From Euzebyales bacterium (GTDB lineage Bacteria; Actinomycetota; Nitriliruptoria; Euzebyales; JAHELV01): a stretch of 64,000 bases of DNA. The notes under the pieces were generated by a model that did no database searches, was not told where the DNA came from, and saw only the letters and a list, made by a program, of their open reading frames with translations. The stretch covers positions 143,305 to 207,304 of the forward strand of contig DASUUK010000024.1 of assembly GCA_036374135.1 (NCBI GenBank). Direction: 5' to 3'. Position numbers and translations under genes: made by a program. Of the stretch, positions 1 through 64,000 are shown one piece after another. Each line of letters opens with the position of its first letter. Positions within the stretch are counted from its first letter, which is position 1.

Positions 1-256
1 TCGTGACGTCGAGGTAGCGGTCCGCCATCTGGCGGAACGCCTCGGTCAGGGGCGGCACGACCGATGAGATCACGACACCGGAGACGCTGCGCGTCAACGA
101 CAGGCCCATCAACGTCAGCAGTCCCTGCAGCTGCAACGCCAGCTCGTCAGCCGTGCGGTGCCGCTGCGTCGACACCCGCCAGTGCCGCAGCAGTTCGGTG
201 CGGTCGTACACACCGACCACCGTCTGCGAGTTGCCGATGTCCATCGCCAGCAGCAT
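1..256 (-). CDS. coaX: Type III pantothenate kinase, N-terminal part (runs off left edge)
   Basis: The enzyme phosphorylates pantothenate in the first step of CoA synthesis, in the cytosol. The visible 85 residues begin MLLAMDIGNSQTVVGVYD, the DxGN(S/T) phosphate-binding start of the CoaX ASKHA fold, and later contain VISSVVPPLTEAF, also typical of CoaX. The ATG at 256 follows directly on the panC stop at 257-259, so the two are co-transcribed. The C-terminal two thirds lie outside the window. Mycobacteria have panD between panC and coaX; here there is no room for it. The family call is secure; activity cannot be judged from this fragment. Confidence 0.9.
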   Translation of the reverse strand, partial: MLLAMDIGNSQTVVGVYDRTELLRHWRVSTQRHRTADELALQLQGLLTLMGLSLTRSVSGVVISSVVPPLTEAFRQMADRYLDVT

Positions 257-1255
257 CTACGCCCCCTCGATTGGGCCGTCGTGCGTCGCACGGTCACCGG
301 CTGACGGGCGTCCTTCACGCGAACGCCCTCGGGAGACATTCCCTGGGCCGTTGTGAGTCGCGCCGCCACACCCGCCGTCCACGTGCTCGACGGATGCAGC
401 ATGCACACCACGGTCATCCACCGCCTCTCCCGGCGCGAGGAGCAAGTTGTCGATCAGCCGCGTCCCGCCGACGCGCGCCGCGACCAGCGCCCGTGCGGCG
501 TCGTGGCCGGGACCCGACAGCGGCTCGAGGGTGTCGGGGTCGACGACCTCGGCGTAGTCCACCGCGATGCCGTCGCCGTCGCGCAGTGCCCCCCACAGTG
601 CGGCACGAGCGGCGTCGGCATCGCCGCTCCACGCCGCGGCCGCGCCCCGCAGGGCCTGTGAGAGGCGGAGCGCACGCGTCCGCTCGTCGGCCGTCAGGTG
701 CACGTTGCGGCTCGACAGCGCCAGACCGTCGCCGTCGCGGACGGTCGGCAGTCCGACGACGTCCACCGGCACGTTCAGATCGGCCACCATCCGGCGGATG
801 GTGGCGAGCTGCTGGTAGTCCTTCTCACCGAAGAACGCCAGGTGCGGGCCGACCGCGTTGAACAGCTTGACGACGACCGTCGTGACCCCCGCGAAGTGAC
901 CCGGCCGGAAGGCACCCTCGTACCGGTCGGTGAGGCCCGTGACCTTGACGGAGGTCGCGAGATCGTCCGTGAACGCCTCCGCGTCCGGAGCGAACACGGC
1001 GTCGACACCCGCGGCCCGCAGCTCGTCGAGGTCGCCTGTCAGGTCACGTGGGTACGTGGCCAGGTCCTTCGCGTCGCCGAACTGGAGTGGGTTGACGAAG
1101 ACGCTGACGACCACCGTCGGGCACCGCGTCCGGGCGGCCGAGACCAGTGACAGATGACCGGCGTGCAACGCACCCATGGTGGGCACGAGCCCGACCGGAC
1201 CGTCGGCGGCCGCGCGCCAGCGGCGCAGGTCGACGATGGTGTTGGCGACGAGCAT
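257..1255 (-). CDS. panC: Pantothenate synthetase (pantoate--beta-alanine ligase)
   Basis: The enzyme condenses pantoate and beta-alanine with ATP to give pantothenate. The N-terminus holds VPTMGALHAGH (residues 24-34), whose HAGH is the HIGH-like nucleotide-binding motif. Further in are FVNPLQF, GEKDYQQL and LSSRNVHL, all diagnostic for PanC. At 332 residues it is longer than usual because of a poorly conserved tail after LIDNLLL. The ATG at 1255 lies two bases after the TGA of the upstream DUF2520 gene; a GTG at 1261 overlapping that stop is the alternative start. It is followed without a gap by coaX, so two CoA-pathway genes are coupled. Confidence 0.95.
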   Translation of the reverse strand: MLVANTIVDLRRWRAAADGPVGLVPTMGALHAGHLSLVSAARTRCPTVVVSVFVNPLQFGDAKDLATYPRDLTGDLDELRAAGVDAVFAPDAEAFTDDLATSVKVTGLTDRYEGAFRPGHFAGVTTVVVKLFNAVGPHLAFFGEKDYQQLATIRRMVADLNVPVDVVGLPTVRDGDGLALSSRNVHLTADERTRALRLSQALRGAAAAWSGDADAARAALWGALRDGDGIAVDYAEVVDPDTLEPLSGPGHDAARALVAARVGGTRLIDNLLLAPGEAVDDRGVHAASVEHVDGGCGGATHNGPGNVSRGRSREGRPSAGDRATHDGPIEGA

Positions 1256-1257
1256 GC

Positions 1258-2202
1258 TCACTCCGGGTCGAGGATCTCGGTGATCACACGGGCGCGCGCC
1301 TCGTCGAGCCCGGCCCGTCGAGCGTAGGACAACGCGAGCCGCGCCAGCGCACGGTAGGCCGGCACGGCCTCCGGCATCGTCGCGCGCAGATCGGCCAGGT
1401 GCGCGTCGACCGTGCCACCGTCGCCGCGGCGCACCGGTCCGGTCAACGCCGCGGCACCGTGGGCTGCGGCGTTCAGGGCCGAGGCACGCACGAGCGGTGT
1501 CAGGAAGCGCTCGGGGTCGGTGACCCCGACCGACAGCAGCAGGTCCCGCGCGAGCGCGACCACCGCGCTGGTCCCGTTCGAGCCGACAGCCAGCGCCGCG
1601 TGGTAGCGCACGCGGTCGACGTCGCGCACGTCGACCGGCACACCGCCGACGGTCGCCACCAGGTCGTGGGCCCACCCACGATCCGCCTCGGCGGCCGTCA
1701 CAGCCCAGGCCGTGCCCGGCAGCGCGGCGCGTCCCGCCTCGGGCGTGGGGAAGGTCTGGGCGGGATGACAGGCTGCGACATGCGCCCCGGCGAGCGCGAC
1801 GGGGCGCAGCACCCGCAGCCCGTGCCGACCCGAGGTGTGCAGCCAGCGTCCGCCCGGCCGGACCACGTCCGCGGCAGCCAGTCCGCGCAGCACATCCACC
1901 AGTGCGTCGTCGCCGACGGTGACCAGCACGATGTCGGCCGTCGCGGGAACCTCCGTCGCCGGCACGACGCGGGCCGTCGGGACCGCCGCGGCGAACCGCT
2001 CCAGACCCGCCGACAGCGGAGCGCGTCCCGTCCGGCCGGCGACCGCCACGACACGGTGCCCGGCGTCGACCAGCGCCAACGCGAGTGCGGTACCGACCCG
2101 GCCGGGACCGATGACGCCGACGGTCGCCCCCGACACCCGGCCCGGCGCGTCCGGCGCCGCCGCTCCGGTCGACACGTCCGGTCGTGGGCTCCCGGCCGTC
2201 AC
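1258..2202 (-). CDS. Rossmann-fold/DUF2520 protein (ketopantoate-reductase-like)
   Basis: A 314-residue two-domain protein. The N-terminus has GVIGPGRVGTAL (29-40), an NAD(P)-binding glycine motif, followed by a Rossmann domain. The C-terminal half is the helical DUF2520 domain (from about residue 160, including YHAALAVGSNGT). The fold class is that of 6-phosphogluconate dehydrogenase and ketopantoate reductase. The GTG at 2202 overlaps the folK stop by four bases (GTGA), which fixes the start; the longer upstream frame is antisense-like arginine-rich sequence. Its place between folK and panC matches Rv3603c in Mycobacterium. A redox role in pantoate supply is plausible from context but unproven. 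Confidence 0.8.
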   Translation of the reverse strand: MTAGSPRPDVSTGAAAPDAPGRVSGATVGVIGPGRVGTALALALVDAGHRVVAVAGRTGRAPLSAGLERFAAAVPTARVVPATEVPATADIVLVTVGDDALVDVLRGLAAADVVRPGGRWLHTSGRHGLRVLRPVALAGAHVAACHPAQTFPTPEAGRAALPGTAWAVTAAEADRGWAHDLVATVGGVPVDVRDVDRVRYHAALAVGSNGTSAVVALARDLLLSVGVTDPERFLTPLVRASALNAAAHGAAALTGPVRRGDGGTVDAHLADLRATMPEAVPAYRALARLALSYARRAGLDEARARVITEILDPE

Positions 2203-2795
2203 GGAGTGACCACCTGCCGACCGACCATCGTGACGTCGTTGATCGGCGCGAGGCCGGCCAGCAGGCGGACCAGTGACCGGCCGTCCGGCAGCACTGCGCC
2301 GGGTGCGACTTCGATCAGCGGCACGAGCGCGAACGGCCGCTCGACCAGGCGCGGGTGGGGGACGGTCAGGCGCCGCGTCGCGAGGACCCTGTCGTCGTAG
2401 AGCAGGATGTCGACGTCGAGCGTCCGCGGTCCCCACCGGACGTCGCGTACGCGGCCGGCCTGCCGTTCGACGCGTTGACACGCACGCAGCAGGCCGCGGG
2501 CCGACCGCGTGGTGGCAACCCGCACGGCCATGTTCAGGAAGTCGTCCTGCGCCGGGCCGCCGACCGGCGCGGTCTCGTACACCGCCGACACCTCGTCGAC
2601 ACGCAGGCCACGCGCGGCGTGCAGCCGGTCGACGGCACCCTGCAGGTTGCTGAGGCGGTCACCCATGTTGCTGCCGAGACCGAGGAATGCGAACACCTCC
2701 TGCCCCGGCGGTACCCACGCCTCAGCCACGACGGGCGCTGCCGGGCTGCCGGCGGTCACGCGTGGTCTGTCGAGGATCCGGGCTGGGACCGGCAC
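2199..2795 (-). CDS. folK: 6-hydroxymethyl-7,8-dihydropterin pyrophosphokinase
   Basis: The enzyme transfers pyrophosphate from ATP to 6-hydroxymethyl-dihydropterin, just before dihydropteroate synthase in folate synthesis. Family landmarks are in order: LGLGSNMGDR, SAVYETAPVGGPAQDDFLN, and RWGPRTLDVDILLYDD, whose two Asp residues bind magnesium. Length is 198 residues, with about 35 extra at the N-terminus compared with the usual 160. The GTG at 2795 lies nine bases after the folB stop. A later start nearer the conserved FLGLGSN would also be possible. It overlaps the DUF2520 gene by four bases. Confidence 0.93.
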   Translation of the reverse strand: MPVPARILDRPRVTAGSPAAPVVAEAWVPPGQEVFAFLGLGSNMGDRLSNLQGAVDRLHAARGLRVDEVSAVYETAPVGGPAQDDFLNMAVRVATTRSARGLLRACQRVERQAGRVRDVRWGPRTLDVDILLYDDRVLATRRLTVPHPRLVERPFALVPLIEVAPGAVLPDGRSLVRLLAGLAPINDVTMVGRQVVTP

Positions 2796-2804
2796 GGTGC
2801 ACGC

Positions 2805-3236
2805 TCACCGGATGTGGACCGGGCGGACGCGGACGACGGTGACCGCGACCGCGTCGAGCTCCTCACCGAAGTCGAGCTCCGGCTTGGTGATGCACACCCG
2901 CACCGCCGCGACACGGCGCATGGTCAGCAGGTCATCGGCGATGTGCGCTCCCAACGCCTCGCTGAGGTTGAACCGCGTGGAGCGCACGAGGTCCGCGACC
3001 CGCTCGACGAGCATCGCGTAGTCGATCGTGTCGTCGAGGCTGTCGGTACGCGCCGCGATCTGCGAGTCGACGTCCAATGCGACGTCGAGCACGAAGGTCT
3101 GACCGGTGAGCTGCTCGTGGTCGTGGACCCCGTGGTGCCCATGGACCCGCAGCCCGCGGATCTCGATCGTGTCGGTCGGCTTGGCGATGCGTCGGTCATC
3201 GACGAGGCGGCGCTCGGACCGTCCGATGTCGCTCAT
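2805..3236 (-). CDS. folB: Dihydroneopterin aldolase
   Basis: The enzyme cleaves 7,8-dihydroneopterin to 6-hydroxymethyl-dihydropterin and glycolaldehyde. The 143-residue protein has IRGLRVHGHHGVHDHEQ (26-42) with the conserved Glu, DTIDYAMLVE with the active-site Tyr, and CITKPELDF with the conserved Lys. The ATG at 3236 (MSDIGRS) was preferred; upstream codons to 3293 stay open but are not conserved. It sits between folP and folK, the usual order in actinobacterial folate operons. The 97 bases separating it from folP are the largest gap in this part of the operon. Confidence 0.92.
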   Translation of the reverse strand: MSDIGRSERRLVDDRRIAKPTDTIEIRGLRVHGHHGVHDHEQLTGQTFVLDVALDVDSQIAARTDSLDDTIDYAMLVERVADLVRSTRFNLSEALGAHIADDLLTMRRVAAVRVCITKPELDFGEELDAVAVTVVRVRPVHIR

Positions 3237-3333
3237 GGTCGATGCCTCGTGGGAGATCTGGCACCCGCCGGCGACGGGCGCGGTGAAGCGCAACCTACCG
3301 CCGATCGGGGACAGGCTGCATCCCGGCGGCCCA

Positions 3334-4446
3334 TCACGCCGGCGACGCCTCCATGACGGCCGCGGTCACCTCGAGCGCGCGACGCGTCTGCGCCACGTCG
3401 TGCACGCGCACGATGCTGGCACCGGCGACTGCGGCGAGCACGGCGGAGGCCAGGCTGCCCTCCAGCCGATCGTCGGGCGTGGCGCCCGTCAGGGTGCCGA
3501 TGAAGGTCTTGCGTGACGCGCCGACCAGCACCGGTCGTGCCATGCCACGGAACTGCCGCAGTTCTCGCAACAGCGCCAGGTTGTGGTCGAGATCCTTCGC
3601 GAACCCGATCCCCGGATCAACGATCACCCGTTCGCGTGCGATGCCGAACGTCTCGAGCCGATCAAGGCCTGCCGCGAGGAACTCGTAGGTCTCGGCCACG
3701 ACGTCGTCGTACGCCGTGTGGCGCTGCATGTCCGCCGGGGTCGCGCGCGTGTGCATCAGCACATACGCGACGTCGGACGCGGCGACCACCTCCAGCAGTT
3801 CGGGGTAGCGCGCACCCGACACGTCGTTGACGATGCGTGCCCCTGCGGCGATCGCCTCCTCCGCGACCTCGGCCTTGACGGTGTCGATGCTGACGGTCAT
3901 CCCTCGCTCGACGCACGCCGTGACGACCGGAAGTGCCCGCGCGAGTTCGTCGTCCACCGCTACATGCGCCGCGCCGGGCCGGCTTGACTCGCCGCCGATG
4001 TCGATGACGCTCGCGCCCTCGTCGTGCAGCCGTTCGGCGTCGGCGATCGCCCGCTCGGGATGGCCGTCCGGATACAGCGCCCCGCCGTCCGAGAACGAGT
4101 CGGGCGTCACGTTCACGATGCCCATGATCGCGCAACGCGGCCCCAGCGGTACGGCCCGCGATCCCGCGACGACCTGCGGGCTGGGATCCAGCCACGCGTT
4201 CACCGCCTCGAGGGCGTGCTCACGCAGCCGCTCGGCGCTGGGGCGGTCCATGCTGCGGCCAGCGGCCCGCACCAGCGCGACGACGGTAGTGGTCGCGTGC
4301 AGCCGATCGCCGATGCGCTCGACCGTCGCCCCCGACGACGCCCACGTCGTCCTCAGGCCATCCGGATCGTCGATGCCGGACACGACCAGCCGGACCTGCG
4401 CCTCGCTGCCCAGCGACGCGTCGACGATGCGCACCAGCGGCGTCAC
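3334..4446 (-). CDS. folP: Dihydropteroate synthase with N-terminal extension
   Basis: The enzyme joins p-aminobenzoate to hydroxymethyl-dihydropterin diphosphate and is the sulfonamide target. The catalytic TIM barrel starts near residue 105 with IMGIVNVTPDSFSDGG and continues through IDIGGESSRPGA, IVNDVSG and LVGASRKTFIG, all DHPS signatures. The first 100 residues are an extra domain not found in the roughly 280-residue standard enzyme. The GTG at 4446 is preceded by GAGAGGGGAGATCC, a good ribosome site, and gives 370 residues. A TACCGT -10-like element on the minus strand (about 4474-4479) suggests an internal promoter. The role of the extension is unknown. Confidence 0.93.
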   Translation of the reverse strand: MTPLVRIVDASLGSEAQVRLVVSGIDDPDGLRTTWASSGATVERIGDRLHATTTVVALVRAAGRSMDRPSAERLREHALEAVNAWLDPSPQVVAGSRAVPLGPRCAIMGIVNVTPDSFSDGGALYPDGHPERAIADAERLHDEGASVIDIGGESSRPGAAHVAVDDELARALPVVTACVERGMTVSIDTVKAEVAEEAIAAGARIVNDVSGARYPELLEVVAASDVAYVLMHTRATPADMQRHTAYDDVVAETYEFLAAGLDRLETFGIARERVIVDPGIGFAKDLDHNLALLRELRQFRGMARPVLVGASRKTFIGTLTGATPDDRLEGSLASAVLAAVAGASIVRVHDVAQTRRALEVTAAVMEASPA

Positions 4447-4516
4447 GGATCTCCCCTCTCGTGCCACGCGCCGACGCACGGTACCCCACCGTCCCAGCCG
4501 CACGCCGCACCACGGA

Positions 4517-4532
4517 TCGTCCGCGCGGACGA
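4517..4532 (-). promoter_or_regulatory. 16-bp perfect palindrome between folE and folP
   Basis: TCGTCCGCGCGGACGA reads the same on both strands. It lies in the 96-base gap between folE and folP, upstream of the folP ribosome site. No T-run follows, so it is not a classic intrinsic terminator. It could be an operator, an RNA processing hairpin or chance in GC-rich DNA. Confidence 0.3.
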
Positions 4533-4542
4533 CCGGGAACGG

Positions 4543-5208
4543 CTAGGCCGGACGGAACCGGGCACCCATCGCCAGCGCCATCGCCTCGGCGCGCGTGGCC
4601 GGGTTGTCGCGGATGATGCCACGCACGGCGCTGGTGACGGTCACCGATCCGGGCTTGCGCACACCGCGCATCGTCATGCACAGGTGTTCGGCCTCGATGA
4701 CGACCACGACGCCCCGGGGCTCGAGCGCCGCGACGATCGCCTCGGCGATGTGGTTGGTCATGCGCTCCTGCATGTTGGGACGTCGTGCCACGACGTCGAC
4801 CAGACGGGCCAGCTTCGACAAGCCGGTCACCTGACCGCCCTCGTTCGGGATGTAACCGACGTGTGCCCGACCGACGAATGGCACGAGGTGGTGCTCGCAC
4901 ACGCTGGCCAACGCGATGTCGCGCACGAGCACCAGCTCACCGTGACCGGCATCGAAGACCTTGTCGATCACCGTCGACGGCTCGACCATCAGACCGGCGA
5001 AGATCTCGTCGTACATGCGCGCGACCCGGCCGGGCGTGTCGACCACCCGCGGGTCGTCGGGGTCGATGCCGATGCCCTCCAACAGGAGCTTGACCCCAGC
5101 GCGGATCTTGTCGTGGTCGAAGCCGGCCGGCGGCGACGTGCCGTCGACCGCCGGGCGTACGGACGACGCCGGCGCCTCGCCGTCACGGAACACGTCGATG
5201 TCCGTCAA
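4543..5208 (-). CDS. folE: GTP cyclohydrolase I
   Basis: The enzyme opens the imidazole ring of GTP to give dihydroneopterin triphosphate, the first folate step. Zinc ligands are visible: C104 with H106-H107 in [11 protein letters not shown], and C177 in [20 protein letters not shown] and the terminal [13 protein letters not shown] are also typical. Length is 221 residues. The start is a TTG at 5208, 16 bases after the ftsH stop, preceded by a modest purine stretch (ACGAGACGACCGACGAA). No better in-frame start lies closer to the conserved region. Co-transcription with ftsH is likely. Confidence 0.94.
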
Positions 5209-5224
5209 TTCGTCGGTCGTCTCG

Positions 5225-7174
<1,950 letters not shown>

Positions 7175-7290
7175 CGTGCCCTTCACCGGTCTCGTCGCCC
7201 CGGTCTCGTCCCACGAGCCCGGGCGGCGTTCCGCACCGGTGGCGCTCGCACCCCCGCCGCGTCGAGCGGGGTGACCATGGCTACCGCTTC

Positions 7291-7296
7291 ATCGTA
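7291..7296 (-). promoter_or_regulatory. Candidate -10 element for ftsH operon
   Basis: The minus strand reads TACGAT here, a good match to the TAnnnT -10 of high-GC actinobacterial sigma-A promoters. It lies 117 bases before the ftsH ATG, in the 176-base gap after hpt. No convincing -35 is seen. Confidence 0.3.
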
Positions 7297-7350
7297 GCAA
7301 GGTGCCTGGCGATCGGCCCACGGAAGATCGGCGCGGCGGATCGGCGCTCG

Positions 7351-7929
7351 TCACGACGAGTAGACGGTAGGCGCCAGCGTGGCGATGCAGTCGAGGTTGC
7401 GGTAGCGCTCGGCGTAGTCGAGCCCGTAACCGACGACGAAGACGTCGGGCACCTCGAACCCCTGGTAGCGGACCCGTAGCTCGGCCGGCGGCGACCCGGG
7501 CTTGGCCAGCAGCGCCACCACCTCCAGCGATCGCGGGCCGCGCGCCGCGAGGTTGCGCAGCAGGTACTTCAGCGTCAGGCCGGAATCGACGATGTCCTCG
7601 ACGACCAGCACGTGGTAGTCGGCGATGTCGCGCTCGAGGTCCTTGAGGATCCGCACGACGCCGGACGTCTTGGTCGCCGAGCCGTAGCTGGACACCGCCA
7701 TGAAGTCGACCTCGACGGGCAGGTCGACGTAGCGGGCAAGGTCTGCCATGACCATGAACGCGCCCTTGAGCACCCCGACGAGCAGCACGCGCTCGCCCGC
7801 GTAGTCGCGGGTGATCTCCGCGGCGAGCTCCCGCAGACGATCCTGGATCCGTTCCCGCGAGATCAGGACCTGCTCGATGTCGCCGGCGAACGCCGGTCCG
7901 ACCAGTTCGCCAGACGTCTCAGATGTCAT
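7351..7929 (-). CDS. hpt: Hypoxanthine phosphoribosyltransferase
   Basis: Purine salvage enzyme converting hypoxanthine or guanine plus PRPP to IMP or GMP. The PRPP loop VLVVEDIVDSGLTL (107-120) is intact, as are GVLKGAFMVMADL and VDFMAVSSYG. It ends with the family's LDYAERYRNLDCIATL. The ATG at 7929 (MTSETSG) is 32 bases after the tilS stop; the open frame upstream runs into tilS and is not coding. Length is 192 residues, normal for HPRT. The tilS-hpt-ftsH order is conserved from actinobacteria to firmicutes. Confidence 0.95.
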   Translation of the reverse strand: MTSETSGELVGPAFAGDIEQVLISRERIQDRLRELAAEITRDYAGERVLLVGVLKGAFMVMADLARYVDLPVEVDFMAVSSYGSATKTSGVVRILKDLERDIADYHVLVVEDIVDSGLTLKYLLRNLAARGPRSLEVVALLAKPGSPPAELRVRYQGFEVPDVFVVGYGLDYAERYRNLDCIATLAPTVYSS

Positions 7930-7961
7930 CGCACACGACCCGTTTCCACAGGAGCCATCCT

Positions 7962-9635
7962 TCAGGTGGGCTGGAGGACCGCGGTGGGCCCCACCCACAT
8001 CCTCATGCCCGCAGCCACCTGCCGGTCACACGCGCGTTGCGCGACCCCGGGGATCCAGAGCGGCTCGTCGTGCTCGTCGACGACGATCGGGACGAGGTCG
8101 CGGCACGCCCGCGGCACGTGCGCGTCGACCAGCAGATCCTGCAGCTTGCGGACGCCGGCGGGGCACCGGAGGCGGTCGCCGTCATGGCGCGTGCGGACCG
8201 TGAGATCGGCGCCACGCGCCAGCGCCGCGGTCACGTCGTCACCGAACACGGCCCACATCCGCGCACGCGGACCCGACCCCGGCGGCGACGGCGCGAGCTG
8301 CGCGGGGGGCGCCTCGTCGTCGACCTCTCCGACATGGACCGGCGGTGGTGGCCCGAGGTCGAGCTGCGCGGGGTCGGGTGCCGGCGCCATGGGCCAGGGC
8401 CACTCGACGTGGATGTCCAGGCCCAGCTGGTCCAGCTGCGTCGTTCCCGGGACCGTCAGCACCTGGCTGCGCAGCGGCTCGGCGTCGCCAGGTGCGAACC
8501 CGAGCCACCCTCCACCGCACGACACCAGCGCCGTCGTCGGCAGGTGCAGCGCCTCACCAGGCTCCAGTGCCATGATCCGGTCCACGGCCGCGGCGGACAG
8601 CACCCCCGCGCCGACGGCCGCGGCCGCCGTGCGCAGCACGCGCGTCGAGAGTGCGCGCGGGAGGCGGCGCAGCAGATCGAGGCGCACGGCGCGGGTGACG
8701 CCCCAGACCACGGTCAGCTGCCTGGCGTGCTGCTCGGCCAGCGCGTCCAGCGCGTCGGTGTCGATGCGCGCCAACTCGGCGACCCGGTTCAGGGCTCCGA
8801 CAGCATCCCCGGGACCGCCCGCCAGCCGTTCGAGCGTCGGCAGCACGTCGTGGCGGGCGCGCGCGCGGCGCTGATCGGGATCGCGGTTGGTGGGGTCGGC
8901 GACCGCCAGCAACCCCTCGCCGGCGATGAAGGCGGCCACGTCGGCGCGCCGGATGCGCAGCAATGGCCGCAGCACGCCGATCCCCCGGCGGCTGCGCAGC
9001 GGCCGCATGGCACCGACGCCGCGCAGGCCAGAACCGCGCACGAGGTTGAGCAGAACCGTCTCGGCCTGATCATCGGCGGTGTGGCCGATCGTCATCCAGC
9101 GCGCACCCACGGCGTCGGCGTGATCGAGCAGCGCACGGTAGCGCGCGGCCCGCGCCGCCGCCTCCGGGCCGCGCGAGCCCACCCGCACCTCCACATCGTG
9201 CTCGTGGTGGACCGCCTCGAGCGCCGCCGCGTGCGCCGCGGCCGCCGCGGCGTCGGCCGCATCGTCGCGGAGCCCGTGTCGCACGTGGACCAGATCGAGC
9301 CTCAGGTCGGGTCGGGCGATGCTCAGCAGGTGCGCCATGGCCGTGGAGTCCGGGCCACCCGACACGGCGACGACCACGGCGGCGCCGACCGGCACGGGCG
9401 CGCTGGTGCGAAGGACCTCCGCCACCAGCTCGTCACGCGACAGACCGGCCGGCAGCGCGCCGATCGATGGGGCATGCGTCCGCCCCGTCGCCGCCGGCGG
9501 CCCACCCTCGCCCGCAGCTGCATCGCCATCCCGGCTCTGCGCCCTGACCGCGACCGCCCGCCTCCCGCCACCCCCACCGTCCGGCCCGCCCGCGCTCGCC
9601 CGCGGGGCGCGGTCCGATCCGGGCGCCGAGCTCAT
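7962..9635 (-). CDS. tilS: tRNA(Ile)-lysidine synthase
   Basis: Essential enzyme that modifies C34 of the CAU-anticodon tRNA-Ile to lysidine, so that AUA is read correctly. The PP-loop SGGPDS is at residues 92-97. HVRHGLRDDAADAAA and IGHTADDQAETVLLNLVRG follow in the correct order. The C-terminal half holds the TilS substrate-binding domains. At 557 residues it is long, owing to about 70 Gly/Ala/Arg-rich residues at the N-terminus and a low-complexity Pro-rich insert near residues 415-450. The ATG at 9635 lies three bases after the upstream protease stop. Confidence 0.93.
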   Translation of the reverse strand: MSSAPGSDRAPRASAGGPDGGGGGRRAVAVRAQSRDGDAAAGEGGPPAATGRTHAPSIGALPAGLSRDELVAEVLRTSAPVPVGAAVVVAVSGGPDSTAMAHLLSIARPDLRLDLVHVRHGLRDDAADAAAAAAHAAALEAVHHEHDVEVRVGSRGPEAAARAARYRALLDHADAVGARWMTIGHTADDQAETVLLNLVRGSGLRGVGAMRPLRSRRGIGVLRPLLRIRRADVAAFIAGEGLLAVADPTNRDPDQRRARARHDVLPTLERLAGGPGDAVGALNRVAELARIDTDALDALAEQHARQLTVVWGVTRAVRLDLLRRLPRALSTRVLRTAAAAVGAGVLSAAAVDRIMALEPGEALHLPTTALVSCGGGWLGFAPGDAEPLRSQVLTVPGTTQLDQLGLDIHVEWPWPMAPAPDPAQLDLGPPPPVHVGEVDDEAPPAQLAPSPPGSGPRARMWAVFGDDVTAALARGADLTVRTRHDGDRLRCPAGVRKLQDLLVDAHVPRACRDLVPIVVDEHDEPLWIPGVAQRACDRQVAAGMRMWVGPTAVLQPT

Positions 9636-9638
9636 GGG

Positions 9639-10739
9639 CTACTCCAGCACGCGGGTGACCCAGCGGTCCGGGTGTTCCAGTTCGTCGGGTGTCGGCAACC
9701 TGTCGGGGCCGTCCCACACGCGGTTGAACATCTCACGGCCATGCCGGCGTTCTATGTCGAGGATGAACTGCTCGCCCTGCGAATACTGCCTGGCTTTCAT
9801 CGACAGGCCCAGCACCCGGAACAGCACGCTGTCGGCACCACGACGCCGGCGTTCGTTCAGCGCATGCCGCACGCCCGCCACCTGCACGCCGTCGGGGTCA
9901 CGCTCCGCCAGCAGCTGCGCCCCCCAGTCCATCACGACGTTGCCGTGGCCCTCCAGCAGCGACATCATGCCCTGCGCCCGGTCCATCAGCTCACGCTGGG
10001 CGGGGGTCAGGACGGCCTCGACCAGTTGCCGCAGGCCGACGCCCTCGCGTGCGGAGCGCAGCACGTCACCCAGGCGGTCGACGATCACGCGCAGCCGATC
10101 GGCGTCGAGACGCGTCTCGGACAGGTACGACGCCACGATCCCCCGCAGCGTGGGACGCATCCAGCCGACGGCCTCGAACTGCAGGCGGTGCGCGAGCTCG
10201 TGCAGCACGACACCCGTCCGGAAGGCGGCCGGCGTGACGCCCACCTCAGGCAGGAACCCGCGCTCGAGCTCGACGAGGTTGGGACCGACGAGGGTCAGCC
10301 GGCCGGGTTCCGCGTCGTCGGGCAGCAGCACCTCGTACTGGCCGAGCACCTTGGTCGCCAGGTAGCCGAAGACGACCCCGAGCTGGATCGCAAGACCCTT
10401 GCGCGCCAGCGCGCGGTTGACGTCGCTGCGGTCCATCAGCTGCTCGGCCAGCGGATCGACCAGCCACGCGATGCTCTCGAGGTTGCCGCGGAGCCAGGCG
10501 CCGCGGCCCACGACCCTGAGCCCCGCGGGCGGCAGGCCCGCACCCAGGCCGGTGACCTCGCGGACAATGGCGTCCGCGCGAGCGGTCGTGTCGTCGAGCT
10601 CGGCGCGCAGGTGGCGGACCTCCGCACGGCTCACCTTGGGCTGGTCGCGCAGCGCGACCAGCCTCGCGATCCGCTCGGCCAGTTCCCAGTCCGCCAGCGG
10701 GCCGGGGCCGGGACCCGCCGGTTCGATGGCGTCGGTCAC
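9639..10739 (-). CDS. Zinc-dependent metalloprotease, DUF2342 family
   Basis: Predicted metallopeptidase of the family containing mycobacterial Rv3626c, which also sits beside tilS. The zinc-binding HELAH is at residues 180-184 (VVLHELAHRLQFE). LLEGHGNVVMD further on is also conserved and may supply another ligand. No signal peptide is seen, so it is probably cytosolic. The start is a GTG at 10739; length is 366 residues. Family membership and metal site are visible in the sequence. Its substrate is not known to me. Confidence 0.85.
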   Translation of the reverse strand: MTDAIEPAGPGPGPLADWELAERIARLVALRDQPKVSRAEVRHLRAELDDTTARADAIVREVTGLGAGLPPAGLRVVGRGAWLRGNLESIAWLVDPLAEQLMDRSDVNRALARKGLAIQLGVVFGYLATKVLGQYEVLLPDDAEPGRLTLVGPNLVELERGFLPEVGVTPAAFRTGVVLHELAHRLQFEAVGWMRPTLRGIVASYLSETRLDADRLRVIVDRLGDVLRSAREGVGLRQLVEAVLTPAQRELMDRAQGMMSLLEGHGNVVMDWGAQLLAERDPDGVQVAGVRHALNERRRRGADSVLFRVLGLSMKARQYSQGEQFILDIERRHGREMFNRVWDGPDRLPTPDELEHPDRWVTRVLE

Positions 10740-10797
10740 GCGCGCTCAGCCACCGGACGGCGCCGGGCGGTGAGCGTGGACGGCGACATGGGCACCA

Positions 10798-11163
10798 CTA
10801 CCGTCGCTGCTTCTCGCGGCGTTCGGCGGCGAACTTCGGCTGCCACCAGAGGTAGGCGGCCAGCAGGACGCCGGCGATCACGAGGCCGCCGAAGAGGACG
10901 GGCAGCGACAGCCACGGGAAGAATGACGGCTCCTCGTACGGTTCGGGGAAGAACTCCTGGGCCCGCTGCGACGAGCTCTGCTGCAGCTCATCGTAGGTCA
11001 GGCGCTCCTCCTCCGCGGCGCCCGTCGGCTGCTCCTCCGTCGCCAGCGCCGCCGGTGCCGCGAGCGTCAGCAGTGCGAGGACCGCGAGCACCACCGCGAG
11101 CGCGCGGCGCGCTGCGCGCGCGGGCGACCGGTCGACGTGGTGCGCGGTCATGGTGTTCCTCAT
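10798..11163 (-). CDS. Small secreted/membrane-anchored protein, unknown function
   Basis: A 121-residue protein with an Arg-rich N-terminus, a hydrophobic signal segment ending in LTLAAPAALA (about residues 20-40), an acidic Glu/Gln-rich external stretch, and a second hydrophobic helix (LPVLFGGLVIAGVLLAAYLWW) before a short basic tail. This predicts an exported, C-terminally anchored protein. The ATG at 11163 has AGGA eight bases upstream; ATGs at 11172 and 11151 are alternatives. It is divergent from the dsbB-like gene, with 247 bases between. No homologous family was recognised. Confidence 0.6.
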   Translation of the reverse strand: MRNTMTAHHVDRSPARAARRALAVVLAVLALLTLAAPAALATEEQPTGAAEEERLTYDELQQSSSQRAQEFFPEPYEEPSFFPWLSLPVLFGGLVIAGVLLAAYLWWQPKFAAERREKQRR

Positions 11164-11410
11164 GCTGCTCATCCTGCGGGTGGTCGTGGTCGCAGGAGTG
11201 TAGCCGCTGGCGCGGGTCGATCTCCGGCTCGCGGCCCCGCGGGGGCGTCCCGGTGCCGTGCACGGGCGCGAACGCGGCGAACGCAGCCACCGTCCCGTAC
11301 GCTGTGGGGCCACCGGAGCAGCGTTTGGGGCGACCGGCCGCGACGGGCGCCGGCGGACCAGTCACCGATCCGATCAACGGCGATCCCGGCGAGGTCGACG
11401 AGAGCACACC

Positions 11411-11989
11411 ATGGCGGCATTCTTCTTCTCACTGCTGGCACTCACGGCGCTGGCCGGCGCCATCGCGTTGGCGGTCGCGGCGATGGCGGCCCGCCGCGAT
11501 CCCGACGGACCGGCGGCTGCGCTGCTGGCGGACGTCCGACCGGTCGCGCTGCCACTGGCCGCGATCGTGGCGGCCACGTCCATGTTCGGCAGCCTGTTCT
11601 TCTCTGAGGTGCTCGGCTACCCACCATGCACGCTGTGCTGGTACCAGCGGATCGCGATGTACCCGCTGGCGCCGATCCTCGGCATCGCCGCCGTGCGGGG
11701 CGACCGCACGATCCGGCCGTACGCGTGGGTGCTGGCGGTCAGCGGCGCGGTGATCTCGGTCTACCACTACGTGATCCAGTGGGTTCCCGACCTGGACGCG
11801 ACGTCGTGCGCGGTGGACAACCCCTGCACGGCCGTCTTCGTCCGCGAGTTCGGCTTCGTGTCGATCCCGTTCATGGCGCTGTGCGGCTTCCTCGCGATCA
11901 TCGTGCTCCTGATGGTCGCCGGGGACCCGACGCCCGCATCCGACCACGACACCGACCACGACGCCGCGCTGGCCGACATCGAAGGGTGA
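11411..11989 (+). CDS. DsbB/BdbC-like disulfide bond formation protein
   Basis: Integral membrane protein expected to re-oxidise an extracytoplasmic thiol oxidase and pass electrons to quinone. It has four membrane helices after a short N-terminus. The first cysteine pair is in CTLCWYQR (C73, C76), the hallmark of DsbB. The second pair (C133, C139) is in the loop TSCAVDNPC. Length is 192 residues. A TACGCT element at 11298-11303 could be the -10 of a promoter with a leader of about 100 bases. The next gene is a membrane-anchored thioredoxin-fold protein with CPHC, so the two probably form an oxidation pair. Confidence 0.88.
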
Positions 11990-12068
11990 CGACGGCGGAT
12001 CTCATCCCACATCTGAAGTAGCGTGAGCACCGGTCACGGACCACGAGAAGGAAGCGATAGGCACAACG

Positions 12069-12734
12069 ATGACCACGACGTCAAGCCGCTCGAAGAAAAG
12101 GCGTTCGTCGACGAGGTCGCGCGGACGCGGCCGGCGCTCTCGCCGCAGCAACCTGTGGGTGTGGGTGTTCCTGGGCGTCCTCGTGGTGCTGTTCGGTGTG
12201 CTGGCGTTCGTCTCGCGCTCCACCGGCCCGGCGGCCGAGATCACCGAGGCCACCGCGTCCGGTGAGGCGCTGCCACCGCTGGCGCAGGGCGGCTCGGACC
12301 CCGCGGTCGGCAGCGACGCACCCGAGCTGACGGGACAGACCCTCGACGGCGAGTCGATGACCATCGAGCCGGGCGACGGCACCCCCAAGGCGATCGCCTT
12401 CCTCGCGCACTGGTGCCCGCACTGCCAGCGCGAGGTGCCGACGGTCACGCAGTGGGTCGAGGACGGTGGGCTGCCCGAAGGCGTCGAACTGGTCGGCGTG
12501 ACGACGGGCATCGACCGCAACCGGCCGAACTTCCCGCCGCAGGACTGGCTCGAGCGTGAGGAGTGGCCCGCCGAGACGATGGTCGACGGCAACAACACCG
12601 CGGCGCAGGCCTACGGGCTGACCAACTACCCGTACTGGGTGCTCGTCGACGGCGATGGCCAGGTCGTGCTGCGCTGGAGCGGTGAGACGACTCCCCAGCA
12701 GCTGAGCGAGCGCATCGGCCAGCTCGCCGAGTAG
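12069..12734 (+). CDS. Membrane-anchored thioredoxin-fold protein (CPHC active site)
   Basis: A strongly basic N-terminus (about 27 residues rich in Arg/Ser/Lys) precedes one membrane helix (29-48). An external thioredoxin/TlpA-like domain follows with active site WCPHC (C116, C119) and the Pro-containing loop LTNYPYWVL. CPHC is the DsbA-type sequence, favouring oxidation over reduction; that is inference from family knowledge. Length is 221 residues. It follows the DsbB-like gene by 79 bases and fits as its partner. The cytosolic basic tail is unusually long for this family. Confidence 0.85.
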   Translation: MTTTSSRSKKRRSSTRSRGRGRRSRRSNLWVWVFLGVLVVLFGVLAFVSRSTGPAAEITEATASGEALPPLAQGGSDPAVGSDAPELTGQTLDGESMTIEPGDGTPKAIAFLAHWCPHCQREVPTVTQWVEDGGLPEGVELVGVTTGIDRNRPNFPPQDWLEREEWPAETMVDGNNTAAQAYGLTNYPYWVLVDGDGQVVLRWSGETTPQQLSERIGQLAE

Positions 12735-12829
12735 CGGCCAACGACGACGGGTCCGTCGATGCACTGACCGGGCCCGACCTGCGCCACCGCACGCAGATCG
12801 GGTCTCGTGCTGACCGTCCACGGGTCGCA

Positions 12830-12835
12830 TACTGT
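12830..12835 (+). promoter_or_regulatory. Candidate -10 for a leaderless transcript
   Basis: TACTGT lies six bases before the GTG start at 12842. At normal spacing transcription would begin at or next to the start codon, and no ribosome site fits in between. This suggests a leaderless mRNA, common in Actinobacteria. Confidence 0.35.
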
Positions 12836-12841
12836 TCCGCC

Positions 12842-13390
12842 GTGGCCTATGCACTGGAGCTGTTCTTCGATCCGCACGCCGAGGCGGCCGTGCGCGCGCT
12901 GTGGGCGAACCTCGAGGCCCGCGGGATGCCGAGCATGGCGACGGCGAGCCACTGCAACCACCGACCGCACGTCTCGCTGCTGGTCGCCGAGCACCTGACA
13001 CCCGACCAGGCCCGCGTCGTGGTGCAGCCGCTCACGGAGGCGACCGACGTGATCCTGCGGCTCGGATCGGTCGCCGTCTTCCCCGGCCGGGCCGGCGTTG
13101 TCTACCTCGGCGTCACCCCCACCCAGCGGCTGCTGCGCCTGCACCACATCGTGCACACGCGCCTCGCGGCCGTGGGTGTCGAGTCGGGGCGCCACTACCT
13201 GCCGGACGTGTGGGTCCCCCACTGCACGCTGTCCCAGGGTCTGTCGCACGAGCAGGTCTGCACCGCGGTGAGGGCGATCAAGCGCCTGCGGACCATCGAG
13301 GCCGACGTGGTCGAGGTGGGCGTCCAGAACACCGAGACCGGACGCATCACCCCGATCGCCCAGCTCCCCCACAGCCAGGACGCGACCTGA
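12842..13390 (+). CDS. 2H phosphoesterase superfamily (2'-5' RNA ligase-like)
   Basis: A 182-residue protein with the two HxS/T motifs of the 2H superfamily: HVS at 43-45 (RPHVSL) and HCT at 127-129 (WVPHCTL). Such enzymes act on 2',5'- or cyclic phosphate bonds in RNA or small nucleotides; many bacterial members are uncharacterised. It lacks N-terminal extensions. The GTG at 12842 follows directly on a -10-like element. A palindromic repeat lies 25 bases past the stop. The substrate cannot be predicted. Confidence 0.75.
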   Translation: MAYALELFFDPHAEAAVRALWANLEARGMPSMATASHCNHRPHVSLLVAEHLTPDQARVVVQPLTEATDVILRLGSVAVFPGRAGVVYLGVTPTQRLLRLHHIVHTRLAAVGVESGRHYLPDVWVPHCTLSQGLSHEQVCTAVRAIKRLRTIEADVVEVGVQNTETGRITPIAQLPHSQDAT

Positions 13391-13415
13391 CGCCCCCTGG
13401 GCGCGTACCGACCTG

Positions 13416-13461
13416 ATCCGGACACCGGCCACACCGCCGGCCGTGTCACTGCTGTCCGATC
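13416..13461 (+). repeat. 46-bp interspersed palindromic element, copy 1
   Basis: An imperfect dyad beginning ATCCGGACA and ending TGTCCGATC, with inner arms CACACCG and CGTGTCA. Copies of the same length occur at 25570-25615 and 41107-41152, all intergenic. Outer arms and inner ACACCG/GTGTC blocks are conserved; the bases between vary. Copies 1 and 2 also share the preceding CGAYCTG. Confidence 0.75.
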
Positions 13462-13515
13462 CGCATCGCTCGACGCCCGGGCGTGACGGCGGACCGGCGG
13501 CGGGACAGGATCGCC

Positions 13516-13755
13516 GGGCGTGCGTCCACGGCGCCGGGCGTCGCGGCGCCACAGGTGGCGTTGCGCCGGGTCGCGGACCGACCGCCGGTGACCTCGGTGA
13601 TCCTGGGCGTCCGCACGCTCGACCAGCTGCGCGACAACCCGGGCACCGCCGACTCGCTCGCCGATGACCAGGGCCAGCGGCTCGACGACGCCAGCACACC
13701 GCCGACATCGACGACCCATTACGGGGCTCCTGGCCGAGATGACCGCCGGGCCTGA
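13516..13755 (+). pseudogene. Aldo/keto reductase C-terminal remnant
   Basis: The frame reads PQVALRRVADRPPVTSVILG then VRTLDQLRDNPGTADSLADD and QRLDDASTPP. This follows the C-terminal NADPH-binding segment of aldo/keto reductases (consensus VALaWvl.rPgVts.I.GaRt.eQL.dNlgA..l.L.deq...LD.aS.P). No catalytic barrel (Asp-Tyr-Lys-His) precedes it, and the upstream sequence is the palindromic repeat. It is a truncated relic of about 60 recognisable residues. The rest of the 13391-13850 gap shows no gene. Confidence 0.65.
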
Positions 13756-13850
13756 GGCAGCTGATCGGCTGACGCGCGGGGCGGTACGCTGCCACCCACG
13801 GCCGTCGGGTGCGGCCGCTTCAACGTCCACGGATGGAAGGATCGACGGGC

Positions 13851-14225
13851 ATGGTGCTGCTGCACAGCGTGATGCGCTGGATCGTGCTGCTGGCGGCTGT
13901 CGGTGCGATCGTCGGATACGCCCGCGCACGTGGCCGTGCGGGCTTCGACGGCCTGACCGAGCGCCTCGGGTCGGCGTACGCCGCGGCCATCGGCATCCAG
14001 TTGCTGATCGGCGTGGTGCTGTGGGTGATCCAGGGACGGTGGAGCGGCGACGACGTGTACCGGTCCTTCATCCACCCGGCGCTGATGTTCCTGGCCACCG
14101 CGGTCGCGTCGGCGGGCGTGGCCCGCGCACGGCGGGCGCACAGCGCGACGGTCGGACTCGTCGCCGTGATCCTCAGCCTGCTCGTGGTGATCTGGGCGAT
14201 CCCGAGCGGGGCCTGGCCGTTGTGA
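13851..14225 (+). CDS. Four-helix membrane protein with conserved His (HSxxRW type)
   Basis: A 124-residue protein with four predicted membrane helices: residues about 8-24, 43-62, 73-92 and 99-118. The N-terminal HSVMRW and the FIHPALMF segment resemble a small membrane family whose His residues could ligate heme; that function is inference. The ATG at 13851 follows GGAAGGATCGACGGGC. A TACGCT -10-like element is at 13785-13790. The stop overlaps the next start by four bases (GTGA), so it is translationally coupled to a nitrobindin. I know of no assigned function. Confidence 0.65.
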   Translation: MVLLHSVMRWIVLLAAVGAIVGYARARGRAGFDGLTERLGSAYAAAIGIQLLIGVVLWVIQGRWSGDDVYRSFIHPALMFLATAVASAGVARARRAHSATVGLVAVILSLLVVIWAIPSGAWPL

Positions 14226-14683
14226 CCCGCCACGGCGGTGATCTGTTGACGAGCCTGCCGGGCGTCTGGCTGGGCGAAGGCGACGGCCACTACCCCACGA
14301 TGGAGCCCTTCGCCTACCGCGAGGAGCTGACGTTCACCAGGCTGCCGGACAAGCCGATCCTGAGCTATGGGCAACGCACGTGGCGCGCGGGGACCGACGA
14401 GCCGCTGCACGCCGAGTGCGGGTACGTGCGGACCGACGACGACCGCGCGGAGCTGGTGATCTGCCAACCGACGGGCTTCGCGGAGGTGCACCACGCGATC
14501 GGCGTCGACGGCGTCTACGCGTTCGGTGTCACCGCACTCGGCCGGACGGCCTCGTCGCTGGCCGTGGCCACGGTCCGGCGGCGCTGGGAGCTGCGTGGCG
14601 ACACGCTGCTCGTCGACCTGTGGATGAGCTACGGGGACGTCGTAGACGGTCACCACCTGCACGCGGAGTTGCGTCGGACCTGA
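14222..14683 (+). CDS. Nitrobindin (FABP-like heme beta-barrel)
   Basis: The 153-residue protein has GVWLGEGDGHYPTMEPF (15-31) and a C-terminal HHLHAELRR, both typical of bacterial and eukaryotic nitrobindins; the C-terminal His is the heme ligand of the family. Characterised members bind ferric heme, react with NO and isomerise peroxynitrite to nitrate. The GTG start at 14222 overlaps the preceding membrane-protein stop. It converges on the acyl-CoA ligase, with 21 bases between. Coupling to a His-containing membrane protein suggests a shared heme or nitrosative-stress role (inference). Confidence 0.8.
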   Translation: MTRHGGDLLTSLPGVWLGEGDGHYPTMEPFAYREELTFTRLPDKPILSYGQRTWRAGTDEPLHAECGYVRTDDDRAELVICQPTGFAEVHHAIGVDGVYAFGVTALGRTASSLAVATVRRRWELRGDTLLVDLWMSYGDVVDGHHLHAELRRT

Positions 14684-14704
14684 GATCGCCTGACCCGGCG
14701 CCGG

Positions 14705-16285
14705 TCAGACCCCGGCGCCGCGCTCGGCGTCGATGAGCTGGCGCCGCAGGATCTTGCCCGACGCCGACTTCGGGATCTGTTCGACGAACTCGACGCGGCG
14801 GATCCGCTTGTGGGGCGCTACACGTTCGGCGACGAACGCCATCAACTCGTCGGGATCGAGGTCGCCCACGGGCACGACGAACGCCTTCGGCACCTCACCG
14901 GCCTCGTCGTCCGGACTCGCGACGACCGCCGCGTCGGCGACCCCGTCGTGGGTGAGCAGCAGGGCCTCCAGCTCGGCGGGCGCCACCTGGAACCCCTTGT
15001 ACTTGATCAGCTCCTTGACGCGGTCGACGATCCTGAAGTAGCCGCGCTCGTCGACGGTGGCGATGTCGCCGGTGCGCAGCCAGCCCTCCCCGTCGATCGT
15101 GGCGGCCGTCGCCTCGTCGTCGTTGAGGTAGCCGGCCATCACCTGGGGGCCTCTGACGAGCAGTTCGCCCTTCTCGCCGACCTCCACGTCCGCGCCGGTG
15201 TCGACGTCGACGATCCTGCACTCGGTACCGGGGATGGGCGGGCCGACCGACCCGCGGTCGATCCGGTCGGGCGGATCGGGGTTGGTGTGGCTCACAGGGC
15301 TGAGCTCCGTCATCCCGTAGCCCTGCATCACCGCGCAGCCGACGCGCTCGGCCGCCATGTCGGCCACGTCGGCGCCCAGCGGCGCGGCGCCGGACGCCAG
15401 CGCCCGCAGCGAGCCGAGATCGTACCGGTCCACCGCGGGGTGCTTGGCCATCGCCTGCACGATCGGCGGGACCACGTTGACGTAGGTGATCCCGTGGGAC
15501 TGGATCAGCTCCAGGAACGCCTCGAGGTCGAACCGCGGCATGGTGACCACGGTGGCGCCCTTGAGCAGCGCGTAGCCCATGATCACGACCATCCCGTAGA
15601 TGTGGAAGAACGGCAGCAGACCGAGCACCACGTCGTCACCGCGGACCGGGACGGCCGCGTGTGGCGCCATGGCGTCGAGCTGCGCGAGGTTGGCGACCAG
15701 GTTGCGGTGCGTCAGCATGACGCCCTTGGACACACCGGTCGTGCCGCTGGAGTACGGCAGGACGGCGAGGTCGTCCGCCGGATCGATCGCTGCCGGATCG
15801 ATTGTGACGCCGTCCGCCAGCAGCGCCGCGAAGGGCGTCGCGCGCGCGGCCTCACCGAACACGATGAGCTCGCGCACAACCGTGCCTTCGATGGCGCGGC
15901 GCGCCATGTCCACGAGCGGCGGAACCGTGACCAGCAGCCGCGCGCCGGCGTCGACGAGCTGGCTCCGCAGCTCGTCGGGCGTCGACAGCGGGTTGGCGGT
16001 CGTGACGACGCCGCCGAGGCTCGTGACGGCCAGGAACACGACGGCGAACTCGGGCAGGTTCGGGCTCGACAGCGCCAGCACGTCGCCCTTGGAGAACCCG
16101 CGGGCGGCCAGGCCGGACGCGGTGCGCGCGACGGCACCGGCGAGCTGGGCGTAGGTCAGCGTGCGGCCGGACGGTCCGTCGATCAGCGCGGGCTTCTCGG
16201 CGTGCGCCTCGACGTCGCGCAGCACGAGCGCCGGCAATGACGTGGCCGGCACCACGACGTCCGGAAATGGACTGCGATGGATCAC
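14705..16285 (-). CDS. AMP-forming acyl-CoA ligase (4-coumarate/fatty-acid CoA ligase-like)
   Basis: Activates a carboxylic acid as acyl-AMP and transfers it to CoA. The P-loop YSSGTTGVSKG is at about 178-188. GYGMTELSP, GWLRTGDIA and RVKELIKYKGFQVAPAELE follow, and the catalytic Lys is in PKSASGKILRRQ near the C-terminus. At 526 residues with a PFFHIYGM segment it resembles the 4-coumarate:CoA ligase group; the true substrate is uncertain. The GTG at 16285 has AAAGG eight bases upstream. It is divergent from the SDR and lies beside fatty-acid genes. Confidence 0.88.
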   Translation of the reverse strand: MIHRSPFPDVVVPATSLPALVLRDVEAHAEKPALIDGPSGRTLTYAQLAGAVARTASGLAARGFSKGDVLALSSPNLPEFAVVFLAVTSLGGVVTTANPLSTPDELRSQLVDAGARLLVTVPPLVDMARRAIEGTVVRELIVFGEAARATPFAALLADGVTIDPAAIDPADDLAVLPYSSGTTGVSKGVMLTHRNLVANLAQLDAMAPHAAVPVRGDDVVLGLLPFFHIYGMVVIMGYALLKGATVVTMPRFDLEAFLELIQSHGITYVNVVPPIVQAMAKHPAVDRYDLGSLRALASGAAPLGADVADMAAERVGCAVMQGYGMTELSPVSHTNPDPPDRIDRGSVGPPIPGTECRIVDVDTGADVEVGEKGELLVRGPQVMAGYLNDDEATAATIDGEGWLRTGDIATVDERGYFRIVDRVKELIKYKGFQVAPAELEALLLTHDGVADAAVVASPDDEAGEVPKAFVVPVGDLDPDELMAFVAERVAPHKRIRRVEFVEQIPKSASGKILRRQLIDAERGAGV

Positions 16286-16440
16286 GACTTGACCTTTCGG
16301 CGGGCGGACTCCCGCAGTGTCACCGACCGGCGCGATGTTGACAACGGTGCGGGCACAGCCGATCACTTCGCGTGGTCACCGCGGTGCGGCGCTGCGTGTA
16401 GCGTCCCACCACAGCGATCTTCTCAACAAGGTGAAGTGCC

Positions 16441-17217
16441 GTGGGCGTCAGAGAGCTGTTCGATCTGTCGGGCCGGACCGCGGTCATCACCGGTGGGTCA
16501 CGTGGCCTCGGCCTGCAGATCGCCGAGGCGCTCGCCGAACAGGGCGCCCGGGTCGTCCTGACGGCCCGGAGGGCCGAGCAGCTCGATGAGGCAGTGGGTC
16601 ACCTGCGGGACGAGGGCGCGCAGGTGACCGCGTTCGCCCGTGATCTGTCGCAACGCGAGGCGGTGAGCTCCTTCGTGGACGAGGTGCTCGACGAGCACGA
16701 CGCGATCGACATCCTGATCAACAACGCGGGGACCACGTGGGGGGCACCCGCTGAGGAGCATCCGCTCGCGACGTGGAACAAGGTGCTGGACCTCAACCTC
16801 ACGGGCCTGTTCCTGCTGACCCAGCGCGTCGCCAACGCGTCGATGATCCCGCGCCGGTCCGGACGCATCGTCAACGTCGCGTCGGTCGCAGGGTTGAGGG
16901 GCAACAACCCGAAGATGATGGGCACCATCGCCTACAGCACATCGAAGGGCGGTGTGATCTCGATGACGCGCGCGCTCGCTGTCGAGTGGGCCCGGTACGG
17001 CATCACGGTCAACGCGATCGCGCCCGGGTACTTCCCGACGAAGATGACGCGCGGGACCCTGGAGCAGGCGCGGGAGCTCATCGAAGAGGCCACACCCCTG
17101 GGGCGCACCGGTGGTCCCGAGGACCTCAAGGGCGTCGCGGTGCTGCTGGCCTCGGACGCGTCGGCGTTCATCACCGGCCAGACGATCGCCGTTGACGGCG
17201 GTGTCACCGCGCGGTGA
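16441..17217 (+). CDS. Short-chain dehydrogenase/reductase
   Basis: A classical 258-residue SDR. It has the NAD(P) motif TGGSRGLG (17-24), NNAG (94-97), Ser148, and the catalytic YxxxK (Y165, K169). The C-terminal TGQTIAVDGG is standard. The sequence resembles gluconate-5-dehydrogenase and 3-oxoacyl-reductase types, so the substrate is open. The GTG at 16441 follows AAGGTGAAGTGCC. A TAGCGT element at 16399-16404 could be its -10. Position next to acyl-CoA ligase and acyl-CoA dehydrogenase suggests lipid oxidation. Confidence 0.87.
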   Translation: MGVRELFDLSGRTAVITGGSRGLGLQIAEALAEQGARVVLTARRAEQLDEAVGHLRDEGAQVTAFARDLSQREAVSSFVDEVLDEHDAIDILINNAGTTWGAPAEEHPLATWNKVLDLNLTGLFLLTQRVANASMIPRRSGRIVNVASVAGLRGNNPKMMGTIAYSTSKGGVISMTRALAVEWARYGITVNAIAPGYFPTKMTRGTLEQARELIEEATPLGRTGGPEDLKGVAVLLASDASAFITGQTIAVDGGVTAR

Positions 17218-17340
17218 ACGTGTCGCGTGCCCGACGACCCCGGCGGGCCCCGGTAACCGGGCGGCGCACGTGTGCCACGGGGTCGCGGACGGAATGCTGC
17301 AGTGCAGTCCCGGGCACATCGACGCACACCGGAGTCCGCG

Positions 17341-18543
17341 ATGCAGCTGGAGATGTCCGACCGCGCCCGTGACCTGCACGAGCGTCTCGTGGCGTTCATG
17401 GACGCGCACGTGTACCCGAACGAGCAGGCGTACGCCGACGAGATCGCCTCTGGCGACCGCTGGAAGCCGTCGCAGCTCGTCGACGAGCTCAAGGACCGGG
17501 CCCGCGGCGCCGGCCTGTGGAACCTGTTCCTGCCCGACAGCGACCTCGGCGGCGGCCTGAGCAACCTCGAGTACGCGCCGCTGTGCGAGGTCATGGGTCG
17601 CGTGCTGTGGGCGCCGGAGGTGTTCAACTGCTCGGCACCGGACACGGGCAACATGGAGGTGCTTGAGCGGTACGGCACGCCCGAGCAGCAGCAGCGCTGG
17701 CTCCGCCCGTTGCTCGACGGCCAGATCCGCTCATGCTTCGCGATGACCGAGCCCGACGTCGCGTCGTCGGACGCCACGAACATCCGCGCCAGCATCGTGC
17801 GCGACGGCGACGAGTACGTCGTCAACGGCCGCAAGTGGTGGACGACAGGCGCGGGGAGCCCACGCTGCGAGGTCGCGATCGTGATGGGTCGCAGCGATCC
17901 GGACGCCCAGACGTACCGCCAGCAGTCGATGGTCCTCGTGCCGATGGCCATCCCCGGGGTCACCATCGAGCGGACGCTGACCGTGTTCGGCTACGACGAA
18001 GCCCCGCACGGGCACGCCGAGGTCACGTTCGACGACGTGCGCGTGCCGGTCGCGAACATGCTGCTGGGCGAGGGTCGCGGGTTCGAGATCGCCCAGGGAC
18101 GGCTGGGGCCGGGCCGCATCCACCACTGCATGCGCCTGATCGGCCAGGCGGAACGCGCCTTGGAGGCGATGTGCCGGCGCGCGCTCGCGCGCGAGCCGTT
18201 CGGGCGTCCCATCGCCGAGCAGGGCACCGTGCGCGCCGACATCGCGCGGTCGCGCATGGAGATCGACCAGGCACGGCTGCTCGTGCTCAACGCGGCCCGG
18301 CGGATGGACGAGGTCGGCAACAAGCAGGCGCGCGCGGACATCGCGATGATCAAAGTCGTCGCGCCGGCGATGGCGCAGCGGGTGATCGACCGCGCGATCC
18401 AGGTCCACGGCGGCGCTGGCGTGTCCGGCGACACGTTCCTCGCCGAGGCCTACGCGAACGCACGCACGCTGCGGCTCGCGGACGGACCCGACGAGGTGCA
18501 CCTGGAGACCGTCGCCAAGCTCGAGCTCCGCAGACACACGTGA
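17341..18543 (+). CDS. Acyl-CoA dehydrogenase
   Basis: FAD enzyme introducing the alpha-beta double bond into an acyl-Co[18 protein letters not shown] holds the flavin/substrate loop, RKWWTTGA the middle beta domain, and [19 protein letters not shown] the C-terminal helical domain. At 400 residues with an N-terminal NEQAYADE segment it resembles the ACAD10/11-like group rather than short-chain dehydrogenases. The ATG at 17341 has GGAG eight bases upstream. The next gene's start overlaps its stop by four bases. Confidence 0.9.
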
Positions 18544-19208
18544 ACCACGACCGCCGTCCCGCGATCTACTTCGTCCGCCACGGTGAGTCCGTCGCCAACG
18601 TCGCCGACCGCGACGGGAGCCTACAGCCGGACGACAGCGACCGGCTCAGCGACCGCGGGTGGGAGCAGGCGCGCGAGCTGGGTCGCCGGCTGCGCGGCGA
18701 GGCGCTCGAGTCGATCGTGGCCAGCCCGATGCGTCGCGCGCAGGAGACCGCCGCGGGCATCTCCGAGGTCCTCGGCCTGGCGGTGCTTACCGACCCGGAT
18801 CTGTACGAGGTGCGCCAGTCCGACGCGTTCTACGCGGCGCTCCCCGCCGGGGCGGGGCGCCACGCCACGCTGTCCTGGATGCCGACCGCGGACCCGTCGT
18901 ACGCCGAACCAGGCGCCGAGTCGTTCGACGACATCACGGCGCGGGTCAGGCAGGTGCAGCGACGCCTGCACGCTGACGCCGACCACCGCCGTGTGGTCGC
19001 GGTCAGCCATCACGGGTTCCTGCACTTCTACCTGGGCGTCGTCCTGTTCGGCGACGACTTCGGCCCGCGCCATGTGCTGCCGCTGTATCAGATGGGGCAC
19101 GCGAACACCGGCATCTCGATCTTCGAGCGGGTCGACGACCGCGTGATGGACGGCGTCCCGCTGCCCGGCTGGGTGCTGACGACCTGGAACGACCGGGCGC
19201 ACCTGTGA
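18540..19208 (+). CDS. Histidine phosphatase family protein
   Basis: A 222-residue member of the phosphoglycerate-mutase-like branch. RHGES (13-17) carries the phosphorylated His, and [12 protein letters not shown] carries the second catalytic His. The GTG at 18540 overlaps the acyl-CoA dehydrogenase stop (GTGA), so the two are coupled. The substrate is unknown; members act on sugar phosphates, nucleotides, proteins or other phosphoesters. A start from the overlapping frame further upstream was excluded because that stretch is the dehydrogenase gene. Confidence 0.82.
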
Positions 19209-19236
19209 CGGACCACGCATCGCGGGGCGGCCGCGC

Positions 19237-20382
19237 GTGACCGGGTCGCGCGACGACCGACGCACGAAGCTGGGCCAGCTCGCCCGCCTGTTCGGCCGCC
19301 TCGGCGTCGTCGCGTTCGGCGGGCCGGCGGCCCACATCGCGATGATGCACGACGAGGTGGTGACCCGGCGCCGCTGGCTGACCGACGCGCAGTTCGTGGA
19401 CCTGATCGGCGTCACCAACCTGATCCCCGGGCCGAACTCGACCGAGATGACGATGCACGTCGGTCGGGAGCGGGCGGGGTGGCGCGGCCTGGTCGTCGCG
19501 GGCGCCAGCTTCATCGTGCCCGCCGCGGCCATCGTGCTCGCGTTCGCGGTCGCGTACGTCGAGTACGGGCAGACGCCGAGCGGACAGGCGCTGCTGTACG
19601 GCGTGAAGCCGGTCGTGCTCGCGATCATCGGTCAGGCGCTGGTCAAGCTGGGCCGGACCGCACTGGGCGGCGCAGGGGCGCTGGGGTGGGTCGTTGGCGG
19701 CGCCGCCCTCGTTGCCTACCTGGCGGGCGGCAACGAGATCGCGATCCTGCTCGCGGGGGCGCTCGCGGCGCTGGGGTGGCGGACGGCGCGACCCACGCAG
19801 GGACCTGCCGCGCTGGCGGGCATGCTGTTCGCGGCCGGGACCGGCGCCTCGCTCGACCTGGGCCGCATCCTGTTCGTGTTCACGAAGATCGGCGCCGTGC
19901 TGTACGGCAGTGGCTACGTGCTGCTGGCGTTCCTCCGCAGTGATCTCGTCACCCGGTTGGACGTGCTGACCGATCAGCAACTGCTCGACGCGGTCGCGAT
20001 CGGCCAGTTCACGCCCGGGCCGCTGTTCACGACGGCCACGTTCATCGGCTACCTGCTGGCCGGGCTGCCGGGCGCGATCGTCGCCACGGTCGGCATCTTC
20101 CTGCCGGCCTTCTGCTTCGTGGCCGCTGTCGGACCGCACGTGGAGCGGCTGCGCCGCCGGGCCTGGTCGGCCGCGCTGCTCGACGGGGTCAACGCCGCCG
20201 CGTTCGGCCTGATGGCCGGCGTGATGATCGAACTGGCCGGCGACGCGCTCGTCGACCCGCTGACGGTCGCGGTCGCCCTGGCCACCGCGGCGGCGCTGTG
20301 GCGCACCGCGCTCAACTCGGCGTGGCTGGTGCTCGCCGGTGCCGTGATCGGCGTCTTGACGACGATCACCGGGGTGGTGTGA
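19237..20382 (+). CDS. chrA: Chromate transporter ChrA, two-domain type
   Basis: Integral membrane anion transporter with two homologous CHR halves. The first half contains AFGGPAAHIAMMHDEVV and NLIPGPNSTEMTMHVG. The second contains GSGYVLLAFL and IGQFTPGPLFTTATFIGYL. About ten membrane segments are expected in 381 residues. Characterised ChrA proteins export chromate; many homologues have unproven substrates. The GTG at 19237 lies 28 bases after the phosphatase stop. No regulator is adjacent. Confidence 0.88.
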   Translation: MTGSRDDRRTKLGQLARLFGRLGVVAFGGPAAHIAMMHDEVVTRRRWLTDAQFVDLIGVTNLIPGPNSTEMTMHVGRERAGWRGLVVAGASFIVPAAAIVLAFAVAYVEYGQTPSGQALLYGVKPVVLAIIGQALVKLGRTALGGAGALGWVVGGAALVAYLAGGNEIAILLAGALAALGWRTARPTQGPAALAGMLFAAGTGASLDLGRILFVFTKIGAVLYGSGYVLLAFLRSDLVTRLDVLTDQQLLDAVAIGQFTPGPLFTTATFIGYLLAGLPGAIVATVGIFLPAFCFVAAVGPHVERLRRRAWSAALLDGVNAAAFGLMAGVMIELAGDALVDPLTVAVALATAAALWRTALNSAWLVLAGAVIGVLTTITGVV

Positions 20383-20482
20383 CCCCCGCCGTGTGACGCC
20401 TATCCGGCACCGCGCCGACGTCGTCGGGGCGACGGCGGCACCTCGTGTCTGCGAGCGTCCGATCACGGGCAGGATCCCGACC

Positions 20483-22582
<2,100 letters not shown>

Positions 22583-22591
22583 CCCCACCCA

Positions 22592-22756
22592 GTGGGGCGA
22601 CATCGACCGGCATGCGTTGACAACTCGCCCCACAACCACGCGCCACACCGACGACGGGGCCAACATCCGCCCCCATACGTTGACAACACCCCATGACCAC
22701 ACGCCACCGCCAACGGGGCGACATCCGCCTCCATACGTTGACAACCCGCCCTGCAG
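22592..22756 (+). repeat. Three hairpin-forming tandem units of about 60 bp
   Basis: Units begin GGGGCGACATC or similar at 22594, 22656 and 22715. Each carries CATRCGTTGACAAC, with TTGACA at 22617, 22680 and 22738. In unit 1 the arms GTGGGGCGA (22592-22600) and TCGCCCCAC (22625-22633) are a perfect 9-bp inverted repeat. Units 2 and 3 have shorter arms (GGGG/CCCC and GGGCG/CGCCC). The stretches between units are also similar, so this is a tandem repeat. It fills the gap between the FadB-type gene and ppc. Confidence 0.8.
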
Positions 22757-22790
22757 TGGCCGGCGAAACGCCCCGGACACATCGACGGCG

Positions 22791-22796
22791 TAGCGT
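22791..22796 (+). promoter_or_regulatory. Candidate -10 for leaderless ppc transcript
   Basis: TAGCGT lies six bases before the ppc ATG at 22803, with no ribosome site between. A transcript starting near the ATG is suggested. No matching -35 is seen. Confidence 0.3.
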
Positions 22797-22802
22797 GGTG
22801 CC

Positions 22803-25478
22803 ATGCGAGACGGACGCCAGTTCAGCATGCCCGCGGACCTCCGGCGTGACGTCCGCATCCTCGGAGACGCGCTCGGCCAGATCATCGGCGAGGCCGGCGG
22901 CACCGATCTGTTCCGCACGGTGGAGACGCTGCGCAACGCCGCCATCGACTTTCGACGGGACGAGACGCCCGAAGGGCTGGCGGACATCCGCGCGCAGATC
23001 GATGCGATGGATCTGGGCCGGGCGGAGGCGGTCGCGCGGGCGTTCACCTGCTACTTCCAGCTGATCAACCTGGCGGAGGAACGACAGCGCATGCGTGCCC
23101 TGCGGGAGCGGGGCGAGACGCGCGAGGCCATCGGCGGCTCGCTGGCCGCCGCGGTCAACGAGGCGGTGGCGCGGGACGGACGCGAGGCACTGATGGGACT
23201 GCTCGGGCGCCTGCGCATCCATCCGGTGCTCACGGCGCACCCCACCGAGGCACGGCGACGTGTGGTGACCGAGGCCCTGCGACGGATCGGCGAGCAGCTC
23301 GACCGGTTCGACCAGTCCAACCTCCCACGCACCCAACGGGCCGACATCGCCCGACACCTCCGCGAGGAGATCGCCATCCTGTGGCGCACAGCGCAGATCC
23401 GCGATCGCCGCCCCACACCGCTCGACGAGGTGCGGCGCAACCTCGCCGTGTTCGACGACACGCTGTTCCGCGTCGTGCCCCGTGTCTACCGCGAGCTCGA
23501 CCGCGCGCTCGGACCCGAGACCGTCGGCGCCCGGGCCCCGTCGTTCCCCGCGTTCCTGCGCTGGGGCAGCTGGGTCGGCGGCGACCGCGACGGCAACCCG
23601 TTCGTGACGGCCACCGTCACGGCGCGCACGCTGGCCATCCAGACCGACCACGTGCTCCGCGGCCTCGAACGGGCGACCCGGCGGATCGGGCGGACATTGA
23701 CCGCGACGGCGACCTCGACACCGCCCAGCCGTGCGTTGCGCGCCGCACTCGACGAGGACGCCAGGCGCTGGCCGGACCACTGGGCGTCGATGGTCAAGCG
23801 CGCGACCGATCAGCCGCACCGCCTGCGGATGCTGGCGATCGCCGACCGCCTCGAGGCGACGCGGGAACACGGGACGCACGCGTACGGCTCGGCGCGGGAG
23901 TTCATCGACGACCTCGCCGTGCTGCAGGAATCCCTCCACCGCGGCGGCGCGCGCCGCCTCGCGTACGGCGAGCTGCAGCACCTGCGCTGGCAGGCGGAGA
24001 CGTTCGGGTTCCACTTCGCGTCGCTGGAGATCCGCCAGGACTCCGGCACCCACGACGCCGTCATCCGGGAGCTGGCACCGCACGCCGAACGGGACCTCCT
24101 GGCACTGGACCAGCTGGCCACCGAGGGTTGGCCGGACGGGGTGGGGCCGACGTCCGAGCTGGCCGCTGAGGTCATCGGCACGCTGCGGACGATGGCCGAG
24201 CTCCAACGGGTCCACGGCGTGGAGGCGTGCCGCCGCTACGCCGTGAGCTGGAGCCGCGAGGCCGTCGACGTGATGACCGTGCGTGCGCTCGCGCGCCTGG
24301 CCGTCCCGGACGGCTCGCTGACCATCGACGTCGTCCCGCTCTTCGAGAGCCGCGAGGACCTGCGTCGCGCTCCGAAGGAGCTCGACCTGCTGCTGTCGCT
24401 GCCGAGCGAGCAGGAGCGCCTCGACGCGAACGACCGGCGCTTCGAAGTCATGCTCGGCTACTCGGACTCGACCAAGGACGCGGGCTTCCTCGCCGCGAAC
24501 ATCGCACTGTTCGAGGCGCAGGCGGCCCTGGCCGAGTGGGCCGGGCGCAACGACGTCGCGCTGACGCTGTTCCATGGACGTGGCGGCGCCGTCGGCCGGG
24601 GCGGTGGCCCGGCGAACCGCGCGATCCTGGGGCAGCCACCCGGATCGGTCGACGGGCGGTTCAAGATCACGGAGCAGGGCGAGGTGGTGTTCTCGCGCTA
24701 CCGCACGCTGCCGCTCGCGCAGCGTCATCTGGAGCAGGTCACCAACGCGACGGTGCGCGCGTCCATGCACTCACGCGACGAGGGTGCGGTCGTCGACCTC
24801 GACTGGGACCTCGTGCGCACCATGGCACGTGCCAGCGAGGTGGTGTACCGCGAGCTCGTCGAGGTCGACGGGTTCGCCGAGTTCTTCGCCGATGTGACCC
24901 CCGCCGAGGAGCTCGGTGAGCTGCCGTTGGGCTCCCGGCCGGCGCGCCGGGGCGGCGGGGGCCGGGATCTCGCATCGCTGCGCGCGATCCCGTGGAGCTT
25001 CGCCTGGGCGCAGGCGCGCATCAACCTGCCCGGGTGGTACGGGCTCGGCGCCGGGCTGGCGGCCGGGCGGGCGCACGTCGGTGGAATGCAGCCGCTGCGC
25101 GAGCTGATGGGGCGGTGGCCGTTCCTGCGCACCGCGATCGACAACGCGGCGTTGAGCCTCGTCAAGGCCGACATGCTGATCGCGCGGACGTACCTGGAGC
25201 TGTCCGATCGCGCGGACCTGGCCACCCGGATCGTCCGCGAGTACGAGCGCACCGAGGAGCTCGTGCGCGAACTGCTCGGGCACCGCCGCCTGCTGGAGGA
25301 CCGACCGGTGCTGCGCCTCGCGGTCGATCTGCGCAACCCCTACGTCGACGCGCTGTCGTTCCTGCAGCAGCGGGCGCTGCGCGGCGCGCGTGCCGGGGGG
25401 GCCGACGCCGACCGATGGTCACGCCTGGTGCAGCTGACGGTCAACGGCGTCTCCGCGGGACTGCAGAACACCGGCTGA
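22803..25478 (+). CDS. ppc: Phosphoenolpyruvate carboxylase
   Basis: Anaplerotic enzyme that carboxylates PEP to oxaloacetate. The catalytic His is in HPVLTAHPTEARRR (H146). GYSDSTKDAGFLAAN and FHGRGGAVGRGGGPANRA are the conserved PEP/bicarbonate-binding segments, and the protein ends with LQNTG, the family's invariant C-terminus. Length is 891 residues, normal for bacterial PEPC. The ATG at 22803 agrees with the conserved N-terminal region. It stands alone downstream of the tandem hairpin repeats and is followed by a copy of the 46-bp palindromic element. Confidence 0.96.
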   Translation: MRDGRQFSMPADLRRDVRILGDALGQIIGEAGGTDLFRTVETLRNAAIDFRRDETPEGLADIRAQIDAMDLGRAEAVARAFTCYFQLINLAEERQRMRALRERGETREAIGGSLAAAVNEAVARDGREALMGLLGRLRIHPVLTAHPTEARRRVVTEALRRIGEQLDRFDQSNLPRTQRADIARHLREEIAILWRTAQIRDRRPTPLDEVRRNLAVFDDTLFRVVPRVYRELDRALGPETVGARAPSFPAFLRWGSWVGGDRDGNPFVTATVTARTLAIQTDHVLRGLERATRRIGRTLTATATSTPPSRALRAALDEDARRWPDHWASMVKRATDQPHRLRMLAIADRLEATREHGTHAYGSAREFIDDLAVLQESLHRGGARRLAYGELQHLRWQAETFGFHFASLEIRQDSGTHDAVIRELAPHAERDLLALDQLATEGWPDGVGPTSELAAEVIGTLRTMAELQRVHGVEACRRYAVSWSREAVDVMTVRALARLAVPDGSLTIDVVPLFESREDLRRAPKELDLLLSLPSEQERLDANDRRFEVMLGYSDSTKDAGFLAANIALFEAQAALAEWAGRNDVALTLFHGRGGAVGRGGGPANRAILGQPPGSVDGRFKITEQGEVVFSRYRTLPLAQRHLEQVTNATVRASMHSRDEGAVVDLDWDLVRTMARASEVVYRELVEVDGFAEFFADVTPAEELGELPLGSRPARRGGGGRDLASLRAIPWSFAWAQARINLPGWYGLGAGLAAGRAHVGGMQPLRELMGRWPFLRTAIDNAALSLVKADMLIARTYLELSDRADLATRIVREYERTEELVRELLGHRRLLEDRPVLRLAVDLRNPYVDALSFLQQRALRGARAGGADADRWSRLVQLTVNGVSAGLQNTG

Positions 25479-25569
25479 TACGTGGCTCCGGGGCTCCGGG
25501 CGTCATCCGTCGCGCCGCGTGACGAGGCATGCCGCCCAGTCTGGCGTCGACCGCGGCGCGAACGATCTG

Positions 25570-25615
25570 ATCCGGACATCGGGGACACCGTGGGCGGTGT
25601 CCGTCGTGTCCGATC
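25570..25615 (+). repeat. 46-bp interspersed palindromic element, copy 2
   Basis: Begins ATCCGGACA and ends TGTCCGATC. The inner arms GGACACCG and CGGTGTCC pair perfectly around TGGG. It lies between ppc and the DUF2630 gene and has exactly the length of copies at 13416 and 41107. The inner arms differ from copy 1 but still pair, which points to selection on structure. Confidence 0.75.
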
Positions 25616-25670
25616 GAGCTCGCCCGACGGCGGGTCGCGGCGACGTCGCAGCACCGGACGCGCGTGGCGG

Positions 25671-25676
25671 TATGGT
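25671..25676 (+). promoter_or_regulatory. Candidate -10 element for the DUF2630 gene
   Basis: TATGGT is the best TAnnnT match in this gap and lies 32 bases before the ATG at 25709. That allows a short leader containing the purine-rich GGCGAGGAGTC. Confidence 0.35.
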
Positions 25677-25708
25677 CGGCGACATCGAACGGCGAGGAGT
25701 CATTCGGG

Positions 25709-25951
25709 ATGGACGATCAGGAGATCCTGTCGCGGATCACGGCGTTGGTCGAGGAGGAGGACCACCTGCGGCGTCGACACACCGAGGAGGCGCTCGACCA
25801 CGACGAACGCGCCCGCATCGAGCGCATCGAGATCGCGTTGGACCAGTGCTGGGATCTGCTGCGCCAGCGGCGCGCACGCCGCGAGTTCGACGAGGATCCC
25901 GAGGGGGCGGAGGTCCGCGACGTCGACACCGTCGAGCACTACCGGCAGTGA
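25709..25951 (+). CDS. DUF2630 family protein
   Basis: An 80-residue, charged, probably helical protein. It begins MDDQEILSRI and includes ALDQCWDLLRQRRARREF, the most conserved part of this small actinobacterial family. No enzymatic motif is visible. The ATG at 25709 is preceded by GGCGAGGAGTCATTCGGG. It converges on the aminotransferase gene, with 13 bases between the stops. Function is unknown. Confidence 0.75.
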   Translation: MDDQEILSRITALVEEEDHLRRRHTEEALDHDERARIERIEIALDQCWDLLRQRRARREFDEDPEGAEVRDVDTVEHYRQ

Positions 25952-25964
25952 CAGGCGCCTGCGG

Positions 25965-27248
25965 TCACCCGAGCGCGCCGTACCGGTCGCAGAACGCCTC
26001 GACGGCGACGACGAAGCCATCGATGTCCTCGCCCGTCAGGGCCGCGCTGAGGGCCATGTAGCCGCGCGGCGCGGTGTAGTACCCGGCGTCGAGCAGGTGG
26101 TGGAACAACAACCGGCGCCAGCGGTCGTCCGCGTCGGCGAGGTCGCCGACGTGGGTCACCGGTCCTGCGACCGGGTGGATGGCTCCCAGCGATCCCCAGC
26201 CGGTCACGCGGAACGCCAGTGGCGAGGCGTCGAACACGTCGGCGAGCCGTTGCCGCAGGCGGTCACCCCGGGCGGACAGCCGTTCGAGGTATCCGTCACG
26301 GGTCACGATGCGCTGCACCTCGACACCCGCCGCCATCGTGAACGTGTTGTTGTTGAACGTCCCGGCGTGCGCCAGTCCGCCGACCTCCGGGTCGAACGCC
26401 GTCATCAGGTCGCGCCGGCCGCCGAACGCGCCGAACGTCATGCCTCCCGCGACGTACTTGCCCAGCGTGGTCATGTCGGGCGTGACGCCGGTCAACTGCT
26501 GCGCGCCACCCGGCGCCAGCCGTGAGGTCATGACCTCGTCGAAGATCAGGACGGCGCCGACGTCGCGCGTGCCGCTGCGCAGCGCGTCGAGGAATCCGGC
26601 GGTGGCGGGGATGCAGCCGCTGGCACCCAGCATCGGTTCGACCAGCACGCACGCGATGCGCTCACCGTTGACGGTCAGTTCGCGCTCGAGGGCGTCGACG
26701 TCGTTGTAGTCGAGCACCCCGTGCTCGAACGGTGCGCGCAGGGGCGCACCGGTGGGACCGTAGTACAGCAACCCGCCGTGGTAACCGCCCGCGAACACCA
26801 CGACGCGGTCGCGGCCGGTCGCGTGACGGGCCGTCATGATCGCCATCAGGTTGGCCTCGGTGCCCGAGTTGGTGAAGCGCACCTGGTCGATGGACGCGAA
26901 CCGGTCGACGACCGCCTCGGCGAAGGCGATCTCCGGCTCGGTCATGCCGCCGAGCGCCCAGCCCGTGTCGAGCCGGTCGCGGACGGCGTCGGCGACGGCC
27001 TGAGGCTGATGACCCAGCAGCCCTGCGGAGTAGTCGCCGAGCACGTCGAGGCGACGGTGGCCGTCGACGTCGACCAGGTGCGCACCGTCGGCACGCTCCA
27101 CCCGGAACGCGAACGGTTCGAAGTGCAGCACCGTGCGGGTGTTGCCACCGGGTAGCACCCGCCGCGCCCGCTCGTGGAGCGCGCGGCTACGTGGGTGGGC
27201 GTCCACATAACGTCGCAGCGCCAGGTCCAGTGCCTCGTCGAGGTCCAT
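25965..27248 (-). CDS. Class III aminotransferase (glutamate-1-semialdehyde aminomutase-like)
   Basis: PLP enzyme of the class III fold, 427 residues. RFTNSGTEANLMAIM binds the cofactor phosphate. LIFDEVMTSRLAPGG holds the Asp for the pyridine nitrogen. TLGKYVAGGMTFGAFGG carries the PLP Lys, and HAGTFNNNTFTMAAG the second-subunit phosphate loop. It resembles HemL, but no heme genes are nearby and it probably acts on another amino or keto substrate. The ATG at 27248 (MDLDEAL) begins the conserved region. It is divergent from pgm. Confidence 0.83.
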   Translation of the reverse strand: MDLDEALDLALRRYVDAHPRSRALHERARRVLPGGNTRTVLHFEPFAFRVERADGAHLVDVDGHRRLDVLGDYSAGLLGHQPQAVADAVRDRLDTGWALGGMTEPEIAFAEAVVDRFASIDQVRFTNSGTEANLMAIMTARHATGRDRVVVFAGGYHGGLLYYGPTGAPLRAPFEHGVLDYNDVDALERELTVNGERIACVLVEPMLGASGCIPATAGFLDALRSGTRDVGAVLIFDEVMTSRLAPGGAQQLTGVTPDMTTLGKYVAGGMTFGAFGGRRDLMTAFDPEVGGLAHAGTFNNNTFTMAAGVEVQRIVTRDGYLERLSARGDRLRQRLADVFDASPLAFRVTGWGSLGAIHPVAGPVTHVGDLADADDRWRRLLFHHLLDAGYYTAPRGYMALSAALTGEDIDGFVVAVEAFCDRYGALG

Positions 27249-27367
27249 GCGCACCCGCCGATCGTTGGCCCGCCCTGGTAGCGCCGCCGGTTGGCGGGGC
27301 ATGGTGTCTGGTGGGCCACCACCCACCCGCAGCGCAACGTACACCGCGACCTGGGGAGTGCACAGCG

Positions 27368-28999
27368 ATGAGCCGACACGAGCGTGCCGGGCAGCCGGCG
27401 ACAAGCGACGACCTGATCGACGTCGACGCGCTGATCGGCGCGTACCACGACCGCCGGCCCGAGGTCGACGATCCGGCACAGCTGGTTGCGTTCGGCACCT
27501 CCGGCCACCGCGGATCGGCGTTCGACGGCAGTTTCAACGAGGCGCACATCCTCGCGATCAGCCAGGCGATCTGCGAGTACCGCCGCGGGCACGACATCAC
27601 GGGTCCGCTGTTCGTCGCCCGTGACACCCACGCGCTGTCGGCGCCGGCGTTCGACACGAGCCTCGAGGTGTTCGCCGGCAACGACGTCGACGTGTGCGTC
27701 GACGACCGGGACGGCTACACCCCGACACCGGCGCTGTCGCGCGCGATCCTGCGGCACAACGCCGCCGGCGACGCCATCGCCGACGGGGTCGTCATCACGC
27801 CGTCGCACAACCCGCCCCGCGACGGAGGGTTCAAGTACAACCCGCCGAACGGCGGCCCCGCCGGCGGCGACGTCACCGGTTGGATCGAGGACCGCGCCAA
27901 CGCCCTGTTGCGCGACGGGCTGGACGCCGTGCCACGGGTCCCGGACGCGCGCACCCATGAGCGGGTGTCGGGCTACGACTTCCTGGGGAAGTACGTCGAC
28001 GAACTGCCGCAGGTGGTGGACCTCGCCGCCGTGCGCGACGCCGGCGTGCACATCGGCGTCCACCCGCTCGGCGGCGCGAGCGTGGCGTACTGGGGGGAGA
28101 TCGCGGAGCGCCACGGCCTCGATCTCGAGCTGGTCAACGACACCGTGGATCCGACGTTCGGGTTCATGACACTCGACAGCGACGGTCAGATCCGCATGGA
28201 CTGCTCGTCGCCGGACGCGATGCGCAGCCTGATCGACCTGGCCGACCGCTACGACGTGGCGTTCGGCAACGACGCGGACGCGGACCGCCACGGCATCGTG
28301 ACCCCCGACGGCCTGCGCAACCCCAACCACTACCTCGCGGTGGCGATCGAGTACCTGCTGGACCACCGCGCGCACTGGCCGCGCACCGCGGGGATCGGCA
28401 AGACCCTCGTGTCGAGCAGCATGATCGACGCCGTGGTGGGTGCGGCGGGCCGTTCACTGGTCGAGGTGCCCGTCGGGTTCAAGTGGTTCGTCGACGGGCT
28501 GCTCGACGGCCGCATCGCCTTCGGCGGCGAGGAGAGCGCGGGCGCGTCGTTCCTGCAGATCGACGGATCGGTGTGGTCGACCGACAAGGACGGGTTGATC
28601 CTGTGCCTGCTGGCCGCGGAGATCATCGCGCGCACCGGCGACGACCCGGGCGTGCACTACGAACGCCTGACGCGCCAGCACGGGTCGCCGGTGTACCGGC
28701 GCATCGACTCGCCGGCGACACCGGACGAGAAGGCACGGCTCACGCAGCTGTCGCCGGAGGACGTCCACGCCGACGAACTCGCGGGCGACGCGATCGAGCG
28801 CATGCTCACCCGTGCGCCCGGCAACGACCAGCCGATCGGCGGCCTCAAGGTCGTCACCGAGCGCGGCTGGTTCGCGGCCCGTCCCAGCGGCACGGAGGAC
28901 AAGACCAAGATCTACGCCGAGAGCTTCGCCGGCGACGACCACCTCGAGCGCATCCTGGACGAGGCGCAGAAGATCGTGTCGGCCGCGACCGCCGGCTGA
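27368..28999 (+). CDS. pgm: Phosphoglucomutase, alpha-D-glucose-phosphate specific
   Basis: Interconverts glucose-1-phosphate and glucose-6-phosphate, linking glycogen and sugar-nucleotide pools to glycolysis. FGTSGHRG is near the N-terminus. The phosphoserine loop TPSHNPP places the catalytic Ser at 146. FGNDADADRHG is the magnesium loop, FGGEESAGASF recognises sugar, and RPSGTEDKTKIYAESF binds phosphate. Length is 543 residues, typical of the alpha-specific type. pgi begins at 62543 in the same orientation but is not adjacent. Confidence 0.94.
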   Translation: MSRHERAGQPATSDDLIDVDALIGAYHDRRPEVDDPAQLVAFGTSGHRGSAFDGSFNEAHILAISQAICEYRRGHDITGPLFVARDTHALSAPAFDTSLEVFAGNDVDVCVDDRDGYTPTPALSRAILRHNAAGDAIADGVVITPSHNPPRDGGFKYNPPNGGPAGGDVTGWIEDRANALLRDGLDAVPRVPDARTHERVSGYDFLGKYVDELPQVVDLAAVRDAGVHIGVHPLGGASVAYWGEIAERHGLDLELVNDTVDPTFGFMTLDSDGQIRMDCSSPDAMRSLIDLADRYDVAFGNDADADRHGIVTPDGLRNPNHYLAVAIEYLLDHRAHWPRTAGIGKTLVSSSMIDAVVGAAGRSLVEVPVGFKWFVDGLLDGRIAFGGEESAGASFLQIDGSVWSTDKDGLILCLLAAEIIARTGDDPGVHYERLTRQHGSPVYRRIDSPATPDEKARLTQLSPEDVHADELAGDAIERMLTRAPGNDQPIGGLKVVTERGWFAARPSGTEDKTKIYAESFAGDDHLERILDEAQKIVSAATAG

Positions 29000-29025
29000 C
29001 CGGTACGGGACGGCCCGGGGCGCGA

Positions 29026-31638
29026 TCAGCGGATCTGGACGTCCAGCACGTGGCGGCCCGACGCGGCGCCGGCGTCGACGACGACCTGACGTCCGCGGTA
29101 CGTCTCCAGCACGTCGTAGGGCACCGTCGCGCCGTCGAGCGTCACGGCGGCGACGTCCGCGCCGTCGGGCAGCACGTGGCCGATCGCGAGCGTCCCGTCC
29201 ACCTCGCCCTCCACGACGGTCTGCAGGCGGTCAGGTCGACGGTCGGCTTCCACCGCGATCAGACCGTCACCCAGACGGATGCGGTCCCCTGCGATGTGCT
29301 GCTGACCGTCGGGGATCTTCGGTGCGACCGCCACGGTGTCGCGACCGAGATCCGGTGCGACGCCGAGTTGCTGGTGGACGACCGGCCACAGCGTCCCGTA
29401 CGCGCCCCACGCCTGCAGCACCATCGACCGCTCGGTGAAGAGGCGGTCGATGTTGGGTGTGAAGTCCCCTGCCGGCGCGATCTCGGGCATGGCACCCGGC
29501 TGCTCCCAGATCGACGGGTCGAGCTGGATCCGCGCGTTGGCGGTCGTGTAGTGCTGCTGCTGGTCCGTGCCGAGACGGCCGAAGTTGCCCTCGGCGACCG
29601 CCATGATCCCGGTGTTCAACGAGAAGGCGTTGCGCTCGCTGGGGACCTCCGAGACCACGCTGTCACAGCTGGGGCCGGGGTTGCCGCCCTCGGCCGAGGT
29701 CGGGCCGGTCCCGGTGTGCCACAGGCCGAGCTCGTCGGTGTAGCAGTTCTCCTCGCGCTCGTCGAGTGCCGCGTTGCCGTGCTCCTCGGAGGCGAGCGGC
29801 TCGGACGGACCGTCCTGGCGAGGCAGCAGCGCGTCCATCGGCGTCACGCCGATCCAGTGCCGCTGGAAGACCCGCTCGTTTGTCGGATTGGTCAGGGAGT
29901 CGGCGTAGCTGCGGGTGTCACCGCCGTACCACCAGGCGTCCTCGAAGCGGGACGCCATGTCGGCGCCCACACCGGCGGCCCAGTCGGCGGTCGCGTCGTC
30001 GCCCTTCGCCCGCGCCATGTCGGCCAGGTCGTACAGGCCGCGGATGGTGTAGACGGCGTTGTCGAGCTTCTCCTCACCCATGCCCGGCCGCTCGACGTTG
30101 CCGAGGCCCTCGGGCCACCCGTCGCCGTCGTCGTCGAGCTCGCTGACGATGTAGCGCATCCCGCGGACCGAGAAGTCGTACAGGTCGTCGCGGAACGCGT
30201 CGTCGCCGGTCCAGCGCCAGATCAGTGCGACGGCGCTGGGGAACTTGGCCGTCTCGTCGGTGTTGCCGGGATCCTCGTTCGCACCGAAGTAGACAGCGCC
30301 ATCGGGCGTGACCTCGTGGACGACCTTGCCGCTGCCGTCGTTGATGATCTCGCTGACGTCCCGCAGCGCGCGCAGATGCGCCTTGATGGCGTCGAACTGG
30401 CCCATCGCGACGCTGGCGAACGCCGTGTACTCCCCGTCGGTACCGAAGATCCACGGGTAGTCGGGCCAGCCGGCGCCGAGCCAGCGTGCCTGCTCGACCG
30501 TCCCCTCCGGTGCGGGGAAGTTCTGCCCGGCGTTGGTCGAGCGCAGCTGCAGGTCGGTCGCGATCTGATCCGACGCCAGCAGGTTCTGCTTGCTCCACTC
30601 GACGCTGCGCTCGAGCAGCCGGTCGCCGGGCAGGTCGACGACGCTGTAGGACCCCTCCGCCTCCCGCTCGGCGACGGTCCGCCCGAGCTGGCCGGTCGGA
30701 TCGGCGAGCACCGCGTCCACGGCCGCGTGCGCGTCGGAAGCGCTGGCGTCGGACCCCCCGACCGCGAACCACACGGTGGTCGGCTCCCCGGCGCGAAGCT
30801 TGACCCGGTACGTCATCCTCCCGCCGGCGCCCCGCCCGTACTCGGTGTCATCGCAGCGTTCCGGCTGCTCGGGTGCGTCGGGACCGGACGCCGGGCAGAT
30901 GACGGCGGGATCCTGCGGCCCGCGGAAGTCCCGGCCGAGCCGGTGGTGTTCCGGCGACAGCGTGCTGCCGACCACCGCGGTCCAGTCGTGCGCGAGCGCA
31001 TTGGCGACCGGTGGGGTGCCCTGTTCGCTGAACACCAGTCGACCGCGCGACGCGTCGAAGGAACCGTCGTCGGCGAGGTTGTACTCGAGCTGGCTGGGGT
31101 CCGTTTCGCCCCACGGGTAGGTGGACATCAGCTCCGAGTGCGCGTCGACGAGCAGCCGTACCCGGCGTGGCGAGTTCGACGTCAGGGTGAGGCCGATCAG
31201 CCCGGCCCGCACGCCGTCGGGCGCGACGTCGGTGCGGTCGACGGTCAGGCCACCGCGCGCGGCGTAGGCGATGCGGTGGTACCCCCATCCGCTCGAGAAG
31301 CTGGTGGCTTCGGCGGCGTCGCCGAGCCAGCGGCCGCCGACGTTGAACCACATGCCGTCGAGCAGCTTGATGGGTGGCGACCACATGCCGCCCATCTCGC
31401 CCCGGGTGTGGAACCCCATCGCCGGGTACAGCCCGTCGGCCGTCGACGTCTGGTACCAGCGCTCACCGATGACGACGGCGCGCCGGTCGTCGAGCCGCGT
31501 GGTCTCGGTCAGCTCGGGCGAGTGCGCGACCTGGTTGTCCCCAGCACCCGGTGCCGCGCTGGCAGGGCCCGCGAGCGCCGCGGCCACCAGCACGATGGCA
31601 AGGATCAGACCCATCGTCCGACGTGGGACACCGTTCAT
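29026..31638 (-). CDS. Secreted six-hairpin glycosidase (glycogen-debranching-like)
   Basis: An 870-residue protein with a clear signal peptide (LILAIVLVAAALAGPASA, about 10-28) and a long extracytoplasmic body. The central part (about 360-560, including GAGWPDYPWIFGTDGEY and GDGWPEGLGNV) resembles the alpha/alpha six-barrel of GH15-, GH63- and debranching-type glycosidases. The N-terminal 300 residues look like a beta-sandwich. I cannot assign a CAZy family with confidence. It is last in the operon behind the sugar ABC genes, so it probably trims an oligosaccharide that the transporter imports. Confidence 0.72.
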   Translation of the reverse strand: MNGVPRRTMGLILAIVLVAAALAGPASAAPGAGDNQVAHSPELTETTRLDDRRAVVIGERWYQTSTADGLYPAMGFHTRGEMGGMWSPPIKLLDGMWFNVGGRWLGDAAEATSFSSGWGYHRIAYAARGGLTVDRTDVAPDGVRAGLIGLTLTSNSPRRVRLLVDAHSELMSTYPWGETDPSQLEYNLADDGSFDASRGRLVFSEQGTPPVANALAHDWTAVVGSTLSPEHHRLGRDFRGPQDPAVICPASGPDAPEQPERCDDTEYGRGAGGRMTYRVKLRAGEPTTVWFAVGGSDASASDAHAAVDAVLADPTGQLGRTVAEREAEGSYSVVDLPGDRLLERSVEWSKQNLLASDQIATDLQLRSTNAGQNFPAPEGTVEQARWLGAGWPDYPWIFGTDGEYTAFASVAMGQFDAIKAHLRALRDVSEIINDGSGKVVHEVTPDGAVYFGANEDPGNTDETAKFPSAVALIWRWTGDDAFRDDLYDFSVRGMRYIVSELDDDGDGWPEGLGNVERPGMGEEKLDNAVYTIRGLYDLADMARAKGDDATADWAAGVGADMASRFEDAWWYGGDTRSYADSLTNPTNERVFQRHWIGVTPMDALLPRQDGPSEPLASEEHGNAALDEREENCYTDELGLWHTGTGPTSAEGGNPGPSCDSVVSEVPSERNAFSLNTGIMAVAEGNFGRLGTDQQQHYTTANARIQLDPSIWEQPGAMPEIAPAGDFTPNIDRLFTERSMVLQAWGAYGTLWPVVHQQLGVAPDLGRDTVAVAPKIPDGQQHIAGDRIRLGDGLIAVEADRRPDRLQTVVEGEVDGTLAIGHVLPDGADVAAVTLDGATVPYDVLETYRGRQVVVDAGAASGRHVLDVQIR

Positions 31639-31681
31639 CGTCCACCCCCGATTGCACGAGCCGGCCCGACCGCCGGACCTG

Positions 31682-32587
31682 TCAGCCCTTCACGCTGCCC
31701 GCCGTCAGGCCCGCGACGATCCGGCGCTGGAAGATCAGCGTCATGATGATGAGCGGGATCGAGATGACCACGCATGCGGCCGTGATCGTGCCGATGGGCC
31801 GCTCGAACTGGCTCGCGCCCGTGAAGAACGCGATCGCCGTGGTCGCGGTCTGCACCTCGAGGTCCCTGGGCGCGAACGTGCTCGCGATCAGGAACTCGTT
31901 GGTGGCGAAGACGAAGACGATGATCGCCGCGGCGAACACCCCCGGTGCCGCCAGTGGCAGGACCACCTTGTAGAAGGTCTGCCACGGCGTCGCGCCGTCG
32001 ACACGGGCCGCCTCGGCCAGCTCCATGGGGATCGACGAGAAGAACGTCACCAGGATGAAAATCGTCAACGGCAGGGTGAACGCGATGTAGGGGATGTACA
32101 GGCCCGGGTAGGTGTTGAGCAGGCCGAGGGTACGCCACGCTTCATAGAGCGGCGGCACGAGCGCGACCGGGGGGAACAGGCTGGCGGCCAGCACCCCCGA
32201 CATCCACAGGACCTTCTTCTTCAACGGCAGGCGCGCCAGCGCGTAGGCGGCGAAGCTGCCGATGACGATGCAGATAACGGTCGTGAAGATCGCCACCACG
32301 AACGTGTTGCGCAGGTTGTACAAGAAGTTCTGCTCGAACACCGTCACGTAGTTGTTGAACCCGAACGGGCCCTGAAACAGGTTGGGGTCGTTCAGCGCGT
32401 TGTTGCCCTGCTTCATGCTCGTGCTGATCAGCCACACGAACGGGAACAGGCACCACACGAAGATCGTCGCCAGCAGCAGGGCCTTGCCGACCTTCTTGGC
32501 GGTCGTGTCCTCGCCCGACGCTGCCGCCTTCCGCCTGGGTGCCGGCGCCCTGGTCTCGGTGGCCTCGGCCTCGGTCGTCTGACTCAT
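31682..32587 (-). CDS. Sugar ABC transporter permease, MalG-type
   Basis: Inner-membrane permease of a CUT1 carbohydrate importer, 301 residues with six predicted helices. The EAA loop reads EAARVDGATPWQTFYKVVLP, which docks the ATPase, and the C-terminus SVKG is the common MalG ending. The first 40 residues are a cytosolic, charged extension. The ATG at 32587 lies three bases past the upstream permease stop, with GGAGGAG inside that gene. The operon contains no ATPase gene, so an MsiK-like shared ATPase encoded elsewhere is likely. Confidence 0.9.
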   Translation of the reverse strand: MSQTTEAEATETRAPAPRRKAAASGEDTTAKKVGKALLLATIFVWCLFPFVWLISTSMKQGNNALNDPNLFQGPFGFNNYVTVFEQNFLYNLRNTFVVAIFTTVICIVIGSFAAYALARLPLKKKVLWMSGVLAASLFPPVALVPPLYEAWRTLGLLNTYPGLYIPYIAFTLPLTIFILVTFFSSIPMELAEAARVDGATPWQTFYKVVLPLAAPGVFAAAIIVFVFATNEFLIASTFAPRDLEVQTATTAIAFFTGASQFERPIGTITAACVVISIPLIIMTLIFQRRIVAGLTAGSVKG

Positions 32588-32590
32588 TGC

Positions 32591-33526
32591 CTACTCCTCC
32601 GCCCCGATGACCAGATCCCTGCCGAGTGCCGCGATGAAGACGATGCCGACCGCCAGCACGATCGCGAACGTCAACGTTGAGAACGCCGACCCCAGGCCGG
32701 GATCGGGCGTCTGCACCACGAACTGCTGCACCAGGACCGACAAGGTCTCGGTACCGAACGCGCCGTTGGTCATCACGGCCGGCAGGTCGTAGATGCGCAG
32801 GGCGTCGACCGTCCGGAACAGCAGGGCGACGAGGATGGCCGGGCGCAGCAGGGGCAGCGTGATGTTGCGGAACTGCTGCCACGCGGTGGCGCCGTCGACG
32901 CGGCCCGCCTCGTACAGGTCGCCGGGGATCGTCTGCAGGCCGGCGAGCAGCAGCAACGCCACGAACGGCGCCGTCTTCCAGACATCGGCGAAGATGACCG
33001 CGAACATCGCCCAGTAGTCGGTGCCCAGCCAGTTGAAGTCGGCGGGGACGAACGGAACCACGGAGTTGATGAAGCCGGGGGTGATGTTGAACATGAAGAA
33101 CCACATCTGGGCGCTGATGACCGTGGGGATGACCCACGGGATCAGGATGGCCGCCCGGGTGACGCCCCGACCGAAGAAGGCCCGGTTCATGATCAGCGCG
33201 AAGACCATGCCGATGATGAACTCGAAGAACACCGACCCGACGGTGAACACGAATGTCGCGAGCACCGAGTCCCAGAACCGTGGGTCGGTGGCCGCCTCGA
33301 CGTAGTTGCCCAAGCCCGCGAAGCCGGTCCGCTCGCGTCCCTGGTAGGCCCAGAGGCTCAGGAAGACGGCCCAGATGATGGGGAAGCCGGCGACCAGCAC
33401 CATCGCGGTGACCGACGGCGCCATGAAGGCACGTGCCAGCGTGCGCTCGGACATGCCCCGGGACTGCGACTTCGGCGGCTCGGACTCCTGTCCGGCGCTC
33501 GCGGTCTCCTCGGTGTCGACGGCCAT
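32591..33526 (-). CDS. Sugar ABC transporter permease, MalF-type
   Basis: The partner permease, 311 residues, with six helices and the EAA loop EAGRVDGATAWQQFRNITLP. It has a charged cytosolic N-terminus of about 30 residues and the typical WVIPTVISAQMW segment. The ATG at 33526 lies two bases after the binding-protein stop, with GGAGGG as ribosome site, so all genes of this operon are tightly coupled. Substrate specificity is not visible from the permease. Confidence 0.9.
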   Translation of the reverse strand: MAVDTEETASAGQESEPPKSQSRGMSERTLARAFMAPSVTAMVLVAGFPIIWAVFLSLWAYQGRERTGFAGLGNYVEAATDPRFWDSVLATFVFTVGSVFFEFIIGMVFALIMNRAFFGRGVTRAAILIPWVIPTVISAQMWFFMFNITPGFINSVVPFVPADFNWLGTDYWAMFAVIFADVWKTAPFVALLLLAGLQTIPGDLYEAGRVDGATAWQQFRNITLPLLRPAILVALLFRTVDALRIYDLPAVMTNGAFGTETLSVLVQQFVVQTPDPGLGSAFSTLTFAIVLAVGIVFIAALGRDLVIGAEE

Positions 33527-33528
33527 AC

Positions 33529-34830
33529 CTAGCCCTCCAGCTGGCTGTTCAGCTCGGCGTTCAGTCCACTGATCGTCGGCCCCACTGGCGCGTCGCCGTT
33601 GTACGCCGGGAAGATCGACTGCTGGATGTCCTGGCTCAGGAAGTTGTACGCGGGGACCGGAGGACGCGGCTTCGACTGGGGAAGGATCTCCGCCAGCAGG
33701 CTCATCACCGGGTCGTCGGACAGCTCGTCGTAGACGTCCTCGCGGGTCGGCGGCAGCGAGTCCTCGGCGAGCATCTTCTGGGCCTCCGGGTCGGTCGCGG
33801 CCCAGACGACGAAGTCCTTGGCCTGGTCAATCTTCTCCGAGTAGGCGTTGACCGCGAGGTTGAACCCACCGAGCGCCGACACGGTGCCATCCCCCGTGAA
33901 GGTGGGCAGCGGCGCGATGTCGAACTTGCCCTTCACGGCGCTCGGGTTCTCCTCGTCCTCACCCTGCATCAGCGCGTAGGCGTACGGCCAGTTGCGCATG
34001 AACACGGCGTCGCCGCTCTGGAAGGTGTTGCGCCCCTCCTCCTCCAGCATGGTGTTGAAGCCGGGGGCATAGGTGCCGTCCTCCAGCGCGGTCTGCATGA
34101 ACTCGAGCGCCCGTTGCCCGGCCTCGTTCTCCTCCAGCACGGCCTGGCTGCCATCCTCGTTCACCAGCTCGCCGCCGGCGCCCCACACGAGCTCCAGGTA
34201 GTTGACGACAAGCCCCTCGTACTGGGAGCCCTGACCGACGTACCCGCCGATGCCCTCCTTCTGACCGATCTCCTTGGCCATCGTCGCCAGCTCGTCCCAG
34301 GTCTTGGGTGGCTCGTCGACGAGGTCGGTGCGATAGTACAAGAAGCCGGCATTGGTGTTGAACGGTGCCGCCCACACCTCCTCCTCGTGCAGGGCGGACT
34401 CCAGCGCCGAGTCGAGCACCACACCCTCGAGGTCGCTGCGTCGGTCCTCGAGCTTCTCGATCCAGCCGTTGACCGCGAACTCGCCCGTCCAGATCACGTC
34501 GAGGCCGAGGACGTCGAACGTGGGGCTCTGCGCCTGCAGCTCGTAGGCCATCTGCTCGCGCTGCAGGTCCGCTTCGTCCGGCAGCGGGACCAGCTGCACG
34601 GCAGGACGCGACGGGTCCTGCTCGGTGTAGAGCTTGGCGATCCTGTCGTTCACGGCGCCCGGTGCGGCGGACGCGCCACCGACGGCCCACACCAGGTCAT
34701 CGGGTCCCGCACCGGTCGACGACGGCGCCGGCAGGCTGCACGCGGCCGCGAGCAGTGCGAGCACGACCAGCGTCAGGAGCCTGCAACCTGCCCGCCCGAC
34801 GCCCCACGCTCGATTTCGAACAGCTGGCAC
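33529..34830 (-). CDS. Sugar ABC transporter substrate-binding lipoprotein
   Basis: A family-1 extracellular solute-binding protein of 433 residues. The signal peptide ends in a lipobox, ALLAAAC, with the lipidated Cys at 31. It contains FDVLGLDVIWTGEFA, NTNAGFLYYRTDL, GGFNLAVNAYS and ATDPEAQKML, all typical of CUT1 binding proteins for alpha-glucosides such as trehalose or maltose; the exact sugar is inference. The GTG at 34830 has GAGGAG six bases upstream. It heads the operon; no LacI-type regulator is adjacent. Confidence 0.9.
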   Translation of the reverse strand: MPAVRNRAWGVGRAGCRLLTLVVLALLAAACSLPAPSSTGAGPDDLVWAVGGASAAPGAVNDRIAKLYTEQDPSRPAVQLVPLPDEADLQREQMAYELQAQSPTFDVLGLDVIWTGEFAVNGWIEKLEDRRSDLEGVVLDSALESALHEEEVWAAPFNTNAGFLYYRTDLVDEPPKTWDELATMAKEIGQKEGIGGYVGQGSQYEGLVVNYLELVWGAGGELVNEDGSQAVLEENEAGQRALEFMQTALEDGTYAPGFNTMLEEEGRNTFQSGDAVFMRNWPYAYALMQGEDEENPSAVKGKFDIAPLPTFTGDGTVSALGGFNLAVNAYSEKIDQAKDFVVWAATDPEAQKMLAEDSLPPTREDVYDELSDDPVMSLLAEILPQSKPRPPVPAYNFLSQDIQQSIFPAYNGDAPVGPTISGLNAELNSQLEG

Positions 34831-35154
34831 GCAAATCTCCTCGACGTCGATGAACCCTCACGTCGTGGTATAGACCATCTGCGTGCCTTTGACCACCCCC
34901 AACACCGAGCGGACGGAACCGGAAGGCCGGTCACGCCGTCGGCCGCGATCGTGCCGTCGGTCGCGCTGACGATGACGGCGCCCACGGTCGTGTCCAGCGC
35001 GGCGAGGGTTGTGATCACCGGCACGATCGCCGCCTGCTGTCCGACCTGCGGGTCGACGTGGCCGTCCACCGGCTCGACCTGCTACGCACCGCCGCACCAG
35101 GCGCCCAGCGGCAGCTGATCCACTGGCTGGTCGTCGACAGGACCGGCCGCCGGC
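34831..35154. other. Gap without a supported gene
   Basis: About 320 bases between the binding-protein start and the debranching-enzyme relic. It should contain the ABC operon promoter; the ribosome site is visible but no confident -10 or -35. A plus-strand stretch near 35025-35070 (HDRRLLSDLRVDV) faintly recalls the N-terminus of debranching enzymes and may be further relic sequence. The evidence is weak. Confidence 0.3.
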
Positions 35155-35786
35155 TGCGTGCTCGCCATGGCCCGCGACGGCTCGGGCCGGCCGCTGGAGG
35201 TGGCGTCGTCCAACGCCGGGCACGCGCTGTGGTCGACCTGCTCAACGCTGGCATGGCACGTGCCCTGGCCGACCGGCTGACGCGCGGCGACATGGACGCC
35301 GGATGGGGTATGCGGACAGTGAGTCGGGACGCGGCCGCCTACGACGCGCTGTCGTACCACCGCGGGTCGGTCTGGCCACACGACACAGCGCTCGTCGTCG
35401 ACGGCATCGCCCGCGCGGGCGCGACCGGAGCGGCCGCGCGGCTGGCCGACGGTGTGCTCACCGCCCCCGAGCACGTCGACTGGCGGCTGCCCGAGCTGTT
35501 CGGCGGCTACGACAGCGATGAGGTCCCGACACCGGTGCCGTACCCCACGACGTGCGATCCGCAGGCATGGAGCGCCGCGGCGCCGCTGTCGCTGCTGCGC
35601 ACGATGCTGCGGCTGGATCCCGACGTCCCGGCCGGCACGGTGACCATCGGCCCGGCGCTGCGCGACGACGTGACGTTGCGCCTGACCGGCATCCACCTGG
35701 GTGACCACCGGCTCGACGTGACGCTCGCCGACGGCCGGATCACCGCACGGACTGATCCACCACTGGCGGTAACCGTGCGGCTGTGA
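35155..35786 (+). pseudogene. Amylo-alpha-1,6-glucosidase (debranching enzyme) C-terminal relic
   Basis: Two frames together match the C-terminal third of the glycogen-debranching/MGH glycosidase family. The first runs from 35155 (MARDGSGRPLEVASSNAGHA to LW at 35232). A one-base loss then shifts to the second, DLLNAGMARALADRL, followed by AGWGMRTVSRDAAAY, SYHRGSVWPHD, WRLPELFGGYD and CDPQAWSAAAPLSLLRTML. The first two thirds of the gene are missing. It points away from the ABC operon and may once have been part of the same sugar-use locus. Real decay is more likely than sequencing error because the 5' part is absent. Confidence 0.75.
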
Positions 35787-35804
35787 CACCGCGGACATGC
35801 GCGG

Positions 35805-37532
35805 TCAGACGCTGTGGTGGTAACGGGCACGCTCGTAGGCCGCCTCGGCGATCCGAAACGCGCGCTCGTCGTCGTTCTGCTCGATCTGCTCGAACTGGCG
35901 GCGCACCCGCTCGGCGGCGCGCACGCAGAACGTCTCCGCGATGTACGGCTCGTCGCCGACCATGCCCTGCTCGGGCCGGGCGAGCACATCGGTGACCCGT
36001 GCCAGCGTCGCGATCTGCGCGTAGATGTCGGTCACGGCCGCGGTCAGGCGCTTGTGCTGGGCGCCCCGCACCTTGATCGCCTCGCCGTGCCGGCGCAGCA
36101 GCCTCTCGGTCACCGACCGCAACTGTTCGACCTGGTCGCTGACCGCCCGCGCGTGCGCGTCGAACCGTTCGTGCGCGACGGTCAGCCGTGGCGGTTGGAC
36201 CCGCCGTCGCAGCATGTCGCCGACGTAGTCCGCCACGACGCCCACCGCGTTGACGGGGTCACGCAGGTTCAGGTGCGACAGCCCCGACAGCTGCGCCGCG
36301 ACCGGTTCGATGCCGTTGAGCGCGATGAAGCTGCGCAGCACGTCGTTCGCGCCCTCGAAGATCGGGAAGATGCGGATGTCGCGGAGCACCTTCTCGTACG
36401 GCTCGGTGCGCAGGTAGGCCTTGCCGCCGGCCAGCTGGAACGCCCGGTTGGCGGCCTCCCAGATGAAGTCGGTGCCGGCGACCTTGACGATCGCCGACTC
36501 GAGCGAGTAGTCGGCGAGGCCGCGGTCGACCATGCCGGTGGTCAGGTACGCCATCGCCTCCAGCCCGTAGGTGTAGGCGACCATCCAGCCGATCTTGTCC
36601 TGCACGAGCTCGAACTCAGCGAGTGGTCGACCGAACTGCTCGCGCTGCGTGACGTGGCCGATCGCCATGTCGGTGAGGTTGCGTGCCGCGGCCACCGACG
36701 CCGTGCCCAGCGACATGCGCCCGTTGTTGAGGATCTCCATCGCGATGGCGAAGCCCTGCCCCTCAGAGCCGAGCACGTTCGCCCTGGGGACCCGCACGTC
36801 ACGGAACGACAGGCGACGCAGGTCGTTGGCCCGCAGTCCCATCGTGTCGTACCGCTCGCCGACCTCGAAGCCGTCGGTGTCGCTCTCGACCAGCAGCGCG
36901 ACGTGCGCGCCCGACGGGGTGCGGGCGAACGTCGTCAGCACGTCGGCGCGCGAGCCGTTGCCGATGTAGCGCTTGTCGCCGTTCAACACGTACGAGCCGT
37001 CGGCCTGCAACTCGGCGGTGCACTCCAGGTGGTAGGCGTCGGAGCCGGCGTTCGGTTCCGTCAACGCGAAGGCTGCGAGCCGGCGACCACTCGCCAGCTC
37101 GGGCAGGAACCGCTGCTTCTGCTCGTCGGAGCCGAACAGGTGGATGCCCTTGTAGCCGATCGACTGGTGCACGCCCAGCACGATGCCCAAGGTGGGGTCG
37201 ATCTCGCTGATCGCCTCGAACATCCGGCAGTACGCCGTCTGGCTGAGCCCGAGGCCACCGAGCTCCCGGTCGACGTACAGGCCGAGCATGCCCATCTCGC
37301 CCAGCGCGCCCAGTACGTCGTCGTCGATCCAGCGCGCCTCCTCGACCGCCCGCGCGTCGTAGTGCTCGTCAGCCCACGCGTGCAGGTCCGCCACCAGCGC
37401 GTCGACGCGTGACTGCTCTTCGGCGTCCATCCTGGGGTAGGGCGCCACGAGCCCCTCGTGCATCTCACCCAGGAACAACGGCTTGACGAACGATGGTGCG
37501 CTCGGCCCGGAGCGTGCGGCGCCGACGCTCAT
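35805..37532 (-). CDS. Acyl-CoA dehydrogenase, long-chain (ACADVL-like)
   Basis: A 575-residue flavoenzyme. FALTEPNAGSDAYHLECTA and NGDKRYIGNGSRADVL form the FAD/substrate region. QREQFGRPLAEFELVQDKI and LAGGKAYLRTEPYEKVLRD belong to the helical domain, with the Glu-containing IFEGANDVL. A further C-terminal domain of about 170 residues, as in very-long-chain dehydrogenases, accounts for the length. The ATG at 37532 overlaps the preceding gene's stop by four bases (ATGA). It is the last gene of a thiolase / FadB-fusion / dehydrogenase operon, a full beta-oxidation set. Confidence 0.91.
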   Translation of the reverse strand: MSVGAARSGPSAPSFVKPLFLGEMHEGLVAPYPRMDAEEQSRVDALVADLHAWADEHYDARAVEEARWIDDDVLGALGEMGMLGLYVDRELGGLGLSQTAYCRMFEAISEIDPTLGIVLGVHQSIGYKGIHLFGSDEQKQRFLPELASGRRLAAFALTEPNAGSDAYHLECTAELQADGSYVLNGDKRYIGNGSRADVLTTFARTPSGAHVALLVESDTDGFEVGERYDTMGLRANDLRRLSFRDVRVPRANVLGSEGQGFAIAMEILNNGRMSLGTASVAAARNLTDMAIGHVTQREQFGRPLAEFELVQDKIGWMVAYTYGLEAMAYLTTGMVDRGLADYSLESAIVKVAGTDFIWEAANRAFQLAGGKAYLRTEPYEKVLRDIRIFPIFEGANDVLRSFIALNGIEPVAAQLSGLSHLNLRDPVNAVGVVADYVGDMLRRRVQPPRLTVAHERFDAHARAVSDQVEQLRSVTERLLRRHGEAIKVRGAQHKRLTAAVTDIYAQIATLARVTDVLARPEQGMVGDEPYIAETFCVRAAERVRRQFEQIEQNDDERAFRIAEAAYERARYHHSV

Positions 37533-39697
37533 CGCTCGCCATCACCCCGCGTGAACGTGGCACCACGGTCGACGACGTCGACCAGCACGGGCGCCGGCGC
37601 GAACCGCTCGCCGTGCGCCTCCGCCAACGCGCGGAGCCGCTCGAGCACGACCGCGGGACCCCGGTCGTCGACGTAGCGGAACGGGCCACCGAGGTGAGGC
37701 GGGAAGCCCAGCCCGAAGATCGCGGCCGCGTCGCCGTCGCGGGTCGAACGCAGCACCCCGTCGCCGAGCGTCCACAGCGCCTCGTTGACCATCGCCAGCA
37801 GCGCGCGGTCGGCGATCTCGTCGGCTTCGGGGACGGGACGGGTGGACCGGATGATCAACCGGTAGATGCCGGTGTCGACTTCGCCACGGACCCAGCCGCC
37901 GTCGCCGTCGTCGGTGTAGGTGTAGAAGCCGCGCCCGTTCTTGCGTCCCTGTCGATCGTCCTCCACGACCGCGGCCATGGCCGGCGGGGGAGCCATGCGG
38001 TCGCCGAGGCCCTCGGTCAGGATGGCCGAGATCTTCGTCGCGACGTCGATGCCGACCTCGTCGATCAGGCGGAACGGGCCGACCGGGAAGCCCTGACGTT
38101 CCAGCGCCCCGTCGATCGCGTCGACGGTCGCGCCGTCGGCCAGCAGGTGCGCCGCCTCGTTGACGTAGGGGCCGAGGATCCGTGACGTGTAGAAGCCGGG
38201 GCCGTCGCCGACGACGACGACCGTCATGCCCTGCCGGCGACCGACATCGACCGCGGTCGCGGTCACCCAGTCAGCGGTCCGGGGGCCTTGGACGACCTCC
38301 AGCAGCGGCACCCGCGGCACGGGCGAGAAGTAGTGCATGCCCACGACCAGCTCAGGACGTGGATGCCCGTCCGCGATCTGGTCGATCGGGATCGACGACG
38401 TGTTGGTGGCGATGACGGTGTCAGGGTGGGTGACCTCGGCGAGCTCCTTGAGCACCCGGTGCTTGACGCCGAGGTCCTCGACGACGGCCTCGATCACCAG
38501 ATCGACGCGACCGAACCCGCGATGGTCGGTCGTGGGGTGCAGCAGCGACAGGAGGCGGTCCCGCTCGTGCGCGCTGATGCGCCGTCGCGCCACGCGCTGG
38601 TCCAGGTAGCTGTGGATCGACCGCAGACCACGCCGCAACGCGCCGCGGTCGAGATCCTTCAGGCGCACGGGGAGATGGGCACGGCTGACGGTGACCGCCG
38701 CGATGCCGGCACCCATCAGTCCGGCGCCGACGATCGCGACCTTGGCCACCTCGCCCGCGGATCCGGCGGCAGCGCGTGCCTCGCGACGCAGTTGCTGACG
38801 CATGTCGGCGACGCGGATGAGGTTGTGCGCCTGCGTGGTGCCGACCAGTTCGCCGAATGCCTGCGCCTCGGCGGCGTACCCCGCACGCGGCCCCTGCTCC
38901 ACGCCCACGCGCACCACCTCGATGGCACGCAACGGGGCCGGCAGGTTGCCGTGCGTGCGTGCCCGGACCCCGGCCTCGGCCTGACGGAACAGCACTGCGC
39001 GACCGGCCGGGTTGTCCTCGAGCAGCGCGCCCCGCACGCGCGCGATCAGATCACGCCGGCGCCCATCGGCGGCACGGTCGGCGGCCAGCTCACGCGCGCG
39101 GTCACACGCGACGTCGATGAGGATCGCCGGGTGCACGACGTCGTCGACCAGGCCGATACGACGGGCGCGTGACGCTGACATCTCGCGGCCGGTCAGGATG
39201 ATGTCAAGGGCGTGTTCGATGCCGACCAGACGTGGCAGGCGCTGGGTACCGCCGGCACCGGGGATGAGGCCGATCAGCACCTCGGGCTGGCCGAACCGGG
39301 TGGACGGGTCGTTTGTGGCGATGCGCCCGTGGCAGGCCATCGCGAGCTCGCTGCCACCACCCAGGCAGGCGCCGTGCACCGCCGCGACCACGGGCGTCGT
39401 CGACCCCTCGATGCGGTCGAACACCCGCTGGCCCTCACGCGAGAGCTGCTCGCCGTGCGAGTCCGCGCCGGCCAGCATCTCGAGGTCGGCGCCGGCGATG
39501 AAGCTGTCCGGCTTCCCGCTGGCGATCACCAGCCCACGCACGTCCGGGTCGGCCTCGACCTCGTCGAGCAGTTGTTCGATGTCGGCGATGAACTCGGTGC
39601 GCAGCGTGTTCATGGATGCGCCGGGCACGTCGAGCAGCAGCACGGCGACGTCGCCGTGGCGCTCGAGGGTGGCCAGGTCGCTGGCGGTCTGGGTCAC
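37529..39697 (-). CDS. FadB/FadJ-type fusion: enoyl-CoA hydratase / 3-hydroxyacyl-CoA dehydrogenase
   Basis: A 722-residue bifunctional enzyme, the FadJ/FadB partner of the adjacent thiolase. Its crotonase domain has SFIAGADLEML, GACLGGGSELAMACH and QPEVLIGLIPGAGGTQRL. The dehydrogenase domain starts near 310 with VAIVGAGLMGAGIA and contains TNTSSIPIDQI and GMHYFSPVPRVPLLE. The C-terminal repeat has GLGFPPHLGGPFRYVD. The GTG at 39697 lies five bases after the thiolase stop, with GAGG upstream. It differs enough from the 20483 fusion to suggest a different chain-length range (inference). Confidence 0.93.
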   Translation of the reverse strand: MTQTASDLATLERHGDVAVLLLDVPGASMNTLRTEFIADIEQLLDEVEADPDVRGLVIASGKPDSFIAGADLEMLAGADSHGEQLSREGQRVFDRIEGSTTPVVAAVHGACLGGGSELAMACHGRIATNDPSTRFGQPEVLIGLIPGAGGTQRLPRLVGIEHALDIILTGREMSASRARRIGLVDDVVHPAILIDVACDRARELAADRAADGRRRDLIARVRGALLEDNPAGRAVLFRQAEAGVRARTHGNLPAPLRAIEVVRVGVEQGPRAGYAAEAQAFGELVGTTQAHNLIRVADMRQQLRREARAAAGSAGEVAKVAIVGAGLMGAGIAAVTVSRAHLPVRLKDLDRGALRRGLRSIHSYLDQRVARRRISAHERDRLLSLLHPTTDHRGFGRVDLVIEAVVEDLGVKHRVLKELAEVTHPDTVIATNTSSIPIDQIADGHPRPELVVGMHYFSPVPRVPLLEVVQGPRTADWVTATAVDVGRRQGMTVVVVGDGPGFYTSRILGPYVNEAAHLLADGATVDAIDGALERQGFPVGPFRLIDEVGIDVATKISAILTEGLGDRMAPPPAMAAVVEDDRQGRKNGRGFYTYTDDGDGGWVRGEVDTGIYRLIIRSTRPVPEADEIADRALLAMVNEALWTLGDGVLRSTRDGDAAAIFGLGFPPHLGGPFRYVDDRGPAVVLERLRALAEAHGERFAPAPVLVDVVDRGATFTRGDGER

Positions 39698-39702
39698 GGC
39701 TC

Positions 39703-41001
39703 TCACGCCTCCAGGATCATGGCGGCGCCCATGCCGCCCGCGGCACAGGCGCTGCACAGCGCGACGCCGCCGCCGCGGCGACGCAGCTCGCGCAACGTCT
39801 GGGAGATCTGCCGGGCACCGGTCGCGGCGAACGGGTGTCCCAGCGCGATCGATCCACCCAGAGGGTTGACGATGCTCCAGTCGACCTCGCCGATCGGCTC
39901 GTCGAGCCCCGCGTAGCGCTTGCACAGCTCGGCGGACGCAAACGCGCGTGTGACCGACAGCACCTGTGCGGCGAACGCCTCGTGGAGGTCGATCAGGTCG
40001 AGATCGTCGAACGCGACACCCGCGCGCTGCAGCGCGAGCGGTGTGGCGCTGACCGGTCCGAGCAGCAGCTGGTCGGACGGATCGAGCGCGGTGAACGCGT
40101 AGCTGCGGATGAACCCGAGTGGCTCCCGGTCCTCCGCCTGGGCACGCTCCTCGCTCATCAGCAGCAGCGCGGCGGCACCGTCGGTCAGCGGTGAGCTGTT
40201 GCCGGCGGTCAACGACCCGTGCCTGCGGTCGAAGACCGGCTTCAGGTCGTCATAGCGACGTCGGTCGCTGTCGAAGCGGACCGTGGTGTCGACGTCGACT
40301 GTCCGCTCATAGGCGGGAGGCACGTCGACCGGAACGACTTCGTCGGTCAGTCTGCCCTCGTCCCAGGCCCGCGCGGCCAGCACGTGGCTGCGGTGCGCGA
40401 AGTCATCCTGGCCGGTGCGATCGATGCCATTGATCTTGGCCATGCGCTCGGCGGACTCACCCATCGTCTCCTGCGTCGACGGCTCGGTCAGATCCGGCGG
40501 GCGGGGCGCCAGGTCCGCCGGCCGCAGATCGGCGAACGCCCGGACCCTGGCGCGCAGCGACCGTGCGTCGGCCGCGGCGCGCAGCGCGTCCTGCAGCGCC
40601 GGTGACACCAGAACCGGCACGTGGCTCGCCGACTCCGCCCCGCCGGCCACGCCGCAGTCGATGACGCCGGCCGCGATCGCCTGCGCGACGTTCACGGTGG
40701 TCTGGTAGCTGGTGATGCAGGCCTTGCTGACGCTGTACGCCTCGACCGTCGGCGGCAGTCCCGTGCCGAGCACCACCTCCCGCGCGATGTTGGGCGTGCT
40801 CGGGTCGAGGATCACCTGCCCGAACACGACCTGGTCGACCGACTCGGGGTCGACGTCGTTGCGGTCGACCACCTCGGACACGACATGGCGGCCGAGATCG
40901 ATCGCGCTCAGTTCGGCGAGCTCGCCGGACCGCCTGGCGAACGGCGTACGGACGCCGTCGACGATGGCGACGCGACGGGGTGAGGTGGATGTGGCGGCCA
41001 A
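39703..41001 (-). CDS. Acetyl-CoA C-acyltransferase (thiolase, FadI/FadA type)
   Basis: Last enzyme of the beta-oxidation cycle, 432 residues. The nucleophilic Cys is C95 in VSKACITSYQ. The His is in DLHEAFAAQVL, followed by NPLGGSIALGHPFAATGAR, and the second Cys region is CSACAAGGMG. The long insert resembles the FadI/trifunctional beta subunit. The start is a TTG at 41001 with GGGGAG six bases upstream; no ATG or GTG fits as well. First gene of the operon. Its promoter must lie in 41002-41271, which also holds a palindromic repeat. Confidence 0.92.
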   Translation of the reverse strand: MAATSTSPRRVAIVDGVRTPFARRSGELAELSAIDLGRHVVSEVVDRNDVDPESVDQVVFGQVILDPSTPNIAREVVLGTGLPPTVEAYSVSKACITSYQTTVNVAQAIAAGVIDCGVAGGAESASHVPVLVSPALQDALRAAADARSLRARVRAFADLRPADLAPRPPDLTEPSTQETMGESAERMAKINGIDRTGQDDFAHRSHVLAARAWDEGRLTDEVVPVDVPPAYERTVDVDTTVRFDSDRRRYDDLKPVFDRRHGSLTAGNSSPLTDGAAALLLMSEERAQAEDREPLGFIRSYAFTALDPSDQLLLGPVSATPLALQRAGVAFDDLDLIDLHEAFAAQVLSVTRAFASAELCKRYAGLDEPIGEVDWSIVNPLGGSIALGHPFAATGARQISQTLRELRRRGGGVALCSACAAGGMGAAMILEA

Positions 41002-41106
41002 GGTGCTCCCCTCGTGCGTGACGCGTTCAGCATCCGATGCTACCGCTCGGTAACTTCGTCGTGCATCCCGACGGCCGCTGCGCCGGTCGCTGGACCGAAC
41101 GCCGCC

Positions 41107-41152
41107 ATCCGGACACGAGTCACACCGCCCCACGTGTCATCGCTGTCCGAAT
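41107..41152 (+). repeat. 46-bp interspersed palindromic element, copy 3
   Basis: Begins ATCCGGACA and ends TGTCCGAAT. The inner arms CACACCG and CGTGTCA match copy 1. It lies between the divergent thiolase operon and the selenoprotein gene. Length is identical to the other two copies. Confidence 0.75.
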
Positions 41153-41258
41153 GGTGTCGTCCCGTGCAGTGCGAGTACGGCGCGGACGAGGTGGGCGCGG
41201 TCGCTCCGACGCCATGACAGCATGCACCGAGGCGCCGCGCGCAGGCGTCCTATCGAGC

Positions 41259-41264
41259 TAGGGT
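41259..41264 (+). promoter_or_regulatory. Candidate -10 for leaderless selenoprotein transcript
   Basis: TAGGGT lies seven bases before the ATG at 41272. The same spacing is seen at 12830 and 22791. No clear ribosome site lies between. No matching -35 is evident. Confidence 0.3.
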
Positions 41265-41271
41265 TTGCGCC

Positions 41272-41541
41272 ATGCTGGATCCCACGCACTCGATCGCGAT
41301 CGAGTACTGCGTCCCTTGAAACTACACCGCACGCGCCGTCGGTCTGGCGGCGGAGGTGTTGGACGGGTGGGCGCCGCTGATCGCCGACCTGCGACTCGTC
41401 CCGGCGAGCGGTGGACGCTTCGAGGTCACCCTCGACGGTGAACTGATCTTCTCCAAGAAGACCCTCGGCCGCCACGCCGAGCCCGGCGAGATCGTCGACC
41501 TGCTGCGGGCGCGCGTGGGCGCCGAGGTACTCGACCGCTGA
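41272..41541 (+). CDS. SelW-like Rdx-family selenoprotein (CxxU), UGA read as selenocysteine
   Basis: An 89-residue Rdx/SelT-SelW-SelH family protein. From the ATG at 41272 the frame reads 15 codons to CVP, then TGA at 41317-41319, then continues as NYTARAVGLAAEVL, LRLVPASGGRFEVTLDGEL and IFSKKTLGRHAEPGEI to a stop at 41539-41541. The family normally has EYCVPC; here the second Cys is UGA, giving C13-V-P-U16. Homology continues unbroken on both sides, and a SECIS-like hairpin follows four bases later. The fold is thioredoxin-like and a thiol/selenol redox role is expected; the physiological partner is unknown. It is leaderless or has a very short leader. Decoding needs selA, selB, selC and selD, which are not in this window. 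Confidence 0.88.
41324..41359 (+). promoter_or_regulatory. Bacterial SECIS element inside the selenoprotein gene
   Basis: Lower stem ACACC (41324-41328) pairs with GGUGU (41355-41359). After an internal loop (GCACG and GA), the upper stem CGCCGUC (41334-41340) pairs with GGCGGCG (41346-41352) through seven bp, one of them U-G. The apical loop GGUCU (41341-41345) is the same as in E. coli fdhF. The loop starts 21 bases after the UGA, within the known bacterial spacing. It should bind SelB. Confidence 0.85.
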
Positions 41542-41626
41542 CCGCTCCGCGGGCGACGCTCGCGCGCGGGACCGGCGAGCGACGCCGGAGCGCGACCGGG
41601 CGCCGACGCGACGCGGGTGGCGCCGC

Positions 41627-42103
41627 TCAGGCGCCGAGCTCGAGCTGGAGGCCGTGCAGGATGCCGTGGAGCAGCGCACGTCCGTACGCGTTGGCCGCGT
41701 TCGCGTCGGTGTACTCCATGCGGTGACCGTCGAGGTCGACGACGCACTTCACGCCCGTCGACGTCCGCTCGAGCGCGATGAAGCGGTCACCGAGCAGCGC
41801 ACGCAGCTGTCCCTCGCCGGGCAGCCAGATGACCTCACGCTGCATGATCGAGTCCAACGCCCACTCGACGGTGCCGTTGAACGCGATCAGGCGTCCCACC
41901 GGCGAGTTGCGGACGTCGATGGTCATCTCGCTGATCGAGAACACCCGACCGTCGAGGTCGCGGTCGGGGATGACGAACTGGTCACCGCTGGCCGGCTCCC
42001 AGCCCAGACCTGCGTCACGCAGCTGTCGTGCGAGCTCCACTGAGATCACGTGTCGTCCGATCGCCGTTGCGCACTGGGACGTCACCACCAGCGTACGCAT
42101 CAT
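41627..42103 (-). CDS. Conserved hypothetical protein
   Basis: A 158-residue, soluble-looking protein. It contains [53 protein letters not shown] and [17 protein letters not shown] recognise this as a pattern seen in other actinobacterial hypothetical proteins but know no function; no catalytic motif stands out. The ATG at 42103 (or 42100) follows AGGGGAGACGCGGTCGC; a GTG at 42049 in front of ISVEL is the alternative start. It is divergent from aconitase. Confidence 0.6.
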
Positions 42104-42322
42104 GCGACCGCGTCTCCCCTCCACGAACGATGGGGCGCACAGCGGCACGCGAGGCTCGACAGGATCGCGGCGCCCGCCCGACTTCGAGCCGCGGCGCCGT
42201 TGAGGCCCGGCGCGGGGAGCGGTCGCCGCACGACGGCGCGCATGCCGGGACGTATGGCCCCACGCAGACCGGCGCACAGTGCGAGGATGGCAGGTCCACC
42301 GGTACCGAGTGAGGATGATCCG

Positions 42323-45105
<2,783 letters not shown>

Positions 45106-45109
<4 letters not shown>

Positions 45110-46458
45110 CCGGAGCCGACGTGCAGATCGACCGCGTCCTGCCGGACGCGCCGTACCCCACGCTGGACGCCTACGTGGCGGACGGGGGCGGCGAGGGCCT
45201 GCGCACCGCGAACGACCTGCCACCGGACGACGTCATCGAGATCATCGGGGCGTCCGGCCTGCGCGGGCGTGGTGGCGCCGGGTTCCCGACCGGGACGAAG
45301 TGGCGGTCGGTGGCGGACGCGGCGCGCGACGCCGGCGGCTGCCACGTCGTCTGCAACGCGGCGGAGGGTGAACCGGCGACCTTCAAGGACCGCGAGCTGA
45401 TGCGGCGCAACCCGTTCGCGATCATCGAGGGCCTGGCCATCGCGATGCACGCCCTCGGGATCACGAGTGCCTACGTCGGGGTGAAGCGCCGGTTCACCGA
45501 CGAGATCGAGCGCCTGATCAGCGCGCGCGACGCGGCGATGGACGCCGACTGGCCGGGCGCCGAGGGCATCCGGATCGTGCCGGGCCCTGACGAGTACCTG
45601 TTCGGCGAAGAATCGGCGATGCTCGAGGTCATCGAGGGCAAGTTGCCGCTGCCGCGCATCCTGCCGCCGTACGAGACGGGCCTGTTCGCCACGATGACCG
45701 CGCCCAACCCGACGGTCGTCAACAACGCGGAGACGCTGTCTCACGTCGCGGCGATCCTGCAGCACGGCGCCGACTGGTTCCGCGAGGTCGGCACGACCGA
45801 GGCACCGGGCACGATGGTGTTCACGGTCGTCGGCGACGTCGACCGTCCTGGTGTCTACGAGCTCCCGCTCGGCACGCCGGCACGGACGCTCGTGGTCGAC
45901 CTGGCGGGAGCGCGGGACGTCCTCGCGATCTATGCGGGCACCTCGAACAGCGTGATCACACCCGACGTGCTGGATCTGCCGCTGGACTTCGATTCGTTCG
46001 CCGAGGCCGGCACCGGTCTGGGCAGCGGTGGCTTCGCCGTGTACGACACCCGCCGCGACATCGTGCAGGTGTGCGCGACGCTGGCACGCTTCCTCGCGAT
46101 CGAGTCGTGTGGACAGTGCCTGGCGTGCAAGTTGGGCACCGCTGAGATCTTCGAGCGCCTCGATGCGCTGGTGCGTGGTGAGGGCACGTCCGCGGACATC
46201 GCCGAGATCCGCCGGCGGACCGACACCGTCACCGACCAGAACCGCTGCTACCTGCCCGTCGGCGCCGCGCTGCTGGTGCGGTCGACGCTGGACACGTTCG
46301 CCGCCCGGTTCGAGGCGCACGTCGGCCGCGCGGGTGATCCGGCGGTGGCGGTCACGGTGCCGAAGATCACCGACATCGACGCGACGGACGGTACTGTGAC
46401 GTTCGACGCGACGTACAGCCGCAAGCGCAGTGACTGGAGCCACGACCCGGAGGAGTGA
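45106..46458 (+). CDS. NuoF-like NADH-binding FMN/Fe-S flavoprotein, stand-alone
   Basis: A 450-residue homologue of the 51-kDa subunit of complex I and of NAD-dependent formate dehydrogenase or hydrogenase beta subunits. The NADH/FMN motif [10 protein letters not shown] is at 54-63 and [15 protein letters not shown] follows. The [4Fe-4S] ligands are C335, C338 and C341 in SCGQCLACK, plus C381 in NRCYLP. No NuoE- or NuoG-like gene is next to it. The GTG at 45106 overlaps the aconitase stop, a tie to TCA genes that complex I genes do not show. Its electron partner is unknown. Confidence 0.85.
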
Positions 46459-46497
46459 GAACTCCGCGGTCACCATCGCGCCAGCGGGGACGTGGCA

Positions 46498-46521
46498 TGG
46501 CAACTTCTGCCAGAGTTGCCA
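46498..46521 (+). promoter_or_regulatory. 8-bp inverted repeat upstream of CBS-citrate synthase
   Basis: TGGCAACT (46498-46505) and AGTTGCCA (46514-46521) are perfect inverted repeats with eight bases between. They lie just upstream of the candidate -10 at 46555. The shape suits a dimeric repressor or activator. Confidence 0.45.
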
Positions 46522-46554
46522 GAGAAGGCGCTGTCGGGGCACTCTGCCGGCGGG

Positions 46555-46560
46555 TACGGT
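46555..46560 (+). promoter_or_regulatory. Candidate -10 for CBS-citrate synthase
   Basis: TACGGT lies 32 bases before the GTG start at 46593. It is identical to the -10 candidates in front of the epimerase (51047) and pgi (62482). The AGGAGG ribosome site lies between. Confidence 0.35.
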
Positions 46561-46592
46561 TGCTAGAGATGTCAAGCACAAGGAGGCAGTCC

Positions 46593-48131
46593 GTGACCTC
46601 GCGAGAGACCGTCGGCGACCTCATGAAGCAGCCAGCACTCACCGTAGGACCGGAGGCGCAGGTGCAGACCGCCGCCGCCCAGATGGACGATGCCGGAGCC
46701 GGATCGATCGTCGTGGTCGCCGACGACAAGGTCGTTGGCATCCTGACCGAGCGCGATCTGTTGCGTCTGGCCGCCTCCGGATCGGACGCCTCCAAGGAGC
46801 GCGTCTCGGACTGGATGACCGCCGACCCGGTCACCGCGGCGGCGGACACGGCGGCCACCGAAGGGCTCGATCTCCTCAACAGGGGTCGCTTCCGCCACCT
46901 GCCGGTCTGCAGTGACGACGGCAGCCTGGCCGGCGTCGTCTCGATGCGTGACCTGATGGCCGTCGCGAAGGTCGAGGAGGTACGCCACCCGGGCGAGCTC
47001 GACGCCCCCAAGGGCCTGGCCGGCGTGACGGTCGCCGAAACCGAGGTGGGCGGCGTACGCGGCCGCGAGGGCTTCTTCCACTACCGCCAGTACGCGGCGA
47101 CTGACCTGGCGCGCAAGCGGACCTTCGAGGACGTGTGGCAGCTGATGCTGCTCGGTACGCTGCCCGCAACGCCCGAGGAGCGCGAGGCGTTCCGCGAACG
47201 CGTCATCCCTCTGCGCACGCTCTCGGAGCAGTTGGTGGCACTGCTGCGCTCGATCGCCGAGGCCGGCAGCGGCCCGCTCGACGGGCTGCGCACCGGGGTG
47301 TCGATCGTCGCCGCGGAGGAGGGCTTCCAGCCAAGCATGGACGTCAGCGCCGAGGAGCTGCGCGAACAGGCGCTGCGCATCACCGCCGTCGTCCCGACCG
47401 TCATCGCCACGCTGTACCGCGTCGCGAAGGGCCTCGACCCGGTCCCGCCGCACCCCGATCTGCCCTACGCGGCCAACTATCTGTACATGCTGCACGGGGG
47501 GGAGCCCGAGCCCGACCACGCGCGCGCGATCGAGCAGTACCTGCTGTCGACCATCGACCACGGCTTCAACGCCTCGACGTTCACGGCGCGCGTCATCACG
47601 TCGACGGGCGCTGACCTCGGCGCCGCGATCACGGGCGCGATCGGCGCGCTGTCTGGACCATTGCACGGCGGTGCACCGTCGCGTGCGCTGGACCTGCTGG
47701 ACGAGATCGGCTCGGTGGAGCGTGCCGACGAGGTCGTCCGACGCAAGGTCCGGACCGGTGAGCGGATCATGGGGTTCGGCCACCGCGTCTACAAGACCCG
47801 CGACCCGCGGTCGGTCCTGCTGCGCGAGGTCGCCGAGCGCGTCGGTGGTGACGAGGCGCAGCTGGCGACGTCCGTCGAGGACATCGTGGTCGATGTCCTC
47901 GCCGAGCTGAAGCCGGGGCGCGAGCTGTACGCCAACGTCGAGTACTACGCCGGGATCGTGATGGACTCCTCGGACCTGCCGGCCGAGCTGTTCACGGCAA
48001 CGTTCGCGGCAAGCCGCACCGTGGGGTGGTGCGCGCACGTGATGGAGCAAGCGGCGGACAACCGCATCATCCGCCCGTCGGCCCGGTACGTGGGGCCACC
48101 GCCGCCCCAGGACGTGCCGACCATCGACTGA
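46593..48131 (+). CDS. Citrate (or 2-methylcitrate) synthase with N-terminal CBS pair
   Basis: A 512-residue fusion. Residues about 8-125 are two CBS repeats (VGDLMKQPALTVGPEAQV; ILTERDLLRLA; VSDWMTADPVTAA; VVSMRDLM), an adenine-nucleotide-sensing module. From about 145 a full citrate synthase follows, with catalytic His residues in LHGGAPSRAL and GFGHRVYKTRDPR. It condenses acetyl-CoA (or propionyl-CoA) with oxaloacetate. The GTG at 46593 has AGGAGG at ideal spacing; an ATG at 46569 has none. Allosteric control by ATP or AMP through the CBS pair is inference. It sits 134 bases after the NuoF-like gene. Confidence 0.9.
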   Translation: MTSRETVGDLMKQPALTVGPEAQVQTAAAQMDDAGAGSIVVVADDKVVGILTERDLLRLAASGSDASKERVSDWMTADPVTAAADTAATEGLDLLNRGRFRHLPVCSDDGSLAGVVSMRDLMAVAKVEEVRHPGELDAPKGLAGVTVAETEVGGVRGREGFFHYRQYAATDLARKRTFEDVWQLMLLGTLPATPEEREAFRERVIPLRTLSEQLVALLRSIAEAGSGPLDGLRTGVSIVAAEEGFQPSMDVSAEELREQALRITAVVPTVIATLYRVAKGLDPVPPHPDLPYAANYLYMLHGGEPEPDHARAIEQYLLSTIDHGFNASTFTARVITSTGADLGAAITGAIGALSGPLHGGAPSRALDLLDEIGSVERADEVVRRKVRTGERIMGFGHRVYKTRDPRSVLLREVAERVGGDEAQLATSVEDIVVDVLAELKPGRELYANVEYYAGIVMDSSDLPAELFTATFAASRTVGWCAHVMEQAADNRIIRPSARYVGPPPPQDVPTID

Positions 48132-48186
48132 CCGCGACGGGTGGATCGGCGCGCCCGGACAGGCACCGACGCAGCGCGGGGCGCCT

Positions 48187-50130
48187 TCAGCCGCCCTGGA
48201 AGCGGTAGGAGGCGAGGAAGTACGGCCACAGCTGCCGTGCGACCCGATCGAACCTGTCCTGGCGCGCCTGGAGGTTGAGCGCGAAGCCGAAGTCGCCCCG
48301 GTTGACGCCGAGGTTGTACGCGTGCAACTCGGTGCCGCCGTCCCGGTAGCGGTACTCCCACAGCGCCGCGCGGTCTCCCCGGAAGGTCGTCGGCGTGAGC
48401 TGGAGCCGTTGGTAGTCGTCCTGCCGTGACCGCAGGCCGGCTTCCACGGTGCGCCAGGCCCCGACTGGGTCGCGCCGCTCGGAGACCCAGTCGAGCCGGA
48501 GATAGGTCCCGGTGGCAGGGTCGCGCAGATCGGTGATCGTCGCGGAACGCTCGATCACCTGCCAGCCGGGCGGATGGGCGACGCTGTAGGGCTGACGCCC
48601 ACCGTCGAACGTCACCCAGTCGGGGGGTACCTGCACGTCATCGAGCGCGGGGAGGACCCCGTCGGTCTGCGGTTGCGGCGCGGGTGTCGAGGGCGGATCG
48701 GCATCCGGCGGCGGGTCGGGAGCCGCCTGCGAAGGTGTAGGTGTCGGCGAGGGTCCACCGGCTGACTCGTCCGTGGACCCGCCCGTGCCCGTGGAACCGC
48801 GGGTTGGGGCCGCAGCGCTCTCCGACCGTTCGCTCGGTGTGGCGGCTACGCCGGCGGCGGCCGGTGTGTCCCGTCGCTCGTTGCCATCGACGAGCCACCA
48901 GCCCGCGGCGGCGATCACAGCGGCGAGCATCAGCGCGAGTGCCACGGGTAGCAGCCGGCGACCCGAGCGGGACCGGCGGGCAGACCGGCCCGGGCCCCGT
49001 GACCAGTCCGGCGCGCGTGCGACGCCCGCGGCGGCGCGCCGGGCGGCGGGGTCACCGTCGTCAGCCGTGTCACGGGTGGACCCGGGCAGATCCCCATCGA
49101 CCGGCTCGCTGCCACTCACCCTCACCCCCGCCGACGCCGCGCCACGCTGGCCGGCGGCGGTACCCTCCTCGTCCGCCGCGGGGGCGCCGCGGTCAGTGTC
49201 GGCGTCGACCCCGGGTCCCACCGCAGCGCCGGCGGCCCCGGCGGCCACGGCCCGGGCCGACGCGATCTCCTCAGTCGTGCGTTCCGCTGCGTCCTCGTCG
49301 GGAAGGACACCACCCAGCGCCGCCACCCGTTCCAGTCGGCCCCGCAACGCGGCCGCGTCGGGCCGGTCGGTCGGATCCTTGACGAGCAGATCGGTCAGCA
49401 CGTCGGCCAGGGCACCGGCGCGCTCCGGCGCGCGCGGTGCCTCGTTGAGCGCGGCGACGACGGTCGCCATCGATCCGGAGGACCTGAACGGAGGCACGCC
49501 CTCGACCGCGTAGTACAGGGTGGCGCCGAGGCCGTAGAGGTCGGCCGCCGGGCCGACCTCGTCGCCGCGCGCGTGCTCGGGGGCGATGTAGGCCGGCGTG
49601 CCCATCACCACACCCGTCGCGGTCAGCGTCGACTCGTCGCCCAGTCGAGCGATCCCGAAGTCGGCCAGGCGTGGCCGGTCACCGTCGATCAGCACGTTGC
49701 TGGGCTTGATGTCCCGGTGGATGATCCCCTCGCGGTGCGCCGCCTCCAGCGTGTCGAGCACCTGCAGCCCCAGCCGCGCAGCCGTCGGCGGCGTCAGGGG
49801 ACCGGCACGACGGACGAGCGTCGCCAGGTCCGGCGCCTCGACCAGTTCCATGATGAGGTGGACGGTGCCATCGCCCTCGATGATGTCGTAGATGCCAACG
49901 ACACCGGCACCGCCCAGCCGCGCGGCCGCACGCGCCTCGCGCAGTGCGCGCGACCGCCCGACCGCTGCCTCGTCGGCGTCGATGGGGAAGGTGATCTCCT
50001 TGACCGCAACGGCACGGTCGAGACGCTCGTCGTACCCACGCCAGACCGCGCCGGACCCGCCACGGCCGACAAGACGGTCCAGCCGGTAGCGGCCGGCGAC
50101 GCGGCGGACAGATGATGCGTCGGTGGCCAT
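48187..50130 (-). CDS. Membrane Ser/Thr protein kinase (PknB-like)
   Basis: A 647-residue Hanks-type kinase. It has the Gly-rich loop VGRGGSGAVW (21-30), K44, HRD with catalytic D140, DFG at 157-159, and GTPAYIAPE at 177-185. An Ala/Asp-rich linker leads to one membrane helix (393-414). The outside part has a Pro/Thr-rich stretch and then a domain of about 140 residues (from PPDWVTFDGGRQPY) of a kind often found at the C-terminus of actinobacterial kinases; it has no PASTA repeats. The substrate is unknown. The ATG at 50130 starts just before the kinase fold. Confidence 0.9.
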   Translation of the reverse strand: MATDASSVRRVAGRYRLDRLVGRGGSGAVWRGYDERLDRAVAVKEITFPIDADEAAVGRSRALREARAAARLGGAGVVGIYDIIEGDGTVHLIMELVEAPDLATLVRRAGPLTPPTAARLGLQVLDTLEAAHREGIIHRDIKPSNVLIDGDRPRLADFGIARLGDESTLTATGVVMGTPAYIAPEHARGDEVGPAADLYGLGATLYYAVEGVPPFRSSGSMATVVAALNEAPRAPERAGALADVLTDLLVKDPTDRPDAAALRGRLERVAALGGVLPDEDAAERTTEEIASARAVAAGAAGAAVGPGVDADTDRGAPAADEEGTAAGQRGAASAGVRVSGSEPVDGDLPGSTRDTADDGDPAARRAAAGVARAPDWSRGPGRSARRSRSGRRLLPVALALMLAAVIAAAGWWLVDGNERRDTPAAAGVAATPSERSESAAAPTRGSTGTGGSTDESAGGPSPTPTPSQAAPDPPPDADPPSTPAPQPQTDGVLPALDDVQVPPDWVTFDGGRQPYSVAHPPGWQVIERSATITDLRDPATGTYLRLDWVSERRDPVGAWRTVEAGLRSRQDDYQRLQLTPTTFRGDRAALWEYRYRDGGTELHAYNLGVNRGDFGFALNLQARQDRFDRVARQLWPYFLASYRFQGG

Positions 50131-50245
50131 GCAGCCTGTCTGCCCGGTCGGCGACCGCGAGGAACGTCAGATGCGCACTCCGTGCATCGCGCAGCGCCCG
50201 ACGTGGCAGCTCAGCCTCCTGTCGCGGCGACGGACGACGTGCCGC

Positions 50246-50821
50246 TCAGCCGTCCTCGCGGTAGGCGATGCCCATGATCCGCAGGTGGAACGTGTCGCTC
50301 AGCAGTCGGCCCGGACGGCGGATCCCGAAGTCCGAGCAGCGCAGCGACGCGGAACCCGAGAACACGACGGCGTCGCCGTCATCGACGGTCCGCACGACAC
50401 CGACCGCGATGCGGGCCGGCCGTGAGACCCCACCCAGTGTCAGGTCGCCGACGAGCGCCCAGAGGGGACGGTCGCCGTCGTGCGTGACGAACGACTCCAG
50501 GATCGGCTCCATCCGACTGGCCTCGAACGTCGCGACCGGCGCGGTGGAGGGTTCGATCTCGTGTCCGGGCCGCGCGGCGTGGTGGCCGGCGACCTGGGTG
50601 AGATCTCCGACATCGACGCGCACCGAGATGTTGACCGACATCAGGTCGGTCGGGACCTCGATCGTTCCCGCGACCCGCCCGGCGACGCGGGTCAACGGGA
50701 TGCCGGCGTAGCGCAGGCGGACCTCGACGCGCGTCTGGGCGTCGTCGATGCCGTAGCGGCCCACTCCACCACGGGCACGGACTTCGGTGCGGTCCGCATC
50801 GGCGGCGTTCGTCGGCGTCAC
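50246..50821 (-). CDS. YceI-like family protein
   Basis: A 191-residue protein of the YceI lipocalin-like barrel family, which binds polyisoprenoid-type lipids in characterised members. RYGIDDAQTRVEVRLRY opens the barrel and LVGDLTLGGVSRPARIAVGV is the conserved central strand pair. No signal peptide is present, so it is probably cytosolic. The GTG at 50821 has AGGAGG seven bases upstream, making the ATG at 50842 less likely. It lies 115 bases upstream of the kinase gene on the same strand. Confidence 0.8.
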   Translation of the reverse strand: MTPTNAADADRTEVRARGGVGRYGIDDAQTRVEVRLRYAGIPLTRVAGRVAGTIEVPTDLMSVNISVRVDVGDLTQVAGHHAARPGHEIEPSTAPVATFEASRMEPILESFVTHDGDRPLWALVGDLTLGGVSRPARIAVGVVRTVDDGDAVVFSGSASLRCSDFGIRRPGRLLSDTFHLRIMGIAYREDG

Positions 50822-51046
50822 GGGCGTTCCTCCTGCATCCATGTTGCTCTCACACGGCGGACCCTAGGTGCCCGGCTCGGCGGCCGAATCGCCAATTCTT
50901 GGGAAACCCGACTCCTGCCGCAGCTCCGCGCGAGGGAGCCGTCAGGTCCGCATACAGGTTTCCCGTGGGTTCGGCGAGAAACGGGCGGGGCCGACGCCCG
51001 GCACGCCCCACGGTCCGGGCACGCGTCCGACGGACCCGGCAGCGAG

Positions 51047-51052
51047 TACGGT
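51047..51052 (+). promoter_or_regulatory. Candidate -10 element for the epimerase gene
   Basis: TACGGT lies 30 bases before the ATG at 51082, with GGAGGAG between. The surrounding GAGTACGGT resembles the sequence in front of the CBS-citrate synthase. Confidence 0.35.
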
Positions 51053-51081
51053 CTGCGTCGTTCACGACAGGAGGAGTGTGC

Positions 51082-52035
51082 ATGAGGATCCTCGTCACCG
51101 GTGGCGCCGGCTTCATCGGCGCCAACCTCGTCGCCCGCCTCACCCGCACCCCTGGGATCGACCGGATCGTCGTCGTGGACGACCTGTCGACCGGCGACGC
51201 CGCCCGCCTCGAGCGGTTCGCCGACGTGGAGCTTCGCAAGGGGTCCGTGCTGGACACCCGCCTGTTGCGCGACACCGCCGACGGCTGCGACGCCGTCGTG
51301 CACCTCGCTGCGCTCGCGTCGGTCCCCGAGTCACTGGACCGTCCGAGCGACTACCACGACGTCAACGTCACGGGCACGCTCCGGGTGCTGGAGGCCGCGC
51401 GTGGGTCCGGCGCGCACGTGATCGTGGCGTCGTCGGCCGCGGTCTACGGCCAGAACCCGCCGTTGCCGGCGGCCGAGTCGTTGCCACCCGACCTGCACAG
51501 CGTGTACGCATCGAGCAAGCTGGCCGCCGAGGCCCACGCGCTGGCGTACGGCAACGCGTTCGATCTGCCCGTGCTGGTGCTGCGGTTCTTCAACGTGTTC
51601 GGACCGTTGCAGGATGTCGGCCACGCCTACGCCGCCGTCGTCCCGGCGTTCGTGTCGGCCGCGGTCGCGGGGGAGCCGCTGCAGTTCTTCGGTGATGGCG
51701 AGCAGACCCGTGACATGGTCCCGGTCGGGGCCGTGACCGCTGTGGTGACCGACGCGATCGCGCGCCGGGTGACCCACAGCGCACCGGTGAACCTGGCCAT
51801 CGGCACTCGCCACAGCCTGCTGGAGATCGCCGATGCGCTCGAGGAGATCCTCGGCCGGCCACTCGAGCGCCGCCACGGACCTCCTCGCGCCGGGGACGTC
51901 CGCCACTCACAGGCCGACACGACAGCGCTCCGGCGGCTGTTCCCCGATCTGCGGGTTCCCGACTTCTCGGACGAGCTGCGGGCCACCGTCGAGTGGTTCG
52001 AGCGCGGCCGATCGGCGGATGGCCGCCTGAGCTGA
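51082..52035 (+). CDS. NAD-dependent epimerase/dehydratase (UDP-glucose 4-epimerase-like)
   Basis: A 317-residue extended SDR. GGAGFIG is at 7-13, HLAALASVPESL at 74-85 has the typical hexose-epimerase form, and the catalytic pair is Y142/K146 in VYASSK. LRFFNVFGP and FGDGEQTRDMVPV support a nucleotide-sugar substrate. The last residues resemble the helical end of GalE-type enzymes. The ATG at 51082 has GGAGGAG at good spacing. Probably makes a sugar precursor for the cell surface; the precise sugar is not determinable. Confidence 0.87.
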   Translation: MRILVTGGAGFIGANLVARLTRTPGIDRIVVVDDLSTGDAARLERFADVELRKGSVLDTRLLRDTADGCDAVVHLAALASVPESLDRPSDYHDVNVTGTLRVLEAARGSGAHVIVASSAAVYGQNPPLPAAESLPPDLHSVYASSKLAAEAHALAYGNAFDLPVLVLRFFNVFGPLQDVGHAYAAVVPAFVSAAVAGEPLQFFGDGEQTRDMVPVGAVTAVVTDAIARRVTHSAPVNLAIGTRHSLLEIADALEEILGRPLERRHGPPRAGDVRHSQADTTALRRLFPDLRVPDFSDELRATVEWFERGRSADGRLS

Positions 52036-52120
52036 CGCAGACGGGTTCGCACGCGGAACCTTCCCGCCCCTCGCAACGTCCTACAGCTGTCGTAGCACAC
52101 CGGACGGAAGGAGCGTGGTG

Positions 52121-53053
52121 ATGAAGCGGACAGGCGTGATGGTCCTGCTGGCGATGATGGTCGTGGTCGCCGGCTGCGCCGGTGGCGGCGCCGAGGAGGC
52201 TGCAGGCGGTGGGGGGCAACGCGCGCAGACGGACGAGTCCGGTCCCCAGCGGGCGGCGGCGGACGGGGAGGCCGACATGGCGGCACCCGAGGAGGGCGAC
52301 GGTGCCGACGACGTCGCCGCGGCCGGCGAGGGCGGGGCCGTGACCGCGGCAACGCTGGCGGCCGTCGGGGAGCGGGTCGTGCGCGACGGCACGCTGCGGA
52401 TGCGTGTCGGAGCCGGCGCGTTCGACGGCGCCTTCGACGAACTCGTGGGACTGGCCGGGCGGTTCGGTGGCACGGTGCTGGCCAGCGACGCCACGACCGC
52501 GGACGACGGCTCGACATCCGGAACCGTGACGATCAAGGTGCCGACCGAAGACTTCGACGCGCTGCTCGTCGCGGTCGGACAGGTGGGCGAGATCGAGCAG
52601 CGATCGATCACGTCGGAGGACGTGTCCGGCGAGTTCATCGACCTCGAGGCGCGACTGCGGCACAACCGGGCACAGGAACGCTTCTACCTGTCACTGCTCG
52701 ACCGCGCCGACGACGTCGAGGACGCCATCGCCGTGCAGCAGCGCGTCGAGGGCATCCAGCAGACGATTGAGCGGATCGAGGGCCGGCTGCGGTTCCTGGA
52801 GGACCGGACGAGCTTCTCCCGTCTGACCGTCGAGGTGTTCGAGGCCGGCGGCGCGTACCAGCCGGGCGGCTCCCCTGCGCCGAGCTTCGCTCGGTACTGG
52901 GCGACCGCACGCGCAGCGCTGGTGACGGTGCTGGGTGGCGCACTGGTCGTGGCGACCGTGGCGCTGCCGTTCCTGCTGACCGGTGCGATCATCCTTGTCG
53001 TCGTGCGCCGACACGGCACGGCGCGCCGTCGGACCGCCACGCCCGAGGCGTGA
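52121..53053 (+). CDS. DUF4349 domain lipoprotein
   Basis: A 310-residue protein with a lipoprotein signal (VVVAGC, lipidated C19), an acidic low-complexity linker, and a DUF4349 domain from about residue 85. The domain includes VVRDGTLRMRV, VTIKVPTEDFDALL, SGEFIDLEARLRHNRAQ and a coiled-coil VEGIQQTIERIEGRLRFLE. A C-terminal membrane helix (about 270-295) is followed by a basic tail. It is thus anchored to the membrane at both ends. The ATG at 52121 has AAGGAG seven bases upstream. Function is unknown. Confidence 0.82.
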   Translation: MKRTGVMVLLAMMVVVAGCAGGGAEEAAGGGGQRAQTDESGPQRAAADGEADMAAPEEGDGADDVAAAGEGGAVTAATLAAVGERVVRDGTLRMRVGAGAFDGAFDELVGLAGRFGGTVLASDATTADDGSTSGTVTIKVPTEDFDALLVAVGQVGEIEQRSITSEDVSGEFIDLEARLRHNRAQERFYLSLLDRADDVEDAIAVQQRVEGIQQTIERIEGRLRFLEDRTSFSRLTVEVFEAGGAYQPGGSPAPSFARYWATARAALVTVLGGALVVATVALPFLLTGAIILVVVRRHGTARRRTATPEA

Positions 53054-53058
53054 CGCGG

Positions 53059-53985
53059 TCACGGCGACCAGCCGATCAGCCGCGCCGGGTTGTGCCAGCA
53101 CACCGCACGCAGCCAGTCCGCGCCGAGTCCGAGCCGTGCGAGGGCGTCGACCTGGTGGGCATAGCTGTACGGGATGTTCGGGAAGTCGCTGCCGAGCACG
53201 ATGCGGTCGGCGTGCTCGGCCAACCGTGGCACCAGCCGCGGGGGGAACGGCGCCACGCGCTCGATGAACCTGGTGAACACCATCGTCGTGTCGAGGTGGA
53301 CCCCGCCGAACCGGTCTGCCAGGTCCAGGAACGCGTCGTACTCGGGCAGACCCATGTGCGCCACGATGACGGTCAGGTCCGGATGCGCCTCGAGCACCTC
53401 GATGAACACGGACGGGCCGGTGTGGGCACCCGGCTGAGGACCGGATCCGGCGTGGACGACAACGGGTGCGCCCGCGTCGGACAGTCGGCGCCACACGGGT
53501 CGCAGCACCTTCGCGCGCGGGTCGAAGCCGCCGACCTGCAGGTGCACCTTCCACAGCCGGGCACCGGCCTCGAGCGCGTCAGCGACGTACGCGTCGACGT
53601 CCGGCTCGGCGTGGAACGTCGCGCAGTGCACCGCGTCGGGCACCTTCGCGGCGAAATCGGCGAGCCACCCGTTGAGCCACGCGGCCATGCCCGGTCGGTG
53701 CGCGTAGGCCAGCGCCCCGAAGCGGCGGACGCCGAGCGCGCGCAACCTGGCGACGCGCGCGGACTCGTCTCCCCGGTAGCGGATCGCCCACGGCGCGCCA
53801 TGGACGTCGACGCCGTCGAAGAACGCCCAGACCTTGCGCAGCACCCGCTCCGGCATGAAGTGGACGTGCAGGTCGATCGCGCCCGGCAGGCCCAGCGCAC
53901 GCCAGAATGCGGGCACGCCCGCATCATCATGCGGCCCGGTGGCCGGTGCACCGCTGACAGCGGCGGACGGGCCGCCGCCGCTCAC
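53059..53985 (-). CDS. Amidohydrolase_2 family metal-dependent hydrolase
   Basis: A 308-residue TIM-barrel protein of the ACMSD/amidohydrolase_2 type. The metal-binding DLHVHF is near residue 33, followed by WKVHLQVGG, VVVHAGSGP, VIVAHMGLPEY and VLGSDFPNIPY, which give the later His and Asp ligands. Such enzymes hydrolyse C-N or C-C bonds or decarboxylate. The GTG at 53985 overlaps the stop of the HMG-CoA-lyase-like gene (GTGA), so the two probably act in one pathway. The stop is five bases from the convergent DUF4349 gene. Confidence 0.82.
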   Translation of the reverse strand: MSGGGPSAAVSGAPATGPHDDAGVPAFWRALGLPGAIDLHVHFMPERVLRKVWAFFDGVDVHGAPWAIRYRGDESARVARLRALGVRRFGALAYAHRPGMAAWLNGWLADFAAKVPDAVHCATFHAEPDVDAYVADALEAGARLWKVHLQVGGFDPRAKVLRPVWRRLSDAGAPVVVHAGSGPQPGAHTGPSVFIEVLEAHPDLTVIVAHMGLPEYDAFLDLADRFGGVHLDTTMVFTRFIERVAPFPPRLVPRLAEHADRIVLGSDFPNIPYSYAHQVDALARLGLGADWLRAVCWHNPARLIGWSP

Positions 53986-54881
53986 GCCGCGTCGGGGAAC
54001 GGACCCGCGCGGGACAGCAGGCCGGGCACCGTGGTTCCAAGCTGTTCGCCGACCCACTCGGCGACGGCGCTGACGTCGGTCAGGTGCAGACCGTGGACCA
54101 CGCCCATGCGGTCGAGCAGGTAGATCAGATCCTCCGTGGCGATGTTGCCGGTGGCCGCGGGCGCGAACGGGCACCCGCCGATGCCCCCGACGCTCGCGTC
54201 GAGCGCCCCGACGCCCGCGTCCAGCGCCGCCACGACGTTGGCGAACCCCGTGTTGCGCGTGTTGTGGAAGTGGCAGCGCAGATCGGTCCCGCCCACCCGC
54301 TCGGTGACCCGTCCGATCAGGTCGGTGACCTGCGGCGGCACGGCCACCCCGATGGTGTCGGCCAGTGCGATCTCGTCGGGACCGCTGTCGGCGACACGGG
54401 CCGCGATGGCAGCAACGCGACCGGGATCGACCTCGCCCTCGAACGGGCACCCGAACGAGGCGGACAGCGTGACGCTGGTCCGGACCCCCGCCGTGATGGC
54501 GCGCGCGGCGATGCGTTCCCACGACGCCAGCATGTCGTCGACGCCGACACCCTGGTTGCGGCGGCTGAACGTCTCGGTCGCCACGACGACCACGTTGACC
54601 TCGTCGACCTGCGCCTGCAGGGCGCGGTCGAGGCCGCGGTCGTTCAGCACGAGTCCGATGTAGGAGGCTCCGCGGTCACGGGGCACGGCCGCCATCACGT
54701 CCTCGGCGTCGGCCATCTGGGGGACGTGCTTCGGGTGAACGAAGCTCGTCGCCTCGATGCGATGAGCACCCGCGTCGAGCATCCGTTCGATCAGTGACAC
54801 CTTGGTCGCCGTGTCGAGCATGGTGTCGGTGTTCTGCAGGCCGTCCCGCGGACCGACCTCGACGATCTCGATCTGCCTCAT
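53982..54881 (-). CDS. Hydroxymethylglutaryl-CoA lyase-like enzyme
   Basis: A 299-residue DRE-TIM metallolyase. GPRDGLQNTDTML gives the DRE-type metal site, and EATSFVHPKHVPQMADAEDV, RCHFHNTRNTGFAN with the metal His residues, and GGIGGCPFAPAATGN with the catalytic Cys loop of HMG-CoA lyases all follow. It should cleave a 3-hydroxy-3-methylacyl-CoA such as HMG-CoA to acetyl-CoA and acetoacetate, the end of leucine breakdown. The ATG at 54881 (MRQIEIVEVG) starts the conserved region. It precedes and overlaps an amidohydrolase, not the usual leucine-degradation genes. Confidence 0.9.
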   Translation of the reverse strand: MRQIEIVEVGPRDGLQNTDTMLDTATKVSLIERMLDAGAHRIEATSFVHPKHVPQMADAEDVMAAVPRDRGASYIGLVLNDRGLDRALQAQVDEVNVVVVATETFSRRNQGVGVDDMLASWERIAARAITAGVRTSVTLSASFGCPFEGEVDPGRVAAIAARVADSGPDEIALADTIGVAVPPQVTDLIGRVTERVGGTDLRCHFHNTRNTGFANVVAALDAGVGALDASVGGIGGCPFAPAATGNIATEDLIYLLDRMGVVHGLHLTDVSAVAEWVGEQLGTTVPGLLSRAGPFPDAA

Positions 54882-55028
54882 TGCCGCCACTCTCCAGCCG
54901 CGCTGGTCGTCCACCATACGCATGTGCGTCCCGGGAGTACGCCGAGTCGCGCACCACGCCGACGACGGCGACGCCGGTCGCCCATCCGGGTGTGGGCGGC
55001 CGGCGTCGCTGGGTGGTGCGCACCGTGC

Positions 55029-55193
55029 TCACAGCGCGGCAGCGCGGCGACGAGGGGCACGCATGCGGGAGCGCATGTTCGGGCGCCATCGTCGAGGTCC
55101 AGGCTCCCGGCGCCGTTCAGGACGCCGGTCTCGTGCACGGGCACGCGCCGCGTGCTCCATGCGGTACAGGGTCAGGTGCGTGTCGGGATGCAT
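55029..55193 (-). CDS. Small Arg-rich protein, 54 residues
   Basis: Begins MHPDTHLTLYRMEHAARARA and continues almost entirely as Arg, Ala, Pro and Glu. The ATG at 55193 follows GGAGGGGAGACGCAGC, a strong ribosome site. Short proteins with a similar helical, basic start are common and uncharacterised in Actinobacteria. High Arg content is also expected by chance in GC-rich sequence, so the ribosome site is the main support. Confidence 0.4.
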   Translation of the reverse strand: MHPDTHLTLYRMEHAARARARDRRPERRREPGPRRWRPNMRSRMRAPRRRAAAL

Positions 55194-55347
55194 GCTGCGT
55201 CTCCCCTCCGCCGCCTCGTTGCGGCGGATCGTGTCGGTGGTGCCCGCAGGGGCCGATGACGGCCGTCGCACACACGCAGCTCCACGTACCGAGGGATCTC
55301 GGTGGAGACGAAGTAGGCGGCGGCCGCAGCCACCGCCTGTCAGGTAT

Positions 55348-55370
55348 CGACTGATCGAAGGGATCAGTCG
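55348..55370 (-). terminator. 9-bp hairpin at the end of the 28-codon ORF
   Basis: CGACTGATC and GATCAGTCG are perfect inverted repeats around GAAGG. The hairpin overlaps the stop of the small minus-strand ORF. There is no T-run, so it may be a terminator of the kind tolerated in high-GC bacteria, or an RNA 3' stem. Confidence 0.4.
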
Positions 55371-55450
55371 GGACGGGCCGATGGCTCAGGGGCGGAACGC
55401 GGGCGCACTCCAGCCACCTGCACGGCAAAGAGGTCAGCGATTGCTGCCAT
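55364..55450 (-). CDS. Possible 28-residue small protein or leader peptide
   Basis: MAAIADLFAVQVAGVRPRSA, then eight more residues and a stop. The ATG at 55450 follows GGGAGGAGGAACGTC, the strongest ribosome site in this region. An operator-like dyad lies about 55 bases upstream and a 9-bp hairpin covers the stop. It could be a true small protein, a leader peptide or part of a small RNA. No homologue is recognised. Confidence 0.4.
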   Translation of the reverse strand: MAAIADLFAVQVAGVRPRSAPEPSARPD

Positions 55451-55503
55451 GACGTTCCTCCTCCCGGTCACATCGACTCGCCGGTGCCGCCTGGTTGGCG
55501 GTC

Positions 55504-55528
55504 GCGCAACCCTACCGTGTGGTTGCGC
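55504..55528 (-). promoter_or_regulatory. Operator-like dyad with embedded -10
   Basis: GCGCAACC and GGTTGCGC are perfect 8-bp inverted repeats with nine bases between. On the minus strand the centre reads ACACGGTAGGG, containing a TAGGGT -10-like element. A repressor bound here would block transcription towards the 28-codon ORF. Confidence 0.45.
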
Positions 55529-55627
55529 TGATCGAAAGAGCTGCCAGGAACTTCGTTGATACATCGACGGGCCGGTGCGTCGGGCTCCGACTGCTGCCCA
55601 CCCCGCTGAGTCTCGCCTTCGGTGGCT

Positions 55628-56124
55628 CTAGACGATCAACGCAACGATCAGCAGCACAGCGAGGCCGAGCACGAACGTGAACGTCAAGGACCCCTTTCGC
55701 GCTCCACCCGGATGCTTGGTCAGCTCAGGGATCAGATCCGCCGCGCTGATGTACAGGAAGTTGCCTGCAGCGAAGGGCAGCAGCCAGACGACCTGGACCC
55801 TGCCCGCCAGCGCATAGGCGAGGAGACCGCCGACGAGGAACGTCAGCGCCGAGGCGAAGTTGAACAGCAACGCCCGCGACCTGCTCCATCCGGCATGGAC
55901 CAGGATCCCGAAGTCGCCCAGCTCCTGTGGCACTTCGTGGGCCGCCGCAGCTGCCACGTGACGAGCCCGACCTGGGTGTCGACCAGGAAGGCGGCCCCTA
56001 CGGCCAGGCCGCCGAGGTTGTGGATCCCGTCCGCCACGAGGACCAGGTACCCGAGCGGTCCATGTCGAACAAGCGGCCTGTGACAGTGGTGCCAGTGCAG
56101 GTACTGCTCGCGGACGAAGAAGCC
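55628..56124 (-). pseudogene. ZIP-family metal transporter, 5'-truncated and frameshifted
   Basis: The first fragment reads [28 protein letters not shown] and [17 protein letters not shown]. Near 55950 the frame changes, and the match goes on as [20 protein letters not shown] and LPFAAGNFLYISAADLIPEL to a normal C-terminus. These are helices 3-8 of a ZIP zinc/iron transporter, including the metal-binding HNxxG and HExPQE segments. The first helices are missing: homology stops at about 56124, beside the start of another relic on the opposite strand. The gene is almost certainly dead. Confidence 0.8.
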
Positions 56125-56126
56125 AG

Positions 56127-56565
56127 GCTGCCGTCGACGACCTACGACAGCTCGGCCTGGGCAGCGACCGACTGGGGCTGGCCATCCGAGCCGGAGCCGA
56201 CCGCGCATTCGAGCGTGACGCCGAGACCGATGTCATCCGCGACACAGAGATCGGCGTGGCGGCAGGCGCCGTGATTGGTCTTCTCGCCGGACTGTCCATC
56301 GCCGCGGTCGCACTGGTCCAGGCGGCGTGGTCGGGCTGGGCGGCATCCTCGCACTCGGCATGCCCACTGGTCTGGGAGGGCGGTGCTCGGTGGCTTCCTG
56401 GGCGACGCCGTCGCGGAACGGTCGTTCACTGAACGTGAGGAACTCGACGACATCCCACTCGAACCCGGCCAAGTCCTCGTGGCGGCGTGCAGCCACGGCC
56501 ACGCCGAGTCCGTCAAGCAGGTGATGGAACGCCACGGCGGCCAGCTTCTGCTGCGGGCCCAGTGA
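56127..56565 (+). pseudogene. YflT/DUF1269-like general stress protein relic
   Basis: Three frames in series resemble the glycine-zipper stress proteins. The first frame has [20 protein letters not shown] and GVAAGAVIGLLAGLSIAAVA (to about 56324). The second has VVGLGGILALGMPTGL. The third has GFLGDAVAERSFTEREELDD and VLVAACSHGHAESVKQVMER to a stop at 56565. The N-terminal strand is missing. At least two frameshifts exclude a functional product. Its 5' end abuts the truncated ZIP gene, suggesting one deletion removed both gene starts. Confidence 0.65.
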
Positions 56566-56779
56566 CATCGAGCACTGAGAGAGCACGACCGCCTGGTCGA
56601 GCAACGTGCGAGTGCCCCGGCTGCCCCACGGTCGGGCCGCCGCAGGAGACGGCGCGGAACCTGCGCGTCGGGTGGCGCTCGTATGCGTGTGCCATGACCG
56701 GTGAGAGCGGGCGGACCGAGACTGCGAGGTCGCGGCCATGGCGAGTTCAGCGGCAGGACGATCAACGTGACGGCGCGCC
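56566..56779. other. Gap between relics, no gene seen
   Basis: Between the stress-protein relic and the SDR relic. Only short frames without ribosome sites or recognisable homology are present. Confidence 0.4.
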
Positions 56780-56925
56780 GCCAACGGCGTCGACGGGCTC
56801 GCGAACTGCGCCGGCATCCGCGGCGTCGGGACGGTGGTGAACGTCGATCGGCAGGTGGGACGCAGTCTGGACGTCAACCTCACCGGGCTGTTCACCACGA
56901 CACGCGCCGTCGCCGCACCGGCGGC
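56780..56925 (+). pseudogene. Short-chain dehydrogenase fragment
   Basis: The frame reads ANGVDGLANCAGIRGVGTVV and then RSLDVNLTGLFTTTRAVAA. This is the NAG motif and the helix-4/5 segment of a classical SDR. The cofactor motif before it and the catalytic YxxxK after it are absent, so this is a relic of about 45 residues. It closes a run of three decayed genes before the CoA-transferase. Confidence 0.7.
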
Positions 56926-57083
56926 CACGAGGCGCTCGCCACCCGGCTGCCATCGGCCATCGGCTTGGCCGCTCCGGCCATCATCGGCGTGGGGTTGGGG
57001 GTTGTCCGGCATCGCGATGGCCCGTAGCGTGCGGTCCACGTGCCGTGCGGCGCCGCGCCGCTGACGGGAGGTCCTGCCCACCG

Positions 57084-58304
57084 ATGAGTGGAACCGGTTC
57101 GGACGCCGTGACGGGCGGACCGTTGGCCGACCTCCGCGTCATCGAGATGGGCGTCCTGCTCGCCGGACCGTTCTGCGGACAGCTGCTCGGCGACTTCGGC
57201 GCCGAGGTCATCAAGGTCGAGCAACCTGGCGTCGGCGACCCGATGCGCGAGTGGGGCCGCGAGAAGCCCCATGGCCAGTCGCTGTGGTGGCCCGTGCTCG
57301 CCCGCAACAAGAAGTCGGTCACTGCGAACCTTCGGGACGAGCGCGGCCAGGACCTGGTGCGCCGCCTGGTCGCCGAGTCCGACGTCCTCGTCGAGAACTT
57401 CCGCCCCGGCACCCTCGAGCGGTGGGGCCTGGGCTACGACGCGCTGTCGGCCATCAACCCGCGCCTGGTCATGGTGCGCGTCACCGGCTACGGCCAGACT
57501 GGGCCGTACGCCCCGCGGGCCGGCTACGGCTCGATCGGTGAGGCGATGGGCGGGCTGCGGTACGTCGTGGGATCGCCCGACCGCCCGCCCAGCCGCGTGG
57601 GCATTTCCATCGGCGACTCGCTGGCCGGCGCCTACGCGGCCTACGGCGCGCTGGCCGCCATCCACGCCCGGGAGCGCACGGGCCACGGTCAGGTCGTCGA
57701 CTCGGCGATCTACGAGGCCGTGCTGGCGATGATGGAGTCACTGGTACCCGAGTACACGGTCGCCGGCTACACGCGGGAGCGGACCGGGTCGATCCTGCCG
57801 AACGTCGCGCCGAGCAACGTCTACCCCACTGCCGGCGGCGACCAGATCCTGATCGGCGCCAACCAGGACACCGTCTTCGTGCGCCTCGCCCAGGTGATGG
57901 CACAGCCGGAACTGGCGGATGACCCCCGCTACGCGACGCACTCGGCGCGCGGCGAGCACCAGGAGGAGCTCGACGGCCTCATCGCCGGGTGGACCGCCCA
58001 GCACGACGCCGATCGCCTCCTGGCCGAACTCGAGGCGCACGGGGTGCCCGCGGGCCGCATCTTCCGCGCCGCCGACATGCTCGACGATCCGCACTTCGCC
58101 GCCCGCGACACCATCGTGTCGGTGCCCCACCCGCGGTTCGACGACCTGCGCATGCAGAACGTCGCGCCAAGGCTGTCGGACACGCCCGGCGCGGTGCGGT
58201 GGGCCGGGCCCGAGCTGGGTGAGCACAACCCGGAGATCTACGGCGGTCTCCTCGGCCTCGACCAGGCGACGCTGACCGCCCTGCGATCCGACGAGATCAT
58301 CTGA
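57084..58304 (+). CDS. CaiB/BaiF family III CoA-transferase
   Basis: A 406-residue enzyme that moves CoA between carboxylic acids. It has RVIEMGVLLAGPFCGQLLGD, FGAEVIKVEQPGVGDPMR, SVTANLRDERGQ, VENFRPGTLERWGLG, GYGQTGPY and GYGSIGEAMGG, then HGQVVDSAIYEAV. I could not place the usual acyl-accepting Asp with certainty. The ATG at 57084 has GGGAGG 13 bases upstream, rather far. It precedes the HyuA gene by 18 bases on the same strand, so the three genes probably form an operon. Confidence 0.88.
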   Translation: MSGTGSDAVTGGPLADLRVIEMGVLLAGPFCGQLLGDFGAEVIKVEQPGVGDPMREWGREKPHGQSLWWPVLARNKKSVTANLRDERGQDLVRRLVAESDVLVENFRPGTLERWGLGYDALSAINPRLVMVRVTGYGQTGPYAPRAGYGSIGEAMGGLRYVVGSPDRPPSRVGISIGDSLAGAYAAYGALAAIHARERTGHGQVVDSAIYEAVLAMMESLVPEYTVAGYTRERTGSILPNVAPSNVYPTAGGDQILIGANQDTVFVRLAQVMAQPELADDPRYATHSARGEHQEELDGLIAGWTAQHDADRLLAELEAHGVPAGRIFRAADMLDDPHFAARDTIVSVPHPRFDDLRMQNVAPRLSDTPGAVRWAGPELGEHNPEIYGGLLGLDQATLTALRSDEII

Positions 58305-58322
58305 CCGGCAGAAAGGCGCACC

Positions 58323-60446
58323 GTGACCTACCGACTCGGCGTGGACGTGGGTGGGACGTTCACCGACCTGTTGCTGATCGACGAGGACACGGGCGCGACG
58401 TTCCGTGCGAAGACGCCGTCGACGCCGGACGACCCGTCGAGGGGCGTGCTGACGGGGATCGAGAAGCTGACAGCGGACCTCGGCGTGGCGCCCGGCGACC
58501 TGGCGCACGTCATGCACGGCACGACCGTGGCGACCAATGCGGTCCTGGAGGGCAAGGGCGCGACCGTCGGCCTGCTGGTCACGACCGGGTACCGGCAGGT
58601 GCTGCACATCGCCCGGTCGTTCGTGCCAGGTGGACTTGCAGGCTGGATCATCTGGAACAAGCCGGCACCGCTCGCGGCGCTCGAGCACACCCGGGAGGTC
58701 GACGGTCGCATCGACGCCCGCGGCAACGAGGTCACCCCGCTCGACGAGGTCAGCGTCGGCGCGGCACTCGCGGAGCTGGCGGACCGGGGCATCGAGTCCC
58801 TGACGATCTCGTTCATCAACGCCTTCGCCAACCCCGACCACGAGCGGCGCACCGCCGAGATCGCGCGGGAGGTGATGGGCGACATCCCGATCTCGCTGTC
58901 CAGCGAGATCCTCCCCGAGATCCGGGAGTACGAGCGCACGTTGACCACCGTCGCGAATGCGTACGTACAGCCGCGGGTCTCGTACTACATCGGCAACCTG
59001 GAGAAGGAGCTGACCGACCGCGGCGTGACCGCCCGGTTGCACATCCTACGCTCCGACGGCGGTTTGATGTCGACGCAGGCGGCGACGAGCGCCCCGGTGA
59101 CCATGCTGATGAGCGGACCGGCCGGCGGTGTCGCGGGGGCGCTGTGGATCGCGCGGCACGCGGGCCACACCAACCTGCTGACGCTCGACATGGGTGGCAC
59201 GTCGACGGACGTGGCGCTCGTAGAGGACGGCCGACCCCGCATCGGACGCGAGACCGAGGTGGGTGACCTCAAGGTGCGCGCGTCGTCGATCGACGTCCGC
59301 ACGGTCGGTGCGGGCGGCGGGTCGATCGCGCATGTGCCCGAGCTGACGGGCGCGCTGCGGGTCGGCCCCGAATCGGCGGGCGCCGACCCCGGACCGGCGG
59401 CATACGGGCGCGGCGGCGAGCAGCCGACTGTCACCGACGCCAACGTGGTCCTCGGCTACCTGCCGCCCAGCCTGCTCGGCGGCGAGATGTCGCTCGATGT
59501 CGACGCCGCGACCGCCGCCGTGTCGACCGTCGCCGACGCGCTGGGCGTCGACGTGCGGCAGGCCGCGGCCGGCGTCGTCGACATCGTGAACGAAAACATG
59601 TTCGGGGCGCTGCGCCTGGTGTCGATCCAGCAGGGTTACGACCCGCGCGAGTTCGCACTCGTCGCGTTCGGTGGCGCGGGCCCGCTGCACGCCAACGCGC
59701 TGGGCCGCCTGATGGGCTCGTGGCCGGTGATCATCCCGCCGTCGCCCGGGGTGCTGTGCGCCTACGGCGACGCGACCACACGCCTGCGCAACGAGGCGGC
59801 GCGCACGTTCATCCGCAGGTTCTCGGACACGTCCGACGACGAAGTCACCGGCATCCTGCGCGAGCTGGAGGCCGAGGCCGCCGCCGCGCTGGGTGAAGGT
59901 GTCGCGCCAGCGACGCCGGCGGGCGGGGACGACAAGGGCGACGGCCACGAGCGGACCACGACGCGGTTCCAGGTCGACGTCCGCTACCACGGGCAGGGCT
60001 TCGAGCTACCGATCGAGGTCGACCTCGACGGGTTCTCGCTTGACCGCGTCGGCGCGGAGTTCGACACCGAGCACGAGCAACTGTTCACCTTCGCCCTCGA
60101 TGCCGACCACGAGATCGTCAACCTGCGCGCGGTGGTGCTCAGCGGCGAGGCGAAGGTGGACGCCGAGCACATCGACCCGGGCGGCGCCGACCCCTCGGAC
60201 GCGCAGCAAGGTACGACGACGGTCTACGTCGACGGCGCGGACGCCACGGCGAACCTGTACGAACGGACCGCCTTGCGCGCCGGCAACCGCATCGCCGGCC
60301 CGGCGATCGTCACCGAGATGGACTCGACGACCCTGATCCTGCCGGGACACACCGGCGAGGTCGACCGCTTCGGCAACATCATGATCCGCCCCGACGACGG
60401 CGACGGCGGAGCGACGCACGCCGACGACGCGACGAGGGAGGCCTAG
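58323..60446 (+). CDS. Hydantoinase A/oxoprolinase-family ATPase subunit
   Basis: A 707-residue protein of the HyuA/acetone carboxylase beta/5-oxoprolinase family. The ASKHA start GVDVGGTFTDLLLIDEDTG (6-24) and DMGGTSTDVALVEDGRP form the ATP site, and AFGGAGPLHANAL lies near 455. Relatives use ATP to hydrolyse cyclic amides or to carboxylate ketones. The GTG at 58323 follows AAAGGCGCACC. It is 18 bases after the CoA-transferase and three bases before the HyuB gene. Which reaction it performs cannot be decided from sequence. Confidence 0.9.
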   Translation: MTYRLGVDVGGTFTDLLLIDEDTGATFRAKTPSTPDDPSRGVLTGIEKLTADLGVAPGDLAHVMHGTTVATNAVLEGKGATVGLLVTTGYRQVLHIARSFVPGGLAGWIIWNKPAPLAALEHTREVDGRIDARGNEVTPLDEVSVGAALAELADRGIESLTISFINAFANPDHERRTAEIAREVMGDIPISLSSEILPEIREYERTLTTVANAYVQPRVSYYIGNLEKELTDRGVTARLHILRSDGGLMSTQAATSAPVTMLMSGPAGGVAGALWIARHAGHTNLLTLDMGGTSTDVALVEDGRPRIGRETEVGDLKVRASSIDVRTVGAGGGSIAHVPELTGALRVGPESAGADPGPAAYGRGGEQPTVTDANVVLGYLPPSLLGGEMSLDVDAATAAVSTVADALGVDVRQAAAGVVDIVNENMFGALRLVSIQQGYDPREFALVAFGGAGPLHANALGRLMGSWPVIIPPSPGVLCAYGDATTRLRNEAARTFIRRFSDTSDDEVTGILRELEAEAAAALGEGVAPATPAGGDDKGDGHERTTTRFQVDVRYHGQGFELPIEVDLDGFSLDRVGAEFDTEHEQLFTFALDADHEIVNLRAVVLSGEAKVDAEHIDPGGADPSDAQQGTTTVYVDGADATANLYERTALRAGNRIAGPAIVTEMDSTTLILPGHTGEVDRFGNIMIRPDDGDGGATHADDATREA

Positions 60447-60449
60447 GCC

Positions 60450-62336
60450 ATGGCGCAGATCATCGAAGCCAACCCCCGTGGGTTCGACCGCGTCGACGTC
60501 GACGTCGTCACGATCGACATCATCGAGAACGCCCTTCGCAACGCGCGCTATGAGATGGACGCCGTGCTGTTCCGCACGGCGATGTCGCCCGGCATCCGCG
60601 AGCAGCACGACGAGTTCCCGATCATCGCCGACCGCGAGGGCCGGATGGTCGTCGGCCAGTTCGGGTCGTTCATCGGCGGATTCCTCGACACGTACGAGGG
60701 CACGGTCGAGGACGGCGACGTGTTCCTGCTGTCCGACCCGTACTCGTGCGACGCGGCGATCAGCCACGCCAACGACTGGCTCGTGCTCATCCCCGTCTAC
60801 CTCGACGGCGCGCTGGTCGGCTGGGGCGCGATGTTCGGTCACATGACCGACGTGGGCGGCAAGGTGCCCGGCAGCCTGCCGACGGACGCCACCTCGATCT
60901 TCGAGGAGGGCGTCGTCATCCCGCCGTTGAAGCTGTACCGGCAGGGTGAGCTGGCAGAGGAGGCGCTGGAGCTGATCCTGCGTCAGGTGCGCATGAAGGA
61001 GTGGAACCGCTCCGACCTCAACGCGATCGTGGCCGCGTGTCGCACGGCCGGGCGTCGGGTCGTCGAGCTGTGCGAGCGGTTCGGCCCCGGGGTCTACCTG
61101 TCGACCCTGGACGCGCTGCTCGAACGCAACCGGGCGGCGATGGCGCAGCTGATCCAGACCACGATCAGCACCGAGAAGCTGTCGTTCACCGACTACGTGT
61201 GCGACGACGGCCGCGGCTACGGACCGTACAAGATCCACTGCACGATGTGGCGGGAGGGCGAGAAGGTCGTCCTCGACTTCGAGGGCACCGATCCGCAGGC
61301 CGAGGGGTCGATCAACTTCTACCTGAACGAGAACATGTTCAGGATGTTCTTCGGCATCTACATGATCATGGTCTTCGACCCGCAGATCCTGTGGAACGAC
61401 GGCTTCTACCCGCTGGTCGACGTGCGGATCCCCGAGGGCACGCTGCTCAAGCCGAGGTACCCGGCCGCGTTGTCGTGCCGGACCCACGCATTGGGTCGGA
61501 TCTTCGACGTCCTGGGCGCGCTGCTGGGTCAGCGCCAGCCGGAGTTCCTGAATGCGGCGGGGTTCTCGTCGTCACCGCACCTGATGTACTCGGGCTACGA
61601 CAAGCGCGGCGAGTGGTTCCAGCTGTACCAGATCGGCTTCGGCGGGATCCCCGGCCGGCCGTTCGGCGACGGACCCGACGGGCACTCGCTGTGGCCCTCG
61701 TTCACCAACGTGCCCAACGAGTTCCTCGAGGCCTACTTCCCCCTGCGCATAGATCACTACGAGACCGTCGCCGACTCCGGCGGTCCGGGCAAGCACCGCG
61801 GGGGCAACGGCATCGAGATGGTCTACCGCTTCCTGGAGCCGGGCGAGGTGTCGATCCACGACGATCGCTGGTTGACCTACCCGTGGGGCGTGAACGGCGG
61901 GTTGCCCGGCGGACGGTCGCGCAAGGTCCTCGAGCGTGTCGACGGCACCCGCGAGGTCCTGCCGAGCAAGTGCGACCGGATCCAGGTCGCCGAGGGCGAC
62001 GCGCTGCACTACATCACCTGGGGCGGGGGCGGCTGGGGCGACCCGCTCGAACGCGACCCCGAACTGGTCGCCGCGGAGGTCGACCGGGGCCTGGTCACCG
62101 TCGAGGGCGCGCGCCGCTACGGCGTGGTGCTCACCGACGACGCCGCGGGCGGACGTCGTCCGGCGGTCGACGAAACGGCGACGGCCGACCTGCGCGGGCA
62201 GATGCGCGCCGAGCGGGGCGACACCGACGTCTTCGACTTCGGCGGCACGGTCGACGACCTCAGGCGACGCAGCCGGGACGAGACCGGCCTGCCGGCGCCC
62301 GAGCCACCACAGTTCGGCCACATGGGCTCGCGGTAG
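60450..62336 (+). CDS. Hydantoinase B/oxoprolinase-family subunit
   Basis: The 628-residue partner of the preceding gene. It begins with IDIIENALRNARYEMDAVLF and ends with the family's GGGGWGDPLERDPE near residue 530, followed by an acidic tail of about 100 residues. MSPGIREQHDEFPIIADREG and GGPGKHRGGNGIE are typical of the alpha subunit of acetone/acetophenone carboxylases and of hydantoinase B. The ATG at 60450 has GGGAGG upstream. No third, gamma-like subunit is seen downstream. Confidence 0.9.
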   Translation: MAQIIEANPRGFDRVDVDVVTIDIIENALRNARYEMDAVLFRTAMSPGIREQHDEFPIIADREGRMVVGQFGSFIGGFLDTYEGTVEDGDVFLLSDPYSCDAAISHANDWLVLIPVYLDGALVGWGAMFGHMTDVGGKVPGSLPTDATSIFEEGVVIPPLKLYRQGELAEEALELILRQVRMKEWNRSDLNAIVAACRTAGRRVVELCERFGPGVYLSTLDALLERNRAAMAQLIQTTISTEKLSFTDYVCDDGRGYGPYKIHCTMWREGEKVVLDFEGTDPQAEGSINFYLNENMFRMFFGIYMIMVFDPQILWNDGFYPLVDVRIPEGTLLKPRYPAALSCRTHALGRIFDVLGALLGQRQPEFLNAAGFSSSPHLMYSGYDKRGEWFQLYQIGFGGIPGRPFGDGPDGHSLWPSFTNVPNEFLEAYFPLRIDHYETVADSGGPGKHRGGNGIEMVYRFLEPGEVSIHDDRWLTYPWGVNGGLPGGRSRKVLERVDGTREVLPSKCDRIQVAEGDALHYITWGGGGWGDPLERDPELVAAEVDRGLVTVEGARRYGVVLTDDAAGGRRPAVDETATADLRGQMRAERGDTDVFDFGGTVDDLRRRSRDETGLPAPEPPQFGHMGSR

Positions 62337-62481
62337 ACCGGACTGCCGCGATCGAGCCGCGGCAGCGAACTGGCCGAGATCGGCCCGCCCAGCGACCACC
62401 TCGGCTGGCTGGCCGGCACACCCGCGAGCCGTCCGGCGGCGGCCCCGGACCCTGACGTGTCAGGTGACCGGCACGGCGGTG

Positions 62482-62487
62482 TACGGT
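62482..62487 (+). promoter_or_regulatory. Candidate -10 element for pgi
   Basis: TACGGT, with TGTCAG 18 bases upstream as a weak -35 (62458-62463). It gives a leader of about 50 bases ending in the AAAGGTGA ribosome site. Confidence 0.35.
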
Positions 62488-62542
62488 CGCACGGTCCATC
62501 TGCGTGGACGCGGTGGGACGTCCCCGGCGAAAGGTGACTGTC

Positions 62543-64000
62543 GTGCAGCCGATTTCGACGACCGACGAGTGGGCGGCGCTGTCCGCGCACGCCGGCGCGA
62601 CGCAGTTCGACCTGCGCGACCTGTTCTCCGACGATCCGGCGCGCGGCACCCGGTTGACCGCCGAGGCCGGCGACCTGTACGTGGACTACTCGAAGAACCT
62701 CGTGACCGACGAGACGATGCGCCTGCTGATCGCACTGGGCGAGCGCGCCGGGCTGTCGGCACGCATCGCTGCGATGCGCGGAGGCGAGCACCTCAACATC
62801 ACCGAGGATCGCGCGGTGCTGCACGCCGCGCTCCGTCTGCCACGCGACGCGCCGCTCCATGTCGACGGACAGGACGTCGTGGCCGACGTCCACGCCGTGC
62901 TCGACCAGATGGCCGAGTTCAGCGACGCCGTGCGTGACGGTCGGTGGACCGGCCATACGGGCGCCCCCGTCGGGACGGTCGTCAACATCGGCATCGGCGG
63001 CTCGGATCTCGGGCCGAAGATGGCCCACACCGCACTGCGGCACGTGGCGGACGGGCCCGACGTGCGCTTCGTGTCCAACATCGACGGCGCCGACATCGCG
63101 CAGACGCTGGCCGGCCTGGATCCCGAGACCGTGCTGTTCGTCGTGTGCTCGAAGTCGTTCGGCACGCTGGAGACGTTGACGAACGCTGCCACGGCGCGCT
63201 CATGGCTGGTCAACCACTTCAGCGAGGATGCGGTGCGCAGCCACTTCGTGGCGGTGTCGACCAACGCGGACCGGGTCGCCGAGTTCGGGATCGACACCGA
63301 CAACATGTTCGGCTTCTGGGACTGGGTAGGCGGGCGCTACTCGTTGCCGTCGGCCATCGGCCTGTCGTTGATGATGGCGATCGGACCGGACCGGTTCCGC
63401 GGGCTGCTCGCCGGCTACCACACCGTGGACGAGCACTTCGCCAGCGCACCTCTGGACCGCAACGTCCCGGCGCTGCTCGGCCTGCTCGGCGTCTGGTACC
63501 GCAACTTCCTCGGCGCCAGCACCCACGCGGTGCTCCCCTACAGCGAGCACCTCGCGCTGCTGCCGGCATATCTGCAACAGCTCGACATGGAGTCCAACGG
63601 CAAGTCGGTCGATCTCCAGGGGCGCCGCGTCGACCACGACACGGGTCCGATCGTGTGGGGGCAGCCGGGCACCAACGGACAGCACGCCTTCTACCAGCTC
63701 ATCCACCAGGGAACGACGCTTGTGCCAGCCGACTTCATCGGCGTGGCGCGCCCGCCGCATGCGGTCGGCGACCACCACCAACTGCTCATGGCCAACTGCT
63801 TCGCGCAGACCGAGGCCCTGGCGTTCGGCAGGACGGGCGACGAGGTCGCGGCCGACGGCGTGGACGACACGCAGCGACCGCACCGCGTCTTCGCGGGCAA
63901 CCGCCCCACCAACACGATCCTGCTGCCCGAGCTCACCCCTTCGACCCTCGGACAGCTGATCGCCTGCTACGAGCACAAGGTGTTCACGCAGGGGACGATC
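62543..64000 (+). CDS. pgi: Glucose-6-phosphate isomerase, N-terminal part (runs off right edge)
   Basis: Interconverts glucose-6-phosphate and fructose-6-phosphate. The visible 486 residues include [19 protein letters not shown] (148-158), [11 protein letters not shown] and [27 protein letters not shown] and [20 protein letters not shown] follow, and the sequence ends at YEHKVFTQG in the C-terminal helices. About 60 residues are cut off. The GTG at 62543 has AAAGGTGA six bases upstream; the GTG inside that site is less likely. It starts a new transcription unit after the HyuB gene. Confidence 0.95.

Follow-up and report, generated by a model that had tools for sequence, protein, structure and literature searches.

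The gene at positions 41272-41541 of the window (the whole stretch of 64,000 nucleotides of Euzebyales bacterium DNA analysed here) very probably encodes a Rdx/SelW-like oxidoreductase in which codon 16, a UGA, is, to judge from sequence, read as selenocysteine (Sec) by means of a SECIS hairpin lying within the gene. Computed here as evidence for this are the reading frame itself, the alternation of UGA and Cys codons at this site among homologues, a hairpin that is conserved and covaries, and a full set of selA, selB, selC and selD genes in the same genome. Almost certainly the UGA is read as selenocysteine and the gene is therefore intact. The features of the frame are as follows.

41272..41541, forward strand: predicted selenoprotein gene of the Rdx family, SelW-like; ATG start, TGA stop, product of 89 residues of which residue 16 is Sec.
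41317..41319, forward strand: TGA codon probably read as selenocysteine (CVPU).
41356..41541, forward strand: truncated 61-aa ORF from the mechanical ORF list; GTG start, without the redox motif.

The frame is interrupted once only, by the TGA at 41317-41319, and its true stop is a second TGA at 41539-41541. Read through, it gives MLDPTHSIAIEYCVPU-NYTARAVGLAAEVLDGWAPLIADLRLVPASGGRFEVTLDGELIFSKKTLGRHAEPGEIVDLLRARVGAEVLDR, with a CxxU motif near the N terminus (EYC-VP-U, residues 13-16) in which the TGA occupies the second position of CxxC. The Pfam Rdx model (PF10262) matches this product with 68.8 bits (cut-off 22.6; 4.8e-19) over residues 8-79, that is, across the TGA, and the NCBIfam model of the SelT/SelW/SelH subfamily (TIGR02174, CXXU_selWTH) matches with 52.7 bits (cut-off 34.2). 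The initial annotation had placed family-like sequence on both sides of a TGA standing for the second Cys of the Rdx motif, and these matches, together with homologues that have TGA or TGC/TGT at the same codon, bear this out. Alignment with close homologues begins at residue 1, where these mostly have ATG or GTG, in support of the start. A genome-wide search for Rdx genes found this one only, flagged with one internal TGA. That gene calling would start downstream and lose the redox motif is also what the mechanical ORF list illustrates, with its ORF beginning at 41356; routine annotation would probably truncate the gene in this way, removing the active site. Two relatives with solved structures, Atu0228 (PDB 2fa8) and SAV_2001 (PDB 3dex), align with it in sequence along the entire domain (E = 2e-13 and 7e-11, respectively), and the predicted fold of the 89-residue protein, a small thioredoxin-fold, is clear enough from such matches; both relatives have Cys where the window gene has Sec.

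When 70 homologous genes were read codon by codon, the critical codon proved to be TGA in 54 and TGC or TGT in 16. The 54 Sec genes reduce to 52 that are distinct in the stretch past the UGA, namely the window gene and 51 others from several phyla. A scan of genome contigs yielded 28 loci, with TGA in all but one (L047, TGC). Within the class, the TGA form is found in 14 of the 15 genomes that have an Rdx gene, including all four of the genus; besides the window's own genome, each of these carries a single TGA in the gene. These data bear on whether the TGA might be a sequencing or assembly error for TGC or TGT, as could be imagined of a draft assembly in 115 contigs. This is extremely unlikely, because the genomes of the same genus share the TGA; moreover, the window gene has the hairpin, which is kept by Sec forms alone. 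A misread base at 41317, which the initial annotation had named as a way for its reading to fail, is likewise ruled out because the same codon is TGA in the 51 other distinct sequences.

The distribution of the two forms also follows that of selA. In a phylum sample of 396 genomes, 55 have an Rdx gene, 39 of them in the TGA form and 15 in the Cys form (a tally made by hand from tables, leaving out a fragment in G306 and treating related genomes as independent). A match to selA is found in 35 of the 39 TGA-form genomes versus four of the 15 Cys-form genomes (Fisher P = 1.3e-5, kinship ignored), and the TGA-form genomes with no selA match (G074, G130, G228 and G286) are all fragmented drafts. 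This pattern agrees with a 2006 survey of bacteria that listed ten SelW-like proteins and remarked that, among organisms using Sec, Cys homologues of the family are few (PMC1794560).

The hairpin past the UGA has the geometry first described for it, with a 7-bp upper stem, a 5-bp lower stem and a GGUCU apical loop:

41334..41352, forward strand: putative bacterial SECIS core; upper stem of 7 bp (41334-41340 with 41346-41352), loop GGUCU (41341-41345).
41336-41340 with 41346-41350, forward strand: conserved 5-bp SECIS core, part of the 7-bp upper stem.
41324..41359, forward strand: lower 5-bp hairpin extension (41324-41328 with 41355-41359), present here but unconserved.

The loop lies 21 nt from the UGA, and the minimum free energy (MFE) of 41317-41360 is -19.2 kcal/mol (-11.3 kcal/mol when only the upper hairpin is folded). 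The published bacterial SECIS (bSECIS) model calls for a loop of 3-9 nt, an upper stem of 4-16 bp and a distance of 16-37 nt from the UGA, with a G in the first two loop positions and an MFE of -7.5 or below (PMC13188914). A check against this model had been proposed and the window hairpin satisfies it, with a 5-nt loop, 7 bp, GG, 21 nt and -11.3 kcal/mol. Across both strands of the window, 98 of 1289 TGA triplets meet a version of the same model, so that model fit alone is weak evidence in GC-rich DNA and it is conservation that counts. Only one of the 1289, the TGA at 41317-41319, has downstream of it, at SECIS spacing, a hairpin of 5 bp or more whose loop is GGUCU. The raw folding energy of the locus is only modestly unusual (z = -1.74, with 11 of 200 shuffles doing as well; range of z -0.68 to -1.74), and no Rfam family matches the hairpin.

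Measured against synonymous recoding, the folding energy of the 45 nt past the UGA gives a weak signal among homologues (mean z of -0.53 for Sec forms and +0.05 for Cys forms), and for this reason a test of pairing in a fixed register was needed. This took in all 52 distinct Sec genes: 41 have all five core pairs, compared with 8.7 expected under synonymous recoding, and none of 500 simulations reached the observed Sec total. None of the 16 Cys homologues is fully paired, which is at expectation. In 43 aligned Sec genes the 5-bp core is 94.4% paired, a somewhat flattering figure in that the 43 were picked from the 52 without some near-duplicates and genes that did not fit; shifting the partner register in these 43 reduces the pairing of the whole two-helix structure. 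Three of the five core pairs covary (C-G to U-A; G-C to U-A, A-U or C-G; and C-G to U-A), and this covariation extends across phyla. The lower stem fares differently. Tried as a conserved part of the SECIS, it was rejected, with 37.7% of cells paired in relatives; even within the genus, where the window gene has all five pairs, the three other genomes have one or two. Of the two stems originally described, then, the upper one stands by its conserved and covarying 5-bp core, whilst the lower one is real at this locus but unconserved.

The loop itself is GGUCU in 34 of the 54 Sec genes. Gly is the apical residue in 34 genes, and its codon is GGU in 33 of them; of the other Gly codons downstream in these genes, 35 of 214 are GGU (P = 6e-21). 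GGT makes up 17% of the Gly codons in six frames that neighbour the gene in the window. When the bSECIS model is applied in a strict form with an energy filter, 24 of the 54 Sec homologues fall outside it, mostly because the perfect stem is only 5 bp.

Constraint of this kind at the level of the codon also weighs against the gene being a pseudogene, in which the TGA would be a nonsense mutation of a former CxxC gene. An in-frame TGA might suggest as much, given that Cys forms of the family are common elsewhere, but the hairpin past the TGA would not be expected to be held in this way, and the same codon is TGA in 51 other distinct sequences, drawn from several phyla, in which the family sequence continues intact beyond it. 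Because the TGA recurs at this codon in independent genomes, we consider this explanation refuted and a dead gene highly improbable.

If the UGA is decoded as Sec, the hairpin is also a segment of coding sequence. The residues encoded across the fourth core pair are found as Val-Thr, Val-Ala and Ala-Ala, and never as Ala-Thr (0/49; Fisher P = 4e-5, kinship ignored), a combination that would set C against A and break the pair. The core register fails in the Sec genes L031, L032, L089, L097 and L098, where the hairpin lies about 4 nt nearer the UGA, at a spacing of 17-18 nt, and its loop is GUG, CGUGA or CGUGC. It is conceivable, if somewhat short of probable, that the SECIS constrains the protein, as the covarying residues that flank the loop suggest, with Ala-Thr avoided for the sake of the pair, and that SelB may use a second register where the hairpin is shifted by about 4 nt (CGUGC or GUG loop). 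The 54 Sec and 16 Cys homologues make a useful test bed for an RNA hairpin that constrains the protein encoded through it.

Selenocysteine decoding requires that the organism be equipped for it, and the initial annotation implied as much for this lineage, naming the absence of selB and selC as grounds for rejection. Both are present, as are selA and selD, in the genome that contains the window (a 3.98-Mb draft, 96% complete, in 115 contigs). The tRNA-Sec (selC) scores 69 bits with the Rfam model (cut-off 47) and is called by ARAGORN as tRNA-SeC with anticodon tca; selB scores 313.9 bits (cut-off 242) over 648 open codons, and selA 449 bits. All three lie on one contig, C113. The selD gene (349 bits) is interrupted by one TGA, and a homologue of the formate dehydrogenase alpha subunit (Fdh-alpha) likewise contains a TGA in frame; 18 nt past it comes a 7-bp hairpin whose loop, GGUCU, is also that of the window gene:

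Locus L021, minus strand (contig C74, 8268-9188): selD, with one TGA at GAG-U-ACK.
Locus L067, minus strand, UGA at 1824-1822 of the locus (contig C74, about 21275-22018): Fdh-alpha homologue with in-frame TGA and hairpin.

The TGA in selD falls at what we take to be the family's active-site position, and the SelD of this genome is itself likely to be a selenoprotein. Besides the window gene, the genome thus encodes two or more likely selenoproteins, and the window gene adds support for the use of selenocysteine in the lineage. On contig C9 (12156-12380) a 76-codon Fdh-alpha-like stretch contains one TGA; it may be a piece of a selenoprotein, a remnant or a product of chance.

The complete Sec machinery also speaks against the UGA being read as some other amino acid (for example Trp or Cys, by a suppressor). 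Nothing turned up in favour of such a reading, and it is very unlikely: UGA also terminates the 41272-41541 gene, whose hairpin conforms to the published model of a bacterial SECIS (PMC13188914). Under selenocysteine decoding, SelB would bring Sec-tRNA-Sec to the ribosome and bind the GGUCU loop within the coding sequence, so that the UGA at 41317 would be read as Sec and the second UGA, at 41539, as an ordinary stop. In the resulting protein the CVPU motif would form a reversible Se-S bond and act as a redox centre, a role put forward for this family from its CxxU motif (PMC1088965). Translation, selenium incorporation, contact with SelB and redox activity are what conservation, taken with the established mechanism of Sec decoding, leads us to infer.

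The GGUCU apical loop and a GC-rich stem inside the gene are also features of the SECIS of Escherichia coli fdhF; the window SECIS is likewise built, and the Fdh-alpha SECIS of the same genome has the same loop, with a UGA-to-loop distance of 18 nt compared with 21 nt in the window gene. Bacterial SelW-like CxxU selenoproteins have been known since 2005, and in marine surveys no other family was as abundant (PMC1088965, PMC2398784). Compared with those of the Sargasso Sea and GOS surveys (PMC1088965, PMC2398784) and of sequenced bacteria (PMC1794560), the window gene belongs to the same Rdx/SelT-SelW-SelH family, with Sec second in CxxU and, as in those, an in-gene SECIS whose small apical loop contains a guanosine. 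Nothing essential differs; the window gene is of the CVPU-NY subtype and, to judge from its nearest loci, sits in an actinobacterial lineage resembling Acidimicrobiia. A literature search, though not exhaustive, found no paper naming the 41272-41541 gene in this lineage. The family and its use of Sec were already known, and the window gene is a further, well-supported example of an ordinary kind, which leaves knowledge of the family unchanged.

In a tree of 68 proteins the Sec and Cys forms group, with three changes of label; the columns are too few to date the switches, and the midpoint root, which serves for drawing only, sets no direction for them. The window gene falls with its own genus and with further Sec forms from Chloroflexota and of Acidimicrobiia type (18 rows, support 99/92). 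A pair of Cys forms (L087 in G209 and L093 in G189) sits among Sec forms, and both genomes keep selA. Neither gene has the GGU loop codon, the apical Gly codon being GGC in both, or the full stem, and the pair likely represents a switch from Sec to Cys.
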